NCBI GenBank assembly: GCA_017470985.1 | Contig: JAFUXA010000008.1 | Location: 1-64,000 of the forward strand | Source of the DNA: Lachnospiraceae bacterium | GTDB taxonomy: Bacteria; Bacillota; Clostridia; Lachnospirales; Lachnospiraceae | Direction of reading: 5' to 3' | DNA: 64,000 bases | Shown: piece after piece, positions 1-64,000 of the stretch | Numbering within the stretch: position 1 is the first letter of the stretch | Layout of the letters: every line of letters begins with the position of its first letter | Position numbers and translations under genes: made by a program | Notes under the pieces: model-generated | What the model was told of the DNA's origin: nothing | The model's input: the letters and a program-made list of their open reading frames with translations, nothing else | Databases searched by the model: none

Positions 1-681
1 CTTCTGCTCTAACTCTTCATAATTGCCATGTCCATCACCGTTAAACTGTGTAAATACATTGTTCCATACTTCCATGAAACGATCACATTCGCAGCCAACC
101 TTACAGTCAGGACTTCCACAACCATATTTCTCACCACGGTCATAATAAATCTCAGAACAAGGACCACAAGGGCCGGCACCATGCTCCCAGAAATTATCGC
201 ACTCACCTGTCTCAGGATCACGATAAAATCTTGTGATTCTATCAGCATCAATACCAATCTTCTTGTTCCAGATTTCAAAAGCCTCATCATCCTCACCATA
301 GATTGATGGGTATAATCTGTCTGGATCAAGTTCCAAAACCTTGGTCAAATATTCCCATGACCATGAAATAGCTTCCTCTTTAAAATAATCTCCAAAAGAG
401 AAATTTCCAAGCATTTCAAAAAATGTAAGATGACGAGCTGTCTTTCCTACATTTTCAATATCACCAGTACGTACACACTTCTGACATGTTGTAACTCTTG
501 TCTTTGGTGGTACCTCCTGTCCTGTGAAATATGGCTTAAGTGGAGCCATACCAGCATTAATAAGCAAGAGACTGTTGTCATTATGAGGAACCAATGAAAA
601 GCTCTTCATCGCCAAATGATCCTTGCTCTCAAAAAATTCTAGATAACTTCTTCGTAAATCATTTACGCCAAATGTCTTCAA
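1..681 (-). CDS. alaS: Alanyl-tRNA synthetase, N-terminal part (cut by window edge)
   Basis: Charges tRNA-Ala with alanine in the cytoplasm. Only the first 227 codons lie in the window; the gene runs past position 1. What is visible is the class II catalytic core: [12 protein letters not shown] near residue 42, then a [19 protein letters not shown] block and [15 protein letters not shown] chose the TTG at 681-679 as start because GGAGGAG lies about 8 nt upstream and the protein then begins [17 protein letters not shown], as in the family. An in-frame ATG at 699-697 is inside the upstream gene and its GGAGG would be coding, so it is less likely. The small upstream gene ends 1 nt before this start, so translation is probably coupled. 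Confidence 0.95.
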
Positions 682-682
682 C

Positions 683-817
683 TTAATTCTCTCCTCCATT
701 CTTGGCGTTCTTATTTTGACGCAGCTTTTTTCCAACGAAAAATCCAGCTACAGCAATTGCAACCATAATTACAAATAATAACAAATATGATAGAAATTCA
801 TTAAATACTACAACCAT
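683..817 (-). CDS. Small single-pass membrane protein upstream of alaS
   Basis: A 44-residue protein, too short for most gene callers. It starts [19 protein letters not shown], has one hydrophobic segment at about residues 8-30 ending GFFVGKK, and a basic, polar tail ([10 protein letters not shown]). AGGAGG lies 6-8 nt upstream of the ATG (a GTG directly before it is an alternative start). The last codons contain the GGAGGAG that serves alaS, and the stop is 1 nt from the alaS start. I recall similar short membrane proteins next to alaS in Lachnospiraceae, but know no function. The call rests on the ribosome site, the membrane segment and the tight spacing. Confidence 0.75.
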
Positions 818-840
818 CACTTTGCCTCCTTTTCTTTGCA

Positions 841-1596
841 TTACATTATATTATAGAAAATTATATTTTCACGGTCAATATCTATGACCTTATTTACTAC
901 ATTTACAAGCCTTGGATTTCTCTTTAACTTAGGAATCAGATCCCATTGCTGCCACATATGCATCGGGAAGACCAAATCCACATCAATATTTTCCAGAAAA
1001 TATTCCATTCCAAAAGCATATCCATCTTCCACTCTGCCATCTAATACTACAAATGCAATATCGATATGCTTGTTCTTCAGACGATTTATCTCTTTCTTGT
1101 ATGCCTTGCCAATGAGATTACCATAGAGTTCTCTGTCATCCCCAGCATTCCACCAGTTCAAGTCTCCAGCATGGAATATATTTAACCCATCAACATTTAC
1201 CAGAAAAGCAACTCCGGCATCAGTGGATCTCATTGTATCAATTTGTAAATCATCCACATGATAGGTATTTACATCTTTTACCCAGTGAATATTGGATTTT
1301 ATAGCAGGATCTATACCATTTCTCACAAGATAATTTCTCCCCAGGCGTATATCCTTGGATAAAATGAATGTTATATTCGGATGAATATCCTGTAGTTTCA
1401 GCACCTCAACCGAGAAATGGTCCTTATGAGAATGGCTGGCAAATACATATAATTTCTTGTCCGATGGTAATTCCGGTAATTTCCCGTGAAAGTTCATATT
1501 TTCCACAGCCTCACCCGGAAAATAATCAAATAGTAATAAATGATTATCTGTCTCAACCATAAATGAACTGTGATGAATAAATGTTACATTTAACAT
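841..1596 (-). CDS. MBL-fold metallo-hydrolase
   Basis: Predicted cytoplasmic metal-dependent hydrolase of the metallo-beta-lactamase fold (251 residues), closest in style to the UlaG/UPF0173-like group. The metal site motif is HSHKDH at residues 55-60. The second part of the site is suggested by IFHAGDLNWW and the end by FPMHMWQQWD. The N-terminus VTFIHHSSFMVET matches the usual first strand of the fold. AGAGG precedes the ATG. It starts 9 nt downstream of the amidohydrolase gene and is probably co-transcribed with it. Substrate unknown; a role in nucleoside or methylthio-compound metabolism is only suggested by its neighbours. Confidence 0.8.
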   Translation of the reverse strand: MLNVTFIHHSSFMVETDNHLLLFDYFPGEAVENMNFHGKLPELPSDKKLYVFASHSHKDHFSVEVLKLQDIHPNITFILSKDIRLGRNYLVRNGIDPAIKSNIHWVKDVNTYHVDDLQIDTMRSTDAGVAFLVNVDGLNIFHAGDLNWWNAGDDRELYGNLIGKAYKKEINRLKNKHIDIAFVVLDGRVEDGYAFGMEYFLENIDVDLVFPMHMWQQWDLIPKLKRNPRLVNVVNKVIDIDRENIIFYNIM

Positions 1597-1605
1597 ATTG
1601 TACCT

Positions 1606-2913
1606 CTACATCTGTCCGTCTATTCTGCGAATAATAGAATTAGCCTTCGCATATATTTCTTTTGGATCAAATCCTATATTATAGACACCTCTCTCATATA
1701 AGATTTTGCCATCAACCATTGTCATGGCAACATTTTGCTTGCTTCCACTGTATACAATATTTTTCAGAATATGATTCTCAGGCTGCATATTAGGCTGCTG
1801 TAAATCAATCATAATAATATCAGCCTTTTTACCAACTGCAAGTCGGTCGCAGTCCTCAATACCCATAGCTCTGGCGCCACCGGCTGTAGCTGCCAGAAGT
1901 ACATTCTCAGCATCCACAACTGCAGCATCATTTTCACGAAGCTTAGCAAGACCTGTCATAAGAAACATCTCTCTAAACATATCCAGGCAGTTATTACTTG
2001 CAGGGCCATCTGTACCTAAAGCCAATGGAATTCCTTCATCTAAATATCTCTTAATAGGGGCAATTCCACTTGCAAGCTTGGTATTTGAACCCGGATTGGT
2101 AACAGCATATAAGCCGCGCTTCTTGAATATCTCAAAGTCCTCATCAGACATATGAACCACATGGTAGCCACCGCCACCATATTCATACATTCCAAGTGAA
2201 TCAGTGAGCGCTGTTGGAGTCATACCCCATCTGTCTATGCACTCTTTCACTTCCAGAGCTGTCTCAGAATTATGAGTATATACCGGAGATTTATATTTCT
2301 GAGCAAGGCCAGCAATCCCCTCCATCAGTTCCTTGGAAGTAGTATACTCAGCATGGAATCCTATTATATAGGAAACGAGATCATCCATCTCTGTAGTTCT
2401 CAGGTAATCCTCTTCCACTCTCTCCAAGGATTCGCTGAAGTTATTCAAACCAGATGTAAATACTGATCTAAATCCCACATCAACTGCCGCCTTGGCATTC
2501 ATTCCCTGATAGAAATACATATCGAAGTTGGATGTAATACCACTTGTGAGATATTCCATCACTCCCAAGATGTATAACCAGTAGGATTCCTCCTCTTGAA
2601 GCTTAGCCTCCCTAGGAAAAATAGACTCATTTAACCAGCGCTGCAATGGCAGATCATCAGCATAGCTTCTCAAGAATGTCATTGGTGTATGAGTATGAGC
2701 GTTCTTGAAACCTGGCATAAGCAGATTGCCGTAGCAATCCTTCTCAATGTCCCAGACAATTATCTCATCACCTGTGCAGACATTAGACACATCGCTTCCG
2801 TCGCCTAAATAGATGATTTCGTTGCCCTTAACCCAGAGCTCTCCAGCGATTATGTCAAATTTATCATTTTCATCAAGCGTCAATATTTTCGCATTGTAAA
2901 ATCTTGTATTCAT
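1606..2913 (-). CDS. mtaD: Amidohydrolase, MTA/SAH deaminase type
   Basis: Zn-dependent deaminase of the amidohydrolase superfamily (435 residues), most like 5-methylthioadenosine/S-adenosylhomocysteine deaminases and the related SsnA/TrzN group. Visible motifs in order: the metal site HTHTP after MPGFKNA, GFHAEYT, THNSE, VVHMSDED, and the C-terminal metal aspartate in LGTDGPASNN. The C-terminal KKADIIMIDLQQPNMQP is the usual closing beta-sandwich. It is followed by the MBL hydrolase and lies downstream of purine nucleoside phosphorylase, separated by a palindromic repeat. Deamination to the inosine analogue followed by phosphorolysis would fit that pairing (inference). The gene symbol is tentative since specificity in this superfamily is hard to read from sequence. 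Confidence 0.85.
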   Translation of the reverse strand: MNTRFYNAKILTLDENDKFDIIAGELWVKGNEIIYLGDGSDVSNVCTGDEIIVWDIEKDCYGNLLMPGFKNAHTHTPMTFLRSYADDLPLQRWLNESIFPREAKLQEEESYWLYILGVMEYLTSGITSNFDMYFYQGMNAKAAVDVGFRSVFTSGLNNFSESLERVEEDYLRTTEMDDLVSYIIGFHAEYTTSKELMEGIAGLAQKYKSPVYTHNSETALEVKECIDRWGMTPTALTDSLGMYEYGGGGYHVVHMSDEDFEIFKKRGLYAVTNPGSNTKLASGIAPIKRYLDEGIPLALGTDGPASNNCLDMFREMFLMTGLAKLRENDAAVVDAENVLLAATAGGARAMGIEDCDRLAVGKKADIIMIDLQQPNMQPENHILKNIVYSGSKQNVAMTMVDGKILYERGVYNIGFDPKEIYAKANSIIRRIDGQM

Positions 2914-2960
2914 AGTTTCTCCTACATTTATTTAATCGATATAGTCCACGCTCTTGTCAA

Positions 2961-3104
2961 CCACTCGAAGGATACATATGACTTTTCAAGGAACATTATG
3001 AGCCCCGGCACTTAATGAGCAAGCCTATGCGCAGCGAATTTAGTACCGCTGGTGCGAATACGTAGCGGAAGCGTTCCTGAAAAGTTATATGTGTCCGAGA
3101 GTGG
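2961..3104. repeat. Long palindromic repeat, copy 1
   Basis: A 144-bp element in the punA-mtaD gap. The outer arms (2961-2994 and 3073-3104) form an imperfect inverted repeat of about 32 bp, for example ACTTTTCAAGGAAC against GTTCCTGAAAAGT. The core between them has GCACTTAATGAGC, GCGAATTTAGTACCGCTG and GGAAGCGTTC, and these blocks recur in the same order in the element at 52586-52721 on the other strand. Arm sequences differ between copies while pairing is kept, which suggests that structure matters. There is no T-run, so it is not a classic terminator. Confidence 0.8.
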
Positions 3105-3114
3105 ATATAACATA

Positions 3115-3948
3115 TTAAACCTCAGCATCGATAGCTTTGATTGCCTCCTTAACGAGTGCAGTGAATTTGGCTGAAACTGACTTACCAGCCTCGATAACCT
3201 CTTCCTCTGTAAGAGGATGTGGTGAAATACCAGCTGCAAGATTGGATACACATGTAATTCCCACAATCTTCATTCCCATGTGATTTGCAGCAATTGCCTC
3301 ACATGCAGTAGACATTCCAGCTGCATCTGCTCCAAGAGTTCTAGCCATATTAATTTCCTGTGGTGTCTCATAATTTGGTCCAGGGAATTGAATATATACT
3401 CCCTCTTTCAAATCAATATTCAACTTAGCAGCTGACTTCTTTACAATAAATTGCAAATCTTCATCATATACATGAGACATATCAGGAAATCTATTTCCCA
3501 ATTCAGATATATTAGTTCCTCGAAGTGGTGATGGAACAAATGTAGCAATCTGACCTGTAATAAGCATCAAATCTCCCGCTTTAAATCCCTGCTTGATACC
3601 TCCGGCAGCATTTGTCAAAAACATAACCTCTGCTCCCATAAGTTTCATCAGACGAATAGGCAATACAACATCGGTCATATCATAGCCCTCGTAATAATGG
3701 ATGCGTCCCTGCATTGCAACAACCGGCACACCTTCCACATATCCAAACACAAATCTGCCTACATGTCCAGGTGCAGTAGAAACCGGGAATCCTTCTATAT
3801 CCTTGTAGTCAAGTGTCTGTACAATTTCCATCTCAGATGCGAAATCTCCCAGACCTGATCCCAATACCAAAGCAACTTTTGGTTGAAAATCAATTCTCTT
3901 CTTTACGCTTTCATAACACCCCATTAATTTATCGTATACCGGATTCAT
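3115..3948 (-). CDS. punA: Purine nucleoside phosphorylase, trimeric type
   Basis: Cleaves inosine and guanosine with phosphate to base and ribose-1-phosphate (purine salvage, cytoplasm). The 277-residue length and motifs fit the trimeric PNP family (PunA/PupG) rather than hexameric DeoD: phosphate-binding LVLGSGLG at about 27-34, MQGRIHYYEGY, LTNAAGGI, PGPNYETPQE and the substrate loop AAGMSTACEAI. GGGAGG lies upstream of the ATG. The gap of 76 bp to the HTH gene is short and AT-rich; I did not find a convincing promoter in it. Confidence 0.93.
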   Translation of the reverse strand: MNPVYDKLMGCYESVKKRIDFQPKVALVLGSGLGDFASEMEIVQTLDYKDIEGFPVSTAPGHVGRFVFGYVEGVPVVAMQGRIHYYEGYDMTDVVLPIRLMKLMGAEVMFLTNAAGGIKQGFKAGDLMLITGQIATFVPSPLRGTNISELGNRFPDMSHVYDEDLQFIVKKSAAKLNIDLKEGVYIQFPGPNYETPQEINMARTLGADAAGMSTACEAIAANHMGMKIVGITCVSNLAAGISPHPLTEEEVIEAGKSVSAKFTALVKEAIKAIDAEV

Positions 3949-4024
3949 TTTTATACCTCCCTGTTATTCAAAAACTTACTAGCTATAGTATAACATTTAT
4001 CAAGCATGGTTAGTTACTAATTCT

Positions 4025-4243
4025 TCAGGAATCTCCTTCAATTAGTTCATCACTTTTTATCGACGCATTTTTCTCAAGCTGCATAATATATGCCATCATC
4101 CTAATCAAATATTCCGGTGGGGCACTTATCCCCTGTTCCCACTGCTGAAGAGTTCTCACCGGAATTCCAAATTTTGCAGAGAATTTACTTTGCGATAATC
4201 CCGTGCTCTTTCTCAATTCCTTTATCTTATCTGAAATATCCAT
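4025..4243 (-). CDS. Small XRE-type helix-turn-helix protein
   Basis: A 72-residue protein that is almost entirely one HTH domain: KIKELRKSTGLSQSKFSAKF then the recognition helix around VRTLQQWEQG. This looks like the small HTH proteins found in Lachnospiraceae accessory regions and resembles HigA-type antitoxins or MqsA-like C-termini. GGAGGTGATGAT directly precedes the ATG. It sits 22 nt downstream of the toxN remnant and in the same direction, so it could be transcribed from the ToxI promoter region by readthrough. Whether it belongs to the type III locus or is independent cannot be told from the sequence. Confidence 0.8.
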   Translation of the reverse strand: MDISDKIKELRKSTGLSQSKFSAKFGIPVRTLQQWEQGISAPPEYLIRMMAYIMQLEKNASIKSDELIEGDS

Positions 4244-4265
4244 ATCATCACCTCCGTCTTCCTAT

Positions 4266-4812
4266 TTATACTTTATTTAGAAGTTTATCAAGCAGTGTTT
4301 CGAGTTTGTCAAACTTAGAACTTCTTTTTACAAGATTACGATTTTTATCAGGATGATTAACAACCATATCATAAACTTTATTTGCACGATTTTCGATTAT
4401 GTCAACATGTTTTCTACACCACTTAATTTGCTTTTGCATGAGTTGCTTTGCAGCTTTGTCAGCTGGCTTATCATCATCTCTAATCACCAGATCTACTTTT
4501 TATATATCGTGCTTCAATCGGAACCATATTATTGATATTGAGAATTCCGATTAGCTTAAATTGACCATTTTCATCTCTTCGCTCTTCATCAAATACTTTG
4601 ATAAAATCCACTTGGCTCTTCTTATTCTTGAATTTATCCTTGGGCGATGTAAATGGTATACAATACTTCCGATTATTCATAAGAACCACCACCCCTACAA
4701 ACGGCCGGCTTTGCTTTCCTCGTTGAGGAGAAATAGACATCACATTATCATCTGCATTTGACAAATCTCTTATATATTTCAAATCAATATAATATAAATC
4801 CAACTTTTTCAT
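4266..4812 (-). pseudogene. toxN: Type III toxin endoribonuclease ToxN/AbiQ, split by a frameshift
   Basis: ToxN enzymes are endoribonucleases held inactive by ToxI RNA pseudoknots and act in phage defence. The 5' part (ATG 4812, GGGGGA just upstream) encodes LYYIDLKYIRDLS, RPFVGVVVLMNNRKYCIPFTSPKDKF (in pieces RPFVGVVVLM and YCIPFTSPKDK) and NINNMVPIEARYIK, the typical family order. It stops at 4480. The next frame (4266-4487) carries the expected C-terminal helices: KPADKAAKQLMQKQIKW and IIENRANKVYDMV. The break falls at a run of five A (minus-strand ATATAAAAAGTAG). Removing one A joins ARYIK to VDLVIRDDDK without a stop, giving about 180 residues, a normal ToxN size. So this is either a recent one-base inactivation, slippage-regulated expression, or a sequence error. 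Confidence 0.85.
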
Positions 4813-4823
4813 AATAATCCCCC

Positions 4824-4856
4824 AAAACAAAAGGCTACATCAGAAGATGCAGCCTT
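4824..4856 (-). terminator. Intrinsic terminator between toxI and toxN
   Basis: On the minus strand AAGGCTGCATC-TTCTG-ATGTAGCCTT forms an 11-bp stem (one wobble or mismatch) followed by TTGTTTT. It lies between the repeat array and the toxN start codon, the position typical for type III systems, where it keeps toxin mRNA low relative to ToxI RNA. Confidence 0.85.
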
Positions 4857-4874
4857 AAATATTCCTTCTTTGCC

Positions 4875-4986
4875 GGTAGGGTTCCCGTCTCTTATCGTTC
4901 CCATTTATTTTATATGGTAGGGTTCCCATCTGATAAAGTTCCCACTTATTTTATATGGTAGGGCTCCCATCTGATAAAGTTCCCAT
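4875..4986 (-). ncRNA. toxI: ToxI-like antitoxin RNA, tandem 41-nt repeats
   Basis: Three head-to-tail repeats start at 4875, 4916 and 4957, an exact 41-bp period; the third is cut after about 30 bp. Each holds GGTAGGG(T/C)TCCC followed by GTTCCCA on the plus strand, so the RNA would carry repeated TGGGAAC and GGGA(A/G)CCCTACC segments able to pair as pseudoknots. Repeats, terminator and a ToxN-like gene in this order are the hallmark of type III toxin-antitoxin loci. Repeat boundaries of the mature RNAs cannot be fixed from sequence alone, since they are set by ToxN cleavage. Confidence 0.85.
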
Positions 4987-5119
4987 TTTGCTTGGCAAGG
5001 AAACCAATCACATCGTTTAGATGTAATTAGATGATATACTGCACGACATAAAAAGTCAAGATATACACCTATTGATCTTCAAATATTTACATTTTACCAA
5101 AATATCTTTTGCAAATGCA

Positions 5120-5164
5120 CTCTATACTTTATTAAAGTATAGAGCTTACTATATACTTTGTCAA
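5120..5164 (-). promoter_or_regulatory. ToxI promoter with a 25-bp palindrome over the -10
   Basis: Minus-strand -35 TTGACA (5159-5164), 17-bp spacer, -10 TATACT (5136-5141). A palindrome with 12-bp perfect arms, CTCTATACTTTA and TAAAGTATAGAG around one base, covers 5120-5144, that is the -10 and start site. It is a good candidate operator. The transcript would run through about 130 nt of leader before the ToxI repeats. Confidence 0.8.
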
Positions 5165-5195
5165 CGTACAATTAATCATTTTTCATTTTAGAAAT

Positions 5196-5242
5196 AAAAA
5201 AGTCCTGAATAGAGTTAAAAATTCATTCACTCTATTCAAGAC
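5196..5242 (-). terminator. Terminator downstream of the AAA+ ATPase gene
   Basis: On the minus strand GTCTTGAATAGAGT and ACTCTATTCAGGAC (5202-5215 and 5229-5242) pair over 14 bp, with the loop GAATGAATTTTTA, followed by TTTTTTAT. It is close to identical in stem and loop to the hairpin at 6421-6467 on the other side of the gene. Confidence 0.9.
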
Positions 5243-5253
5243 GCAAAATTCTA

Positions 5254-6297
5254 TCAATAATCAGTATATGAACGAATCACATAATCCTCAAAAAGAGGAA
5301 GTGTAATCCGTAAATATCCATATTCACTGCCATCCAACAACATTTTCTTTATCATGCGATCTCGATACGGTGTATATTGATTATTGTTTACTCCCATTAT
5401 TTCCTTTATCTCTTTTACTTTCCCTGTCTTAGATTTCGCTACAGCATATAACAAATTACGATCTCCCCGTGAAAGTTCTGACCATATCTTTTCATATACA
5501 TACTCTTCCAAATACTGTCTATATTCTGAAACAGCTTTGCGATAGTCATTTTCATGGCGAAAAGTAAAATATCCTAATACCTGAAAAGCGAATGAATATC
5601 CTTTCGTGAGCTTTGCCATCTCTTCCGCATCATCTCCAGATATTGATAAGTTAGACATATAGTTTTCAACCATAGCCCCTTTATTTAACGCACGCATTCG
5701 AATTTCAGGAGCACGATATAAAAATGTAAGGTTTTTCTCATTACGTAAATCATTAATATTTTCATATAATCCAGTCATCAGTAAATATATTGGATAATCT
5801 TCTCTTAATAAAATCTGAAAAACACTTACAAATTCCTTCATATAATCATTAGAGACAACTTCATCAATACAAATTAATAACTTTTTATTATGTTTTTTTA
5901 AAACCTTTAACGCCTCGCTAATTAATACTCGCGGACTGGTAACTTCTGTTTTGCCATTAAACTGAAATCCGAATCCGGCAACCGTAACGCCCAATCCTTG
6001 TTTAAACAATTTTGTAAATCGATTCTCTTGTGTCAAAGATTCTGCCATAGATGTCAGTAAATCTTGACTTGTACTTAATTCCAAGACCTCCCAGCCATCA
6101 TGCTCTTTTAACTTGTTTGCAACTTCAGTCATAAATACAGTTTTTCCACAACCTCGTACACCTGTAATCATATATATCTGCTGCGTTGCAGGTTCGTTTA
6201 AGAAAGCATCCATTACTTCCTGCGTTTCAACAGGTCTAGGAATGCTTTGAATAGGCTGTTTACCAAAAACAAGTGTATATGGATTATTCTTTGCCAT
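5254..6297 (-). CDS. AAA+ ATPase with C-terminal winged-helix region
   Basis: An orphan ATP-binding protein of about 347 residues from the start used here (ATG 6297, MAKNNPYTLVFGKQP, with GAGGAGG 6 nt upstream; a longer frame to 6357 exists but lacks a ribosome site). Walker A is TGVRGCGKTVF, Walker B is LLICIDEVV, and an arginine-finger region may lie at LYRAPEIRMRAL. The last ~80 residues (LLYAVAKSKTGKVKEIKEI onwards) look like a winged helix, as in archaeal-type STAND/AAA ATPases. Substrate unknown. It stands alone between two repeated terminators and behind an array of phased 10-bp repeats, so it is probably autoregulated and part of a mobile or defence-type cassette. Its AT-rich codon use matches the neighbouring accessory genes more than punA. 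Confidence 0.85.
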   Translation of the reverse strand: MAKNNPYTLVFGKQPIQSIPRPVETQEVMDAFLNEPATQQIYMITGVRGCGKTVFMTEVANKLKEHDGWEVLELSTSQDLLTSMAESLTQENRFTKLFKQGLGVTVAGFGFQFNGKTEVTSPRVLISEALKVLKKHNKKLLICIDEVVSNDYMKEFVSVFQILLREDYPIYLLMTGLYENINDLRNEKNLTFLYRAPEIRMRALNKGAMVENYMSNLSISGDDAEEMAKLTKGYSFAFQVLGYFTFRHENDYRKAVSEYRQYLEEYVYEKIWSELSRGDRNLLYAVAKSKTGKVKEIKEIMGVNNNQYTPYRDRMIKKMLLDGSEYGYLRITLPLFEDYVIRSYTDY

Positions 6298-6330
6298 TTC
6301 TAACCTCCTCACATCACAAATTAATTTTCT

Positions 6331-6406
6331 TTTATCACTTTTATTTCTTTTTATCACTTTTTATCACTTTTGTAAAGTTTTATCACTTTTTATTACTTTT
6401 TATCAC
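6331..6406. repeat. Phased direct repeats (iteron-like) upstream of the ATPase gene
   Basis: On the plus strand TTTATCAC-like units end at 6338, 6347 (variant TTATTTC), 6357, 6367, 6386, 6396 (variant TTATTAC) and 6406. The step is 9-10 bp, with one gap of 19 bp that equals two steps and contains TGTAAAG. On the coding strand this reads as repeated GTGATAAAAA. One unit per helical turn places all sites on the same face of the DNA. It ends about 35 bp before the ATPase start codon. Confidence 0.8.
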
Positions 6407-6420
6407 TTTACAAATGAAAA

Positions 6421-6467
6421 CAAAAAGTCCGAAATAGAGTTGAAAATTCATTCACTCTATTCCGGAC
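6421..6467 (-). terminator. Second copy of the ATPase-flanking terminator hairpin
   Basis: On the minus strand GTCCGGAATAGAGT and ACTCTATTTCGGAC pair (6454-6467 with 6427-6440) around GAATGAATTTTCA, followed by TTTTTG. Loop and inner stem match the hairpin at 5196-5242; differences in the outer stem keep pairing. Here it would end transcription coming from the EPS operon and the IS remnant. Confidence 0.85.
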
Positions 6468-6479
6468 GCACTCGGGACT

Positions 6480-6826
6480 TAACCTTTTAGAAAACGATCA
6501 TTGCGCGAATGAGGGCGGATCTGATTGTACCAGACATATGCATATTCGCTGATTTCATAATCCAAGTCCTCGACGGTATCATACCAGTGTTGGCATACCG
6601 CTTCCCCTTAAGAATATTGTAGTAATGTTCCATAGGCGCCTTGTCATAGGGAGTACTCGCACGGCTCATGCTTTACGTGATACTCCATAAGGAACAAAAG
6701 CGAGTGAATTCTAAAAAGGCAATTGCCCCCCCTGATCTGAATGAAGAATCAGGTTTGTGGAATCGTGATTTTGGAAAGATGAATGTTCTTTCTTTTCCAA
6801 AAACCTTCATAAATCGATATGCCTCT
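6480..6826 (-). pseudogene. IS3-family transposase (OrfB) remnant
   Basis: Decayed C-terminal part of a DDE transposase, spread over several frames on the minus strand. Recognisable pieces in order are LILHSDQGG (second catalytic Asp), SMSRASTPYDKAPMEHYYN (catalytic Glu in PMEHYY) and, after a frameshift near 6600, EYAYVWYNQIRPHS, the usual OrfB ending. No intact frame, no upstream OrfA and no clear terminal inverted repeats are visible. It abuts the broken rfbB, so an insertion followed by deletion probably removed the end of the rhamnose operon. Confidence 0.75.
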
Positions 6827-7099
6827 AATACTCCTGTCTACATGGCTCTCCGCTGCGAAGTTGATCACAGCATCCGGTTTCTCATCCTCGAAGAGAGCGA
6901 ATACACCATCTCGGTCGCATATGTCCAGCTTGCAGAATCGGAAATTATGATTGTCCATGACGGGGGTGAGTGTGGAAAGATTGCTGGCATAGGTTAGCTT
7001 ATCGATGCACATAACCCGGTCATCGGGATACTCAGCCAAATAATAGTGTATGAAATTTCCGCCGATAAACCCGGCTCCACCTGTTACAAATAATGTCAT
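6749..7099 (-). pseudogene. rfbB: dTDP-glucose 4,6-dehydratase RfbB, truncated after ~91 residues
   Basis: The intact enzyme (~340 residues) makes dTDP-4-keto-6-deoxyglucose for rhamnose. Here only the N-terminal NAD-binding part remains: MTLFVTGGAGFIGGNFIHYY, then CIDKLTYASNL and INFAAESHVDRSI at residues 79-91. From about 6827 the frame leaves homology (RGISIYEGFWKRKN) and runs into the IS3 remnant, stopping at 6749. The catalytic YxxxK part is gone, so it cannot be active. The start (ATG 7099) lies 1 nt after the rfbA stop. Confidence 0.9.
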
Positions 7100-7100
7100 G

Positions 7101-7984
7101 TTAATACCGTCCCTTTCCTTCTGCAACAGAAAGCAGATGCTCGCCGTATGGAGATTTCCCATAGAGTTTAGCTGATTCTAAGAGTTTGGCTGAATCAATC
7201 CACCCATTGATAAACGCAATTTCCTCTGGCGCAGAGATGGTGATCCCCTACCGGGATTCGATTGTTTCCACAAAATTTGCAGCCTGAAACAGGCTAGTCA
7301 TCGTACCTGTATCTAACCAAGCAAATCCGCGGCCAAGGAGCTTGACATCAAGAAGAGAGTCCTTCAGATACATCTCATTCAGTGTGCTTATCTCCAGTTC
7401 ATCACGAGTGGAAGGCTTGACTTGGTTTGCACGAGTAGCGACACCAGAGGGATAGAAATAGAGTCCGGTAACAGCATAATTGCTCTCCGGCTCTTTCGGC
7501 TTCTCCTCAATACTTGTTGCCCGTCCATCCTCGTCAAAAGCGACCACGCCGAACCTCTCTGGGTCTGTAACGTAGGAACCGAAGACAGTAGCTCTGCCGT
7601 TCTCCTCCGCATCCACAACTGCCTCCTGCAGCAGCCTTCTGAATCCATTACTATAGAAAATGTTATCACCAAGTACCATAGCGCTGGCGTCATCACCGAT
7701 GAATTCTTCGCCTAGGATGAATGCCTGGGCAAGGCCATCCGGGCTCGATTGTACACAGTATGATAATTCCACACCGAACTGACTGCCATCACCCAGTAGC
7801 TCCTCGAACCGAGGGAGATCTGTCGGCGTAGAGATAATAGGAATCTCTCTAATCCCCGCAAGCATAAGCGTACTGAGCGGGTAATAAATCATCGGCTTAT
7901 CGTATACAGGCAGCAGTTGCTTGTTACCATTGTTGGCGGATAAAGCCTGGTACCGGCACCTCCGGCGAGAATTATGCCTTTCAT
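7101..7984 (-). pseudogene. rfbA: Glucose-1-phosphate thymidylyltransferase RfbA, two lesions
   Basis: Would make dTDP-glucose from glucose-1-phosphate. The start [16 protein letters not shown] (ATG 7984) is in one frame, and the rest ([20 protein letters not shown] onwards) is in another, so a frameshift lies near codon 16, right in the nucleotide-binding loop. The main part keeps [12 protein letters not shown] and [15 protein letters not shown] at 7248-7250 then interrupts the frame where homologues have a sense codon (ESR-stop-GITISAPEEIAFINGW), and the true C-terminus AEGKGRY follows in frame to 7101. Two independent lesions argue for real decay. Its GC-richer codon use contrasts with wzx upstream. 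Confidence 0.9.
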
Positions 7985-8012
7985 CTTCTACTACTCCCAT
8001 TTAACACTATAT

Positions 8013-9473
8013 TTATGAATCTCTACTTTTAAGTGCCATAAATAAACGCATTATTTTAGCTCTTTTGATAATAATTAAAAGAATACCAATAATTATGACA
8101 ATATATCGAATTATAAAATAATCATAAATCAAAGCAATGCTCAATGATAACACTACTATCGCAATGCTCAAAAATATGAAACGCCGTGTCTCAAGACAAT
8201 AACTGCCATTTGTCTTATCTTTTATCAAATAATATGTATACGCAAAATGTGCAACAGTAAAAATTGTATAACATATCAACGTGGTATATGCAGCCGCTAT
8301 ATATCCAAAATACTTAATTCCAAAGTAATTTAGAACAATATTCAAAGCAGCGCCGCTCATGGAAACATACATAGTAAATTTATTTTTATCATAATAAAAC
8401 TCGATATTCGCATATACCGTATACGCAAATGTAAAAAAAGTGCTCACAGCAACAGGAGGAATAACAAAGCGTGCCTCATAATACTTTCGATCTGCCAGAA
8501 TCATCATAATCTCTGGAGCAAAAGCAACAAACATCAGTATACACACTGCAATAAAAACAAAGATTCCAAATAATGTATCATCTATCTTCTTCAGTTTTCC
8601 TTTCTCAAGTTGACCATATTGCCATGGAACTAATGCTGAATTAATACTTTGTGTTAATATCTTTATCATTAGTCCAGCGTTATATGCAACGCCGTAGAGG
8701 CCTGCCGCTGCCATCCCCACCATTTTTTGAATCATTATTCTGTCAAACTGATCAAGAATATACAATGAGATATAGTGGAGAAGCAAGGGCAGATTAAATG
8801 TTATGGCGAATACAGCGTACTCTTTTTTAAACCACGTAGACGATTTTCTTCTATTATATGCAAATAGAATTATTCCAAACAAAGAGTTAACAATCACACA
8901 TGAGAGAATTCTTGCATACCCTTTTTCTTCAGAATAATAGACCATTATCACTCCAATAATAGCGTTCAGAAACGCCATCAACAGAGTGACCCAAACTACA
9001 GGTTTATATATGTATTCATACCTTTTTCTAATAGTCCAAAAATCTACTGAAGGGAAAAAGATTAATTCCGCAAAAATAGAAACCATAATAAATGTGGGTA
9101 ACTCAATAAACGCATTAACTGGTTTTCGTATTATGAAATAAGCAAAAAGCAAAATCAATGCGAGACATGCTGTAATCGTTTGCATTGTAGAAGTATATCC
9201 ATCGCGGTCATATGGATACTTACTCATGCCTTTATTAAAAACAGCAAAAGGAAGCCTTAATGTAGTAAATATCATAAAAATCTGAAGCCATGAATTATAG
9301 ATATTGTACTGTCCATACTGCACTGTTGTCATCATTCTTGTAAAGATTGGAGTAGTAATAAGCGCCAGACATCTTTGCAGTGCGTTACAAAACACAAACC
9401 ATATCGTTGCTTTTGCAGCAATTGGCAATGCTTTGTATTTCTCTGAAAGCTTCCTCACCATTAACGTCATCAT
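8013..9473 (-). CDS. wzx: Wzx-type polysaccharide flippase
   Basis: Integral membrane protein of the MOP superfamily (about 486 residues, 12-14 predicted membrane segments) that would flip undecaprenyl-PP-linked repeat units across the membrane. The N-terminus has AKATIWFVFCNALQRCLALI and TPIFTRMMTTVQYGQYNIYNSW (shown in part), typical of Wzx. I place the start at ATG 9473, 7 nt after AAGAGG; the upstream TTG at 9494 is inside the TupA-like gene. It pairs with wzy at 12756-14030 to define a Wzx/Wzy-dependent pathway. Confidence 0.88.
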   Translation of the reverse strand: MMTLMVRKLSEKYKALPIAAKATIWFVFCNALQRCLALITTPIFTRMMTTVQYGQYNIYNSWLQIFMIFTTLRLPFAVFNKGMSKYPYDRDGYTSTMQTITACLALILLFAYFIIRKPVNAFIELPTFIMVSIFAELIFFPSVDFWTIRKRYEYIYKPVVWVTLLMAFLNAIIGVIMVYYSEEKGYARILSCVIVNSLFGIILFAYNRRKSSTWFKKEYAVFAITFNLPLLLHYISLYILDQFDRIMIQKMVGMAAAGLYGVAYNAGLMIKILTQSINSALVPWQYGQLEKGKLKKIDDTLFGIFVFIAVCILMFVAFAPEIMMILADRKYYEARFVIPPVAVSTFFTFAYTVYANIEFYYDKNKFTMYVSMSGAALNIVLNYFGIKYFGYIAAAYTTLICYTIFTVAHFAYTYYLIKDKTNGSYCLETRRFIFLSIAIVVLSLSIALIYDYFIIRYIVIIIGILLIIIKRAKIMRLFMALKSRDS

Positions 9474-9483
9474 ATAATACCTC

Positions 9484-10428
9484 TTAAGGATCAATCATCC
9501 ATAAGTCACCTAATACATAGTCCATAGCAGCCGGAGTTATTTCTTCAAATCCAGCCCCATTTGTAAATGTTAATTCACCAAAATAAATTCTGCCGTCAAC
9601 ATTATATAAATCGACCCTTACATGTTTAAACCCTTCAGATAGTGTTTCCGCAATTTCAACCATTTTATCAAAGTTTTCGGGCATATCTATGGATGAAGCA
9701 GAATTACCATAATGAAACTGATTCCAATTTTGTAAATTCCAATTCAAATCATATACATTCCTTTTATGATTCGAATATCTCCCAATATCAACCCAACAAT
9801 AGTAAGGTCTACCATTAAAGCAAAGAAATTTATAGTCCTTTAAATCCCCATCATCAGTAGAAATGTATTTTTCCGCAATAATAAGTGGTTTAATTGAGGA
9901 ATAGTGCATTTCGCACGCATATGTTGCATAATCCGTCGCCAAAGAAGTAACAATTATTCGTTTAAGGCGCAATCGATCTGCAGGACTCATTTGATTTTTA
10001 TTTCGTATAACAACAACATCGCTTGACCCATGGTTTGTTTTCATAACAAACTGATTAGGAAGCGTGTTGAAATTGATTTCTGAGTACTTTTCCCATGTTC
10101 CGATAATAGGTATCAAATACTCGCCGCCTATTTTACTTTCTACCCATTTACGAACTCTATATTTATCTGTCAGTTCACTCTTTAACGGATATAAATTAAA
10201 TATTTTCTCCCATTGCATTTTTTCCGTATATGATCTTAAACTACTCCAATTTAATGCACGTCCTTGCCTTTGCTTATACATTTCAGAATCAATATTAGCT
10301 ACCTCTTCCTGAGACAATTTCGCAAATCTTTCATTCCTAATCTTAACTTTAAATAATCTATATGGCATAAAAGCATAACTAATCATCTCATATAGTAATG
10401 AGTTTCTTCTAATTAGTTCTTTAATCAT
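9484..10428 (-). CDS. TupA-like ATP-grasp protein
   Basis: A 314-residue protein of the TupA-like ATP-grasp family, commonly found in EPS and teichuronopeptide loci, where it is thought to ligate an amino acid or peptide to a sugar acid. Visible features are LPNQFVMKTNHGSSDVVV (ATP-binding strand and loop), PLIIAEKYIS, DYKFLCFNGRPYYCWVD and the metal-binding HVRVDLYNVDGRIYFGELTF (in two parts HVRVDLY and YFGELTF). The N-terminal ~60 residues are basic and amphipathic and may touch the membrane. UDP-glucose dehydrogenase in the same operon can supply a uronic acid acceptor, which fits this role (inference). Confidence 0.8.
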   Translation of the reverse strand: MIKELIRRNSLLYEMISYAFMPYRLFKVKIRNERFAKLSQEEVANIDSEMYKQRQGRALNWSSLRSYTEKMQWEKIFNLYPLKSELTDKYRVRKWVESKIGGEYLIPIIGTWEKYSEINFNTLPNQFVMKTNHGSSDVVVIRNKNQMSPADRLRLKRIIVTSLATDYATYACEMHYSSIKPLIIAEKYISTDDGDLKDYKFLCFNGRPYYCWVDIGRYSNHKRNVYDLNWNLQNWNQFHYGNSASSIDMPENFDKMVEIAETLSEGFKHVRVDLYNVDGRIYFGELTFTNGAGFEEITPAAMDYVLGDLWMIDP

Positions 10429-10464
10429 ATCAAAACCTCTTTGGATAGTTAATTTGTCTATATT

Positions 10465-11619
10465 TCAGTCTTTTCTGCCCGCTTTCTTAACAATGCGTTT
10501 TGCTTTTACAAGTATATCTATGGCAAACACTTTCGCTTTAAAGAATTTTTCTAATAATTCAGTATTTTTATGTTTCTTCTCAGCGAAAAATTGATCTCTT
10601 TTATTTCTATTATATGTATTCTCTCTGCTACGATAGATATATGAATAATAATCCGAATCTACTTCTTCTACATGTATTCCTTCCAAATGTTTAAAACAAT
10701 CCAATCCTTTTTGTGTATTACAAATAACCAACCCAACACCTGGCTCATTAGCATACTCTTTTTTATATTTTTCAATATACCAAAAATCGCCCAGCGTTAT
10801 ATCTGCAATGTGGTTACTTGTTGAATACTTACAATGATAACAGCTACGCCTTAAAAATGTATTTTGGAAATAATTATATAAGTACCAATCATGCATCTGA
10901 TCTTTGTTGTATACATCACCATTACTAAAAGCAACGTTGAACCTAGCATTCCATCCATTTCCCTTTGGTCTAAAATCAACTAGTACAACTTCTCGTCCTT
11001 TAGATATAAAATCAAGATGCTTTTTGTACATCTTCTGAGACGGAACTCCATGACATAAAACATCAATTGTAATCAAGTTCTTATAATCACATCCTAAATA
11101 AGCGTATAACGCTGCAATCTGACATGGCGTACCAGAGAAAATAACTTTATTTCCCTTTTGAAGTTCAGATTTTGCCTCATACAGACTATTTGTTATTTGA
11201 GAAATTACATACTTTGACTTCCTTAGTCTTGAATAATGATTGCTATTACACCTTATATGTACAACTGACTTCCAGTCATTTGAAAAAGCAGCGCCAAAAA
11301 CATACGTATTCTTATCGCACAGCGAATCTATTATAGAAGAAAAAATGCCTCCTGATGAACTGCATAATCTAATATTATCTTGTCTCCACGCACAGAATCC
11401 AACAGGTGTAAAACATTTGTTTGATTCAAAATCGTGTTTAATATGGCATTTCTCAATGCATTTTCCGCAACCAATACATTTATTTTCATCAATTGTTGGA
11501 AACATAAAATCTTCCGTATCTGGAGATAATGTAATACATTTACATGGACATGCTAAACTGCAGGCTCCACACCCTGTACAATTCTCTTTTAAATCATTAA
11601 TTGATATGACAATATTCAT
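10465..11619 (-). CDS. FrhB-like Fe-S protein paired with pyruvyl transferase
   Basis: A 384-residue protein with two ferredoxin-type 4Fe-4S motifs at the N-terminus (CTGCGACSLACPC and CIGCGKCIEKCH) followed by the coenzyme F420 hydrogenase/dehydrogenase beta-subunit fold: SSGGIFSS, VIFSGTPCQIAAL, DVLCHGVPS and LRRSCYHCKYS with ADITLGDFW. Such proteins are often encoded directly next to polysaccharide pyruvyl transferases in gut and rumen EPS loci, as here (16 nt apart). These bacteria lack F420, so the cofactor is more likely flavin. A redox step tied to sugar modification is plausible but unproven. Confidence 0.82.
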   Translation of the reverse strand: MNIVISINDLKENCTGCGACSLACPCKCITLSPDTEDFMFPTIDENKCIGCGKCIEKCHIKHDFESNKCFTPVGFCAWRQDNIRLCSSSGGIFSSIIDSLCDKNTYVFGAAFSNDWKSVVHIRCNSNHYSRLRKSKYVISQITNSLYEAKSELQKGNKVIFSGTPCQIAALYAYLGCDYKNLITIDVLCHGVPSQKMYKKHLDFISKGREVVLVDFRPKGNGWNARFNVAFSNGDVYNKDQMHDWYLYNYFQNTFLRRSCYHCKYSTSNHIADITLGDFWYIEKYKKEYANEPGVGLVICNTQKGLDCFKHLEGIHVEEVDSDYYSYIYRSRENTYNRNKRDQFFAEKKHKNTELLEKFFKAKVFAIDILVKAKRIVKKAGRKD

Positions 11620-11635
11620 GACAACACCTATGCAG

Positions 11636-12730
11636 TCAAACAGTTAAGTTATCAGCTAAAAATCGCAATGATTCTTCTTTTCTTTTGTTGTGATTATCAA
11701 TAGCGTTAATAAAACAAGGATTATTATTAATGCGTATATCTGTATATGGATAATCAACTAATCGATCCAGAATAGCTAAATCATTCAACAAATCATATAG
11801 TCTGCTATCTTTACAATTAATTCTAAAAGACACAAATTTTTTCTGAAAGAGAAAGGAGAAGACAGTACCATGAAACGAAGAGGTCAAGACGATTTCTGCA
11901 TTATCAATCAACCAAACGAATTCCTCAGGCCCAACGTCCCAGAGTATAGTATCACCAAATCGTGGAAGTCTAACATTTGTTGCTATGTTAACCACATCTA
12001 AACCAGTTTCTTTCTTTATATATTCAACAGTGTGTATTATTTCTTGATTAACATGAAGGAAATAACACAAAATATACTTATGTCCGACTAATCTACTATA
12101 CTCTATTTCAATTGTTCTCCACTCTTGGACATTTAATAGTAGAGTAGGATCCAGGACAACCTTTCCGTTATATCCCAGTTCGTGCAATATCGGTATACCG
12201 CTCTTTTCTCGAATTGAAATATCATCAAGATTCAACAAGAGGGTAGAAATCGGATTAAAATAATTTGAGTCAAGGTAATTATTGCCGAAAGAAGCCGCAT
12301 ATGATATTTTTTTTGCGTTTTTTTCTCCAAAATCTAGGAAATAAACCGGTGAAAAAAGTATACTTGGATTCCACACTTGATCACTTCCCACAATATACGT
12401 ATCAAATCTTGGAGGATTCTTTCTAAAATCATCCAAGCAAATATATGGGTCAGTTAATGAAAAATACCTGTCTCTAAAACTCTGAAACTTAAAAGATCCT
12501 CTCTTAATCTCATTATAGTGTTTGATGCTCAATATATTTGTTTTAATATCTTGTATTGAATCAATCTTCTTCAATACTTGATATGTTTCATTGCCAATTG
12601 CTCCATTATAGTTGATAATTCTTGCTTCGCACCCAAGTTTTTCTACAGCAGTCTTTAGTGCAAATGCTTGTAGCACAGCGCCAAAATTCTTAGACATCTT
12701 TGTAATAATACCTACGCTTTTAAAGATCAT
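11636..12730 (-). CDS. Polysaccharide pyruvyl transferase family protein
   Basis: Predicted to transfer pyruvate from phosphoenolpyruvate to a sugar hydroxyl pair, adding acidic ketals to the glycan (CsaB/ExoV-type fold, about 364 residues). I place the start at ATG 12730 (MIFKSVGIITK), which has AGGAGG 10 nt upstream; the frame stays open further up into wzy. Signature pieces are NFGAVLQAFALKTAVEKLG, DTYIVGSDQVWNPSI, YAASFGNN, VVLDPTLLL, and near the C-terminus LTSSFHGTVFSFLF with KFVSFR. It ends 16 nt before the FrhB-like gene. Confidence 0.85.
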   Translation of the reverse strand: MIFKSVGIITKMSKNFGAVLQAFALKTAVEKLGCEARIINYNGAIGNETYQVLKKIDSIQDIKTNILSIKHYNEIKRGSFKFQSFRDRYFSLTDPYICLDDFRKNPPRFDTYIVGSDQVWNPSILFSPVYFLDFGEKNAKKISYAASFGNNYLDSNYFNPISTLLLNLDDISIREKSGIPILHELGYNGKVVLDPTLLLNVQEWRTIEIEYSRLVGHKYILCYFLHVNQEIIHTVEYIKKETGLDVVNIATNVRLPRFGDTILWDVGPEEFVWLIDNAEIVLTSSFHGTVFSFLFQKKFVSFRINCKDSRLYDLLNDLAILDRLVDYPYTDIRINNNPCFINAIDNHNKRKEESLRFLADNLTV

Positions 12731-12755
12731 TGCACTATAGCCTCCTAAGCCACTA

Positions 12756-14030
12756 TCATCTGCAAAAATAATTAACCATTGCAAATGACATAATCGAAAT
12801 AAAATAAAATGCAATATATTCTGGATCATAAAGTGGATTTCCGGCAAATCCATATGACAATAAATATGTTTGTGTCAAAAACGAAAAACAAATTGCAACT
12901 TTATAGATATGTTCATTACCTGAATGAACACATTTTTGCAATAATACTCTGGTCTTGTTCCATATTATTATCATTAGTGCAATAACTGCGCTTCCAATAG
13001 GAATACCTAATTCCGCTAATAGTTGTATGTAAATATTGTGGCAATTAAATCTAGCGCCACTTTCTGTTATATAATTCTCCCATCCTACTCCTAGCATAGG
13101 ATATTTCTTTATTAATTCAATTCCCAGATTCCAATAATAATATCTGCCATTACCGATGTCCCCGGATTCCATCAGTGTAATGAGTCTCGACACAGTTGGG
13201 AATAGTTCTGAAAAATACGACTCTATTAATGGTATACCAATCGAATATACTAAAAACGCAGCTATTGAAACTCCAAATAGTATTTTAAATCGTTTCCCAA
13301 GATTTGACGCTGCAAAAAAGCAAAAAATCATTACCGAAAAAAATGAAAAAACAAGAGCAGCTCTTTTCCCTGACAAGAGAATTGCACTGACAGAAATCAA
13401 TAATAACGCAACGTGAAGAAAATTTCTTTTTTTGTTTTCTACAGAATCAACATATATGTTTGCGAATAACACACTAAATCCAAGCATGATATAGCAACAC
13501 ACGATTGCCACCTGAGTAGTTAATCCAGAATTATATCCGGTCGCTTTTAAGAAGATAAACTTTTCTTGGTATAGTTCAGGAAACAGCGGTCGTGCAAAAC
13601 TGTAAAATTGGTCGGGTCTTAGTGCTTGAATAATAACTGTCAGTGAATAGAACAGACCAATAATGACAAGTATCTTGTATAGAGTTTGTGCCCATTTATC
13701 AGTTTTAGAAATCATCAAGCAACATGCCATTGCAAATATATATTCAAGCAATATGCTTAACATCTGATTTCCTCGCGTTAGCATACAAATTATTATTATC
13801 CCATATAACAAGAAAACCGAAAAGTTCGACGGGAGTATCTTTGATACTTTCCCGTTTATTAATACAAAGCTAAACATCATTAGGAGAATTCCCACGATGT
13901 ACAATGCTGGAACTTTAATAATCCCCCTAGTCAACGCCTGAAAAATGCAATACGTAAAAGGATATATCAGCCCTATAGCTAACGCAAAATGCATTATTGT
14001 ATATAAAGATATATATATTTTGTGTTTCAT
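12756..14030 (-). CDS. wzy: Wzy-type O-antigen/EPS polymerase
   Basis: Membrane polymerase (424 residues, 10-12 hydrophobic segments) that would join lipid-linked repeat units on the outer face of the membrane. Supporting features are the long outer loop after LIESYFSELF, the RYYYWNLGIELIKKYPMLGVG block typical of the Wzy_C/O-antigen ligase fold, and HNIYIQLLAELGI. Sequence conservation in this family is low, so the call rests on topology, these motifs and context between the glycosyltransferases and the pyruvyl transferase. The 3' end lies just upstream of the pyruvyl transferase start. Confidence 0.85.
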   Translation of the reverse strand: MKHKIYISLYTIMHFALAIGLIYPFTYCIFQALTRGIIKVPALYIVGILLMMFSFVLINGKVSKILPSNFSVFLLYGIIIICMLTRGNQMLSILLEYIFAMACCLMISKTDKWAQTLYKILVIIGLFYSLTVIIQALRPDQFYSFARPLFPELYQEKFIFLKATGYNSGLTTQVAIVCCYIMLGFSVLFANIYVDSVENKKRNFLHVALLLISVSAILLSGKRAALVFSFFSVMIFCFFAASNLGKRFKILFGVSIAAFLVYSIGIPLIESYFSELFPTVSRLITLMESGDIGNGRYYYWNLGIELIKKYPMLGVGWENYITESGARFNCHNIYIQLLAELGIPIGSAVIALMIIIWNKTRVLLQKCVHSGNEHIYKVAICFSFLTQTYLLSYGFAGNPLYDPEYIAFYFISIMSFAMVNYFCR

Positions 14031-14053
14031 TATCTCACCTATATCTACAGTAT

Positions 14054-15085
14054 TTATCTTTTAATTCTCGAATACATACCACTCATCACAATGCAGCAAT
14101 AATACAATCTGTGTTTAATGAGCCATAGTTTAATCCTTGCATTGAAATCAAACTCATCCGGTATATAGTTCTTTAAAGCCCTATAATACTCATTTTCTTT
14201 TACATACTTTTTTAAGTCTGCCTCTTTTTCAATAATCGATTTTTTATTTTTCCTATGCAGGATGTCCAGTCCCAAATACTCATTCAACAATTTACACATC
14301 ACCGTATTTATCTGTTTATTATTCATACAGGAATGCTTATTGTTGAAAGCTCGTATTTCACGGCCGACATTTGAAAGATAAATGCCAATTTTGGAATTGT
14401 AATTATTTACAATGGATTCTTCATTTCTGATATAGCAATATCCTTCCAGAGCAACAAAATCTACCGATGGACATCTCTCCAAACAATACATCATGAAGAC
14501 TCTGTCCTGCATTTTTCGCAATGATGGTAGAAATCGTAAATTATACTGTAATAGAAAATCCTTTCTAAATACTTTACCCCAGGGCGATCCAATACAATAA
14601 CCATCATATGGTTCATTTTGACTGGCAATATTGTATACAAGTTCATTCGTATCCTTAATGCGAATGCCGGCACTTTTTGCCTCAATATCTTCTGTTGTAA
14701 AAGAATCATCTCTCCTATATTTAAAAAAACAAATATCAAACTTGTTATTCTTGGCATATTTTGCAACAGAAAATACTACATCAATCTGAACAATATCATC
14801 AGAATCCACAAAGCAAATATAATTACCATGCGCTTTCTCTATTCCAAGGTTTCTAGCAACCGATACGCCTTGATTCTCTTGATGATAGATATATACATTA
14901 TTATCAATGTTCGCGAATTTGTCACATATTTCCGATGCCCCATTTGTTGAACCATCGTCAACTACGATTATTTCTATTGCATCATTTTTTTTATCCACAA
15001 CACTTCTTAATGATGCATAAAGCAATTCGCCTTTGATATTGTACACAGGAACAACAATTGTCAAAAAAATATCTTTCTGATTCAT
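14054..15085 (-). CDS. Family 2 glycosyltransferase
   Basis: Inverting GT-A glycosyltransferase (about 343 residues) that would add a sugar to the repeat unit at the inner membrane face. Motifs: LTIVVPVYN, EIIVVDDGSTNGA and the metal-binding ICFVDSDDI, plus GVSVARNLGIEKAHG. I prefer ATG 15085 because the TGAGG that overlaps the stop of the preceding gene is 9 nt upstream; an ATG at 15094 is too close to it. The C-terminal ~100 residues are helical and basic. Sugar specificity cannot be read. Confidence 0.88.
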   Translation of the reverse strand: MNQKDIFLTIVVPVYNIKGELLYASLRSVVDKKNDAIEIIVVDDGSTNGASEICDKFANIDNNVYIYHQENQGVSVARNLGIEKAHGNYICFVDSDDIVQIDVVFSVAKYAKNNKFDICFFKYRRDDSFTTEDIEAKSAGIRIKDTNELVYNIASQNEPYDGYCIGSPWGKVFRKDFLLQYNLRFLPSLRKMQDRVFMMYCLERCPSVDFVALEGYCYIRNEESIVNNYNSKIGIYLSNVGREIRAFNNKHSCMNNKQINTVMCKLLNEYLGLDILHRKNKKSIIEKEADLKKYVKENEYYRALKNYIPDEFDFNARIKLWLIKHRLYYCCIVMSGMYSRIKR

Positions 15086-15096
15086 CTGTATCATCC

Positions 15097-15942
15097 TCAG
15101 TTTCTTGCTCTGTTTAGAAGTTTTCTGGTTTTTTCTATTAGGATATAATCGATATACTTGTCTTTACCATTTTGAACATAAAACACATCATTATCTATTT
15201 TGCGTTTCATTACCATTGTAACCCATCGGGGAACGTATGAAATGTTACTAAGAAATTCACATGCTTCATATGTCGATTTTGCCATATTCATTTCGTCCGA
15301 TGATACGTTCTCTCCTGTATCTATATGCTTATACAGCTTATTAGTAACATATGTGAACTTTCTCCTTTGGCATAGCATTAATATCCACAATGCAAGGTCA
15401 TCAGCTCCATTAATTGTAAGAGGGTTATTGGTCCATTCAATGGGTATAGATTCTTTTTTTATCAAACAATGTCCTGGAGATAATATCCTGTTCTCTAAAT
15501 AAGCATATAAGAAAAGATTACTCACAAGTTTCTGCTTTTTCTCGCTTAGATATATTGGTTTATTACCCTTTGGTCGTATCAATTCACCATTAGCTACACA
15601 TACATCATGTTCTTTGATATTAGAGTAAGTGTCCAATAAAAACATATCAGATATTTCATCATCTTGGTCAAGCATAAGAACATAATTCCCTTGCGCCTCT
15701 TGCAATCCTCTAATTCTAGCCCCCTGGATACCAACGTTATTTTTATAGTTTAGGATTCTTAATGTGTAATTCAAACTGTCTTTTGGTTCTTTAACTCTAA
15801 CCCACGGGCTGTCGTTAACAATCAAAAGCTCTACCACTATATCGGTTCCAAGTTGCTCTACATTATTATTCACCATAGATACAATTCTATCTATGTAACA
15901 GTTTCCATTATAAAAAGGAATAATAACTGATATATCCACCAT
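15097..15942 (-). CDS. Family 2 glycosyltransferase
   Basis: A second GT-A type enzyme (281 residues). Motifs: DISVIIPFYNG, VELLIVNDSPW (DxS-like where many have DDGS), NVGIQGARIRGLQEAQG and LMLDQDDEIS. The GADDLALWILML stretch after residue 180 may form the acceptor base region. The start overlaps the stop of the preceding GT4 gene by one base (TAATG), so the two are translationally coupled. Specificity unknown. Confidence 0.87.
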   Translation of the reverse strand: MVDISVIIPFYNGNCYIDRIVSMVNNNVEQLGTDIVVELLIVNDSPWVRVKEPKDSLNYTLRILNYKNNVGIQGARIRGLQEAQGNYVLMLDQDDEISDMFLLDTYSNIKEHDVCVANGELIRPKGNKPIYLSEKKQKLVSNLFLYAYLENRILSPGHCLIKKESIPIEWTNNPLTINGADDLALWILMLCQRRKFTYVTNKLYKHIDTGENVSSDEMNMAKSTYEACEFLSNISYVPRWVTMVMKRKIDNDVFYVQNGKDKYIDYILIEKTRKLLNRARN

Positions 15943-17063
15943 TAAAAACTTCTTTCTAAGATTGTTTGTAATTCAAGTGCTGCAATCTTAATATTAAATA
16001 CACTGTTTCTCTTCTCTTCAGCTTTCTGAATACGCTCAACTCTTCGCGTCAGTTCAATAGCGTCAACCCATTCTTCTTCATTCCATCCATTTACATAAAC
16101 AACATTTTTGGTGAATTTTGCTTCTCTCGTAATTGTGTCGGCAACTACACATGGCAAGTCTGCCATTTGAGCCTCAACCATCGTCACAGGAAGGCCTTCA
16201 AATCTTGAAGGCATAACTAAAACATCAACAGCACTTAGTATCGAGGGTACATCTCCTCTTAACCCTGTAAAAATAACAGAATCTTCTAGAACAAGAGCTT
16301 TGACTTGATTATGAAGTTGGCTTTTAAGTTCCCCATCTCCAACTATTACAAGCATAGAGTCCGGATTCTTTCGATGATATGTAGCAAATGTCTTAATTAA
16401 ATAATCTTGGTTTTTTTGATAAGACAATCTGCCAACATTTGCAAGAACGAATTTATCTTTTAGTCCTAACTCGCTTCTTATGGAATCTCTCTCTTCTTTG
16501 TCGAATAAATAGTTTTCAACATCTACCCCATTATATATTGTCTTATATTTTTCTGACTCTGTATTCTGTTTTCCGAACATCCATTCTCCAGCAACTCTAG
16601 AACAAGCAAGGAACATTTTTGTATTTGAACACACATACGGCTTACATATTTTATGTAACAGAACTTTAATAGTTCTCCTTACATTGTTTGTATCATCTAT
16701 CTGTGTGCAATGTGAATGCACAAATATATCCCTAATTCCGGCTCTCTTTGCCGCATAAATATAAGCTGCTGCTATATATGCAGAATCAGAGTTGATGTGA
16801 ATTGTCTCGTATTTATTATCTCTGATAGTATCCGTTACCCATTTTATTGTGCCCATCATGCTTTTTTTGTGGTCGCATGTGAACATAATACCACCTTTAT
16901 TTCTAATCGCATTCTGATATTGTTCTTCAGGCAGTCCACTCTGCATTAGATAATCATATATAACAACGTTAGAGTCAAACTCCTGGCCCCATTTATATAC
17001 AATTGTCGCAACTCCAGCTTTACCTATATTAGCTGCCCCTGTAACTAAAACTCGTTTCGTCAT
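15942..17063 (-). CDS. Family 4 (GT-B) glycosyltransferase
   Basis: Retaining glycosyltransferase of the GT4 family (373 residues). The N-terminal domain carries VLVTGAANIGKAGVATIVY and HSHCTQIDD, the C-terminal domain KTIYNGVDVENY, VLANVGRLSYQKNQDYLI, MLVIVGDGELK and the E-x7-E motif in RFEGLPVTMVEAQ, as in capsule-type hexosyltransferases. It starts 5 nt after the FemAB-like gene and is followed at once by two GT2 genes, so three glycosyl transfers plus the initiating sugar suggest a repeat unit of about four sugars (inference). Confidence 0.9.
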   Translation of the reverse strand: MTKRVLVTGAANIGKAGVATIVYKWGQEFDSNVVIYDYLMQSGLPEEQYQNAIRNKGGIMFTCDHKKSMMGTIKWVTDTIRDNKYETIHINSDSAYIAAAYIYAAKRAGIRDIFVHSHCTQIDDTNNVRRTIKVLLHKICKPYVCSNTKMFLACSRVAGEWMFGKQNTESEKYKTIYNGVDVENYLFDKEERDSIRSELGLKDKFVLANVGRLSYQKNQDYLIKTFATYHRKNPDSMLVIVGDGELKSQLHNQVKALVLEDSVIFTGLRGDVPSILSAVDVLVMPSRFEGLPVTMVEAQMADLPCVVADTITREAKFTKNVVYVNGWNEEEWVDAIELTRRVERIQKAEEKRNSVFNIKIAALELQTILERSF

Positions 17064-17068
17064 ATTCC

Positions 17069-18106
17069 TCAGCCCCTGTATTTCGGGAAGAATCCTGGGT
17101 TTCCAATCATTTTTCGATTACTTAAAAGTTCATCATATTTCGATTGGTCGAAAACTTTCTTTCCAATGTAGAAATTGTTCAAGTCACCCTTGTAAAAAGA
17201 TCTTTTGAACTTGAAAAGATTATCCTCCCCGGAACCTACTCCACCACCCATATAAAATGTTCTATATCCATTTTGGCATCCCCATAATGCGGCTTGGTAC
17301 AGTAGCAAATTTGTTGGTGCTAATGAGCTAAACTCTCGCAGAGAACCTGATAAGTGATAATTCATGTATCCATTTGCAGTCAGCATAATACTTGCTGCTA
17401 TAATCTGGTCATCTTTTTCTGCCCAAAACACCTGTGCATTCTGCGGTAGATCTTGAAGAATCGACCTATAAAACTCTGATCCAAAGTAGTAGTAATCATC
17501 CGCTTCGTCTTTGTCCATAGTTTCGTTGTATATTACACGGAATTTCTCATATATCTTTGGGAAACGACCATTGTAAATATTAACTCCATTCTTCATAGCT
17601 TTACGGATCATATTTCGGTTCTTGCTTGTTATGTTACTCCAAATCGTCTCAGGTGTTGAAAGATCCATATGAACAACTTCGCCAAGTTCTATCACATCGT
17701 AGAATGACCTGCTTACTTCGTGGTTTTTTATCATGGGATGGAAACGAACAAACTCAGAAATAATTCCATTCCTTTCAGCCCAGGCACTATATGCTTTGAA
17801 CAGTTTTTCTGTATTCTCTCCTTCTATGATCCATCCGCCATATCCGTAAGGTGTGGCAAAATCAAAATATTTTTCTTTCTCTATTTTCCCTTTAAAACGT
17901 TCATCTTGCGCAACATCGCGCTTCATGACTACATTTATTCCACGTATGTCATCATCGTTATAGAAAAATAAAATGGGCTCTCCATCACCGTGAATCCGAA
18001 ATGCTTTCACATATCCACTTAACCAGTATATGTCATATTCTTCAAAGGAACGAACAACGGTATCCCACTGCTCGGATTGTTCCAATGTATAGACTGTAAG
18101 TACCAT
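17069..18106 (-). CDS. FemAB/GNAT-like aminoacyl or acyl transferase
   Basis: A 345-residue protein with the double-GNAT fold seen in FemX/FemA peptidoglycan-bridge enzymes and in EPS-associated acyltransferases. Visible: FDFATPYGYGGWI near residue 85, ITSKNRNMIRKAMKNGV, the second GNAT core AEKDDQIIAASIMLTANGYM, YHLSGSL, and PTNLLLYQAALWG with MGGGVGSGEDNLFKFKRSF (split). The start ATG at 18106 overlaps the TGA of the upstream gene (ATGA). Being translationally coupled to a PLP enzyme and an ATP-grasp-HAD fusion suggests that it transfers an amino acid or acyl group to an amino sugar; this is inference. Confidence 0.8.
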   Translation of the reverse strand: MVLTVYTLEQSEQWDTVVRSFEEYDIYWLSGYVKAFRIHGDGEPILFFYNDDDIRGINVVMKRDVAQDERFKGKIEKEKYFDFATPYGYGGWIIEGENTEKLFKAYSAWAERNGIISEFVRFHPMIKNHEVSRSFYDVIELGEVVHMDLSTPETIWSNITSKNRNMIRKAMKNGVNIYNGRFPKIYEKFRVIYNETMDKDEADDYYYFGSEFYRSILQDLPQNAQVFWAEKDDQIIAASIMLTANGYMNYHLSGSLREFSSLAPTNLLLYQAALWGCQNGYRTFYMGGGVGSGEDNLFKFKRSFYKGDLNNFYIGKKVFDQSKYDELLSNRKMIGNPGFFPKYRG

Positions 18107-19107
18107 CACACTTCCTCCATAAACATCCGTATCGTTTCCACTATTCGGCACATATCTTCTTCTGAATATCTTTGATCACAAACAAGACTAAGCTCATTAT
18201 TATATAGAAAAGCTGTTCTCTTATCCAACTTGTGGTATTTACACACAGGCCAATGAATTGGACAGTAAATCTCATTTTTCACTAAATACTTCCTCAATTC
18301 GTCTCGTCTACCATCTGGTACAATAATAGGAACAAACATAGGAGTATCCGATGTTGCCATTTCCCGGAAGATAAGCCAATCAGGAAATGCCTGCTTTATA
18401 ATCTGTGCGTTTTTTCTTCTCTGTGTTTTAATATATTCAGCATCAAGATCTAGTGCCAAGGCTATATCTCTGTCCGCTGCGGGTCCAATACCCACACGCT
18501 CCAAGCTATCCTCGGCCTCCTCAAATAATTCTAAATAGCCTTTATCAACTACTCCCCAGCCGTGAATGAAACTGTTTTTTTGTTGCATCGCTTTTTCTCG
18601 AAGAACGGCAAACCCATAATCATCTCCGTTTTGCATCGGAAGACTATGCCCGTCATTTGTCCATACATATCCGCCAGTCCAAACACCACACCATTTACGT
18701 AAAGATCCAAAATAATAATCAGCGTCATTATATGACGTTGAGAATATACTGTGGGTCACATCACGTAAAACAACACCATGGTACTTCTCAGTTATTTCAC
18801 TACTCAATGTATATCCAAAGTAATCCATCAAGAATAGCACATCGCAATCCAGACGTTCTTCCTGAACCAAACCATCCATCCAATAAACAGGATAGAACTC
18901 GACTTCAAGACCAGAGTCGACAAAAGGACGAATCATACTTTCGCAGCACCAAGATGGCATAGCGACAGTATGACAGCCTTGCAATTCTACTATGATTGAC
19001 TTTAAGGCACTACGACCTGATAAATACCATTGAACTGATTCCGGGAAGAAACCATGACCACACTTTTTTATAGGCACATCCCAAAACTCGCCACCAATTT
19101 CTCTCAT
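18106..19107 (-). CDS. PLP-dependent aminotransferase-like protein (DegT-related)
   Basis: A 333-residue fold-type I PLP protein, shorter and divergent from the usual DegT/DnrJ enzymes. The likely Schiff-base lysine is in YYFGSLRKWCGVWTGG, preceded by an aspartate in LRDVTHSIFST that would hold the pyridine nitrogen. The N-terminal small subdomain has YLSGRSALKSII and AMPSWCCESM. ATG 19107 follows the stop of the upstream gene by 5 nt with GGAG 12 nt upstream. Substrate not predictable; sitting between an ATP-grasp-HAD fusion and a FemAB-like transferase it may prepare an unusual amino donor or amino sugar. Confidence 0.78.
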   Translation of the reverse strand: MREIGGEFWDVPIKKCGHGFFPESVQWYLSGRSALKSIIVELQGCHTVAMPSWCCESMIRPFVDSGLEVEFYPVYWMDGLVQEERLDCDVLFLMDYFGYTLSSEITEKYHGVVLRDVTHSIFSTSYNDADYYFGSLRKWCGVWTGGYVWTNDGHSLPMQNGDDYGFAVLREKAMQQKNSFIHGWGVVDKGYLELFEEAEDSLERVGIGPAADRDIALALDLDAEYIKTQRRKNAQIIKQAFPDWLIFREMATSDTPMFVPIIVPDGRRDELRKYLVKNEIYCPIHWPVCKYHKLDKRTAFLYNNELSLVCDQRYSEEDMCRIVETIRMFMEEV

Positions 19108-19112
19108 TACAA

Positions 19113-20423
19113 CTAAAATCTCCAATCAAACAAGCAGTCCATGTTTGATATATCGAAAACGGGCATCCCCAATGCTTCCTTTATTTCTTCTCGTTCTTTG
19201 AAACTGTTATCAAGGAAGATACTACCATCTATATCCTTAATTACATCTCTCTTGTTCTCGTTCCATTTCAATTCAATTATTTCATCAAAGAGTCCGCCTG
19301 ATATAGAAAGTCTCTTGAAGCTATCCTGTAAATCTTCATGAAATGTATCTTTATGTCTTGTAATCAAAGAGAGTTTAATTCCTTTATATTTACACTCATA
19401 AAGATATGCAATTACATAGGGATTTACTGCCATACCTTCTCTTGTAGTTATCGTATCATCATAATCAACATAGACATGCTTGTATTCTAAAGCTATCTTA
19501 TACCTATCAATATATGTTTTATCGCACTCTACTACATAATCATTCTGAATTACTTTCGCTGGCAATCCTGAGAAGTCGCACATAGCCAATAGTGGCAAAT
19601 TTACACCTTTTCCCTTGCTAATAGCGAAAGACCCCGCAAACCTTGTACATATTTCAAGCAATTTAAGTTTATCATTCCTGTCTCGCTTCAGTTGTAGATA
19701 CCAATAGCCTCTGAATTTGATCTTACTGTTAATAGAATGCACAATCTCATCGAATTCTGACGTCAGTTCAATGTTATGCCCACGTGCTGTAATGCCGTTC
19801 ATAAGCCTGGTTCTTACTCTAGGATTACAGAAAATAACATTCCCATCTTTATCTGTAAAACAATCAACCGTATATTCTTCTCCTGGAAGGTATTCACATA
19901 GCACATAGTCTTCAAGATTATCTATTTCTGATATTTGCTCTTTACTCTTGATTACTGCGGCGCCTTTAGATCCCTGCCCACTATCAGGTTTGATGAAAAT
20001 AGGAAAATCCTCTATCTCGTTTATTAGTTCGGACTTATATGTTACTGGGACGTATTTTTCGCCTTCAAGAGCTTGGTATGTAAGACTTTTATATCGGCAC
20101 AGTTTTGTTGTCTCATATGGCGAACACACAACCACTATTGAAAGCTCTTCTTCTCTCTCCTTCAGAAACATTGCCGCCGTTTCATCAGTAGGGATTACAA
20201 ATTCAATCTTTCTATCTTTTATCAACCTCTTAAACTCAACCCAAAACTCAGGTGCAATAATATATGGCAAATCATCCACTACATCATCACATACCATTTC
20301 AGCATGATTCGGATAGCTGCCACCAGCAATCACATGAAAACGTGGATTATTTTTTAAGCAGTCAATTATCTGTATTGCAGGATATGTTGCACTTGGAAAA
20401 ATCAACACATTCTTTTTTGCCAT
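19113..20423 (-). CDS. ATP-grasp ligase fused to a HAD phosphatase domain
   Basis: A two-domain protein of 436 residues. Residues ~1-310 form an ATP-grasp ligase of the CarB/biotin-carboxylase style: FPIFIKPDSGQGSKG (ATP lysine and glycine loop), EYLPGEEYTVDCF and LLEICTRFAGS. Residues ~318-436 form a small HAD domain: motif I YVDYDDTITTR, motif II SLITRH, and the acidic motif FLDNSFKERE. The ATG overlaps the TGA of the sugar transferase gene. A ligase that makes acyl-phosphate or peptide bonds joined to a phosphatase points to synthesis of a precursor that is ligated and then dephosphorylated; the actual substrate is unknown. Confidence 0.85.
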   Translation of the reverse strand: MAKKNVLIFPSATYPAIQIIDCLKNNPRFHVIAGGSYPNHAEMVCDDVVDDLPYIIAPEFWVEFKRLIKDRKIEFVIPTDETAAMFLKEREEELSIVVVCSPYETTKLCRYKSLTYQALEGEKYVPVTYKSELINEIEDFPIFIKPDSGQGSKGAAVIKSKEQISEIDNLEDYVLCEYLPGEEYTVDCFTDKDGNVIFCNPRVRTRLMNGITARGHNIELTSEFDEIVHSINSKIKFRGYWYLQLKRDRNDKLKLLEICTRFAGSFAISKGKGVNLPLLAMCDFSGLPAKVIQNDYVVECDKTYIDRYKIALEYKHVYVDYDDTITTREGMAVNPYVIAYLYECKYKGIKLSLITRHKDTFHEDLQDSFKRLSISGGLFDEIIELKWNENKRDVIKDIDGSIFLDNSFKEREEIKEALGMPVFDISNMDCLFDWRF

Positions 20424-21061
20424 CACGTGTCTCCTTTACTACTTCTCTCAACATCCAAAGGTTGATAGACGACCCCATCATGAACTATTTTGCTAGCAGT
20501 CTCTATATTTTCTCTTTTAAATACAACCATTACAGTATCAAATAGGATCTTTAGATCAGTCAAAAAAGAAATGTGTTCAACATACCACAAATCCATTTTG
20601 AACTTATCTTCCCAAGTCACATAATTTCTTCCATGTACTTGAGCATACCCCGTCAAACCTGGTCTAACATCATGCCTATGGTGTTCTTCTTCTGTGTAGT
20701 ATTGTAAATAGCTGACCAAGAGTGGTCTCGGTCCAATTATGGACAGCTGCCCTATCAGAATATTGAACAATTCAGGAAGTTCATCAAGACTGGTTGACCG
20801 AAGGAACTTGCCGTATGGTATTAACCTATCTTCGTCTGGTAGAAGATTGCCTTTATCATCACGCTCATTGGTCATGGTTCTGAATTTTATAAGCTTGAAG
20901 ATATTTTCATGCCACCCCGGTCTTTCCTGTGTAAAGAACGGATTTCCCTTCATCTTTATGGCACCAATGATCGTAAGTATCACAAACAAAGGAGATAGGA
21001 AAACAATCGCCAATAGAGAAAGGAGAAAATCAACCCATCGTTTTACGAATTTCGCATACAT
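20423..21061 (-). CDS. Initiating phosphoglycosyl transferase (PglC/WcaJ fold)
   Basis: Monotopic membrane enzyme (212 residues) that transfers a sugar-phosphate from a UDP-sugar to undecaprenyl phosphate and starts repeat-unit synthesis. It has a single N-terminal re-entrant hydrophobic segment (FLLSLLAIVFLSPLFVIL), then FFTQERPGWHENIF, KFRTM, the catalytic Asp-Glu of STSLDELPELFNIL, IGPRPLL and RPGLTGYAQVHGRN. Size matches the small PglC class rather than the long WbaP class. It starts 8 nt after the aminotransferase stop; a PglE-like and a PglF-like gene in the same locus suggest that the first sugar is a 4-amino-4,6-dideoxy-HexNAc. Confidence 0.92.
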   Translation of the reverse strand: MYAKFVKRWVDFLLSLLAIVFLSPLFVILTIIGAIKMKGNPFFTQERPGWHENIFKLIKFRTMTNERDDKGNLLPDEDRLIPYGKFLRSTSLDELPELFNILIGQLSIIGPRPLLVSYLQYYTEEEHHRHDVRPGLTGYAQVHGRNYVTWEDKFKMDLWYVEHISFLTDLKILFDTVMVVFKRENIETASKIVHDGVVYQPLDVERSSKGDT

Positions 21062-21069
21062 TCTCTATC

Positions 21070-22368
21070 TCACCTAAAACACCTATGAATAATATCAATC
21101 ACTACGTCCTGCTGCTCCGGAGTCATCTTGTTATCACTCGGAAGACAGAGTCCGCGCCTAAAAACATCAGCCCCAACATCAACGGAACTGCCTGAAATAT
21201 AAGCGTTTGTGCGGCCTCTGCCGTTCCCCTCGATTGTCACGAACGGGTTCGTTCGGTATATAGGCTGCATATGCATGGGCTTCCAAATTGGCCGCCCCTC
21301 AGCATTGAAAGCACTCAGCCCACCTAGTATCTCTCCCGGACATGACTTTCCCGGTTCTGTAGCCCATAGCTCATCCTTCTCCCCGCGAACTGTTTGACAC
21401 ATTGCAGCCTCATCAATTATGCAACAACTTAGCCAATAGTTCGGCTCACTGTTCTCGAAATCAACCGGATTCATACTGACTGGGAGATCTTTCAGTCCAT
21501 CTCGATATCTCATCCAGATAGCCTTCTTCTGCTCTTTATGATTCTCGGCATACGGAAGCTGGCCACGGACGATTCCCGCAATGATGTTGCTCATGCGGTA
21601 GTTATAGCCCATCTCCTCATGCTGATACCAAGGCGCATCCTCGCGGCTTTGCGTACTCCACTTCCGAACTTTGTTTGCCCACTCCTGATCGTCTGTAAGT
21701 AGCATCCCACCGCTACTGCCCGTGACCAGTTTGTTACCGTTCCAAGATAGAATGCTTACATCCCCAAAACAACCGGTCTGTATGCCCTTGTATGTAGCGC
21801 AAAAGGACTCCGCAGCGTCCTCTACAATGAGAGCATTGTGGAAATCTGCAATAGCACGAATCTCATCAATCTTTCCTGGAGTGCCGTACAAATGCGCGAC
21901 CACAATGAGCCTGACATCTGGATAAATCTCGAATGCTTTCTCCAACGCTTCCGGATCCATGTTCCAAGTATCGTATTCGGTATCAATAAATACCGGCTCG
22001 CCGCCTTCGTAACAAATCGGATTGTCGGTTGCGTCGAACGTCATATCGCTGGCGAATACTTTGTGGCCTTCAAGGGTTCCATGTCCGACTTTGGGCTGAC
22101 CGTAAAGTTTTTCTCCACAGAGTTTAATAGCAAGGTGTAACGCAGCTGTTCCAGCAGAAAGCGCAACAGCATATTTACGTCCAACCTTCTCTGCGGTCAT
22201 CCTCTCTACTTCATTTATGTTTGCGCCAACCGTGCTCACCCAGTTAGTCTGAATTGCTTCATCAACCCACCTCTGCTCATCGCCGTGCATGGTCGGACTC
22301 GAAAGCCAAATTTTGTTTTTGAATCGTTCTATACCTTTGAATCTTAGGTCATTTATAAAGTCGTACAT
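21070..22368 (-). CDS. Sugar nucleotide 4-aminotransferase, DegT/DnrJ/EryC1 family
   Basis: PLP enzyme of 432 residues that would aminate a UDP-4-keto-6-deoxy sugar (PglE-like role). Motifs: NWVSTVGANINEVE, ALSAGTAALHLAIKL, VEDAAESFCATYKG (pyridine-N aspartate) and the PLP lysine in SWNGNKLVTGSSGGML, then GYNYRMSNIIAGIV. The 4-keto substrate could come from the PglF-like dehydratase at 30794-32635. No PglD-type N-acetyltransferase is present nearby, so the new amino group may stay free or be modified by the FemAB-like or ATP-grasp enzymes. Its GC-richer composition resembles ugd and rfbA rather than the AT-rich glycosyltransferase block. Confidence 0.88.
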   Translation of the reverse strand: MYDFINDLRFKGIERFKNKIWLSSPTMHGDEQRWVDEAIQTNWVSTVGANINEVERMTAEKVGRKYAVALSAGTAALHLAIKLCGEKLYGQPKVGHGTLEGHKVFASDMTFDATDNPICYEGGEPVFIDTEYDTWNMDPEALEKAFEIYPDVRLIVVAHLYGTPGKIDEIRAIADFHNALIVEDAAESFCATYKGIQTGCFGDVSILSWNGNKLVTGSSGGMLLTDDQEWANKVRKWSTQSREDAPWYQHEEMGYNYRMSNIIAGIVRGQLPYAENHKEQKKAIWMRYRDGLKDLPVSMNPVDFENSEPNYWLSCCIIDEAAMCQTVRGEKDELWATEPGKSCPGEILGGLSAFNAEGRPIWKPMHMQPIYRTNPFVTIEGNGRGRTNAYISGSSVDVGADVFRRGLCLPSDNKMTPEQQDVVIDIIHRCFR

Positions 22369-22432
22369 GTCTTGCTCCTCTTGTTTCCGTTTGGTCTATA
22401 TGCATTTTCAATACATTGATAGCTATTTCACA

Positions 22433-23665
22433 CTAATCTCTCATGAAGAGATCTCGCGTATAGACCTTTTCCTTTACGTCTGCTAATTCGTTACTAAATC
22501 TGTTGGCAATAATTGCATCACTCTTCATCTTGAATTCTTCAATATTTCCCACTACTTCCGAACCGAAAAAAGTGCTGTCATCTTCGAGTGTCGGCTCATA
22601 GATAATAACGATTGCACCTTTTGCTTTTATCCGCTTCATTACTCCTTGAATCGAGCTTTGTCTGAAGTTATCTGAATTGCTCTTCATCGTCAGACGGTAG
22701 ACACCAATAACGACTTGTTTTTCTTTCTTGCTGTCATACACAGAGCTTCCTGTGTAATACCCAGCCATCTCCAGAACCCTATCAGCAATAAAGTCTTTTC
22801 TTGTCCTATTGCTTTCAACAATTGCAGACATCATGTTTTGCGGAACATCGCCATAATTTGCAAGGAGCTGTTTTGTATCTTTGGGTAAGCAATATCCCCC
22901 ATAGCCAAAGGAGGGATTATTATAGAAGTCTCCGATTCTGGGGTCGAGGCTAACTCCGCGAATGATATCCGCAGTATTCAAGCCCTTCATTTCAGCATAC
23001 GTATCAAGTTCATTAAAATAACTGACGCGGAGCGCCAAATATGTATTAGCAAACAGCTTTACCGCCTCAGCTTCAGTTAGTCCCATAGTGAGAACTTCAA
23101 TATTATTCTTCTCAGCACCCTGGACTAATAGTCGTGCAAACTGCTCTGCCTTATCTCTTGTCTCTGAATCACAGCCAACAATGATTCTACTCGGATACAA
23201 ATTGTCATAGAGAGCCTTACTCTCCCGCAAAAACTCCGGGCTGAAGATGATGCGATTGGTATTAAACTGCTTTCTTACCCGTTCTGTGTAACCAACCGGA
23301 ATCGTTGATTTAACTACCATCATCGCGGAATCACTACATCTCAACACTTGCTCAATGACGCTCTCCACTGCGCTGGTATCGAAAAAGTTCTTATGCGGAT
23401 CATAATTTGTAGGTGCTGCGATAATCACAAAATCGGCAGAAGTATATGCAGAATCACCATTAGTGGTAGCTTTTAATTTGAGTTTTCTTTCTTCATGTTC
23501 AGCAAGATATTTTTCTATGTATTCATCTTGTATAGGTGAGCGCCATTCATTTATAAGGTTCACCTTTTCCGGTACAATATCCACAGCGGTCACATCGTTG
23601 TGCTGAGATAAAAGCACAGCGAGTGAAAGGCCAACATATCCTGTTCCAGCTACGGCAATTTTCAT
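22433..23665 (-). CDS. ugd: UDP-glucose 6-dehydrogenase
   Basis: Oxidises UDP-glucose to UDP-glucuronic acid with two NAD+ in the cytoplasm. The 410-residue protein shows the N-terminal Rossmann motif [54 protein letters not shown] and the catalytic Cys259 in [16 protein letters not shown]-terminal [20 protein letters not shown] (UDP-binding) is intact. It supplies a uronic acid to the polymer and a possible acceptor for the TupA-like ATP-grasp. It is the first complete gene of the LoaP-controlled operon. Confidence 0.95.
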
Positions 23666-23758
23666 TTTCTGAATTATCCTCTTTTCTCAAAGTGTGGTGG
23701 TCGTCATCTCCCTTTGACCATCAAATATGTGCTTTATGCTTATTCTCAGAATACATCG

Positions 23759-24103
23759 TTATGAGGCCCTGTTCTTCGGAATATCAAATGTTGGTCTTCC
23801 TTCCGATACACCAATACCACAATGAATTGCAGCAGATGCAGTTGCAGTATATGTGTAAGCAGGAACAATCACCTCATCCCCCTCACCGATACCACATATC
23901 CTGAAATTTAATTCCTCCGATGCAGTCGCTGAATTCAGACATACAACTTTAGAGGTATGGCAATACTCTGCCAATCTTCTTTCTAATTCTTTTGTTCTTG
24001 GTCCAGTAGTAATCCATCCTGATTTTAAAGCACTAATCACTTCACCTATTTCCATATCAGAAATATCAGGTGGACTAAACGGAATAATCTTTTTATTATC
24101 CAT
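23759..24103 (-). pseudogene. DegT-type aminotransferase, N-terminal fragment
   Basis: First gene after the operon leader, but only about 100 residues of a ~380-residue enzyme remain: IIPFSPPDISDMEIGEVI, GWITTGPRTKELE, VCLNSATASEELNFR and GDEVIVPAYTYTATASA. After HCGIGVSEGRP homology ends and the frame stops; the PLP lysine region is missing. It is most likely the scar of an exchange that replaced the following genes. ATG 24103 is taken as the former start; an upstream TTG (24109) is possible. Not expected to be functional. Confidence 0.85.
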
Positions 24104-24154
24104 AATCAATTAATCTATAATCCTTCTTATTAAACGGATTTAAATTACACGCAC

Positions 24155-24216
24155 AAAAAAACACATGGCTTCGCCATCACCGCAGAACTTAGTCCCGGTG
24201 TGACAAAACCATGTGT
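24155..24216 (-). terminator. Leader terminator of the EPS operon, likely LoaP target
   Basis: On the minus strand ACACATGG (24209-24216) and CCATGTGT (24161-24168) pair and are followed by a seven-T run (24155-24161). The enclosed segment can form CACCG/CGGTG extended by GGAC/GTTC, and ATGGC-GAA-GCCAT (24165-24177) is a competing hairpin that uses the 3' arm of the terminator, so terminator and antiterminator forms are mutually exclusive. It lies ahead of the first operon gene and downstream of loaP. The inner GAACTTAGTCCCGGTG (plus strand) resembles the core of the palindromic repeats elsewhere in the window. Confidence 0.8.
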
Positions 24217-24226
24217 CCAGTGCAAC

Positions 24227-24255
24227 TGTATCGGCAGCATAAACAACTCGATACA
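24227..24255 (-). promoter_or_regulatory. Leader RNA hairpin upstream of the EPS terminator
   Basis: On the minus strand TGTATCG (24249-24255) pairs with CGATACA (24227-24233) over 7 bp around a 15-nt loop. It is 11 nt upstream of the terminator stem. LoaP acts through an RNA hairpin in the leader in the systems studied; this one or ATGGC-GAA-GCCAT at 24165-24177 is the best candidate. A further hairpin, AAACCAG/CTGGTTT, lies at 24317-24338. Confidence 0.5.
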
Positions 24256-24365
24256 TTTTCCCTTCTTAATCTATGTATTTATATGCTCTGCATCAAATAC
24301 TTCTCTTACAATAAATAAACCAGCTTAAAAACTGGTTTTCTGTCAGTTTCACAACCGACTTTAAT

Positions 24366-24394
24366 ACTCTACCATTTTACATGAGTGAGTTCAA
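24366..24394 (-). promoter_or_regulatory. Candidate promoter for the long EPS operon
   Basis: Minus-strand TTGAAC (24389-24394), 17-bp spacer, TAGAGT (24366-24371). The match to sigma-A consensus is moderate (4/6 and 4/6) with ideal spacing. It would give a leader of about 255 nt containing the hairpins and terminator. The rest of the 366-bp gap between loaP and the aminotransferase fragment is AT-rich with no open frame that I can support. Confidence 0.5.
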
Positions 24395-24469
24395 CTGTAT
24401 ATTAAATCTTTTTTCACTAAAAATATCATATTAACCATTATATTTTTTGTGAATATTTTTTATACATTA

Positions 24470-25336
24470 TCATTTACTCAATACTACAGAATCTATGTTC
24501 ATCTCTACATTGGTGTCATTTCCAAATATAGTCATTGTAACTACAATAGTCTTTTTCCTCGGGTTAATTTTCACCACTTCAAGAGGTGTCTCACCGCATA
24601 TTCCGGTGGTATTTATCACATAGTCCCCCACCTTAAAACCATACAGTTCATCATCAGCCACTTCTTCCTTGCGATTCGCATTTATATCTCTCCATGCTTT
24701 CCAATCCCAGATATTATCCGGCCGCAAATCATTATGCATCTGCCAGCTTCCATCTGCTGCAACTTGCTTATCAATAGCTGTAGATAATTCTTTCTTAGCA
24801 TTTTCTATCCATTCAATTTTGGGATCCACATCCATCCACAATCCAAATTTAATCGTGCGTATTTCACCCATCATCTCAAGTTCTACTATTGCCCTTCTAT
24901 GGGGTACATCCATCTTAATAATATTATTTCTAAAATACTCCAATGGACCTATGATATTTTTTATTTTTCTATTTTTATTTATCTCCACATAACTGACTCT
25001 AAGTATACCACCAGAAAGAATCGTATTCAGGAACTCTTCTTCCTCAGAATATATAGGCGTCAAAAAATCACCTTTATCTCCATCCATACTAAGCACAGAT
25101 GTCATCTTAGGCAATTCTTTTAACTTAACATATACTGCATTAATATTATCTGTCTCTACGAACACATATCCAGGGAACAGTTTCTTGACATTAATATGCC
25201 CTATACCATCCTTGCGCCACACATCCTCATATAGAGGTACAAAACAACGTTCAAACAGACTTTGATCAACATAAGTATTTATCCACGTACACACATCATG
25301 CTCAGAGCCGGAATAGGTTTGTATTACATACCACAT
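24470..25336 (-). CDS. loaP: LoaP-type NusG paralogue, transcription antiterminator
   Basis: Specialised NusG-family protein (288 residues) that binds RNA polymerase and prevents termination in long polysaccharide or antibiotic operons. The NGN domain shows MWYVIQTYSGSEHDVC, the basic-aromatic VKKLFPGYVFVETDN and VLSMDGDKG. The C-terminal KOW domain is VGDYVINTTGICGETPLEV (in the order G-D-Y-V-I) followed by IFGNDTNVEMNIDSVVL. Between them lies an insert of about 60 residues, so it is longer than typical NusG (~170). It is the last gene of the first EPS operon and lies just upstream of the leader terminator it would act on. Confidence 0.9.
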   Translation of the reverse strand: MWYVIQTYSGSEHDVCTWINTYVDQSLFERCFVPLYEDVWRKDGIGHINVKKLFPGYVFVETDNINAVYVKLKELPKMTSVLSMDGDKGDFLTPIYSEEEEFLNTILSGGILRVSYVEINKNRKIKNIIGPLEYFRNNIIKMDVPHRRAIVELEMMGEIRTIKFGLWMDVDPKIEWIENAKKELSTAIDKQVAADGSWQMHNDLRPDNIWDWKAWRDINANRKEEVADDELYGFKVGDYVINTTGICGETPLEVVKINPRKKTIVVTMTIFGNDTNVEMNIDSVVLSK

Positions 25337-25351
25337 ACTCTTTCCCTATTC

Positions 25352-26707
25352 TTATTGTTCAACTTCAACCCCTGCTTGTCCCATAGCCGAATCGCCTATT
25401 GTAGGTACCTGTCCACCTACAGGTTGCTCCGCAGGCGGATCTACAGCAGGTTGTTCTACAGGCACTTGTTCTACCACGGGAGCTTGTTCCACAGGAGCTT
25501 GCTCTGCAGCAGGTTCGCTGTTTGCATTATTGTTGTTATTACTATTTGTTGTCTTTCTACTATTATTCTGTTTATTCGCTTGTTCTTGAGCTTTTTGCGC
25601 TTCAGCAAGAGCTTTTAACTCTTCCTCAGTAGGCTGATGTATTGCTTCTCCACCTTGCAATTCTTTTCTTACTGACAAAACTCTGCCCACAGAATTATCA
25701 ATTAAATTCATATCGATTGAGCCTGAATTTACAGCAGATACAATAGCATCAAACCCAGTCAGATAATTTCCAGAAAAATACAATACATTCATACCTGCAT
25801 TCACAGCGGATACTGCCACATTTCCCATATCGGCTCCGTTTGCTTCAAGACCGCTCAAATCAGAAGTCATCAATAAACCCGTATATCCCATCTCGTCTCT
25901 AAGCTTACTTGTGGAAACTGCAGACATAGATACAGGTGTCACACTATCACCTGTTATGCTCTCAGCAATGGAATTAGTCACCATCACAGCCTGTGCAGAT
26001 GCAACTGCTTTTGCAAAACCGGTTCTATAATTTGTAAGCACCTCATCATCATTTGTTATCTGATCCGGCACAAATGGTACAATGGCAAGTTTATTCGCAT
26101 CACTATATGTCTTGACTGCATCTGAAATTATATTCATATAGCCATCAGCATCCTGATCTATTACAGGAGCTAAAATGACACTATTTACTCCCGTCTCAGT
26201 CAGATATTCAACTGTAGTTACATCGCCATTATCGGCATTAGATGCATCTACCACAGCAAGCACCTGATATCCATCGTTATATGTCATAAGCCTACCAATA
26301 TTATCCTTGGTATCTTCTTTCCCAATCAGATTTGTTTTATCCAATAAAAGTCCTGCGACAGGCATAGCTTCAAGAGAAGTTTGAGTAGTTGAACCAGCCA
26401 CAATAACTTCTGGCGTTCCAGTAAGCACAGATGGTGTAACAAGGAACATTGTTGCAACCTTTTGCTCAATTGACATCTCTGCCATTTTAGCTTCAATATC
26501 CTCATCAAAGGTCATCCTTCCCTCTTTATACACATCACTTATATTTGTATTTACTGCATTGATATCATTATTTACTTCATTTGACTCTATTGTCTGTTCC
26601 TTAAATATAGCTCTTCCAACGCCAAAAACCATTCCAATTACAACGGTAACAATCAGAACAACAACCTCAATGACAATAAGCCAACTATTATTACTTCTAT
26701 GTCTCAT
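25352..26707 (-). CDS. Membrane-anchored GH3-like protein, probable pseudoenzyme
   Basis: A 451-residue extracellular protein with one N-terminal membrane anchor (residues ~9-32). Residues ~75-345 follow the TIM-barrel order of glycoside hydrolase family 3/NagZ (MSIEQKVATMFLVTPS, VNSVILAPVID, GFAKAVASAQAVMVTNS, MGYTGLLMTSDLSGLEA, AVNAGMNVLYFSG). The KHFPGHG-type loop that carries the NagZ catalytic residues is absent; VPFVPDQITNDDEVL takes its place. Hydrolytic activity is therefore doubtful and a glycan-binding or scaffold role is more likely. The last ~100 residues are low-complexity Gln/Asn, then repeated V-E-Q-x-P-V units. It starts 12 nt after the LCP gene. Confidence 0.75.
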   Translation of the reverse strand: MRHRSNNSWLIVIEVVVLIVTVVIGMVFGVGRAIFKEQTIESNEVNNDINAVNTNISDVYKEGRMTFDEDIEAKMAEMSIEQKVATMFLVTPSVLTGTPEVIVAGSTTQTSLEAMPVAGLLLDKTNLIGKEDTKDNIGRLMTYNDGYQVLAVVDASNADNGDVTTVEYLTETGVNSVILAPVIDQDADGYMNIISDAVKTYSDANKLAIVPFVPDQITNDDEVLTNYRTGFAKAVASAQAVMVTNSIAESITGDSVTPVSMSAVSTSKLRDEMGYTGLLMTSDLSGLEANGADMGNVAVSAVNAGMNVLYFSGNYLTGFDAIVSAVNSGSIDMNLIDNSVGRVLSVRKELQGGEAIHQPTEEELKALAEAQKAQEQANKQNNSRKTTNSNNNNNANSEPAAEQAPVEQAPVVEQVPVEQPAVDPPAEQPVGGQVPTIGDSAMGQAGVEVEQ

Positions 26708-26719
26708 TGTTCCTCCCCA

Positions 26720-27760
26720 CTAAATTCCTTGATTTTCCACTGGTGGTTCCACCTCATCGTAGAATATATCTATAATCATCTTGTATAACTCTTCACTATC
26801 CACGTTATACTCCTCGAAGTTTTCTCCATCTGTCATTTCTCCCGGCAAACTATACATCTCACCACTATAGGTGTAATCCTTTATCTCCAATATAAAATCT
26901 GCTATTGTCATATTCGTCACTGTATAATCAGAGATTTCATCATATATTTTGGATGCATCTGAAGCACTCATACTTGTCGTCTTCACTTTATTGATCATAG
27001 CCTCAACATATTGCTTCTGTCTCTCAAGACGACGTGTAGCACTATTGAACTCATCAACATCACGAGATCTAATATATACATAAGCCTCTTTACCGGATAA
27101 TGTCTTTGTTTCTCCCTGTGTCAGACTCACACCTTTAGATGAATCTTTTAATGTATCCATTACCTCTACTTCTACTCCACCCAGAGCATCATTTAACACT
27201 GAGATACCATCCATATTCATAGCCAAATATCCGCTTATAGGTATGTCAAATAATAATTTCTCAACAGCATCTACTGTGTAATCTGCACTTATTCTCTTAC
27301 CATCACCATAAGTATGAGCCAGACATATCTGCTCATTAGAATTTCTAACAAACTGATTATTGATATCATAGATTCCAATATCAGTCATGGTATTTCTATT
27401 TATTGCAATAGCACTTAAAGTATCATGCTTTTTATCCTGCACAAGCAAAAATAGTACGTCAGCCTGACCTGCATTTCCACCAACTGCGTTTTCCTCTACA
27501 GTTCCGGTTCTATCAATTCCCATAAACAGATAACTCTTGATGTTGGTGTTATATTTATAATATTTACCATCATAAGAAATGACACCTTCCTGCCATTTCT
27601 CCTGTGTAGCATCAGCCTGCTTTGCAAGAGTCTCAGGCTCATCATGTTTGATAAGTTTCGCCCCAATCAGGACAACCACAATTATCACAATCAGTATTCC
27701 TATTACTGCAATCAATCCAATATTCGATTTTATTCCATCTTCTTTATTGACTTTATTCAT
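26720..27760 (-). CDS. LytR-CpsA-Psr (LCP) family protein
   Basis: Membrane-anchored ligase (346 residues) that would transfer the finished polymer from its lipid carrier to the cell wall. One N-terminal membrane segment (about residues 14-34), then the LCP core: YLFMGIDRTGT, QADVLFLLVQD, AIAINRNTM (the catalytic arginine region), YVIRSRD-like YVYIRSRDVDEFNSATRR and RQKQYVEAMINKV. I use ATG 27760 with GGGAG 9 nt upstream; the frame is open to 27850 without a ribosome site. It lies between the sortase substrate and the GH3-like gene. Confidence 0.9.
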   Translation of the reverse strand: MNKVNKEDGIKSNIGLIAVIGILIVIIVVVLIGAKLIKHDEPETLAKQADATQEKWQEGVISYDGKYYKYNTNIKSYLFMGIDRTGTVEENAVGGNAGQADVLFLLVQDKKHDTLSAIAINRNTMTDIGIYDINNQFVRNSNEQICLAHTYGDGKRISADYTVDAVEKLLFDIPISGYLAMNMDGISVLNDALGGVEVEVMDTLKDSSKGVSLTQGETKTLSGKEAYVYIRSRDVDEFNSATRRLERQKQYVEAMINKVKTTSMSASDASKIYDEISDYTVTNMTIADFILEIKDYTYSGEMYSLPGEMTDGENFEEYNVDSEELYKMIIDIFYDEVEPPVENQGI

Positions 27761-27837
27761 TAAAATAATCTCCCGGATAGACTTTCTCTCATATACATAT
27801 ACGACTGTATCATCTACATATATAAAAGAAAGTACGG

Positions 27838-27855
27838 GCGGCGTTTTCACGCCGC
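27838..27855 (-). terminator. GC-rich tetraloop hairpin between two surface genes
   Basis: GCGGCGT-GAAA-ACGCCGC, a perfect 7-bp stem with a GNRA loop on the minus strand, stands out in this AT-rich locus. It is followed by CCGTACTTTCTTTTATAT rather than a clean T-run, so partial termination or 3'-end stabilisation of the highly expressed upstream mRNA is more likely than full termination. Confidence 0.5.
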
Positions 27856-27891
27856 TTATACCTTCTTGGCAATGCTAGAATTAAACAGAAA

Positions 27892-28440
27892 TTATGCAAT
27901 CTTCTTTCTATTTAAAACTACAATACCTGCTGCAGAAATCAGCATTACAGCAATTGCTGTCATTGCTCCTGCTTCACTTGTCTTTGGTGATGTAGCAGTT
28001 GTTGTTGCAGCAGCTGCAGAGTTAACAAGAACTACTGCAAATGGTGAGTAAGAAGATGTTGTAAACTTTACAGAACCATCTCCTGCTGTTGCACCAAGAA
28101 CTTCTGGAGCCTTTGTCATATCTCCACCTACCCAGTGAAGAACCTTAACTGTATCTCCAGACTTAATTCCTGTTACAGCAACCTCAACTTCACCAGCTGT
28201 TGTTCCAGCAAGATCAAATACAGATACAACTGTTGCTGTCTTAGAACCAACAAGTGCCTCTAACTTATCAGCTGTTGTAGCTGTAGTGATTGAAGCAGCA
28301 ACTTCACCAGAAACATCACTAAGAGTTGTTCCTTCTGGAGCTGACTTCAATGTAGCCTTTACTGGGCTAGCTGCGAAAGCTGTTGTTGTCATAGCGAAGC
28401 ATAATACTAATGCTGCTACTACAGATGCCAACTTTTTCAT
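27892..28440 (-). CDS. Small secreted protein with SPKTS-type cell-wall sorting signal
   Basis: A 182-residue surface protein. Residues 1-24 are a signal peptide (MKKLASVVAALVLCFAMTT, cleaved after AFAA). The middle is Ala/Thr/Val-rich and forms one small beta-rich domain (SGDTVKVLHWVGGD, VKFTTSSYSPFAVVLV). The C-terminus is a sorting signal: SPKTS at residues 151-155, a hydrophobic stretch, then NRKKIA. SPKTG-like signals are used by class B sortases in clostridia, and a class B sortase gene lies 75 bp upstream. AGGAGG precedes the ATG. Probably an abundant wall protein linked to EPS; function unknown. Confidence 0.8.
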   Translation of the reverse strand: MKKLASVVAALVLCFAMTTTAFAASPVKATLKSAPEGTTLSDVSGEVAASITTATTADKLEALVGSKTATVVSVFDLAGTTAGEVEVAVTGIKSGDTVKVLHWVGGDMTKAPEVLGATAGDGSVKFTTSSYSPFAVVLVNSAAAATTTATSPKTSEAGAMTAIAVMLISAAGIVVLNRKKIA

Positions 28441-28515
28441 TGTTACGATATCCTCCTTTCCCTATTATTTTTTGAGCTAATGCTCATATATCTAAATAGT
28501 CTTAAAAGCTATGGA

Positions 28516-29259
28516 TTATTTCACATCCACAAGCTTTGCAACTATCAGATAACGTGTAGAATTAGAACTTGTACAAGTAGACAATGTAAGCAATTTATCA
28601 TCGGACGACACCTTCATATCGGTGTCAACAATTCCTTGACTTTCCTTTACATCGTCGATATAATCCTGTACTTCTGATGAATTTGAAAAATTATACTTTA
28701 CCATCAGATGTTCATCTGAGAAATCTACCGCAGCAAAAATCTCATACTCAAATATATGGTCAGGAGTATATATATTGATAGTTTTATGATTATCAAAATA
28801 CTCTTGTTCTCTATAGTTTTTCAGGCATCCAAATGCCTCAAGATTCTTCATATTATGTCCATAAATTATTGTGTTCGAATCTTCAAAAGTAGTTGTATTG
28901 ATTTTCTGAGTAAATAACGAACCAGAAAATCCTTTCACCTTGTTATACAAATGATCCAAGTAATACTCGTCATACAACTCATTGGACTCCATATTCTGCA
29001 ATATAGGCGCATCAACTTCTGTACCATCTATCTTGACCCATGCATATATATCTGGATTTATTTTCTGTAACTCATCGAAATCAACTGGAATTTCATTCTT
29101 TTGTGGTTTTTCTTCAACCACATTATGAACTAATGCATCATTATCTTCTTTTTCCTTTTCTTTTTTACCGTTCATGTAAAAAAGAACTCCGATTGCACAT
29201 ATCAGAATCACTTCTAAAATCACTATTGTAAATGCAGTTCTTTTGTTTATTTTCTTCAT
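28516..29259 (-). CDS. srtB: Class B sortase
   Basis: Membrane transpeptidase (247 residues) that cleaves a sorting signal and joins the protein to peptidoglycan. One N-terminal membrane segment (AFTIVILEVILICAIGVLF), then YAWVKIDGTEVDAPILQ (class B N-terminal region), the catalytic His in TIIYGHNM, and Cys229 in TLSTC with Arg236 in STRY. It lies within the EPS core operon directly after the tyrosine kinase gene (1-nt overlap) and ahead of its likely substrate. Such dedicated sortase-substrate pairs are common in clostridia, but their place inside an EPS operon is less usual. Confidence 0.92.
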   Translation of the reverse strand: MKKINKRTAFTIVILEVILICAIGVLFYMNGKKEKEKEDNDALVHNVVEEKPQKNEIPVDFDELQKINPDIYAWVKIDGTEVDAPILQNMESNELYDEYYLDHLYNKVKGFSGSLFTQKINTTTFEDSNTIIYGHNMKNLEAFGCLKNYREQEYFDNHKTINIYTPDHIFEYEIFAAVDFSDEHLMVKYNFSNSSEVQDYIDDVKESQGIVDTDMKVSSDDKLLTLSTCTSSNSTRYLIVAKLVDVK

Positions 29260-29996
29260 TACTTATCAGCCTCTTTTTCATGTCCATAATTGCCGTAATA
29301 GCTTCCATAATAATTGCCATAATAGCTTCCATAATATTTACCATAATGGCTCTGCTTAGCCTGAACCTTATTTAGCACAGCCCCTAGTATATGAATGTCA
29401 GCTATCTCTAACTGTCTCTTTACATTTTTAATCGCTCTTGCTCCAGCCTCACCTTGTGCGACCACAATTATTGCACCATCACAATTTTTGCCTACAATAG
29501 CAGCATCAATTGCAGCTCCAATAGGAGCAGTATCAACCAAAACATAATCAAATGTATCTCTTGCTGCACTAATCATTTGCTCAAAATAATCCTTTTCAAG
29601 CATTTCTGTAGGATTAGGTGTACTTCTACCCGCAAAAACCATGAAGAGCCCTTTGATATTTGTATGATATATAACGTCTTCTAACTTAGTCTGACCACTG
29701 AGATAATGTGATAATCCAACTATCTCATATCCATCTACTATTTTGGCTCTAAGACGCCCTGCAAGAACCGACTTACGCATATCCGTATCAATAATTAATA
29801 CCTTCTTGCCCAACTCAGCCAAGGATCTTCCCAAATCCATAACCACTGTGGACTTACCTTCATTAGGCTGTGCACTGGTAAACATAATAGTTTTGATGTC
29901 ATCACCGCAGAACTGTATATTTGTTCGCAAAGCTCTAAGTGATTCTTTCATGGTATATGATTGTTCTTTAATTGCACCCAGCTTTATCTTCTGCAT
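29259..29996 (-). CDS. cpsD: BY-kinase Wze/CpsD, polysaccharide biosynthesis tyrosine kinase
   Basis: Cytoplasmic tyrosine kinase half (245 residues) that works with the membrane modulator encoded just upstream to control chain length and export. Walker A is SAQPNEGKSTVVMDLG, Walker A' is VLIIDTDMRKS and Walker B is YVLVDTAPIG. The C-terminus is a tyrosine cluster (KYYGSYYGNYYGSYYGN, about 10 Tyr) that is the autophosphorylation tail. Its start is directly next to the stop of the modulator gene. The CpsB-like phosphatase at 32702-33475 would reverse the phosphorylation. Confidence 0.93.
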   Translation of the reverse strand: MQKIKLGAIKEQSYTMKESLRALRTNIQFCGDDIKTIMFTSAQPNEGKSTVVMDLGRSLAELGKKVLIIDTDMRKSVLAGRLRAKIVDGYEIVGLSHYLSGQTKLEDVIYHTNIKGLFMVFAGRSTPNPTEMLEKDYFEQMISAARDTFDYVLVDTAPIGAAIDAAIVGKNCDGAIIVVAQGEAGARAIKNVKRQLEIADIHILGAVLNKVQAKQSHYGKYYGSYYGNYYGSYYGNYGHEKEADK

Positions 29997-30764
29997 TTAT
30001 GACACCTCTCTTTTCAAAAAAGTATTCTTAAATCTTTTTTTATTTTCATTTGATTTGGATTTATCGCCATCATCTTCTGTCTCATCAAGAGGTAAAGTTC
30101 CAAGCACATGAATACCAATATTCTCTTCCAACTCATCCGGAGACATGATAGTATCATTCAACAGATATCCAACTACAACAATTACTGATGCCAATACAAA
30201 TCCAAGTAATGCTCCTACTGCAGTATTCTTGCCTATACTTGGGCTAACAGGAGACTCTTCCACATAACCCTGTTGTATAATAGTCGGGGGATCCTGATCC
30301 ATTTTCTGTGAAATATATGCAGCAGAAACCTCAGCTATTTCATCAGCCATAATTTTGGCATTCTCTGCATTAGAATCTTTTACTGTAATTTTCATAATGC
30401 GGGAATTTGATGGATTCTCCAGGCTCACTCTGCCATAAAGTTCCTTATAGTCCATATCCAATCCCAGATTATTGATAACTTGATCTAATACAGGTCTACC
30501 ACTTATTACTTCCATATAATCACTTGTCAAATTTGTACCTACCTGTAAATCTGTAATGCTTGTTATAGATGTGCTTTTACTTAACACATATAATTCTGCA
30601 GTCGATGCATACATTGGCACTATCAATAGTTTTGAATAAACAAATGCAATAACTGCAACAATAAGCGTTGAGGCCAATATCATTCTGATGTGTTCCATTA
30701 ATACGAAGAACAACTCTTTTAAGTCAATCTCTATTTCCTCATTACTTGTCTTATTTGTTTCCAT
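29997..30764 (-). CDS. cpsC: Wzd/CpsC chain-length modulator
   Basis: Membrane partner of the tyrosine kinase (about 255 residues), of the Wzz/PCP-2b type split into two genes as in Gram-positive bacteria. Two membrane segments flank an outer domain: MILASTLIVAVIAFVYSKLL near the N-terminus and AVGALLGFVLASVIVVVGYLL near residue 200, preceded by the proline motif VEESPVSPSIGKN. ATG 30764 is chosen; AAGGAG lies 13 nt upstream. The upstream in-frame TTG at 30797 overlaps the stop of the dehydratase gene and would add 11 residues. Confidence 0.92.
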   Translation of the reverse strand: METNKTSNEEIEIDLKELFFVLMEHIRMILASTLIVAVIAFVYSKLLIVPMYASTAELYVLSKSTSITSITDLQVGTNLTSDYMEVISGRPVLDQVINNLGLDMDYKELYGRVSLENPSNSRIMKITVKDSNAENAKIMADEIAEVSAAYISQKMDQDPPTIIQQGYVEESPVSPSIGKNTAVGALLGFVLASVIVVVGYLLNDTIMSPDELEENIGIHVLGTLPLDETEDDGDKSKSNENKKRFKNTFLKREVS

Positions 30765-30793
30765 AAGATGTCTATATCTCCTTTGTAAATTAC

Positions 30794-32635
30794 TCAATTA
30801 GCGATAGCATGATAAGTAGGAACGACTCCTTCCACTATTGCTCTGATATTTCCAATTTCATTTTTGCTGGCCGCATCAAGCTTCTTTAGTTCTTGTGCAA
30901 AAAGTTCATCATTCATTTCAATAGGCATTGCAATATATATCAAGTCATTAGCTGTCTTTGTCATGCCTTCTTCATTCATCAGAATCTCTTCATACATCTT
31001 TTCTCCTGGTCTAAGTCCGGTATAAACAATCTTGATATCTTTATCAGGTACATATCCTGACAGACGAATTAACTTTCTAGCCATATCATCTATCTTTACC
31101 GGCTTTCCCATATCAAGAACAAATATCTCTCCTCCACAAGCATATATTCCAGCTTGAATAACAAGAGCTACAGCTTCTGGAATGGTCATAAAGAATCTAG
31201 TCATATTTGGATCAGTAACCGTAACTGGTCCCCCCTCTTCAATCTGCTTTTTAAACAGTGGCACTACACTTCCATTACTTCCTAGTACATTTCCAAATCT
31301 AACAGCTGCGTAACTTGTATTAGGATATTTTCTATCACACATCTGTATAATCATTTCACACATACGTTTTGATGCGCCCATAATATTGGTTGGATTCACA
31401 GCCTTGTCTGTAGAAATCAATATGAACTTCTCTACGCCGTAACGCGCAGCTGCCTCTGTCACTTTTAATGTGCCTATAACATTATTTTTGATAGCTTCAT
31501 TAGGAGAACTCTCCATTAATGGCACATGCTTATGTGCAGCAGCATGAAATACTACATTTGGACGATACTTTTCCATAATGTAATTGACCCTGCTTGTGTT
31601 TCTAACAGAACCAATTAATGTTACTAAATCAAGCTCCGGCATATGGCGTTTTAATTCTTGTTCAATTTCATAGGCATTATTTTCATAAATATCAAAAATA
31701 ATAAGTCGTTTAGGGTTTTCTTTGGCAACTTGTCTGCAAAGTTCACTTCCAATAGAACCGCCACCACCTGTAACAAGAACAACCTTCCCATTTATAAAAT
31801 CATGAATTCCTTTGTTATCGACAATAACCTGGTCTCTTCCTAATAAATCTTCAATGGCAACTGTACGCAATTTTTTCAAATCTACTTTTCCATTGACAAG
31901 CTCATACATTGAAGGTACAAGCTCCAATCTACAGTCCGTAGAATTACATATTTCTAATATTTCTTTCTTATCCTGCGACGGTGCATTCGGTATGGCATAT
32001 ATAATATTCGTAACATGAAATCTCTCAACAGCATCCACAATATCATGTCGACCGCCCACAATCTCTACACCATCAATATATCTGCCCCATTTAAATCTAT
32101 TATCATCAATAGCACACACTATACGCCCACTAATGTGACCGCCCATGACAACTTCATTTATTACAGCTCTTCCAACAGATCCAGCTCCAACAATCATGTA
32201 TTTATTCTCAGTTTCATTATTGAATCTGTTTTCAATTTTTTTCTTTGATATGCGCAAAAATCGATATCCAAACCTAACAATAACAACACCACAGAACGCT
32301 AAAAACCATCCCATGACCCAATAAGATGACGGCATAGATTGATACCAAAAAAGAATAAATAAAGTATTTGGTATCCAACATACTATCATTGCCATTATGA
32401 TTCGTTGCAATTCAACCACACTAACAAATCGCCATATACTTCGATACAATTTGAAATATCTATAAATGAAAATATAAGATAAAGACAGTGGGATAATCAT
32501 AGTTTTATACCCCTGCAAATAATCATTTGGGATATTGCTAAATCTAAAATCAAATCTTATATATATTGCCGCGAAAAAGGAAAGTATTAAGACGAAAAAA
32601 TCACACATTGCAACCAAACGAATGCGATTATTCAT
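30794..32635 (-). CDS. pglF: Membrane UDP-HexNAc 4,6-dehydratase, PglF/CapD type
   Basis: Makes the UDP-4-keto-6-deoxy-HexNAc that an aminotransferase then converts to a 4-amino sugar. Four N-terminal membrane segments (to about residue 130), a first Rossmann-like domain (YMIVGAGSVGRAVINEV) and the catalytic SDR domain with LVTGGGGSIGSELCRQ and STDKAVNPTNIMGASKR (the T-D-K catalytic set of this family). It ends with LRPGEKMYEEILMNEEG. I use ATG 32635 with AGAGG 8 nt upstream; a start at 32686 is possible. The matching aminotransferase (21070-22368) and PGT (20423-21061) are in the downstream operon. Confidence 0.9.
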   Translation of the reverse strand: MNNRIRLVAMCDFFVLILSFFAAIYIRFDFRFSNIPNDYLQGYKTMIIPLSLSYIFIYRYFKLYRSIWRFVSVVELQRIIMAMIVCWIPNTLFILFWYQSMPSSYWVMGWFLAFCGVVIVRFGYRFLRISKKKIENRFNNETENKYMIVGAGSVGRAVINEVVMGGHISGRIVCAIDDNRFKWGRYIDGVEIVGGRHDIVDAVERFHVTNIIYAIPNAPSQDKKEILEICNSTDCRLELVPSMYELVNGKVDLKKLRTVAIEDLLGRDQVIVDNKGIHDFINGKVVLVTGGGGSIGSELCRQVAKENPKRLIIFDIYENNAYEIEQELKRHMPELDLVTLIGSVRNTSRVNYIMEKYRPNVVFHAAAHKHVPLMESSPNEAIKNNVIGTLKVTEAAARYGVEKFILISTDKAVNPTNIMGASKRMCEMIIQMCDRKYPNTSYAAVRFGNVLGSNGSVVPLFKKQIEEGGPVTVTDPNMTRFFMTIPEAVALVIQAGIYACGGEIFVLDMGKPVKIDDMARKLIRLSGYVPDKDIKIVYTGLRPGEKMYEEILMNEEGMTKTANDLIYIAMPIEMNDELFAQELKKLDAASKNEIGNIRAIVEGVVPTYHAIAN

Positions 32636-32701
32636 TTGAACATCCTCTTTAATATCTTTAATAAAACATTTTTTTACATCAATCATTTCCCAAAAAGCTC
32701 C

Positions 32702-33475
32702 TCAAGAAATTCCCCTCAAAATATTCAACGCATTCTCAGAACATACTTCCCTTGCATACTTTTCTCCCGATCGCTCTGCAACAATCTTATATGCCTTAGA
32801 AATCTCAGGTCTCCTATGAATCACGTCATGAGAGTCTGTTGACACAAAATGTATAAATCTATTATCGAGTACATACTTGACAAAATTTTTTATAATCCGA
32901 TCAGCAGGCTTTGCTATAGTATCTGCGTTCATCTGCAGATAAATCCCCTTATTATATAATTCTCTTACCCTGTCAGGTTTCGAGACAAGACAGTTATATC
33001 TCTCTATGTGAGCTACAATTGGTATAAACCCTCTATTAACCAATTCCTGTAACCCACTAGTCATATCACTAAAATGCGCCTGAGTAGAAAATTCGACCAA
33101 AAGATAATCTGTATCATCTATTGGGATAATAAGCTTAGAATAATCTTCAATTATTTCATGGCTAAAATATAATTCGCAGCCTAAATATACTTCCAAATCT
33201 TTATAGTTTTTTTCAACTTCGACTTTTGTAGATTTATATGCTTCCATCACATCTTCAATTGGTCTAGATAACCATGGTCTTCTCACATGTGGAGTAAATA
33301 CAATATTGCGAATACCATCTTTATAGGCTATATCCAGCATATTCTTAGTAGTTTCAATATCTTGAGAGCCATCATCCAGTCCCGGTAAAATATGACAATG
33401 TATATCTACAAATCCTATATCATCACAATTATGATTATTAAGTTTATCTTGTTCTCTCTTGTTTAAAAAAAACAT
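32702..33475 (-). CDS. cpsB: CpsB/YwqE-type PHP protein-tyrosine phosphatase
   Basis: Mn-dependent phosphatase of the PHP superfamily (257 residues) that dephosphorylates the Wze/CpsD kinase. Metal motifs: FVDIHCHILPGLDDG at about residues 22-36, FTPHVRRPW, YLGCELYFSHE, PIVAHIERYN and FVSTDSHDVIHRRPE. It is the first gene of the EPS core operon and follows a perfect -10 box with a 77-nt leader. The C-terminus ends SENALNILRG as in YwqE-like proteins. Confidence 0.92.
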   Translation of the reverse strand: MFFLNKREQDKLNNHNCDDIGFVDIHCHILPGLDDGSQDIETTKNMLDIAYKDGIRNIVFTPHVRRPWLSRPIEDVMEAYKSTKVEVEKNYKDLEVYLGCELYFSHEIIEDYSKLIIPIDDTDYLLVEFSTQAHFSDMTSGLQELVNRGFIPIVAHIERYNCLVSKPDRVRELYNKGIYLQMNADTIAKPADRIIKNFVKYVLDNRFIHFVSTDSHDVIHRRPEISKAYKIVAERSGEKYAREVCSENALNILRGIS

Positions 33476-33551
33476 AACTCACCAACTAGATTTCAAATCA
33501 TCAAATCTATTAATTCTCCTACTACAAGCGCGCCTCATAAGCGCTACGTCT

Positions 33552-33602
33552 ATTATAGCAATACTTTAGTATTAATGCAACATTAAGCAATACAAAAGTA
33601 TT
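33552..33602 (-). promoter_or_regulatory. EPS core promoter with two palindromic operator candidates
   Basis: Minus-strand -35 TTGCAT (33575-33580), 17-bp spacer, -10 TATAAT (33552-33557). The spacer holds the palindrome AATACTAAAGTATT (33560-33573) and a second, AATACTTTTGTATT (33589-33602), lies upstream with centres 29 bp apart, about three helix turns. The consensus AATAC-N4-GTATT suggests one dimeric regulator; the divergent XRE gene at 33696 is the obvious candidate (inference). Confidence 0.75.
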
Positions 33603-33695
33603 TATTAATTTAGACTAAAACAGCGTAAAATCATTGAAGTGAATAAGTTTTAACATACTTTTTTATTATTATTTTTATCTAAGGAGGTTATATTT

Positions 33696-33998
33696 ATGTT
33701 TGGGGAAAGAATTTCAATACTTAGAAAAGCCAAAGGAATAAGCCAGGTTCAATTAGCAAACAAAATAGGCGTATCAAAACAATCTGTAAGCAATTGGGAA
33801 AATAATAACATTATGCCATCTGTAGACATGGTAATCACTTTAGCAGATTTTTTCGGTTGCACAAGCGATTATTTACTTGAACTGAATGAAAACAAAATGG
33901 TTATAGAAACTACCAATCTCACTGCCTCTCAGGCAGCTCATATTAAAAACATCGTAGATGACTTTGTTTCATTGAATCAAAAACTAAAGGAACAATAG
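33696..33998 (+). CDS. XRE-family transcriptional regulator
   Basis: A 100-residue DNA-binding protein. Residues 1-65 are a canonical HTH_3 domain: ERISILRKAKGISQVQLANK, then VSKQSVSNWENNN as recognition helix, and CTSDYLLELNEN as the usual end. The remaining 35 residues may dimerise. AAGGAGG lies 11 nt upstream of the ATG. It is the only plus-strand gene in this part and is divergent from the EPS core operon, whose promoter carries two matching palindromes, so it may regulate EPS production. Confidence 0.88.
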   Translation: MFGERISILRKAKGISQVQLANKIGVSKQSVSNWENNNIMPSVDMVITLADFFGCTSDYLLELNENKMVIETTNLTASQAAHIKNIVDDFVSLNQKLKEQ

Positions 33999-34059
33999 AA
34001 AACACAAATATTTATCAACTTATAGACACAGAGATATAATAGTAAAAAAGCATAACACA

Positions 34060-34091
34060 AAACAAAAAGGCACCTCCAATTGGAGATGCCT
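34060..34091 (-). terminator. Terminator of the DUF5692-like gene
   Basis: Minus strand AGGCATCTCC-AATT-GGAGGTGCCT (34068-34091, 10-bp stem) followed by TTTTGTTTTG. It may also stop plus-strand transcription from the XRE gene, though that side has a poorer T-run. Confidence 0.88.
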
Positions 34092-34129
34092 CTTCTATTT
34101 CAATATTATATTTTCCAAGATAATACTGA

Positions 34130-35245
34130 TTACTCAGCTCTAGCCATAGCCTCTTCGAAGTCCTTAGTTCCTTCAAATACGTTGTTAGAGTAAGGATTCT
34201 TGCCCATCTTGATAGAACGAGTAATGATAACTGTGATGCAAAGTACGTTTGCAACTACTGCAAGAATAGCTACAACACCCTGAGCAACAGGATCAGCTGT
34301 GATTCCCAATGACTGGATAGCCTGGTTAGCAGCCTCTGTCTTACCCTGTCCAGCATTGTAGATTTCGATAGCCTTGCTGTACAACTGCATTGTTGTAACA
34401 CCAGCCTCTGTAGCGCCACCGTATACACGTGGAAGTGCAGCTGGTACCCAGTCTAACTGGAATAATGGTAATACCTGAGCGAACATGCACCAGATTGCAA
34501 GTGTGTTAGCACGGTTCTGGATCCAAGCACCCTTGTTCCAGAAAGCATTTGCAAATGTTGGAGCAAGAAGCAAAGCAACACCGCAGTACCATGTATGTGT
34601 AGGAAGGTTGAGGTATGTATATTCAAAGTTCCAAACATCATATGCTACGATGAACCATACTGTCATATCAGGCCAAAGCATATCTGCCTTGTTCTTGTCT
34701 GCTGATGTATAAAGCTTGATACATCCTGTCATACAGAAGATGTTGATCATACCAGCAACAAAGTTGAGAAGGTTCCACCAACCACCGTAGATGAATACAC
34801 CTTCGTTTGAAGCCCACCAAGCACCTGAGAAATCACCTGTGATTCCGTAAGCTGCGAATGCAGACTCAAGATCTGATACGTTAGCGATCATAATATTTGC
34901 TGCAACGATGAACCATGGCCACCATTTGAACCATTCCTTCTTACCAAGTCCCTCTTTGTACTTGATCATCATGAAACCTACGCATCCGATATCAGCTGCG
35001 TAAAGCTTGAAGTAATGGAACCATCCATCCATGTATGCAACTGTCCAGTTGTCCTTACCACCAAATGCTCCACAATGAGCAGCGATAAAGTAAACTGTAA
35101 GAATAGCAGGGATAATTACGAAAATAAGCATTCCGCCTGCTTTTGTACGGCGTCCGATTTCGTTAAGGATAATTAATCCAGCGAATACGAGCACCCAACC
35201 AATAAGAGTAGTTACTGTAGAACTACCATAGAGTTGAAACAACAT
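34130..35245 (-). CDS. Polytopic membrane protein, DUF5692-like
   Basis: A 371-residue membrane protein with 9-10 hydrophobic segments rich in Trp (GGWWNLLNFVAGM, AWWASNEGVFIYGG, FKWWPWFIVAANIM). I associate it with the DUF5692 family of Lachnospiraceae, from memory and not from a search. ATG 35245 is chosen for the AGGGAGG 9 nt upstream. Codon choice is narrow, with one preferred codon for many residues, which suggests strong expression, and it has a good promoter, a structured leader and its own terminator. The conserved charged residues in loops (GKDNW, YDVWNFEYTYL) hint at a transport or sensing role, but no function is known to me. Confidence 0.75.
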   Translation of the reverse strand: MLFQLYGSSTVTTLIGWVLVFAGLIILNEIGRRTKAGGMLIFVIIPAILTVYFIAAHCGAFGGKDNWTVAYMDGWFHYFKLYAADIGCVGFMMIKYKEGLGKKEWFKWWPWFIVAANIMIANVSDLESAFAAYGITGDFSGAWWASNEGVFIYGGWWNLLNFVAGMINIFCMTGCIKLYTSADKNKADMLWPDMTVWFIVAYDVWNFEYTYLNLPTHTWYCGVALLLAPTFANAFWNKGAWIQNRANTLAIWCMFAQVLPLFQLDWVPAALPRVYGGATEAGVTTMQLYSKAIEIYNAGQGKTEAANQAIQSLGITADPVAQGVVAILAVVANVLCITVIITRSIKMGKNPYSNNVFEGTKDFEEAMARAE

Positions 35246-35316
35246 ATTATTTTCCTCCCTTAATAAATTAATTATACGTTGTTTAGGGAACAAAACATCC
35301 CCTTGTAAACAAGTAT

Positions 35317-35345
35317 ATTTTAGCACTTTGTTAATAAATAATCAA
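35317..35345 (-). promoter_or_regulatory. Promoter of the DUF5692-like gene
   Basis: Minus-strand TTGATT (35340-35345), 17-bp spacer, TAAAAT (35317-35322). The ~65-nt leader can form GTTTA...TAAAC with an inner GGGA/TCCC pair around TGTTTTGT, and contains the palindrome CTTGTTTACAAG. The gap 35246-35477 holds nothing else that I can support. Confidence 0.65.
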
Positions 35346-35477
35346 TAAATATAAAATTATTTTTAGAATTACACAGGAAGCCCTTTATTTCTCATGTGTT
35401 TCATACTCATCTGTCAGGTCTATTTCAACCCTTCCAGAAAATTTTTCTATTATTCCGAAATCAAACTATCTTCTATT

Positions 35478-36590
35478 TTAATTCTCCAGAATCTTGAAAT
35501 TATTCTTACCAGTATTCTTCACATCATATAAAGCCTCATCAGCCTTGGCAAACATTGCTTCATATTCACCTTCAAGACCATTTACACCACTCTCCATATC
35601 TCTCATAGCAATACCGATACTACATGAATATGGTTGTGTACCATCTGGTGCTCGTAAACTTCTGGTCTTTTCCAATATGTATTCCGCCTTGGCCTCAACT
35701 TCACCTATTCCCATTTTCTTGAAGAAAATAAAGAACTCATCTCCGCCAATTCTTCCAGCAATGTCTGATGTACCAGACGCGTTTTTCAGAATCTTTGCAA
35801 AGTTCTTCAGAGCCACATCTCCTGCAGGATGTCCGTAATTATCATTTACCGCCTTGAAATTATCAAAGTCCAAAATCACAGCAACGCTTGAAGATTCAGG
35901 ATGCTTTCTCAGGTACTCCTTGCAGAGGAACTCCGTTGAAGCTCTGTTATAAATTCCTGTTAACCCATCAAACATTCCAGTTCTCTTAATAGTCTGCTTC
36001 GACTCATTCTCTCTAATCTTGTGCATATATAAAATCTTGGCCACATATATAGACAAAACCCAAAGCATCGCACAAGAACATAAATCAACCGTGAACACTC
36101 CCAATGACTTAAATGCAAAGGAAGCCACAAGATAAACTACAATTTCCACCGCCTGAAGAATCACTGATGTACTGTATGTATAAGTGAAAGCAGCCAGAAA
36201 TGCTACAGAAATCGGCGCAAAATAAACTGCCGGCTGATCAAATTCAATAGGAAATATACTCATCACTCCTGCGAAAGTCATAGCATAAAGCTGAAAGCCT
36301 ATACAACAGGACTGAACTTCCAATCTGGATCTGGTCTTCTTACCATATCTAATTAAGATAAAAATAAATACTGGAATATGAATGACTGTAGCCCCTGCAT
36401 ATAACTGCGTCACATGCCATTCCTTAAACAAAGTCATGGATGCAACCCAGTACAGCATTACAACTACCAAATAGAAAATATTTAATCCAACCAAAGTGTT
36501 TTGATTACCTTTGGCAACACTCTCATCATTGTCTAATAGATATCTGATACTTCCCTCTTGTATCTTCTTTCCATCTGTTAATAAAATCAT
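35478..36590 (-). CDS. Membrane diguanylate cyclase (GGDEF domain)
   Basis: Makes the second messenger c-di-GMP from two GTP. The first ~190 residues hold about six membrane segments (no known sensor domain recognised). The catalytic domain has FDGLTGIYNRAS, FDNFKAVNDNYGHPAGD and RIGGDEFFIFF with the GGDEF at residues 282-286, followed by CSIGIAM and ADEALYDVKNTGKN. The RxxD inhibitory site that normally sits five residues before GGDEF is missing (GTSD instead), so product inhibition is probably absent. AAGGGG precedes the ATG. It may influence the nearby EPS genes, but no c-di-GMP receptor is seen here. Confidence 0.92.
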   Translation of the reverse strand: MILLTDGKKIQEGSIRYLLDNDESVAKGNQNTLVGLNIFYLVVVMLYWVASMTLFKEWHVTQLYAGATVIHIPVFIFILIRYGKKTRSRLEVQSCCIGFQLYAMTFAGVMSIFPIEFDQPAVYFAPISVAFLAAFTYTYSTSVILQAVEIVVYLVASFAFKSLGVFTVDLCSCAMLWVLSIYVAKILYMHKIRENESKQTIKRTGMFDGLTGIYNRASTEFLCKEYLRKHPESSSVAVILDFDNFKAVNDNYGHPAGDVALKNFAKILKNASGTSDIAGRIGGDEFFIFFKKMGIGEVEAKAEYILEKTRSLRAPDGTQPYSCSIGIAMRDMESGVNGLEGEYEAMFAKADEALYDVKNTGKNNFKILEN

Positions 36591-36620
36591 AATAACCCCT
36601 TATTCTTCCAAAATTCCTAT

Positions 36621-37550
36621 TTATAACTTAGGCATCATAAGTGCCTTCTTCAAACATCTAAAAACCACTTCTGACAAATCTCCGCAGTCCTCCCCATCTG
36701 CATGTACAACCATGGGTTTGTCAAATGTAATTTTAAACCATTCTAAATTAACAATATAAAAGCCGTTAATATCTTCATGCTTTGCTGCCAAAAGTTTTGG
36801 AAATTTAAACAAGCATACTATTTTCGGCATATCCGCAGCAAGGCAAAGTGATAATTTACCATCTCTGGCATCAGCATGTGGAGCCATCGGAACACCCCCG
36901 CCCTCACAAGGGAAATTCATAGCCGCACCAAATATTATCTTGCGAAGCGTCAGTTCCCGTCCATCAGGAAATGTAATTGTACCTTCCACAAAAGGTGCAG
37001 TAAATAGATTCTTCACTGTCAAAAGTCCATAAGTAGCACTTCCCAATTTAAATTTATTGAGAAATGTCTTCAACTTTGAAGTCAAAGCCTCACGGCAAAC
37101 CGCCGCATCAATCCCAGCTCCGGCACTAATTGCAAATCTACGACTTCCGCCAGCCCATTCTACAAGACCTATATCATAAGCCTCAACAGATTCGCTCTTC
37201 AATATTCTATCAAGAATCTCAACCGGTTCTCCAGTCATTTGCAATCCTCTGGCGAAATCATTTGCCGACCCCAGAGGAATATGTCCAAACACAACTTTGG
37301 ATAAATCCTTGATACCATTTAGCACTTCATTTACAGTGCCATCGCCACCACATACAACCAGATTAATCAGCTCCCCTGATGCTGTAAGTTCCTCAGCTAT
37401 AGTTGTAGCATGATGTACATACTGTGTGATAAATGCTTCATAATCAATATTTAATTCCCGCAATCTACTCTCCAATTCAGACCACTGAGCTGCTGCTCCT
37501 CCTGTCTTGGAATGAGTATTAACAATAAAATAAAACTTCTTATCCATCAT
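36621..37550 (-). CDS. Diacylglycerol kinase-like lipid kinase (YegS/DgkB family)
   Basis: A 309-residue cytoplasmic lipid kinase of the DAGK_cat family. Motifs: YFIVNTHSKTGGA (N-terminal P-loop-like turn), NLVVCGGDGTVNEVLNG (ATP site), HIPLGSANDFARGL and the C-terminal MVVHADGEDCGDLSEVVF. Likely recycles diacylglycerol or phosphorylates a related lipid. It ends 30 bp upstream of the GGDEF gene in the same direction, so the two may be co-transcribed. Lipid specificity cannot be read. Confidence 0.9.
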   Translation of the reverse strand: MMDKKFYFIVNTHSKTGGAAAQWSELESRLRELNIDYEAFITQYVHHATTIAEELTASGELINLVVCGGDGTVNEVLNGIKDLSKVVFGHIPLGSANDFARGLQMTGEPVEILDRILKSESVEAYDIGLVEWAGGSRRFAISAGAGIDAAVCREALTSKLKTFLNKFKLGSATYGLLTVKNLFTAPFVEGTITFPDGRELTLRKIIFGAAMNFPCEGGGVPMAPHADARDGKLSLCLAADMPKIVCLFKFPKLLAAKHEDINGFYIVNLEWFKITFDKPMVVHADGEDCGDLSEVVFRCLKKALMMPKL

Positions 37551-37663
37551 TCTACCCCACTACAATAAATATACCACAACTAAACGGCTTTTTGTAAAGG
37601 TATTTGTTTGAAATAATACCCTAATCGTGATAACATTTTCATATATTATTCAAGGGAGTTTAT

Positions 37664-38947
37664 ATGAACAGCAATTTTATCAATAAAGAAATATTTATCA
37701 AAAAAACCAAGCACGATATCGTCAGATCCATCTCAACCATAAAATGGATTTTTCTTTCTATTATAATAGGTGTAATCGTAGGATTTGTAAGTGGCAGTTT
37801 TGGATACCTGCTTCAACTGGTAACCAACTTCAGATTGCAGAATCAATATATGCTCTACTTCCTGCCTCTGGGTTCGCTATTCATTGTCATATTATATAAA
37901 TTAATAATGAAGAAGAAAGATCCCGGAACTAATCTGGTATTATCAGCGATTCATTCTAATGATGAGATTCCTCTTAGAATGGCGCCACTCATATATATAT
38001 CTACTATAATAACCCACGCTGTAGGTGGTTCAGCAGGTAGAGAAGGAGCCGCTCTTCAATTAGGTGGAAGTATAGGCAATGCCATTGGCAAGACCTTCAA
38101 TCTCCATTCCAAGGAAGACCGTCACATTATGATAATGTGCGGTATGGCCGCAGCTTTTTCCGCATTATTTGGAACACCAATTGCTGCAGCAATATTTGCC
38201 ATGGAGGTTGTATCCGTTGGAATCATGCACTATGCAGCTTTACTTCCATGTGCAGTTTCCGCTCTCATTGCAAGAGCCATTGCATCAAATATTTTCGGAA
38301 TTTCAGCTATGTCTTTTTCTCTGAAAAATATTCCTGCATTTGATTTGAAAAGTGCTGTAATTGTATCAATCTTCGCAGGTTGTTGTGGATTAGTAAGTAT
38401 ATTCTTCTGCATATGCCTACAGCAGACAGCTAGACTGTATCAGTGGTTATTTAAAAATGTATATGTAAGAGCCGTCATTGGCGGATGTGTCATTTTGCTA
38501 TTGACCCTATTAGTTGGAAATCAAAATTACAACGGAACAGGAACTGCCATGATTGCAGCCTGTGTAAAAGGCAATATTTACTCTATAGAATTCCTTTTGA
38601 AAATAATATTTACCGCATTAACCCTAGCCTGCGGTTTCAAAGGAGGAGAAATAGTTCCAACATTTTATATAGGTGCCGCTTTCGGATGTATGTGCGGAAA
38701 CCTCATTGGATTCTCACCTAGCATGTGTGCCGCCATTGGAATGGGCGCCATGTTCTGTGGAGTAACCAACTGCCCTATTACTTCTCTTCTGATATGCTGT
38801 GAATTATTTGGATTGGATGGTTTTCCATTCTACCTGTTAGCCATAGGAGTCAGCTACACTGTCTCAGGTTACTACGGCTTATACAGCAGCCAGAAGATTG
38901 TTTACTCAAAATATAAATCCAACTTCATCAACAAGAAAGTTCAATAA
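37664..38947 (+). CDS. CLC-family anion transporter, CLC-F (fluoride) type
   Basis: Membrane antiporter (427 residues, ~10-12 helices) of the chloride-channel family. The gating glutamate motif is GGSAGREGAALQLGG (Glu127) and the second pore motif is FKGGEIVPTFYIGAAFG. A GREGA/T with GGEVTP-like second motif is typical of the fluoride-exporting CLC-F branch, whereas chloride CLCs have GREGP and GxFxP. No CBS domains. GGGAG precedes the ATG. No fluoride riboswitch was found in the 110 bp upstream, so the fluoride assignment rests on the motifs alone. Confidence 0.85.
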   Translation: MNSNFINKEIFIKKTKHDIVRSISTIKWIFLSIIIGVIVGFVSGSFGYLLQLVTNFRLQNQYMLYFLPLGSLFIVILYKLIMKKKDPGTNLVLSAIHSNDEIPLRMAPLIYISTIITHAVGGSAGREGAALQLGGSIGNAIGKTFNLHSKEDRHIMIMCGMAAAFSALFGTPIAAAIFAMEVVSVGIMHYAALLPCAVSALIARAIASNIFGISAMSFSLKNIPAFDLKSAVIVSIFAGCCGLVSIFFCICLQQTARLYQWLFKNVYVRAVIGGCVILLLTLLVGNQNYNGTGTAMIAACVKGNIYSIEFLLKIIFTALTLACGFKGGEIVPTFYIGAAFGCMCGNLIGFSPSMCAAIGMGAMFCGVTNCPITSLLICCELFGLDGFPFYLLAIGVSYTVSGYYGLYSSQKIVYSKYKSNFINKKVQ

Positions 38948-39013
38948 CAATGATTTAATTCAAACTACGCATTAAAAGCAACATAATCATTTATATATTC
39001 AATTCATAAAAGC

Positions 39014-39083
39014 AAAAAGCTGACTGTCAGAATTCCTTAATAAAATATATCAGGGTATTCCAGACACTCAGCTTTTTTATTTT
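39014..39083. terminator. Bidirectional terminator between clc and the alpha-galactosidase gene
   Basis: AAAAGCTGA (39014-) and TCAGCTTTT (-39075) pair across a 40-nt loop with additional GTC/GAC pairing; TTTATTTT follows on the plus strand, and AAAAAGC with upstream A/T gives T-rich sequence on the minus strand. It fits between two converging genes. Confidence 0.65.
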
Positions 39084-39145
39084 ACAATCAACTATTTAAT
39101 TATTATCAAGCCAGTCTACTGTCCAAAAATTTCCAGCATGTCAGA

Positions 39146-41485
39146 CTACTCTTCCACAGCCTCCATGAAATACAATCTGCCAGAATAATCAGGGAAGAAT
39201 CTCACATCCCCATCATATCCTGTTCCAACAAAGGAATGATGTAATCTCACTCCCTCATTCATAATTGCACTGCCATAGCATACATAATCTTCTACTTCAC
39301 CAGGCATCTTCACAAACTTGGCAATAAGATTCTGCATTACAGAACCCGGCTTAACATGGAATGGTGCAGCTGTATTTATCAAATCCCCAAATAATTTCAC
39401 ATTGTATTCTGTCTTAATATTTGTGAAATGATATTTCATATCAGGATCTAATCCCTTGGCTCTAAAACAAGCATACATTTCATTTGGCATAACTTCCTTC
39501 TGAACCAGCATACCGATAGCCTGTTTCTTGTCCTTGGATACCACATTCCACATTACATGGTTGCCATATTCCACTCTGTAGAAATCACCAAACTGCCATG
39601 TCTTGCGGTATTTCTTATACAGTTCAATCTGAGCCTTGATTTCCTTCAACTCGTCCTTGGACAAATCACAGAGGTTAGTCTCATAACCCAACACCCCAAA
39701 GGATGCCACTGCGAATCTGGTTGCAAGTGGTGTAGAACGAAGTGTCTGATGATTTGGACAAGATGACACATGCGCTGTAACTGTATTCAACGGATAACCA
39801 TAACTATATCCATTCTGAATTGACAGACGGCTAATGGCATCAGTATTATCACTACCCCAGATTTGAGGGAAATAGCATAATGCACCCAAGTCAAATCTGT
39901 TACCACCTGAAGCGCATCCCTCAAAGAGAATGTGCGGGAACTTCTCTGTCAAATTCTTAGCAAGCTTGTACACTCCCATTATATATCTATGAGAGAGTTC
40001 TCCCTGTCTATCCTTTGGCAAATACTGTGAATAATAATCAGAGAAGATTCTGTTCATATCCCATTTTACATAGGCAATATTAGCACTTCCTAAAATATTA
40101 ACCATAGACTCAGTAATATAATCTACAACCTCTGGATTAGCAAAATCCAGGATTCTCTGGTTTCTACCTTCTGAATGATGACATCCTGGAATTTCAATGC
40201 TCCACTCTGGATGTGCGCGATATAAATCACTGTCCACATTTACCATCTCAGGCTCAATCCAGATACCGAAATCCAAACCTAATTTATTAATTTTGCGGCA
40301 AAGTCCGTCAACTCCACCTGGTAATTTCTTCTTATTTGGGGTCCAGTCGCCTAATGCTCTCTTGTCATCATGTCGCTCTCCGAACCAGCCGTCATCCATA
40401 ACGAACAACTCTACGCCTACATCCTTACCCATCTTCGCCAGCTTTACCAAACTGCTCTCAGATATATTGAAGTAAGAGGCCTCCCAACTATTTAAAAGAA
40501 GCGGTCTCTCCTTATCTTTCCACTCACCGCGTACAATATGTTCCTTGACGAAATCATGCATATGTCTGCTCATACCGTCATGTCCATCATGGGAATAAGT
40601 CATAATTGCCTCTGGTGCTTCAAAGCTCTCACCTGGAGCAATTGTGAATTCAAATCCCTGAGGATTAATACCTGTCACAATACGAGTCTTGTCATAAGCA
40701 TTGACCTCTACTGCCTCGTAATGGTTACCGCTGTATACCAGATTGAATCCGTAGCAATCACCATACTCTGCAGATGTATTGGCATCACTTACCATGATAA
40801 ATGGATTGCTTCTGTTTGATGAACTACCTGTGTAAGATGAATTTACAAACTTACCAATATTTACAGTAGTATCATACTTCTGCATCTCCTTCACCCATCC
40901 ACCATGGAAGGATGAAACTACAAGACCAGCCTTGTTCAAATCAAGCTGAGCGCTCATAAGTCGGCGCAACTTAACTTCCTTATCACTTGTATTGAAGAAC
41001 TTGGCATCTCTTGCGATAACATCTGTATCAGCAAATACATAATAATTCAAGCGAAGTGTGTATCCATTATTCTTGTCCTTCAGTTCTACTCGAAGAGTCT
41101 CCACCTCATTGGCATTATCATAAGAACTTGGCAGAGTCTCAAGAGCCTCCTTACCAGCCAATTTCTCAGCGCTTTCAAATACAAAATCTGTTGTAGTACT
41201 ACCATCTGCTGCTACAACTTCAACAAAAGGTTCTCTGATATCCCCCTTGCCGTATCCTGACATTTCTAAGCACATATCCTCCAGAGTAAACTCTGCATGA
41301 TCTGCATCATATGCAATAGAATTACCCGGCTGGAATTTATGCTTCTCAACCAAAGACTCAGGATCTGCTATATTAATTTTCGACCCATAATACAGATGCT
41401 CTAAATGACCAGTTTCCATTACGCGAAAAGCATAAGTTGTATTGTTGGTATTTAGCACATACAAATTGTCTCTTATCTCGATCAT
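39146..41485 (-). CDS. Alpha-galactosidase, GH36
   Basis: Hydrolyses alpha-1,6-galactosides such as melibiose and raffinose; no signal peptide, so it acts in the cytoplasm on imported sugars. The 779-residue protein follows the GH36 layout: N-terminal beta-sandwich, central barrel with LLNSWEASYFNISE, FVMDDGWFGERHDD, GIWIEPEMVN, nucleophile Asp476 in YVKWDMNR, CASGGNRFD and acid/base Asp546 in QIWGSDNTDA. GGAG precedes the ATG. It lies downstream of a GPH symporter and, further up, galT, giving uptake, cleavage and Leloir steps in one region. Confidence 0.95.
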   Translation of the reverse strand: MIEIRDNLYVLNTNNTTYAFRVMETGHLEHLYYGSKINIADPESLVEKHKFQPGNSIAYDADHAEFTLEDMCLEMSGYGKGDIREPFVEVVAADGSTTTDFVFESAEKLAGKEALETLPSSYDNANEVETLRVELKDKNNGYTLRLNYYVFADTDVIARDAKFFNTSDKEVKLRRLMSAQLDLNKAGLVVSSFHGGWVKEMQKYDTTVNIGKFVNSSYTGSSSNRSNPFIMVSDANTSAEYGDCYGFNLVYSGNHYEAVEVNAYDKTRIVTGINPQGFEFTIAPGESFEAPEAIMTYSHDGHDGMSRHMHDFVKEHIVRGEWKDKERPLLLNSWEASYFNISESSLVKLAKMGKDVGVELFVMDDGWFGERHDDKRALGDWTPNKKKLPGGVDGLCRKINKLGLDFGIWIEPEMVNVDSDLYRAHPEWSIEIPGCHHSEGRNQRILDFANPEVVDYITESMVNILGSANIAYVKWDMNRIFSDYYSQYLPKDRQGELSHRYIMGVYKLAKNLTEKFPHILFEGCASGGNRFDLGALCYFPQIWGSDNTDAISRLSIQNGYSYGYPLNTVTAHVSSCPNHQTLRSTPLATRFAVASFGVLGYETNLCDLSKDELKEIKAQIELYKKYRKTWQFGDFYRVEYGNHVMWNVVSKDKKQAIGMLVQKEVMPNEMYACFRAKGLDPDMKYHFTNIKTEYNVKLFGDLINTAAPFHVKPGSVMQNLIAKFVKMPGEVEDYVCYGSAIMNEGVRLHHSFVGTGYDGDVRFFPDYSGRLYFMEAVEE

Positions 41486-41548
41486 GTTGTCTCCTTTCTT
41501 ATATTTACACTCACAAATAAAATTATATTATAAATGCATATATTATGT

Positions 41549-41590
41549 AACATAGTTTTCATTCATATTATTTGCAAATACTACTATGTT
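41549..41590. promoter_or_regulatory. Inverted repeat upstream of the alpha-galactosidase gene
   Basis: AACATAGT (41549-41556) and ACTATGTT (41583-41590) are perfect 8-bp arms, with ATTTGCAAAT, itself a palindrome, in the interval. A second TTTTCGCAAATAATAA follows about 30 bp on. This is a candidate operator 65-105 bp ahead of the start codon. A TATAAT at about 41520 could be the -10 but I see no good -35. Confidence 0.5.
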
Positions 41591-41743
41591 TTGTCTCATT
41601 TACAAAAGCTCATTTTCGCAAATAATAAAGCAAAGAGGAGCCGGCATGCCAGTCGACCCCTCCCTGTTTTTTCGTCTCTATATAAATTCCTGAGCACTCC
41701 CACATAAAGTTTATTTTATACCATCACTTTGCCGCGACAGTTA

Positions 41744-43189
41744 TTAAGCATTTGCCTTCTTTGACTCTAACTCTTTGGTGATGTCATCAATCTTCTCATC
41801 TGTCAGGATATACTTCTTTTTAAACCAGAAGAAAGCGAACAATAAGCAAGCGATTGGAATCAAAGTCATAACAAAACGAATTCCCATCTTTGAAGCAGCT
41901 GGTACATTCAATGAAAGATCCATTGCCTGCTCTGCCTCTGAAGCAGCCTTATCGCTAAGTTTAAATACCTGAAGAGCCACACTTGTAACCATGATAGCAA
42001 TTCCAGAAGCAGCCTTTACTACGAATGTCTGCATAGAGAAGATAACTGACTCATCTCTGTGTCCATTCTTTAACTCACCATAATCTACAGTATTTGCAAG
42101 GAATACAGTAATAACTACGTTATTTACACCTGCTACAGCCATGATGATAACACCTGGTACTAAGAAAGGTGGCAATGCATTAATACCAAATGTAGCTAAT
42201 ACCAAAAGAATAATATATCCAATTACAGAAGCTACGATTCCGTATGTAAAGATCTTGATATTATTCAACTTCAATACATTTCTCAAAACAGGGTACAATA
42301 CCATCATTGACAGAATCTGCACTCCGCCACCAACCATGTTGAAGATTGTATAGTTACTGTTCCAAGCAACTCCACCCAAATCATACTTAAAGAAGTAGAT
42401 AACAAGGTTTGAAGTTACATACAAAGCAGTATTTATCAATACGATTGTGATAACAACTGTCATAGCCTGATCATTTGAAATCAATGACTTGAACATCTCA
42501 CCAACTGAAGGTGATTCCATATCAACAGATGACTTCTCTTTTACAGTCATACATGTGATTACAATGAATACAATAAATAATACGGCAACACCGATTGCTA
42601 CATATTTGAAACCGATTCTCTCGATCTCATATGCGCCTGCATTAGCAGCAGCAAATTTTGTACCGAGAGCATATACAATCTTCACAGTGAAGATTGAAAC
42701 CAAAGCAGAACCAACACCTGCACAAGAACGAGCCAGTGTTGTAAGTCCTTCTCTTTCTTTTCCACCCTCTGTAAATGCTGGAATCATTGACCAATATGGA
42801 ATATCCATCATTGTGTAAGTAACACCCCAGAGGATGTATGTTACAGCTGCATAAACGCCAATTCCATTAGCATCTAATGTAGGTGGCGCCATGAACATTG
42901 CAACCAGAATAACAGCATTTGTAATAGTACCAATTAATAACCAAGGTCTGAATTTACCCCATCTTGTCTTGGTCTTTGCAACAATCGCACCCATAATAGG
43001 ATCATTAAACGCATCAAAGATACGCGCTACCATGGAAATAATACCGATAACAATCGCGCTTGCCCCCATGATGTCCTGGAAATAATAGAATACATAACTT
43101 GCAGAAAGCATGTATACCATATCTTTTCCTACAGCTCCCAAGCCATACCCAAGCTTTGCAGAACCATTCAATTTCATTTTCTCTTCCAT
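41744..43189 (-). CDS. GPH-family sugar:cation symporter (MelB-like)
   Basis: A 481-residue, 12-helix major-facilitator-type transporter of the glycoside-pentoside-hexuronide family, here likely importing alpha-galactosides with Na+ or H+. Motifs: LGYGLGAVGKDMVYML at the N-terminus, IFDAFNDPIMGAIV (the cation-site aspartates) and KTRWGKFRPWLLIG, the family signature. Both the upstream unknown gene (18 nt) and the downstream alpha-galactosidase are in the same direction. A hairpin GGAGCCGGCATGCCAG...CTCC at about 41636-41670 lies after it and may be a weak terminator. Confidence 0.9.
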   Translation of the reverse strand: MEEKMKLNGSAKLGYGLGAVGKDMVYMLSASYVFYYFQDIMGASAIVIGIISMVARIFDAFNDPIMGAIVAKTKTRWGKFRPWLLIGTITNAVILVAMFMAPPTLDANGIGVYAAVTYILWGVTYTMMDIPYWSMIPAFTEGGKEREGLTTLARSCAGVGSALVSIFTVKIVYALGTKFAAANAGAYEIERIGFKYVAIGVAVLFIVFIVITCMTVKEKSSVDMESPSVGEMFKSLISNDQAMTVVITIVLINTALYVTSNLVIYFFKYDLGGVAWNSNYTIFNMVGGGVQILSMMVLYPVLRNVLKLNNIKIFTYGIVASVIGYIILLVLATFGINALPPFLVPGVIIMAVAGVNNVVITVFLANTVDYGELKNGHRDESVIFSMQTFVVKAASGIAIMVTSVALQVFKLSDKAASEAEQAMDLSLNVPAASKMGIRFVMTLIPIACLLFAFFWFKKKYILTDEKIDDITKELESKKANA

Positions 43190-43207
43190 TTTAGTAAAAC
43201 TCCTCTC

Positions 43208-44665
43208 TTACTTGTCTTTCAACCCCATAGCCAGCTCTACAACCTTGTACGCTCCATTGTAAAGTCCAACCGAATTGTTTGTATTGATATTTTCACACAT
43301 TTCATTCAACAGATCTGTCTGCATAAACATGTCGATCATCTGAATTACATGTGGTATATCCCTGCACTCTAATGTTCCATCACCAACTTCTGCAGAGTGA
43401 ATAGCGCCCCACATCTCATGTTTTCCAACTCTAGGAATGAAGAGTTTTGGAACAGGATAAAATGCTAACTCAGAAGGCTTTGTTGCAAGAACATCAGCAC
43501 TTCTCATAAGCAGATTTGTAATATATACTGCCTCGAAAATATTCTCATGATAGAATCCGTGAATTCCCTCAACATCTCCTGTAAGAGCATCCTCTGCAAA
43601 TTTGCTAGAAGCCTCAAACTCGTTGAAATGTTCTGTAGATAATCCCTTCATCTCTGGGATTTGTTCTGTCAAATAATCCCATACGCCCTTATAATCACCA
43701 ACATTTACATACAAAGCAGCTTTACCAGCTTTGATCGAAGGAATGAGGTGCTTGATGATAGCCTCGAAAATCTCTCTCTGAGCTCCTGCTCCACCGATTG
43801 TAAGCAAGAATCTCATTGGCTTGCCATCTGCTTTTCTTGCAATACGAGCATCGCAGTCAGCCTTGATATTAGATACAAGCTCATGATCAATATAATGACC
43901 TGTGTATACCAAATCATCTGCAGGCATTGGTTTACATACCTTATCCTTATTCATACCATTTAAGATTCTATATCCCATGTAAGCATTCTTACACTGGATT
44001 GTATGTACACTTCCCTCTGAGAAATGTAATGCCATTGGCCAATTGTCCGGAATGGCATTTACTACATATTTCATACCTGCATGAATAGCAGCCTGGGCCG
44101 GCCATACATGTGTACCGATTACAGGAATATCCTTTGGTACATTCTTGTATACAGTAGCCATAAGTTCTGCATTCTTCTGATCAGCAGAGTTATATGATAA
44201 AGCTCTGAAACCTTCATAGTTCATCCACTCCCAGAACTTATTGAACAATGGATTCTTCGACAATCTAGATCCAAGAGAATACAAATCGTTCTGTGCACTA
44301 ATAATCTTGGTACATGTTGTCTGAGGATATCCATTTAAATCCATCCAATATGGTGTATATCCCATAGACTTAGCAGCAGATGCCATAGCCATTGAAATTC
44401 TATAATGACCGAATCCCATACGGATATTTCCTACGATAATACCCTTCTCTGTGTCAAATGGAACTTCACTCTCGCCATCCTGAAGTAAGATGTCATATAC
44501 TCCAAGAGAATCACCGATTCTGTCATTCTTCTTCACAATTGTGTTGTAGCTGACATCAGAATCATCACCGAATTTCTTGGCATATTTCTTCTTAGACTTC
44601 ACTGCCTTGTTGTAATCCTTATCACTGATTACATTGCCAAATATAACCTTTGACTTGTCTTGCAT
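43208..44665 (-). CDS. Unknown protein with GT-B/MGDG-synthase-like features
   Basis: A 485-residue cytoplasmic protein that I cannot name. It resembles the MurG/MGDG-synthase layout: an N-terminal GNIRMGFGHYRISMAMASAA with MDLNGYPQT, a middle VIGTHVWPAQAAI and NAIPDNWPMALHFSEG, a central FLLTIGGAGAQREIF (glycine loop at the domain joint) and ADVLATKPSELAFYPVPKL, the place where nucleotide-sugar GT-B enzymes have TKPGG. No membrane segment. ATG 44665 is supported by GGGAGG 11 nt upstream. It is placed between a TetR regulator and an alpha-galactoside symporter, so a link to galactose or glycolipid metabolism is possible. Confidence 0.7.
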   Translation of the reverse strand: MQDKSKVIFGNVISDKDYNKAVKSKKKYAKKFGDDSDVSYNTIVKKNDRIGDSLGVYDILLQDGESEVPFDTEKGIIVGNIRMGFGHYRISMAMASAAKSMGYTPYWMDLNGYPQTTCTKIISAQNDLYSLGSRLSKNPLFNKFWEWMNYEGFRALSYNSADQKNAELMATVYKNVPKDIPVIGTHVWPAQAAIHAGMKYVVNAIPDNWPMALHFSEGSVHTIQCKNAYMGYRILNGMNKDKVCKPMPADDLVYTGHYIDHELVSNIKADCDARIARKADGKPMRFLLTIGGAGAQREIFEAIIKHLIPSIKAGKAALYVNVGDYKGVWDYLTEQIPEMKGLSTEHFNEFEASSKFAEDALTGDVEGIHGFYHENIFEAVYITNLLMRSADVLATKPSELAFYPVPKLFIPRVGKHEMWGAIHSAEVGDGTLECRDIPHVIQMIDMFMQTDLLNEMCENINTNNSVGLYNGAYKVVELAMGLKDK

Positions 44666-44752
44666 ATTAATTATTCCTCCCTTATTAATATATATAAACA
44701 TCTATATATCAAAGCTATGCATATAACTTCTTACTAGATAATTTATTGCAAC

Positions 44753-45307
44753 TTATTTGTTCAAAATGCCATCAACCATAATTGATACCAGTTCATCAAG
44801 AGCATCTGCATATTCAATACCCATTTTATCTAACTCATCAGACATGAGCATTCTCTCAACTGCAGCCTCAAATGTAATCTGGAACACTCTGAAATCTATC
44901 TCTCGTACAATACCGGCTTTAACGCCCTCTTGAAATAAAGAAATAGTAGTATCCCAATCACTCTCTATTCTCTTTTGGACAATAGCATAAATCTCTGGAT
45001 ATTTATTTCTTAAAGCATAAGCTTCATTAAAGTTAAACTCTCTATATCCATCTGGAAGAACGCCGAGAATCATTCTAATCTTCTGTTCTAGAGATAAAGA
45101 ATCATTATTTAATATCTCATTTTCACTTTCTTTAACTCTATCAAATAGATAATCTGCCATAGCCATAAGCAATGACTTCTTATCTCTAAACGCTATATAA
45201 ATTGTCTTCTTGCTCATTCCTAATTCATGAGCAACATCATCCATTGTAAATTTAACACCTTTTCTCTTAACAACCTCGATTGCGCCGAGCAATACTTTCT
45301 CCCTCAT
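44753..45307 (-). CDS. TetR-family transcriptional regulator
   Basis: A 184-residue one-component regulator. The N-terminal HTH reads VKFTMDDVAHELGMSKKTIY followed by IAFRDKKSLL, the classic TetR signature; the C-terminal helices carry the ligand pocket. ATG 45307 is used, 7 nt after GGGAG; an upstream TTG (45322) would add five residues. It is the first gene of the set tetR, GT-B-like unknown, symporter, alpha-galactosidase, and has an inverted repeat just upstream that is a candidate for autoregulation. Confidence 0.9.
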   Translation of the reverse strand: MREKVLLGAIEVVKRKGVKFTMDDVAHELGMSKKTIYIAFRDKKSLLMAMADYLFDRVKESENEILNNDSLSLEQKIRMILGVLPDGYREFNFNEAYALRNKYPEIYAIVQKRIESDWDTTISLFQEGVKAGIVREIDFRVFQITFEAAVERMLMSDELDKMGIEYADALDELVSIMVDGILNK

Positions 45308-45333
45308 TTTCACATCTCCCAATATACTTATTT

Positions 45334-45402
45334 AAAACCAAAGTTTCTTGCAAACCACAGATATAGATAGCTTGCGGAAACCAAGAAACTAAATTTGGTT
45401 TT
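45334..45402. promoter_or_regulatory. Large inverted repeat upstream of tetR
   Basis: AAAACCAAAGTTTCTTG (45334-45350) and CAAGAAAC-TAAA-TTTGGTTTT (45382-45402) are inverted copies; the right arm has four extra bases. Inside, CAAACC and GGAAACC repeat the theme. It starts 27 bp upstream of the tetR ATG and is a likely operator region. Confidence 0.55.
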
Positions 45403-45570
45403 ACCGTTTCCTATATTGTAACATTCCCCTTTGCCTGTAACAACACTACATATCTCACAAAAAAGCCACTCTTCTTTTGTATATTTTTTCAAAGGCTTAA
45501 TTTTTGGATATCTTGAACAATATATATTTCATAAATGTTACCTGGAAGTTACCTTTTCGGTGTTTGTATA

Positions 45571-45684
45571 GTAATATTGCATAATTGCAGCGTCTATGAA
45601 TTGTGCAATATTACAACACCCTCTTTCATAGTCCTTGTTCACTTTTCCGCAAAAACCTACGATTTTTGTATTATTTGCACAATT
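45571..45684. promoter_or_regulatory. Regulatory array upstream of the mini-protein promoter
   Basis: GTAATATTGCATAATT (45571-45586) and AATTGTGCAATATTAC (45599-45614) form a 44-bp palindrome with one mismatch, and a third copy of the half-site, TTGCACAATT, lies at 45675-45684, about 20 bp before the -35 box. Consensus TTGCAYAATT. GTTACC is also directly repeated at about 45537-45553. The rest of the 453-bp gap between tetR and the mini-protein gene is AT-rich without an open frame that I can support. Confidence 0.6.
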
Positions 45685-45701
45685 TTACATAAATGTTTTT
45701 G

Positions 45702-45730
45702 TTGACATTGTCAGTGACAGGGTGTATAGT
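45702..45730 (+). promoter_or_regulatory. Strong promoter of the mini-protein pair
   Basis: TTGACA (45702-45707), 17-bp spacer, TATAGT (45725-45730). The spacer carries TGTCA-G-TGACA, which also overlaps the -35, so repressor control is possible. Predicted start near 45737, 24 nt upstream of the first ATG. Confidence 0.85.
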
Positions 45731-45760
45731 AAGGTCATCAAAGGAAAGGAGTACAAGAAA

Positions 45761-45877
45761 ATGTTTGATGATTCACTTTACGAGTTGTATGTAAACTATG
45801 ATCGTTATGTACGCAAGCAGGAAGCTAAAAACGAAAAGCCAGTTTCTTTTCTGAAGTACGCTTTCGGTAACTACTAA
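45761..45877 (+). CDS. Mini-protein A (38 residues), paralogue of mini-protein B
   Basis: A 38-residue protein beginning MFDDSLYELYVNYDRYVRKQ and ending PVSFLKYAFGNY. AAAGGAG lies 8 nt upstream of the ATG and a consensus promoter precedes it. Aligned with the protein at 45970-46089 it shares the pattern D-Y-x-R-Y-V-R-x-Q-E, then a polar middle, then V-S-F-x-K-x-A-x-G. No signal peptide, no Cys and no membrane segment; it is probably two amphipathic helices. I do not recognise the family. Two tandem paralogues, each with its own ribosome site, argue that the frame is real. Confidence 0.8.
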   Translation: MFDDSLYELYVNYDRYVRKQEAKNEKPVSFLKYAFGNY

Positions 45878-45897
45878 GATTCATAGCAGAAACAACC

Positions 45898-45914
45898 GGT
45901 CTTATAATAAGACC
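45898..45914 (+). other. Perfect hairpin between the two mini-protein genes
   Basis: GGTCTTAT-A-ATAAGACC, a perfect inverted repeat 21 nt after the first stop codon. No T-run follows (ACAAAACAGG), so it is more likely an mRNA processing or stability element, or an operator, than a terminator. Confidence 0.6.
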
Positions 45915-45969
45915 ACAAAACAGGTAACAATATTAATTAATTATAAATAACTTTATGGAGGTAACAATT

Positions 45970-46089
45970 ATGGAATTCACAAATTCAATTGGTATGGTAG
46001 TAGCAGATTATGAGAGATATGTAAGAACACAGGAATCAGCTGGTAAGGAAGCAGTTTCATTCTTCAAGTTTGCTTTAGGTCAGTTCTAG
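45970..46089 (+). CDS. Mini-protein B (39 residues), paralogue of mini-protein A
   Basis: A 39-residue protein beginning MEFTNSIGMVVADYERYVR and ending AVSFFKFALGQF, with GGAGG 8 nt upstream. It shares about 12 identical and several similar positions with mini-protein A, including D-Y-x-R-Y-V-R-x-Q-E and V-S-F-x-K-x-A-x-G. The gene is 92 bp downstream of mini-protein A on the same strand and followed by a terminator, so the two probably form a short, highly expressed operon. No homologous family known to me; a regulatory or partner-binding helix hairpin is a guess. Confidence 0.8.
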   Translation: MEFTNSIGMVVADYERYVRTQESAGKEAVSFFKFALGQF

Positions 46090-46142
46090 TTCTTGTCACA
46101 TAATTTGGTGCAAGGGTTGCAGATGTACTGCTCCCTTTTCAA

Positions 46143-46174
46143 GAGGCCCGGAGAAATCCGAGGCTTATTTTTTT
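46143..46174 (+). terminator. Terminator of the mini-protein operon
   Basis: GCC-CGGA-GAAA-TCCG-A-GGC (GNRA-type loop, one bulge) followed by TTATTTTTTT on the plus strand, 55 nt after the second stop codon. Confidence 0.85.
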
Positions 46175-46228
46175 ACTCAAAAACCATCTCTTCTCTCCCC
46201 CACTCCCCGCTATCATCTAGATATATTT

Positions 46229-46272
46229 ACATAAAAAGAACTGTCAGATCTCATATATTACCATCTGACAGT
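46229..46272 (-). terminator. Terminator of galT
   Basis: Minus strand ACTGTCAGAT (46263-46272) and ATCTGACAGT (46239-46250) pair over 10 bp around a 13-nt loop, followed by TCTTTTTAT. The remaining gap to the galT stop is about 90 bp with nothing notable. Confidence 0.85.
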
Positions 46273-46362
46273 CCCTTATACACATCTTACTATGTTTCTT
46301 TATACAATTATTTTCTAAATTATAAAATCTCAATGCAGTTTCAAGATACTCTGAATTGCTAA

Positions 46363-47865
46363 TTATAAAGCAGCAATAAATCTTCTAAATTCAGCCAATC
46401 CTTCTTCTGTACATTTAAATACTCCTGCATCTTCCAATACTTTGCAGAATACTTTACCAACTTCCTGCTGAAGCACTTCCTCAATATTAGTTGCATCGAT
46501 AGTCTTGCCAGCAGCCTTGTACTCAGCCATGAATTCATCAACCCAGTTCGCATGTTTTTCAAGAGTCTCATTTGCTCTTATATCTTCACCTTTTACAATA
46601 GCATCAGCCAGCTCTTCAAGTTCGCCCTTTAATCTAGCTGGCAACACTGCAAGCCCCATTACTTCAATAAGTCCAATATTTTCCTTCTTGATATGATGAA
46701 GCTTCTCATGTGGATGATATACTCCCAGAGGATGTTCCTCTGTTGTAATATTATTTCTCAAAGCCAAATCAAGCTCGAACAAATCTCCTCTTCTTCTGGC
46801 AATTGGAGTGATAGTATTATGTGGTTCACCATCTGTCTCAGCATAGACAAATGCATCCTCATCGGTATATCCTCTCCAGGTCTGCAAGATATGATCGGCT
46901 AAATCAATAATTCTCTTCTCATCCTTGCACTGCAATCTTATTACTGATAGAGGCCATTTTACAATACCAGCCTTCACATCCTCATAACCTTTTACAGTGA
47001 ATTTTTCAATTATAGGAGCCTTTTCCATGGCAAATGTATAATGACCGCCCTGGAAATGATCATGACTCAAAATTGAACCACCAACAATTGGAAGATCTGC
47101 ATTGGACCCCAGAAAATAATGTGGGAAAAGCTTAATAAAATCAAACAATTTAATAAAAGTAGCTTTCTCCACTTTCATTGGAACATGCTGCCCATTAAAT
47201 ACAATACAATGCTCATTGTAATATACATATGGAGAATACTGGAATCCCCACTTGCAATCATTTATTGTAATAGGAATAATTCTATGATTTTCTCTTGCAG
47301 GATGATTCACTCTTCCAGCATAACCTTCATTTTCCATACAGAGCAGGCATTTAGGATAAGACGACTGCTTCGCATTCTTGGCAGCTGCAATAGCCTTTGG
47401 ATCCTTTTCCGGCTTTGACAGATTAATAGTAATATCAAGTGTGCCATAATCTGTATCTACAGTCCACTTCTTATCTTTCTTCACTCTGTAAGTTCTGATA
47501 TAATCACTATTTCTGCTGAGATTAAAGAAATAATCTGTGGCATCCTGTGGAGATTTCTCATACTCCTCCCAGAAAGTCTTCTGTACTGTAGCAGGTCTTG
47601 GGCAGAGACAATTCATAAGTCTTGTGTCAAATAAATCTCTATATACTACACTATCCTCAATCAATCCCTTGGCAACAGCCTCATCCAACAGATCTGCAAG
47701 AACATCCTCCAATATTATATTTGACATATCACAGTCCGGATCTGTATATTCATCCTCCTGCATTACATCCAATACCAGATTGGTCACATATGCTCTCTCG
47801 CACTCCTCAGTAAGGCCAGTATCGATACCATACTGTACCAACTTCTTAATACTTTCCTGTAACAT
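46363..47865 (-). CDS. galT: UDP-glucose-hexose-1-phosphate uridylyltransferase, type 2
   Basis: Converts galactose-1-phosphate and UDP-glucose to UDP-galactose and glucose-1-phosphate in the Leloir pathway. The 500-residue length and motifs belong to the Firmicute GalT2 family (short GalT1 enzymes are ~350): NLSRNSDYIRTYRVKKD, CLLCMENEGYAGR, HPARENHRIIP, and the catalytic region GGSILSHDHFQGG. C-terminal LFELDLALRNNITTEEHPLG and VYHPHEKLHHIKKENIG are also family-typical. It has its own promoter and terminator. galK and galE are not in the window. Confidence 0.94.
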   Translation of the reverse strand: MLQESIKKLVQYGIDTGLTEECERAYVTNLVLDVMQEDEYTDPDCDMSNIILEDVLADLLDEAVAKGLIEDSVVYRDLFDTRLMNCLCPRPATVQKTFWEEYEKSPQDATDYFFNLSRNSDYIRTYRVKKDKKWTVDTDYGTLDITINLSKPEKDPKAIAAAKNAKQSSYPKCLLCMENEGYAGRVNHPARENHRIIPITINDCKWGFQYSPYVYYNEHCIVFNGQHVPMKVEKATFIKLFDFIKLFPHYFLGSNADLPIVGGSILSHDHFQGGHYTFAMEKAPIIEKFTVKGYEDVKAGIVKWPLSVIRLQCKDEKRIIDLADHILQTWRGYTDEDAFVYAETDGEPHNTITPIARRRGDLFELDLALRNNITTEEHPLGVYHPHEKLHHIKKENIGLIEVMGLAVLPARLKGELEELADAIVKGEDIRANETLEKHANWVDEFMAEYKAAGKTIDATNIEEVLQQEVGKVFCKVLEDAGVFKCTEEGLAEFRRFIAAL

Positions 47866-47909
47866 TCTTATTCCCTCACTAATTCTTCATATAATATAAA
47901 CCAAAAACT

Positions 47910-47937
47910 ATATTAGCACAAAATAGTTTCCATGCAA
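47910..47937 (-). promoter_or_regulatory. galT promoter (extended -10)
   Basis: Minus-strand TTGCAT (47932-47937), 16-bp spacer, TAATAT (47910-47915) preceded by TG at the extended -10 position (TGCTAATAT). GTGAGGG precedes the galT ATG. Confidence 0.6.
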
Positions 47938-47982
47938 AATCATTTTCGCTTAATAAACAGGCAATAACGATTTTATTACAGA

Positions 47983-48687
47983 TTATTCATCTCCAAATAC
48001 TATATTTAAGCATTGTAAATATTCTTTGTAGGCCTTCACCTGTGATAAATCCGACAGGATATCTGCTATACTTCTGTAATACCATTCCTGCATTACAGGA
48101 TCACTTTGGTTAAATGCTGCCCACATATCCTCTCCCCTTGTATCATATGTGGATACCGACATTCTCATATTGGAAAGCTTATCTCCCAAAGCAATAACCT
48201 TGGCTTCCATACGCACATTTTTCAAATGCGCAATAGCATTTTCCTTACGAATCTTCCATGACTCCTTTGAGGACATATATCTCATTTTGTCCTCACTCTC
48301 ATCATTTACCAGATCTGCCACTGCCACGCTGAATTCATCTGCCAAATCATCATATACATAAGAAGTATCTTCTATTACATCATGCAATAGGGCTGCCGCA
48401 ATACAATCATCAGGTTTTAAATCTATCTGAACTTCCTTAGCATCCATAATCCTGGCTACGATTCCGCCAACCTCTAGAGGGTGAATTATATATGGCAGAT
48501 TGGTACCCTTTCTCACCTGATTTCTATGCGCCATGACAGCAAAGAGAATCGCCCTATCCACCTCGTCACTGTTATGTCTGTTGAGAATATATAATATATC
48601 CTCACTATCAGGTCTTATTCTACAGAATCTCTGACCATTCTCATCCACGCCTATAAATTCATCAATAACCTTCTTATCATATCGCAT
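47983..48687 (-). CDS. HD-domain phosphohydrolase, (p)ppGpp hydrolase-like
   Basis: A 234-residue protein made of a single RelA/SpoT-type HD domain, as in small alarmone hydrolases (MESH1-like). Motifs: AHRNQVRKGTNLPYIIHPLEV (in part HRNQVRKG and YIIHPLEV), the metal pair in AALLHDVIEDT, and VIALGDKLSNMR, where the conserved aspartate binds metal. There is no synthetase, TGS or ACT domain. ATG 48687 follows AAGGAG by 9 nt; a GTG at 48690 is possible. Substrate could be (p)ppGpp or another nucleotide. Confidence 0.82.
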   Translation of the reverse strand: MRYDKKVIDEFIGVDENGQRFCRIRPDSEDILYILNRHNSDEVDRAILFAVMAHRNQVRKGTNLPYIIHPLEVGGIVARIMDAKEVQIDLKPDDCIAAALLHDVIEDTSYVYDDLADEFSVAVADLVNDESEDKMRYMSSKESWKIRKENAIAHLKNVRMEAKVIALGDKLSNMRMSVSTYDTRGEDMWAAFNQSDPVMQEWYYRSIADILSDLSQVKAYKEYLQCLNIVFGDE

Positions 48688-48705
48688 CACATTTCTCCTT
48701 ACGCA

Positions 48706-48737
48706 AAAGCCGACATAGGCACCCCCATATCGGCTTC
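48706..48737 (-). terminator. Terminator-like hairpin after glgD
   Basis: Minus strand AAGCCGA-TAT-GGGGGTGCC-TATG-TCGGCTT followed by TTGCG. A good stem with a short T-run, 6 nt after the glgD stop, so probably a weak terminator. Confidence 0.6.
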
Positions 48738-48742
48738 AAATC

Positions 48743-49888
48743 TTATACAGTCTTACCCTTTGCTACATATACAGGAAATGATTCTGTTCCAGCCAATTGC
48801 TTATTATCACCAATAGTCACATTCTTGTCAGTTATAACATAACTAACCTCTGCTCCCGGCCTTACAACTGTATCCTGCATTATAATAGCATTTTTCACCT
48901 TGGCACCCTTGCCAACTTTAACACCTCTGAATAATACTGAGTTCTCCACCTGACCTTCTATTACACATCCATCTGCAGCCAACACATTATCAACCCGGCA
49001 ACCTCTTACATATCTGGTTGGTGCGTCATCTCTTACCTTGGTGCGCATTGGGCTCTTGCCAAACAACTCATCAAGATTTTTCTCATCAAGTAGTCTCATA
49101 TTCTCTTCGAAATAATCCTTCATGCTCATAATACGAGCTTCATATCCAGTATATTCATACGCTTGAATATCATATTTGTCCAGGTTATTAGCGAATACAT
49201 CTCTCTCAAAATGCAAAAATCCGCTTCTGTAAGCCTCAGTTACTTCCTCAATCAGAAGTTCTCTCTCCATAACATATATATTCATGGAAACATTCTTTTC
49301 TGTCTTACTTGCTTCAGGATTAATCTTAAATCCCTTAACCTTGGTTCCATCCAAGTCCATTGTGAAGAAATTCTCATGATTCTCTACAATAGCCTGGGCA
49401 TCTGTAACCTGAACCTTGCCTTTTTTGTAGACAATAGTAACATCGGCATTCTGCTCCATATGGAATCTGATTACATCTTTGAAATCCACATTAGATACAA
49501 TATTGGAATCAGAAATAACAACATACTTCTCTTTCTGATCCTTCAAAAAATTCAAAATTGTATTTATAGCTTCCACACGTCCGCTATAAATGCTTGTTCC
49601 TCTATTAGCAAATGGAGGAATAATATTTAATCCGCCATATTTGCGAGTCAAATCCCACTCTCTACCATTTCCCAGGTGATCAAGAAGCGATAAATAGTTT
49701 TCTCTTACCACAAGAGACACATTATCTATACCACCATTTACCATTCCTGATAAGATGAAATCAATGAGACGATATCTGGCAGCAAAAGGCAATGAAGCCA
49801 TTGACCTTCTGGCTGTCAACTCCGGTACAGAAGAATCATATGTGTTGGTAAATATTATGCCGAGGGCATCTGAATTTGATGAAATCAT
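48743..49888 (-). CDS. glgD: GlgD, regulatory-type ADP-glucose pyrophosphorylase subunit
   Basis: Non-canonical partner (381 residues) of GlgC in Firmicutes; the GlgC/GlgD heteromer makes ADP-glucose for glycogen. The N-terminus [20 protein letters not shown] lacks the G-G-x-G-x-R nucleotide loop of GlgC, as expected, while [20 protein letters not shown] keeps the fold. The C-terminal left-handed beta-helix is seen in [20 protein letters not shown] (in part) and [13 protein letters not shown]. It overlaps glgC by 4 nt (ATGA). Confidence 0.93.
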
Positions 49889-51093
49889 ATTTTAGTCCCC
49901 TCCTTTACATCACATTCTACCATTGCATCCGGACCAACAATTGCTCCGGCTCCAATTCTAAGATTTGATCCGATGGTTGCAACTCCACCTGTCTGACCTT
50001 TCTCTGGCATAAGTCCTACTTCAGCACCTGCACCGATTACAACATTTTCCGCAACTATACAATGGGATACAACTGCGCCCTTACCTATTTTGGCGCCCCC
50101 CATTATAACTGCATCCTGAATTACTGCTCCAGCTTCTACGCTTACTCCCGAAAATAATATAGAATGCTTTACTGTACCATGTATTCTACAACCATCCGTA
50201 ACCAGAGAATCCTCTACTGTAGCCTCAGCATCAATTCTATGGCCAGGCTTTCCTGAATTACGACTGTATATTTTCCAGTTCTCATCGAAAATATTTAACC
50301 CACTTCCATCCGGATCCAACACTTCCATGTTAGCCTCCCACAGAGAAGAAATAGTTCCCACATCCTTCCAATATCCTGAGAAATTGTAAGCATACATCTT
50401 TCTTCCGTCCCGAAGCATATTTGGAATAATATTATTTCCAAAATCATTTTCCGAATTAGGATCAGCTTCATCCTCCTCCAGATATTTCTTCAATACATCC
50501 CAATTAAATATATAAATTCCCATAGATGCCAAATTGGACTTTGGCTCCTTAGGCTTCTCCTGAAACTCTGTAATCTTGGCATTCTCATCTGTAACCATAA
50601 GGCCAAATCGAGAAGCCTCCTCCCATGGAACTTCCATAACCGCAACAGAGAATTCCGCTCCCTTCTCCTTATGGAAATTCAGAAAATCATTGTAATCCTG
50701 TTTACAGATTTGATCTCCGGACAATATAATTACATACTCCGGCTCATACCTCTCAATAAAAGGTATGTTCTGATAAATGGCATTGGCAGTGCCTTTGTAC
50801 CAATCAGATCCTTCCGCCTTCTGATACGGAGGTAACACATGAACACCTCCATAGAGTCTATCCAAATCCCATGGTTGTCCATTTCCAATATATTCATTTA
50901 ATACCAAAGGCTGATATTGTGTAAGAATTCCTACAGTGTCAATTCCTGAATTAACACAATTAGACAGTGGAAAATCAATAATACGATACTTCCCACCAAA
51001 TGGAACAGCTGGTTTAGCCAGATTTTTTGTAAGTGCATAAAGTCGCGAGCCTTGTCCACCAGCAAGCAACATAGCAATCATTTCTTTTGCCAT
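49885..51093 (-). CDS. glgC: Glucose-1-phosphate adenylyltransferase GlgC
   Basis: Catalytic subunit making ADP-glucose from ATP and glucose-1-phosphate, the committed step of glycogen synthesis. The 402-residue protein has [20 protein letters not shown] (nucleotide loop), [29 protein letters not shown] and [19 protein letters not shown], plus a C-terminal beta-helix of hexapeptide repeats. I use ATG 51093; the sequence GGGGGAATATTGAGG precedes it. A consensus promoter lies 33 bp upstream. glgA and glgB are not in the window. Confidence 0.95.
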
Positions 51094-51125
51094 CCTCAAT
51101 ATTCCCCCTATAATTTATAATATAA

Positions 51126-51154
51126 ATTATATAGAATATGATATACAATATCAA
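51126..51154 (-). promoter_or_regulatory. glgCD promoter
   Basis: Minus-strand TTGATA (51149-51154), 17-bp spacer, TATAAT (51126-51131). Near-perfect sigma-A promoter inside an AT-only stretch in the 98-bp gap between thiN and glgC. Confidence 0.85.
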
Positions 51155-51191
51155 GGTAAGCACCACTATATTTAGATAATTCTCAAGGACT

Positions 51192-51860
51192 CTAATCCCT
51201 GCTCTCAATCACTAAAAGCGTACCATCTCCAACGGAGATTTCAGCTTCTCTATCTACAATTTCATTGCTGACACCAAGAGTATTCCCACCCTCCAAAGTA
51301 GCATCCTCCAGATTATAATACATACCTGTAACAGTTACATGATGACAACTTCCACCTACAGGAAATATAGATACATATTTTCCAAACTGCTTCTTTTTGG
51401 TAATCTTACAACTACCATTTCTTAGCATACGAATTCTATTATATGTATCTATGATAAATACATCTCTTCCATGACTGTCAGCCTGTCTCAAAAGTTCAAT
51501 ATTGCCATAGGTGTGATCCAGTCTCTTACCGGTGGCTCCCAATATATAAATCTCGCCTTCTGTCTTCTGAAAAGCCAGTTTAAGAGCCGCCTCTGTATCA
51601 GTGTCATCCTTCACAGGATTCAATGTAATTATCTCAGTATCATTATATGTACCATATATGACATCCATCATATCCCGCTCTGACTGGGAAAGAGAATCAA
51701 AATCACCGATTATATAGCTAGGTTCTATTTGCAATTTCTCGCAAACTTTTATTCCAGCATCAACTGCTATGCACACATCTTCAGCGCACATATTATCTGA
51801 TAAATATTTCTTTGCGAAATCATAATCTACATTTCCACCTGCTATAATATAAGTCTTCAT
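51192..51860 (-). CDS. thiN: Thiamine pyrophosphokinase
   Basis: Transfers pyrophosphate from ATP to thiamine to give the cofactor TPP. The 222-residue protein shows the family motifs AGGNVDYDFAKKYL, IAVDAGIKVCEKL, IIGDFDSLS (metal-binding DxDS), NPVKDDTDTEAALKLA (catalytic) and LGATGKRLDHTYGNIELL. The C-terminal thiamine-binding domain holds GNTLGVSNEI. It lies 13 nt after rpe, the usual place for thiN in Firmicute housekeeping runs. Confidence 0.93.
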   Translation of the reverse strand: MKTYIIAGGNVDYDFAKKYLSDNMCAEDVCIAVDAGIKVCEKLQIEPSYIIGDFDSLSQSERDMMDVIYGTYNDTEIITLNPVKDDTDTEAALKLAFQKTEGEIYILGATGKRLDHTYGNIELLRQADSHGRDVFIIDTYNRIRMLRNGSCKITKKKQFGKYVSIFPVGGSCHHVTVTGMYYNLEDATLEGGNTLGVSNEIVDREAEISVGDGTLLVIESRD

Positions 51861-51873
51861 ATAAACCCCCGGT

Positions 51874-52527
51874 CTACTTCATATGTGACAGGAAAGCCTC
51901 CACATTATCTGCTGAATCTCCTTTGAATACAGCGCTTCCAGCTACAATAATATTAGCTCCCGCCTCAATCACTCTATCGATGTTCTCAATTGTGACACCA
52001 CCATCAATTTCGATGTCAGTCTTATAATTCTTGTTGTCAATCAAATCTCTGAGAGCTGATATCTTGTCCAAAGTGTAAGGTATCAACTTCTGTCCTCCAA
52101 ATCCTGGATTAACTGACATTACAAGTACCATATCCACCATTGGTAACACATGCTCAATCATGGAAATCGGTGTTGCAGGATTGATAGCCACTCCAGCCAT
52201 GACACCTAAGTCCTTGATGTAATTAATAGTTCGATCCAGATGAGTACAAGCTTCAGCATGAACTGTTATAATATCCGCCCCTGCTTTCACGAAATCCTCA
52301 ATAAATCTGTCAGGATCAACAATCATAAGATGACAATCCATAATTGCATCAGTATATTTTCTAAGGGATGACACCACCGGTGCTCCAATTGTAATATTCG
52401 GTGTAAACTGTCCATCCATCACATCAATGTGAATGTATTGAGCTCCTGCTTCCTCCACGCAAGCAATCTCCTCTGCTAACTTACCATAGTCAGCTGCCAA
52501 AATAGATGGCGATAAACAATATTTCAT
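51874..52527 (-). CDS. rpe: Ribulose-phosphate 3-epimerase
   Basis: Interconverts ribulose-5-phosphate and xylulose-5-phosphate in the pentose phosphate pathway. A 217-residue TIM barrel with LSPSILAADYGKL, IHIDVMDGQFTPNITIG (metal and catalytic Asp), MDCHLMIVDPDRFI, MSVNPGFGGQKLI and the second catalytic Asp in IEIDGGVTIENI. GGAG lies just upstream of the ATG. The gap to rsgA contains the second palindromic repeat. Confidence 0.96.
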   Translation of the reverse strand: MKYCLSPSILAADYGKLAEEIACVEEAGAQYIHIDVMDGQFTPNITIGAPVVSSLRKYTDAIMDCHLMIVDPDRFIEDFVKAGADIITVHAEACTHLDRTINYIKDLGVMAGVAINPATPISMIEHVLPMVDMVLVMSVNPGFGGQKLIPYTLDKISALRDLIDNKNYKTDIEIDGGVTIENIDRVIEAGANIIVAGSAVFKGDSADNVEAFLSHMK

Positions 52528-52585
52528 AGTTTCTCCTCTTATGTCGCTTATTATATTTATAATTATTATATTTATAATTACTCTA

Positions 52586-52721
52586 ATCAGCTCCTGAGAT
52601 TATATCTTTGCTAGAACGCTTTCGTTACGGGGCTAACGCAGCAGTACTAAATTCGCCTGAAGGCTCATTAAGTGCTGGCGTTATCCACGTTCCTGCAAAG
52701 ATACAATTCTCGGGAGCTGAT
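52586..52721. repeat. Long palindromic repeat, copy 2
   Basis: A 136-bp element in the rsgA-rpe gap. The arms 52586-52618 and 52688-52721 pair almost fully, for example TCAGCTCC with GGAGCTGA and TATCTTTGC with GCAAAGATA. The core on the minus strand has GCACTTAATGAGC, GCGAATTTAGTACTGCTG and AAAGCGTTC in the same order as copy 1 at 2961-3104. The outer arms have a different sequence from copy 1 but the same design. No other complete copy was found in the window. Confidence 0.8.
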
Positions 52722-52746
52722 ATAACATACATTTAATACTTAATAT

Positions 52747-53643
52747 TTAATATTTGCGTCTACTGGCGATTTCCTCGTAGAGCAACTTATAATTATCGTA
52801 TCGCTCCTGAGATATTTCGCCTCTAGCAAGGGCATCCTTCACCCCGCACTTAGGCTCGTTGATATGTACGCAGCCCAGGAATTTACATTCATTGGCATAT
52901 TTATCAAACTCAGGATAACAATCCTTCAAATCTTCCTTCTCGAATTCAGGGATGTACATGGATGAAAAACCTGGAGTATCCACAATAAATGTATCATCTC
53001 CTAAATATATCAGCTGGGAATGTCTGGTAGTATGCTTGCCTCTGCCAATCTTCTCACTGACTGAACCGGTTTCCATTACAACATCCCCCTTGAGGCAGTT
53101 TATCAATGTGGATTTGCCTACGCCTGAAGGACCAGCAACTGTAGTAATTTTACCCTGAAGGAGTTCTCGAATCTCTCCAACCCCATCATCTTCACCAACA
53201 TCCTCACCTTTTTTCGCTGCTGTAAAATGTACCTCATAACCAGCATTGCCATAAATCTCTGCCAATTCACTCTGCCATTTAGCATCGGATAAATCCATCT
53301 TATTGAAGCATATATGCACAGGCACATTCTGATATTCCATCATTACCAGAAATCTATCCAATAAATTCAAATTAGGTTCCGGAGAAGCTGTAGCAAATAT
53401 TACCAAAGCCTGATCCACATTGGCCACTGCAGGTCTTACAATAGAATTTTTGCGAGGAAGAATCTTCTCCACATTTCCAAGTTTCTTCTTCTCGTCCAAC
53501 ACGGCAATTTCCACTGAGTCACCTACGAGTGGTTTGATTCCGGCTTTGCGAAATGCACCCTTGGCCTTACATTCGTAGACTCCACTGCCATTTACATATA
53601 CATAATAAAATCCTGCTATACCTTTGATTATAGTTCCTGTCAT
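52747..53643 (-). CDS. rsgA: Ribosome small-subunit GTPase RsgA
   Basis: Circularly permuted GTPase (298 residues) that acts in late 30S maturation. N-terminal OB fold, then G4 (CFNKMDL) ahead of G1 (GPSGVGKSTLINCLKG) and G3 (IVDTPGFSSM), the permuted order. The C-terminal zinc site is CKFLGCVHINEPKCGV. It follows prkC and the inserted fic genes; in many Firmicutes rsgA follows prkC directly. Confidence 0.95.
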   Translation of the reverse strand: MTGTIIKGIAGFYYVYVNGSGVYECKAKGAFRKAGIKPLVGDSVEIAVLDEKKKLGNVEKILPRKNSIVRPAVANVDQALVIFATASPEPNLNLLDRFLVMMEYQNVPVHICFNKMDLSDAKWQSELAEIYGNAGYEVHFTAAKKGEDVGEDDGVGEIRELLQGKITTVAGPSGVGKSTLINCLKGDVVMETGSVSEKIGRGKHTTRHSQLIYLGDDTFIVDTPGFSSMYIPEFEKEDLKDCYPEFDKYANECKFLGCVHINEPKCGVKDALARGEISQERYDNYKLLYEEIASRRKY

Positions 53644-53658
53644 TTCTCTCCCTAGATA

Positions 53659-54435
53659 CTATTTATCACCAACATTAGTATTATCTGCATCTGATATTTC
53701 TGAATACATTTTTTTGATTTTTGTTCTATACAGCTCTTCATATACATCTACTTGATGATTATCAACATAATCATAGTAATCATAATCATTATCCTTATCA
53801 ATAATCAAATCATCCATAGTAAGTATTTTTAATCGATTTACATCGTCATTAGAATCACATTGCTTTTTCACTGCTTTAGAAAATATCTCAATAAACCCTG
53901 TATTATCACCAGTATTAAAGCTACATTTACTTGCCTCCAACATTTGATTATGAGTTGTACATGATAAATCAAAATCATATCCACATTTTAAGCATATTAA
54001 TCTTGCAAATTCTCTTTGTGTACGACCATTTCCTTCTCTAAAAGGATGAAGAGCATTTAAATCGCCATAATTATCAGCAAAAGTTTTAATAAAAAGATCA
54101 AAATCATCTTTTGCATCATAGCATTGAGGATAGTATTTTTTAAATACAGATTGTGCATATTCATTAATGCAAGAAACTAAACAAAATAGATTTCCTTTTC
54201 CAATTTCAACTGTGCGTTCTTTACCTGCCCAATCATATATATCTTGAAAAATATACTTATGAATATTTTTTAGATGATTAAAATCAAAACTACCTTCTAT
54301 CGGATCATTCTGTAGTTCATTTAATCTAATAGATGTTAATTCTACTTCAGCTGTAAATAAATCGTCCTTATCTCTAATATTCAATTTATTTACAAGAACG
54401 TCTGAATCAGGATAACAATATCTAGAATCTGGCAT
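53659..54435 (-). CDS. fic: Fic-domain AMP-transferase toxin
   Basis: Fic enzymes transfer AMP (or a related group) to hydroxyls of target proteins such as gyrase and topoisomerase IV. The active motif is intact: HPFREGNGRTQREF, with catalytic His130. The N-terminal part has FNHLKNIHKYIFQDIYDWAG, the usual Fic helix pair. No inhibitory helix is present inside the protein, so inhibition must come from the small partner encoded upstream, with which it overlaps by 14 nt. The C-terminal ~70 residues are acidic and Asp/Tyr-rich (DKDNDYDYYDYVDNH). Its AT-rich codons contrast with prkC and rsgA on either side, which fits acquisition. Confidence 0.92.
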   Translation of the reverse strand: MPDSRYCYPDSDVLVNKLNIRDKDDLFTAEVELTSIRLNELQNDPIEGSFDFNHLKNIHKYIFQDIYDWAGKERTVEIGKGNLFCLVSCINEYAQSVFKKYYPQCYDAKDDFDLFIKTFADNYGDLNALHPFREGNGRTQREFARLICLKCGYDFDLSCTTHNQMLEASKCSFNTGDNTGFIEIFSKAVKKQCDSNDDVNRLKILTMDDLIIDKDNDYDYYDYVDNHQVDVYEELYRTKIKKMYSEISDADNTNVGDK

Positions 54436-54598
54436 ATTTTCTAATTACCTCCTGGCGCAACTCCTCTGAAGTCTTTTCACCTTTAGAAACCTTAATCATT
54501 TCTTTCACAAAATCTTTACTCAGATACATGTTTTCTATAGCCATAGTTGAGATAACATTTTTAATTTCTCGATTCTCTTTTGTATTTTCTACTATCAT
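54422..54598 (-). CDS. VbhA-like antitoxin for Fic (class I)
   Basis: A 58-residue helical protein encoded just before fic, short enough to be missed. It starts MIVENTKENREIKNVI and carries the class I inhibitory motif (S/T)xxxE(G/N) as TMAIEN at residues 18-23; the glutamate is known to reach into the Fic active site and block ATP. GGAG lies 8 nt upstream. Its last 14 nt overlap the fic start, giving coupled translation as in VbhA/VbhT pairs. Confidence 0.85.
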   Translation of the reverse strand: MIVENTKENREIKNVISTMAIENMYLSKDFVKEMIKVSKGEKTSEELRQEVIRKYARF

Positions 54599-54648
54599 AA
54601 TTCAATCTCCATACCGCAAAATACCCACCATAATGTTCTATATAATAT

Positions 54649-54677
54649 ATGATAGACTCCACCGTGCGTATAGTCAA
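54649..54677 (-). promoter_or_regulatory. Promoter of the Fic toxin-antitoxin pair
   Basis: Minus-strand TTGACT (54672-54677), 17-bp spacer, TATCAT (54649-54654). The -35 box directly abuts the T-run of the prkC terminator, so the module carries its own start signal at the point where the prkC transcript ends. Confidence 0.75.
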
Positions 54678-54721
54678 ATAAAAAATACCTATCACCAGTT
54701 TCTCTCAGATGATAGGTATTT
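54678..54721 (-). terminator. Terminator of prkC
   Basis: Minus strand AAATACCTATCA and TGATAGGTATTT (12-bp perfect stem, 54683-54694 with 54710-54721) around a 15-nt loop, followed by TTTATTT. It separates prkC from the Fic pair. Confidence 0.9.
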
Positions 54722-54728
54722 ATAATAA

Positions 54729-56693
54729 TTATTCTCTAGTTAAAGAAGCTGTTTCTGTTCTTCCATCGCTATACTGTATAGTAACTGTATTTGTAGCAAC
54801 ATGACTTACCTGAATAGGTGTCCCACCTGTTTGAACCTCAACATCATGTATTTTAACACCGTTTGCATCCAATATTGTGGCTGTCTGAGCTTCTGTTGTT
54901 CCCTCTGGTAATGATAAAGTAACTGTTCCACTATAGTATACCGGCTTAGCTCCATCACTTACTACAAAATCAACAGACGTTCCGGAATCAACTGTCTTAC
55001 CTGATGAGTAGCCCTGGCTGATTACTCTGCCTGCAGCCACATTATCGCTGTAAGATCTGGTTACATTTCCTACCTTCAGACCAGCTGATGCAAGTGCATT
55101 ATTGGCCTCTGCTTCTGTCATTCCTGTAATACTAGGAACCTGTACTGACTGAATACCAGCACTGATTACAACAGTGATTGTATCTCCCTTGCCAGCCTTG
55201 CCAGTCGGAGAATAGCTAATTACCTGTCCCTCAGGCTTATCTGCCGAGTACTCATAACTTCTGCTGAACTTAAATCCCGCATCCTCAAGTGTAGCCTTGG
55301 CAGACTGCTCTGTCATTCCTGTTACATCAGGAACTTCAATATCTTCCTCAGACTCACCCTTGCTAACCTTGATCTTCACCTTGTTATCAGATGATACCAT
55401 CTGTCCCTTTGGAATAGACTGGCTGATAACCTTATCCTTCTCTACTTCATCGCTTGACTCATATATAATCTCGTAAGCACTCTCAGGAATCTCAGCCTTC
55501 TTCAATGCAGCCTTGGCATCCTTTTCCGTCATACCAACTACATCTATCATCTCATAGCTTGCAACCTGTTCCTGTCCGTCCTTCTTATCTGTTCCTGATC
55601 CGAACACTCCGAAGAATGAACCAACAAAATATACAACCAAAGCCAATATAATACCGGCTGCCGCGAAAATCATAATTGTGATAGCCTTGTCAATCTTTGG
55701 ATTAACAGGACCATCGTCATCATCTTCCTCCTCATCCAGCAAATCATCAGCCTCCAAGGCATCTCCCTTATCTTCATTCATAAGTTCATCCTTGATTTTC
55801 TGCTGTTCCTCTGGGGAGAGAATCTTGGTCTTCTCTGCTTCTTCTACATCAACTATTGTAACAAAGTCCTCATTTGGACTTACTAAAGCCTTCTTCAGAT
55901 CCAGAAGTAAATCTTCCATAGAAGCATATCTTCTATCAGGGCTCTTCATTGTTGCCTTTAAGATAATCTTCTCTATACTAATTGGAAGCTCTGGTGCATA
56001 AGCTGAAGGGGTAACCATCTCTTCCTGCAGATGCTTCAAAGCAATATTTACTGTAGAATCACCATCAAATGGCACACGTCCAGTAACCATCTCATACATT
56101 ACAATACCAAGAGAATAGATATCACTCTTGAAATCTACAAAACCATTTCTAGCCTGCTCAGGTGATACATAATGTACTGAACCCATTACATCAGCATGAA
56201 TTGTATTGCTTGATGTAGCTCTGGCAATACCGAAGTCAGTAACCTTTACCTTGCCTTCTGTAGAAATAATAATATTCTGTGGCTTGATATCTCTATGGAT
56301 AATGCCCTTGTTATGAGCTGCCTCAATACCACGGCCCACCTGAATAGCAATACTGATTGCTTCCTTGAAATTCAACTGACCCTTCTTCTCAATATAAGTT
56401 TTGAGAGTGATACCTTCCACATATTCCATTACGATGTAGTACTCACCATTCTCGCTACCTACATCATAGATATTTACAATATTTGGATGCTCCAAACCAG
56501 CAGCAGACTGTGCCTCTGTTCTGAATTTTGTAACAAAGTTCATGTCCTCTGCAAATTCCTGCTTCAAAACCTTGATAGCAACTTCTCTACCCAGGATATG
56601 ATCCTTGGCTTTGAATACATCTGACATTCCACCGGTACCAATTTTATCTAAAATTTCATATCTATCTGCTACATAATTGCCTACTTCTAACAT
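54729..56693 (-). CDS. prkC: Ser/Thr protein kinase with PASTA domains
   Basis: Membrane kinase (654 residues) that senses peptidoglycan fragments and controls cell-wall and growth functions. Kinase domain at residues ~12-270: GTGGMSDVFKAKD, VAIKVLKQEF, catalytic IIHRDIKPQNI, KVTDFGIARA and HYVSPEQARNG. An acidic linker (LLDEEEDDDDG) precedes one membrane segment near residues 335-360. Outside are three PASTA repeats (IDVVGMTEKDAKAAL, VPDVTGMTEQSAKATL, VPSITGMTEAEANNAL) and a final ~75-residue beta-rich domain without PASTA pattern. It starts 13 nt after stp. Confidence 0.95.
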   Translation of the reverse strand: MLEVGNYVADRYEILDKIGTGGMSDVFKAKDHILGREVAIKVLKQEFAEDMNFVTKFRTEAQSAAGLEHPNIVNIYDVGSENGEYYIVMEYVEGITLKTYIEKKGQLNFKEAISIAIQVGRGIEAAHNKGIIHRDIKPQNIIISTEGKVKVTDFGIARATSSNTIHADVMGSVHYVSPEQARNGFVDFKSDIYSLGIVMYEMVTGRVPFDGDSTVNIALKHLQEEMVTPSAYAPELPISIEKIILKATMKSPDRRYASMEDLLLDLKKALVSPNEDFVTIVDVEEAEKTKILSPEEQQKIKDELMNEDKGDALEADDLLDEEEDDDDGPVNPKIDKAITIMIFAAAGIILALVVYFVGSFFGVFGSGTDKKDGQEQVASYEMIDVVGMTEKDAKAALKKAEIPESAYEIIYESSDEVEKDKVISQSIPKGQMVSSDNKVKIKVSKGESEEDIEVPDVTGMTEQSAKATLEDAGFKFSRSYEYSADKPEGQVISYSPTGKAGKGDTITVVISAGIQSVQVPSITGMTEAEANNALASAGLKVGNVTRSYSDNVAAGRVISQGYSSGKTVDSGTSVDFVVSDGAKPVYYSGTVTLSLPEGTTEAQTATILDANGVKIHDVEVQTGGTPIQVSHVATNTVTIQYSDGRTETASLTRE

Positions 56694-56706
56694 ATATACA
56701 CCTCAT

Positions 56707-57435
56707 CTATCTATAAGGATCAACTAAGATCACAGTAATATTATCCATTCCACCATTTGCATTGGCTCTTGTTACTAATTCTTCTACCCTCTTATCCAAT
56801 GCAACATCTCTAGTTATTATCTCCGCAATATCGTCTTCATCCACCATTGTAGTAAGTCCATCACTACATAGTAGTATTAAATCATTTGCTTTCAAATCCT
56901 CCTCAAAGAAATCCACTCTCACCTGAGGCTCTGCCCCAACAGCTCTTGTAATGAAATTTCTCTTAGGATGGTCCTTGGCCAGATTTCTAGAAAGTTGTCC
57001 ATTATTGACCATCTCTTCTACAATTGAATGATCCACAGTTATCTGTTCTAACTTTCTATCTCGGCATAGATACAGTCTACTGTCTCCTACATTGGCCACA
57101 GTCAACTGGTCATTCTCTATAGTTGCTGCCACAACTGTTGTTCCCATTCCAGCCTTATCTATGTCTTGTGTAGCTTTGCCATACACGGCAGCATTTGCAG
57201 TTGTAATTGCTTGATTTAAAACCTGAACAGGCCCCGACCCATTTGCATTTGATGCGACAATCTTTATTTGGTCCAAAGCATATGTCGATGCATATTCACC
57301 GGCATTATGCCCTCCCATACCATCAGCAACCACATATAGATTTGGCAAGATACCAATTCTATCATCTGTTGCATAGACTGCATCCTGATTTTTAGAGCGG
57401 GCCAGTCCAGTATCCGTCATGAATGCATAACTCAT
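56707..57435 (-). CDS. stp: PP2C-type Ser/Thr phosphatase, partner of PrkC
   Basis: Mn-dependent phosphatase (242 residues; Stp/PrpC) that reverses PrkC phosphorylation. Motifs: TGLARSKNQDAVY, the metal site VVADGMGGHNAGEYAS, AGMGTTVVAATI, ANVGDSRLYL and LLCSDGLTTMVD. It sits between rlmN (2 nt away) and prkC (13 nt), the standard Firmicute arrangement. Confidence 0.95.
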   Translation of the reverse strand: MSYAFMTDTGLARSKNQDAVYATDDRIGILPNLYVVADGMGGHNAGEYASTYALDQIKIVASNANGSGPVQVLNQAITTANAAVYGKATQDIDKAGMGTTVVAATIENDQLTVANVGDSRLYLCRDRKLEQITVDHSIVEEMVNNGQLSRNLAKDHPKRNFITRAVGAEPQVRVDFFEEDLKANDLILLCSDGLTTMVDEDDIAEIITRDVALDKRVEELVTRANANGGMDNITVILVDPYR

Positions 57436-57437
57436 GA

Positions 57438-58481
57438 TTAGTCACCTTTCTGCTCTTTAGAAATATGTTTTCTTCTAAGCTGTCCACAGGCTCCGTCAAT
57501 ATCCCGGCCCATTTCCCTTCTAATAGTAACATTTATTCCATATTTTTCAAGTTTATTTTTAAATGCGTGCACTGCCTCATTGGAGGATTGCACATAATTT
57601 CTCTCCTTTATCGGATTCACAGGAATCAGATTCACATGGCAATTAATTCCCTTTATCAACTCTGCCAATTCAGCTGCATCTGTATCGCTGTCATTGACTC
57701 CAGCCACCAGACTGTACTCAAAAGTTATTCGTCTACCTGTCTCTTTAAAATAATATCTGCAGGCATCCACCGCCTCATTAATATCATATTTATTGGCCAC
57801 TGGCATAAGCTCTAATCTCTTGGCCTGATTTGGCGCATGAAGAGAAAGTGCCAGAGTTATTTGAAAATGATAAGATGCCAACTCCTTCATCTTTGGCACA
57901 ATACCACAGGTAGATACTGTAATATTTCTCTGACTTAAGTTGGCTCCTCTCTCATCAGACAGAAGTTTGATAAATGTAACTATATTATCAAAGTTGTCCA
58001 TAGGTTCCCCTGTGCCCATTACAACCACATTGGAAACCTTCTCGCCTGTATCTCTCTCAATAGAATAAATCTGATCCAATATCTCTGCAGGAGTGAGATT
58101 TCTCTCTAAGCCATCAAGAGTGGAAGCACAGAATCTACATCCCATACGGCATCCCACCTGTGAAGATACACATACCGAATTACCATGCTTATATCTCATA
58201 AGCACACTCTCCACCACATTGCCATCAGACAAAGCAAACAGATACTTTCTGGTTCCATCCTCCTTGGAAATCTGACAATCCACTTGAGTCAAAGATGTAT
58301 ATATACAATTCTCCTGAAGCTTATGTCTCATATCCTTGGAGAGATTGGTCATATCATCAATAGATGCCACCTTGTGGACATGCATCCATTGGAAAAGCTG
58401 CTTTCCTCGAAAAGGCTTCTCTCCTATAGATGTCATATATTCAATTACATCATCATATTCCATAGATTTAATATCTATCAT
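57438..58481 (-). CDS. rlmN: 23S rRNA (adenine-2503-C2)-methyltransferase RlmN
   Basis: Radical-SAM methyltransferase (347 residues) acting on A2503 of 23S rRNA and A37 of some tRNAs. The cluster motif is CRMGCRFCAST, preceded by CVSSQVG; VVMGTGEPMDN binds SAM, and ALSLHAPNQAKR and IRREMGRDIDGACGQL (catalytic C-terminal Cys) are present. It starts 6 nt after rsmB. Confidence 0.96.
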   Translation of the reverse strand: MIDIKSMEYDDVIEYMTSIGEKPFRGKQLFQWMHVHKVASIDDMTNLSKDMRHKLQENCIYTSLTQVDCQISKEDGTRKYLFALSDGNVVESVLMRYKHGNSVCVSSQVGCRMGCRFCASTLDGLERNLTPAEILDQIYSIERDTGEKVSNVVVMGTGEPMDNFDNIVTFIKLLSDERGANLSQRNITVSTCGIVPKMKELASYHFQITLALSLHAPNQAKRLELMPVANKYDINEAVDACRYYFKETGRRITFEYSLVAGVNDSDTDAAELAELIKGINCHVNLIPVNPIKERNYVQSSNEAVHAFKNKLEKYGINVTIRREMGRDIDGACGQLRRKHISKEQKGD

Positions 58482-58487
58482 TATCTC

Positions 58488-59792
58488 TTATGCTCTTTCC
58501 ATCAGTGCAAAGAAGAAACCATCCTGTTCACCCTTCTTTGGTAGAATCTGGCTCTCACTGATTAATTTAAAATCTGTATTATTTTTCAAAAACCATTTCA
58601 CATTTTCCTGGTTCTCAATTCTGCCTATTGTACATGTGGAATATATTATTCTGCCACCGTGTTTTACATATCTAGAAGCATTATATAATATCTGTCTCTG
58701 AAGTTCAGAAAGTTCTCTCAACTGCTCCATTGACATATGATATTTTATATCAGGCTTGCCTGCTATAACGCCAAGTCCGGAACATGGCGCATCACATATA
58801 ACCAAATCCGCAGTCTCCACAGCATTTTCATCCAAAACTGTTCCATCCCAGACGATTGCATCTATATTCTGCAGGCCGGACTTGGCAATATTTTCCTCCA
58901 TAAGCTCAACCTTGTAATCAGACACATCTCTGGCCTGCACATGTCCAGTACCTGACATAAGCTCTGCCACATGGAGACTCTTACCTCCGGGAGCCGCGCA
59001 TACATCAATTACATTGCTGTCAGGTTTCACCTGCGATATATAACCTATCATCATAGAGCTAACATCCTGTACATAGAATTTACCATCGGCAAATTCATCA
59101 ATAGCCATAAGATAATCATAATCTGATATATAATAGGCTCTATCCATAATCTGAGACTGTCCATCAATGACAATCTCTACCGGTTCAACTGCTATGCCCT
59201 GACTTTCAAGAGACTCCTTCAACTCTTCCATGGTTATCAAATCAGTGTTTACTCGAATGCAAGTCTTCTTCTCTGCCAGTAAGGCCTCAAGTACAGCCTC
59301 CACAGTACCCCCATCAAACTGTTCCTGCCAATAATCTATAATCCACTGAGGCATAGAATATTTCACACTCAATCCCTCATAAGATATATCCTTCTTGCTT
59401 CTTGAAATATTGCGAAGTATTCCATTTACAAAACCAGACAGACCACCTAAGCCTCTCTTCTTCACAAGCTTCACTGCCTCATTACAGATTGCAGAATCAG
59501 GCACGCCGTCCATATATAGAATCTGGTAGGTGCTGAATCTAAGCACTGTTCTAATCAGAGGCTTCATCTTGCGAACCTTGGGCTTCTTAACAAAGGAATC
59601 AATAACATAATCCAACTGAATCAGTCTCTCCACTGTACCCTCTGAAACTCGTGTAATAAACGCTCTCTGCTGCTTATCCAAATATTGATATTTCATCAAT
59701 GCAGCAGACAAAACAAGGTGAGTATACCCACCTTGTTCTAAAATCTCATCCAATATATCAAGTATTATTTCTCTCTGGTTTGGTTCTGCCAA
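58488..59792 (-). CDS. rsmB: 16S rRNA (cytosine-967-C5)-methyltransferase RsmB
   Basis: Two-part protein (434 residues): an N-terminal NusB-like RNA-binding domain (residues ~1-135) and a C-terminal SAM methyltransferase with VIDVCAAPGGKSLHVAELM, LVICDAPCSGLGVI (catalytic Cys in the PC motif) and GGRIIYSTCTIGRIENQENV (split here as IIYSTCTI and NQENV). It lies 11 nt after fmt in the conserved priA-def-fmt-rsmB-rlmN run. Confidence 0.95.
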   Translation of the reverse strand: MAEPNQREIILDILDEILEQGGYTHLVLSAALMKYQYLDKQQRAFITRVSEGTVERLIQLDYVIDSFVKKPKVRKMKPLIRTVLRFSTYQILYMDGVPDSAICNEAVKLVKKRGLGGLSGFVNGILRNISRSKKDISYEGLSVKYSMPQWIIDYWQEQFDGGTVEAVLEALLAEKKTCIRVNTDLITMEELKESLESQGIAVEPVEIVIDGQSQIMDRAYYISDYDYLMAIDEFADGKFYVQDVSSMMIGYISQVKPDSNVIDVCAAPGGKSLHVAELMSGTGHVQARDVSDYKVELMEENIAKSGLQNIDAIVWDGTVLDENAVETADLVICDAPCSGLGVIAGKPDIKYHMSMEQLRELSELQRQILYNASRYVKHGGRIIYSTCTIGRIENQENVKWFLKNNTDFKLISESQILPKKGEQDGFFFALMERA

Positions 59793-59803
59793 ATCTATAT
59801 CTC

Positions 59804-60772
59804 CTATCCCAAGACAGTATGAATCTCTATTCCATGTCCTCTCAGAAAATCTCCAACTGCCATTCTCTTCTTGCCTTCCAACTGCACTTCCTGCATAAGC
59901 AATATGTCTCCATTACATTTCACAGCAATGGTATCCTTACCTGTCCAAATCACTTCACCAGGATTGCTTCCTTCTATATCAGCAATTTCTATTCCAGCTA
60001 CATCTGCCATATCTTCATAGGAAGAAACAGCTGCCTTCCACACTTTCAAAGTCTTACCATTTAATCTGGTATATGCACTAGGCCACGGATTTAATCCTCT
60101 GATCAATCGCTCAAGTTCTACAGCAGTCTTCTCAAAGTCCATAGCGCCCATAGACTTCTTGATCATACCCACATGAGTGGCCTCATCCTCATTCTGTGAT
60201 ATAGCATTGACAGTTCCAGCATCAAGTCCCTCTATTGTCTTGACACACAACTTGCCGCCTACAATTGCCAGTCTGTCAAATAGACTTCCGCCTGTCTCAT
60301 CAGCTGCCAATTCAACTTCTTCCTTCAGAAGCATGTCGCCATCATCAAGTCCCACTCCCATCTGCATGGTTGTAACTCCGCTGAACTTATCTCCATTTAT
60401 GACAGCCCACTGAATTGGAGCTGCGCCTCTGTATTTAGGTAACAGGGAAGCATGTACATTGACACATCCCAATCGTGGCATATCCAAAATAGCCTTGGGC
60501 AATATCTGACCAAATGCAGCTACTACAAACACATCTGCCTCATATCCACGCAAATATTCTATTGCTTCCTCTTCCTTGATTTTCACAGGCTGATATACTG
60601 GCAAATCATGTTCTAATGCCCATACCTTCACATCAGGAAATTGCATTTCCTTTCCACGACCTCTAGGCTTGTCCGGCTGAGTTACCACAAGGACAATCTC
60701 GTGACCCGCCTCATATATAGCTTCCAAAGTACTCACTGCAAAATCAGGAGTTCCCATAAATACTACTTTCAT
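59804..60772 (-). CDS. fmt: Methionyl-tRNA formyltransferase
   Basis: Adds a formyl group to initiator Met-tRNA. The 322-residue protein has VVFMGTPDFAVSTLEAI, TQPDKPRGRGKEMQFP, the catalytic HASLLPKYRGAAPIQWA with INGD, and a C-terminal OB-fold-like tRNA-binding part (RLIRGLNPWPSAYT). It starts 3 nt after def. Confidence 0.96.
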   Translation of the reverse strand: MKVVFMGTPDFAVSTLEAIYEAGHEIVLVVTQPDKPRGRGKEMQFPDVKVWALEHDLPVYQPVKIKEEEAIEYLRGYEADVFVVAAFGQILPKAILDMPRLGCVNVHASLLPKYRGAAPIQWAVINGDKFSGVTTMQMGVGLDDGDMLLKEEVELAADETGGSLFDRLAIVGGKLCVKTIEGLDAGTVNAISQNEDEATHVGMIKKSMGAMDFEKTAVELERLIRGLNPWPSAYTRLNGKTLKVWKAAVSSYEDMADVAGIEIADIEGSNPGEVIWTGKDTIAVKCNGDILLMQEVQLEGKKRMAVGDFLRGHGIEIHTVLG

Positions 60773-60775
60773 ATA

Positions 60776-61252
60776 TTACTCTTCCTCGTCTGCATATTTC
60801 ACATCATAGAGAGGTCCCTCAACCTTCTCTGTGTACATATGTCCGTCCAAATGCTCAATCTCATGTACCAATGCTCTGGCAAGAAGCTCCTCACCTTCGA
60901 TAATATACTCATTCATCTCCTCGTCATAAGCCTTGACCTTGACATAATTAGGTCTTGTCACATCTCCGGCTTTACCTGGAATTGACAAGCAACCTTCCTG
61001 TCCTGTCTGCTCACCGGAAGTCTCAAGAATCTCCGGATTAACAAGTACGATTGGTCCGTCTCCCACATCAATTACAGCAATTCTCTTCAATACTCCAACC
61101 TGAGGTGCTGCAAGTCCAACTCCATCAGCATCGTACATTGTCTCAATCATATCATCAATAAGTTCCAATGTTCTGTCATTCATTTCTTTTACAGGACGAC
61201 ATACCTTTGTCAAAACCTCATCACCCTGTATTCTAATCTCTCTAAGTGCCAT
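60776..61252 (-). CDS. def: Peptide deformylase
   Basis: Metalloenzyme (158 residues from the start used) that removes the formyl group from nascent proteins. All three motifs are present: GVGLAAPQVG, EGCLSIPG and HEIEHLDG. ATG 61252 (MALREIRIQGDEVL) is preferred because GGAGAG is 6 nt upstream; an ATG at 61264 overlaps that ribosome site. Confidence 0.96.
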   Translation of the reverse strand: MALREIRIQGDEVLTKVCRPVKEMNDRTLELIDDMIETMYDADGVGLAAPQVGVLKRIAVIDVGDGPIVLVNPEILETSGEQTGQEGCLSIPGKAGDVTRPNYVKVKAYDEEMNEYIIEGEELLARALVHEIEHLDGHMYTEKVEGPLYDVKYADEEE

Positions 61253-61336
61253 ATTTCTCTCCATTCCTATAAACTATTTATGTATTTCCACTCAAGACTC
61301 CCACTCAAGTCCATTACGCAATACAATTCAAATCAT

Positions 61337-63571
61337 TTAGAAACCACTCATTGGATCAAAATCAAACCATGTGGCTGTATCTGCATATTCCCTGGAATCC
61401 AGCAGATATTTCTCCACCTCATCCTTATAACATATAAGCTTCTCGTAGTCTCTCTCCTTGATATATATAACCTTGCGGTATATATCATTTAACCGGGCAA
61501 TGCCAGCATCACTTGGGCCCATACATCTTATTCTGTCAAATGTTTTATTAAGCAGGGCTACGATAGCCTCTGCGCGTCCCCTGGCATGAGACTCATTTTC
61601 TGATGTAACTAAAATCAGAAGCATATGCGCTGCCGGTGGATAATCCATCAGCTTCCTGTAAGCAATCTCCTGATTGTAGAAACTCTCATAATCCTGATTA
61701 GCTGCAGCAACTACACTATAATTGTCTGGTTGGTAAGTCTGTATAATAACATTTCCCGGCTTATGCCCTCTCCCGGCCCTGCCTGCCGCCTGGGTTATAA
61801 GCTGAAATGTTCTCTCAGCACAGTGGAAGTCAGATGCATTCAAAGACATATCTGCCGCCAGAATTCCCACCAGAGTAACTTCCGGAAAATCATGTCCCTT
61901 TACAATCATCTGGGTTCCAATCAATATATCAGCCTCATGATTGGCAAAGGATTTCAATATATCCTCATGTCCATGTTTTCCTCTGGTAGTATCCATATCC
62001 ATACGCATAACTCTGGCAGATGGATATTGAGCCTTCACAATCTCCTCCACCTTCTGGGTTCCCGCCTTGAAGCCACCGATATATTTAGAGCCACACTCCG
62101 GACACACCTTAGGATTTGCTGTCTCATATCCACAATAGTGACATTTCAACTTATTGCCTCCGTGGAGACTTAATGATACATCACAATGAGGACATTTTAT
62201 CACATGGCCACAGGCCCTACAAGAAATGAAGCCCATAAGCCCGCGTCTGTTGAGAAAGAGCATAACCTGTTCCTTCTTATTGAGACGATCCTCAATAGCC
62301 AGCTGTAACTTGCGACTCAAAATGGAACGATTACCTGACATAAGTTCATCTCTCAAATCCACAATGTCACACTGAGGCATTGGTCTGTCCATAACTCTGT
62401 TTTCTAATTTCAATAATTTATACTCGCCTGTCTGAGCTCTCATGAAACTCTCTACAGAAGGAGTAGCAGAGCCTAAAACTACTGTGGCATTATTCATAGC
62501 TGCTCTTGCAATGGCTGTCTCCCTGGCATGATATCTGGGAGCCACCTCACTCTTATAAGAACTCTCATGCTCCTCGTCGATTATTATAATACCTAAATTT
62601 GTAAAAGGTGTGAAAAGGGCACTTCGAGGCCCTACCATTATAGATACATCCCCTGACTTCGCTCTCTCAAACTGATCAAATCTCTCTGCAAGTGTCATTC
62701 TGGAATTAATAATGGATACCTGGTCTCCAAACCTTTTATGAAATCTGTTTACAGTCTGATAAGTCAGAGCAATTTCTGGAATGAGCACAATGGCGCTCTT
62801 ACCTCTATTTAAAGTCTCCTCCAGAAGCTTCATATATACTTCTGTCTTACCGCTACCTGTAACTCCATACAATAGATAAGTATTATTGGTATTGCCTGAA
62901 TTCCAATCATTTATCACCCTATCACAGGCATTTGCCTGATCTGAGTTTAATATCACATCCCCTTCATTAGTATGGGACACTCTAATTGGATTTCTATATG
63001 TTCTCTCGCTGGAAATTTCTATCCAGCCCTTATCTGCGAAATCACGAATTATACTGCTGGATATTCCCATATCTCCTACAATATAATCCCAAGGTATTTC
63101 TTTTGCATCCATGAGAGCCTTCAATAATCGTTCTTTATATATACTATGTCTGGCTCTTGAAAGCATCTCATTATATTCAATCTGTGCCATTTCGTCATCA
63201 AGCTTAAGTACTACTGTCTTCTTCTCCTTGATGCTCTGCTTCTTCTTAATGGGAATAACAGTCTTTAGCGCCTGATTCATGGTGGAACCATAATTGCGTT
63301 TCATCCAGGCAGCCAATTCTATCAATTGAGATTCAATGGCAATACTATCCTTGGCAATACCTGATATAGGCTTAATCTTGTCTACATCAAGCTTCGGTTC
63401 CTCACTGATATCCACCACGAATCCCTTGATCTGTCTGCCGCCTTTTCCAAAGGGAATAATAACCTGAGAACCAGGGTGCACCTTGTCCATCAGATTCTCA
63501 GGTATTAAATATTGAAAAGTCTTATCCAGTTTTTCTAACGATATGTCAATTACAATATCCGCAAATTTCAT
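61337..63571 (-). CDS. priA: Primosomal protein N', helicase PriA
   Basis: Restarts stalled replication forks. The 744-residue protein has an N-terminal DNA-binding domain (FADIVIDISLEKLDKTFQYL), Walker A in LLYGVTGSGKTEVY, IIIDEEHESSYK (DEEH box), then the zinc site of eight cysteines (CRACGHVIKCPHC, CHYCG, CPECG) and the helicase motif VI region LITQAAGRAGRG. The start is directly next to the murE stop. Confidence 0.96.
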   Translation of the reverse strand: MKFADIVIDISLEKLDKTFQYLIPENLMDKVHPGSQVIIPFGKGGRQIKGFVVDISEEPKLDVDKIKPISGIAKDSIAIESQLIELAAWMKRNYGSTMNQALKTVIPIKKKQSIKEKKTVVLKLDDEMAQIEYNEMLSRARHSIYKERLLKALMDAKEIPWDYIVGDMGISSSIIRDFADKGWIEISSERTYRNPIRVSHTNEGDVILNSDQANACDRVINDWNSGNTNNTYLLYGVTGSGKTEVYMKLLEETLNRGKSAIVLIPEIALTYQTVNRFHKRFGDQVSIINSRMTLAERFDQFERAKSGDVSIMVGPRSALFTPFTNLGIIIIDEEHESSYKSEVAPRYHARETAIARAAMNNATVVLGSATPSVESFMRAQTGEYKLLKLENRVMDRPMPQCDIVDLRDELMSGNRSILSRKLQLAIEDRLNKKEQVMLFLNRRGLMGFISCRACGHVIKCPHCDVSLSLHGGNKLKCHYCGYETANPKVCPECGSKYIGGFKAGTQKVEEIVKAQYPSARVMRMDMDTTRGKHGHEDILKSFANHEADILIGTQMIVKGHDFPEVTLVGILAADMSLNASDFHCAERTFQLITQAAGRAGRGHKPGNVIIQTYQPDNYSVVAAANQDYESFYNQEIAYRKLMDYPPAAHMLLILVTSENESHARGRAEAIVALLNKTFDRIRCMGPSDAGIARLNDIYRKVIYIKERDYEKLICYKDEVEKYLLDSREYADTATWFDFDPMSGF

Positions 63572-64000
63572 TTACGCTTCCCAGCCCTCGGCTTTTAATT
63601 CCTCAACAACCTCAGCTACCAAGACTCTCTCATCCATAGGATACTTCTTGCCCTTGATTTCCTGGTAGTCCTCATGACCTTTTCCAGCAAGTACGATAAT
63701 ATCCTTTTCCATAGCATGCTTGATAGCATATTTGATAGCTTCTCTTCTGTCTACAATTTCTACATACTCACCTGTAGTCTTGGCAATTCCAGTCTTGATG
63801 TCATCAATAATAGCCTGTGGCTCCTCAAATCTAGGATTGTCAGATGTAATAATTGTAAGGTCAGCAAATCTACCTGACACCTCACCCATCTCATATCTTC
63901 TAAGCTTAGATCTGTTACCACCACAGCCAAAGAGACAGATAAGTCTGCCCGGTCTGTAATCCTTCATTGTAGTAAGGAGGCTCTCCAGACTCATGGCATT
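63572..64000 (-). CDS. murE: UDP-MurNAc-tripeptide ligase MurE, C-terminal part (cut by window edge)
   Basis: Adds the third amino acid to the peptidoglycan stem peptide. Only the last ~142 residues are in the window and the frame is open to position 64000. Visible: AMSLESLLTTMKDY, LICLFGCGGNRSKLRR, TIITSDNPRFEEP and VLAGKGHEDYQ. The DNPR motif is the meso-diaminopimelate type, so the wall should contain DAP rather than lysine. Confidence 0.94.
   Translation of the reverse strand, partial: NAMSLESLLTTMKDYRPGRLICLFGCGGNRSKLRRYEMGEVSGRFADLTIITSDNPRFEEPQAIIDDIKTGIAKTTGEYVEIVDRREAIKYAIKHAMEKDIIVLAGKGHEDYQEIKGKKYPMDERVLVAEVVEELKAEGWEA

What the first reader, a model, noticed from the sequence alone, without database searches (positions are those of the whole stretch)
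45761..46089. Tandem pair of unknown 38- and 39-residue paralogous proteins under a strong promoter
Two short frames, each with a strong ribosome site, share D-Y-x-R-Y-V-R-x-Q-E and V-S-F-x-K-x-A-x-G. They sit between a near-consensus promoter and a terminator and are on the opposite strand from all neighbours. Conservation between the two copies at the protein level shows that they are real genes. They have no signal peptide, membrane segment or Cys, so they are not obvious secreted peptides. I know no matching family.
Basis: partly seen in the sequence, partly recalled or inferred. Interest (0 to 1): 0.8.

Follow-up and report, generated by a model that had tools for sequence, protein, structure and literature searches.

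The report
Conserved tandem microprotein pair beside galactose genes
Two neighbouring genes for related proteins of only 38 and 39 amino acids are real, conserved genes of some gut and rumen Lachnospiraceae; they sit next to galactose-handling genes behind an unusually conserved control region, and what they do is not yet known.

Summary
ORF A (45761-45877, 38 aa) and ORF B (45970-46089, 39 aa) are 42% identical paralogues between a TTGACA-17-TATAGT promoter and a terminator hairpin. They belong to a small-protein family found, where searched, only in Lachnospiraceae: 7 of 397 family genomes, 5 of 334 genera; 31 named loci, 23 of Pseudobutyrivibrio type. Selection acts on the protein: pN/pS 0.17 over 190 pairs of 20 Pseudobutyrivibrio sequences. 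No Pfam, NCBIfam, PHROGs or PADLOC family matches credibly; the best solved-structure match (Hfq, E 0.15) is judged chance.

Each of seven groups (my grouping) has tetR with galactoside genes, or galT, or both, beside the pair. The TetR operator stays with tetR, and three loci without tetR keep the microprotein promoter, so TetR is probably not its regulator. The promoter has its own TTGCACAA-type boxes; their upstream inverted repeat occurs once in this genome.

My reading: soluble, probably helix-loop-helix microproteins that bind a partner protein, perhaps in galactose/galactoside metabolism. "Real family" is near certain; function is inference (0.3).

The parts
45761..45877 (+). ORF A, 38-aa microprotein
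   Evidence: G000-G139 pN 0.011 against pS 0.375
45970..46089 (+). ORF B, 39-aa microprotein, paralogue of A
   Evidence: preferred codons: top 1.8% of random 38-codon stretches of 41 window genes
45702..45730 (+). promoter TTGACA-17-TATAGT
   Evidence: TTTGTTGACA in 34 of 34 promoters compared (each was picked for holding TTGACA; L030, with none in the sequence held, was left out of 35)
45674..45685 (+). promoter box TTTGCACAATTT; its ACAA lies at the same distance from the -35 in 33 of 34 promoters (1 bp off in L056)
45571..45614 (.). upstream inverted repeat, 16-bp arms 45571-45586 and 45599-45614 (TTGCATAATT / AATTGTGCAA)
   Evidence: found only here in the genome at up to 3 mismatches
45746..45751 (+). 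Shine-Dalgarno AAGGAG of ORF A
45957..45961 (+). Shine-Dalgarno GGAGG of ORF B
45898..45914 (+). hairpin between A and B
   Evidence: z -3.8; one compensatory pair change in G150, read by eye
46144..46174 (+). terminator hairpin and T run
44753..45322 (-). divergent TetR-family regulator; a relative is present in 28 of 31 named loci
45376..45411 (.). probable TetR operator GGAAAC-N24-GTTTCC
   Evidence: at least one exact half in 28 of 28 tetR-bearing named loci, both halves in 24; none in the 3 loci without tetR
46363..47865 (-). galT, convergent neighbour
   Evidence: galT in 7 of 31 named loci (7 of the 8 not of Pseudobutyrivibrio type)

Best explanation
The two genes encode soluble microproteins of one new family, probably abundant. 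Each is probably an amphipathic helix, a short charged loop and a second short aromatic helix. They are made from their own promoter, which looks strong and specially regulated, independently of the neighbouring TetR repressor, and probably work by binding a larger partner protein, most likely one in galactose or galactoside uptake and breakdown, to adjust its activity. A and B are diverged copies that may pair with each other or serve two partners. Shown: a coding family under purifying selection, tandem and promoter conservation, genomic association. Inferred: fold, abundance, partner binding and pathway. This is the most specific reading I commit to; the housekeeping rival below is a broader basket and is put slightly higher.
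For: Coding frame under purifying selection. Homologues with the same promoter architecture in several genera. Thirty of 31 named loci, and all 7 groups by my own grouping, have tetR and/or galT within the sequence fetched (L063 is the exception). Mean hydrophobicity has helical period: strongest at 100-110 degrees in segment 1 and at 100 degrees in segment 2, with little at 170-180 (in the short segment 2 the value at 60 degrees, 1.70, is close to that at 100 degrees, 2.02). Net charge near zero in most copies (range -5 to +4) and mean hydrophobicity about zero, which suits a soluble protein. Preferred codons in B. A standalone copy with its own promoter at another locus (L063).
Against: Gene order may be inherited inertia; the loci are not independent (23 of 31 are one lineage). 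One locus (L063) has neither tetR nor galT. This TetR is common without the microproteins: of 30 TetR loci looked at, 26 show no matching small ORF (frames of at least 30 aa with a Shine-Dalgarno sequence, read by eye). ORF A codons are not optimised: 78% of random stretches score as high or higher. B of G000 against G139 gives pN/pS 0.92, a single pair with few changes. No fold, partner or expression data exist here.
Confidence: 0.3

Rival explanations
1. Housekeeping microproteins whose partner has nothing to do with galactose (for example RNA polymerase, ribosome or a central enzyme); the neighbourhood is only old gene order.
For: Own promoter and terminator, a relocated copy away from tetR and galT (L063), survival where tetR (L083, L084) or galT (L055, Pseudobutyrivibrio) is not beside them.
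Against: Found in only 5 of 334 genera of the family, which is odd for a core function; galactose-related genes beside them in all 7 groups.
Confidence: 0.35
2. Anti-repressor or co-regulator of the divergent TetR protein.
For: Divergent tetR in 28 of 31 named loci.
Against: 3 of 31 loci keep the microproteins without tetR nearby; operator distance to the microprotein promoter differs (about -91/-61 in most Pseudobutyrivibrio, -179/-155 in L078, about -326/-296 elsewhere); TetR is common without microproteins.
Confidence: 0.12
3. Leaderless secreted peptides working like two-peptide bacteriocins or other leaderless peptides (comparison recalled).
For: Tandem paralogues of about 40 aa without signal peptide under a strong-looking promoter. 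In 6 of 31 loci (L066, L072, L073, L075, L076, L080) an exporter-like pair, permease plus adaptor by my reading of the sequences, lies about 1.1 kb or more downstream behind another gene.
Against: No such pair among the neighbours of the other 25 loci that I read as an exporter, though many of their neighbours were clustered, not identified; near-neutral charge; orthologues under purifying selection across a genus; no PADLOC match and only weak PHROGs matches.
Confidence: 0.06
4. Dual-function or purely regulatory RNA, the reading frames being incidental.
For: Structured 3' end, z -3.1, and an intercistronic hairpin, z -3.8.
Against: Frame-specific selection; the intercistronic hairpin was not seen by eye in L057 or L069; the whole transcript folds no better than shuffles (z -0.74); no Rfam match at gathering threshold and none credible up to E 1.
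Confidence: 0.04
5. The microproteins are themselves minimal DNA-binding proteins that bind the TTGCACAA boxes of their own promoter.
For: The inverted repeat occurs once in the genome at up to 3 mismatches, and the promoter block occurs only at this gene in 150 genomes at up to 1 mismatch.
Against: In the own genome at up to 3 mismatches the promoter block has two further matches, with 2 and 3 mismatches, not examined; no ribbon-helix-helix or helix-turn-helix family matched any of 43 members, apart from one weak RFX match, E 0.078; near-neutral charge; polar residues in the second half of segment 1.
Confidence: 0.05

Closest known systems
Small soluble regulators of sugar transport such as SgrT of enterobacteria (recalled; one related paper, PMC4021124, seen only as a search listing with the start of its abstract)
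   Same: About 40 aa, soluble, linked to sugar handling (here by gene position only)
   Different: Own promoter, tandem copies, other phylum; no sequence comparison with SgrT was made
Helical-hairpin inhibitor proteins such as Sda and SinI of Bacillus (recalled)
   Same: Similar size and a probable two-helix layout
   Different: Neither appeared in the solved-structure search or the Pfam scan; target unknown
Hfq (PDB 1kq1), the only solved structure below E 1
   Same: 25 aligned profile positions including EYDKYV and GK
   Different: E 0.15; no Hfq match among 43 members in Pfam; microproteins show helical, not strand, periodicity; taken as chance
Uncharacterised smORF families in catalogues (GMSC PMC11364881, sORFdb PMC11796252; search listings with the start of the abstracts only)
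   Same: Conserved microproteins, mostly without known function
   Different: Whether this family is in those catalogues could not be checked

Membership tests
Bacterial small-protein (microprotein) genes in general | Frame conserved with excess synonymous change | tested here: met
   pN/pS 0.17 in frame; other frames 1.10, 1.68, 1.45, 0.30, 1.61 (the 0.30 frame is a reverse one)
Bacterial small-protein (microprotein) genes in general | Translation observed | not testable with these tools
   no ribosome profiling or proteomics available
Any family of Pfam-A, NCBIfam, PHROGs or PADLOC | Consistent profile match | tested here: not met
   43 members scanned: best E Pfam 0.00098 (Baculo_LEF5_C, 4 members), PHROGs 0.016, NCBIfam 0.024, PADLOC none; the two window proteins none in Pfam or NCBIfam
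Hfq / Sm-like | Profile match and strand-rich fold | tested here: not met
   fold by periodicity only
Ribbon-helix-helix regulators | Profile match | tested here: not met
   a profile-profile or structural comparison was not made
Ribbon-helix-helix regulators | Binding of own operator DNA | not testable with these tools
   needs a binding assay
SgrT-like sugar-transport regulators | Encoded within a sugar-stress base-pairing RNA; acts on a PTS permease (definition recalled) | not tested
   no Rfam match at gathering threshold in the window; action not testable here
Leaderless two-peptide bacteriocins | Cationic peptides (definition recalled) | tested here: not met
   charge 0 and -1 for A and B; -5 to +4 over the family
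Leaderless two-peptide bacteriocins | Immunity or export genes beside the peptides (definition recalled) | tested here: inconclusive
   none among the eight window proteins scanned; an exporter-like pair in 6 of 31 loci (my reading); many neighbours not identified

The most novel reading that the evidence does not exclude
A and B are among the smallest stand-alone gene regulators: a pair of about 40-aa proteins that bind, alone or together, the TTGCACAA boxes of their own promoter and use the same surface on a partner of the galactose pathway, forming a self-contained, transferable control cassette of a few hundred bases.
Probability: 0.04. Interest if true: 0.85.

Novelty: new member of a known kind. 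Interest (0 to 1): 0.42.

Why it matters
It defines a conserved microprotein family, with likely start codons, a dedicated-looking control region and a candidate pathway, in rumen bacteria some of which are in culture, so it can be tested directly. It would add to the few soluble microproteins outside model organisms whose role can be worked out.

Tried and rejected
TetR as regulator of the pair: the operator GGAAAC/GTTTCC stays with tetR, at different distances from the microprotein promoter, and is absent from the 700 bases upstream where tetR is absent.

Phosphate-starvation (PhoP-type) box: the 11-bp TTnACA spacing seen in some Pseudobutyrivibrio promoters suggested it (box definition recalled). 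The second unit is not kept in other groups, and no PF12849 phosphate-binding protein was found in this 88.8% complete genome, so the idea could not be tested further.

Hfq-like protein and GH2-derived fragment (one GH2 protein, L079, E 0.004 in the local set, other GH2 proteins 1.2 or weaker): both judged chance.

Mobile element or phage origin: no confirmed relative in viral contigs, none in plasmids with B, only three partial matches at E 0.9-5 in phages with the L081 protein.

Third copy elsewhere in the genome: none; next match E 1.09 inside a 603-aa frame. Microprotein-like segment elsewhere in the window: none below E 0.18.

Rfam: nothing at gathering threshold; two microRNA matches at E 0.11 and 0.7 over the inverted repeat, taken as chance.

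Family tree of 30 rows with only 42 columns (Pseudobutyrivibrio rows thinned to six of those beginning MFEEVSF, plus L078 and L079): the B copies of four groups (window genus, g67, L056, L057) fall together at 94/94, which suggests an old duplication. One A copy (L057) falls among them on a long branch, and the L083/L084 copies do not follow the split, so this is tentative.

Full report
OBSERVATION. A is 38 aa (45761-45877) and B is 39 aa (45970-46089). They share 42% identity with motifs Y-x-R-Y-V-R-x-Q-E and V-S-F-x-K-x-A-x-G. Searching the genome of the window with B finds B and A only; a 43-sequence profile finds nothing else better than E 1.09. The promoter 45702-45730 matches 11 of 12 consensus bases. 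The transcript ends in a hairpin with T run at 46144-46174 (the pattern scan had not listed it).

THE FAMILY IS REAL. Relatives were sought with B alone (150 genomes of the family; only G000, G139 and G066 below E 1e-4), with an eight-row profile (397 genomes; 7 below 1e-8, in 5 of 334 genera; 21 more genomes at 0.009-0.1, read as chance), and with a 43-row profile in the order (392 genomes; 12 below 1e-15, all in this family; ten more at 0.001-0.01, in other families, read as chance) and the class (291 genomes; only the window's own at E 0.001). The three genomes held of the window's genus all have the pair. A scan of the species-genome collection with one conserved peptide pattern gave 58 stretches, of which 31 were confirmed as relatives; more diverged relatives could be missed. 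Of the 31, 23 are labelled Pseudobutyrivibrio (22) or Butyrivibrio fibrisolvens 16/4 (1), and 8 are other Lachnospiraceae, one labelled Roseburia. Each of the 31 carries a frame of 38-43 aa with a Shine-Dalgarno sequence matching at 5 or 6 of 6 bases; where several starts were possible the one with the best such sequence was taken. Invariant or nearly invariant positions, besides the start, are Y14, Y17, V29, S30, K33, A35 and G37 of B.

SELECTION. For 20 distinct Pseudobutyrivibrio sequences (190 pairs; those beginning MFEEVSF, so L078 and L079 were left out) pN/pS is 0.17 in frame; the other five frames give 1.10, 1.68, 1.45, 0.30 and 1.61. Pairs in the window genus give 0.03, 0.29 and 0.37 for A and 0.92, 0.29 and 0.21 for B; the 0.92 rests on few changes.

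COPIES. Tandem pairs occur in 8 of 31 named loci (L054-L057, L065, L069, L083, L084), plus the window and G373. The 23 Pseudobutyrivibrio-type loci hold one copy each. G253 shows one; G276 is cut by its contig end. One Pseudobutyrivibrio MAG has a second, relocated copy (L063) with its promoter but neither tetR nor galT; similarity to its sister locus L062 is limited to about 300 bp.

NEIGHBOURHOOD. A relative of tetR is divergent from the gene in 28 of 31 named loci. By cluster sizes, a GH2 enzyme (beta-galactosidase type, my reading from its sequence) lies in 26 of the loci and the DUF6937/DUF6938 protein in 22; a MelB-type transporter shows in 4 and GH36 in 2, the loci being cut at 4 kb. 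galT lies on the other side in 7 of the 8 loci that are not of Pseudobutyrivibrio type and in L027, L028 and L030. Loci without tetR (L083, L084, L028) have galT; loci without galT have tetR, L063 excepted. Grouped by me into seven (window genus, g67 with L065, L056, L057, L083/L084/G253, G276, Pseudobutyrivibrio), all have galactose-related genes beside the microproteins. TetR itself is common without them: it was found in 46 of 250 family genomes at E 1e-15, and among the 30 best TetR loci only those of the window, G139, G066 and G154 show the small ORF.

CONTROL REGION. The 34 promoters compared share TTTGTTGACA and, in 33 of 34 at the same distance, an ACAA upstream of it (each was chosen as having TTGACA, so that hexamer is invariant by selection, and L030 was dropped). 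The block CACAAWTT-N10-TTTTTGTTGACA occurs in 3 of 150 genomes at one mismatch, each time at this gene; at up to three mismatches the own genome has two further matches, with 2 and 3 mismatches, which I did not examine. Outside Pseudobutyrivibrio, more TTGCACAA-like boxes lie upstream. In the window, L054, L055, L056, L057, L065 and L069 a pair 24 bp apart sits at about -183 to -189 and -158 to -165 from the start codon of A, and the promoter box at about -85 to -92 (in L057 and L065 the promoter box departs from the strict motif). In L083/L084 the boxes are placed differently. The inverted repeat is found once in the genome, at up to three mismatches. Single boxes of this type are not enriched in the window as a whole (8 found, 10.9 expected; 14 found, 16.0 expected), but 3 of the 8 lie within 110 bp here. 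I read this as sites of an unidentified regulator acting on a strong promoter; an RNA-polymerase UP element (recalled concept) would explain the promoter box alone, not the upstream pair. The TetR operator is separate.

PROTEIN. Mean hydrophobicity varies with helical period in both halves, less clearly in the short second one. Charge is near zero in most copies. B uses preferred codons, A does not.

WHAT IT IS. A family of soluble microproteins, in part of the Lachnospiraceae, with a probably old duplication and a dedicated-looking control region. Most likely it binds and adjusts a larger protein. The link to galactose metabolism is supported by position only and may be gene-order inertia; that is why the function is given 0.3 and the broader housekeeping rival 0.35.

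LITERATURE. Six searches listed no paper that I recognise as describing this family; only listings and starts of abstracts were seen, no paper was opened. One search joined Pseudobutyrivibrio with small protein (1 paper, on gut metaproteomics after infarction); one search searched DUF6937 (none). Large smORF studies exist (PMC11364881, PMC11796252, PMC13376575) and may hold the sequences; this could not be checked.

MENDED ON CHECKING. The genus count is 5, not 6; the exporter-like pair in six loci, the further promoter-block matches and the weak Pfam match were added; wording was narrowed.

Noticed in passing
45376-45411: Probable TetR operator GGAAAC-N24-GTTTCC, next to a likely tetR promoter (TTGTTA/TACAAT on the - strand); both exact halves in 24 of 28 tetR-bearing named loci.
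   Followed up: partly
43208-44701 (-): DUF6937/DUF6938 protein, of no known function, in the galactoside operon; in most named loci a GH2 enzyme lies between it and tetR, and in the window, L054 and L055 that enzyme is missing from this place. Use of plant galactolipids or galactosylglycerol is a guess.
   Followed up: no
L063:3860-4154: Relocated copy of the microprotein cassette beside a MazG-type gene (my reading) in a Pseudobutyrivibrio MAG that also has the ordinary copy.
   Followed up: partly
L066, L072, L073, L075, L076, L080, about 5.2-8.1 kb in the locus: Exporter-like pair (permease and adaptor, my reading of clusters c8 and c9) downstream of the single-copy gene in 6 Pseudobutyrivibrio loci.
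   Followed up: no
45898-45914: Hairpin between A and B with a compensatory change in G150, seen in the window genus.
   Followed up: partly
45537-45553: Direct GTTACC repeats in the window, L054 and L055, not in the other four sequences aligned.
   Followed up: no
47983-48690 (-): HD-domain protein of 235 aa with a RelA/SpoT-like match well below that family's cut-off.
   Followed up: no
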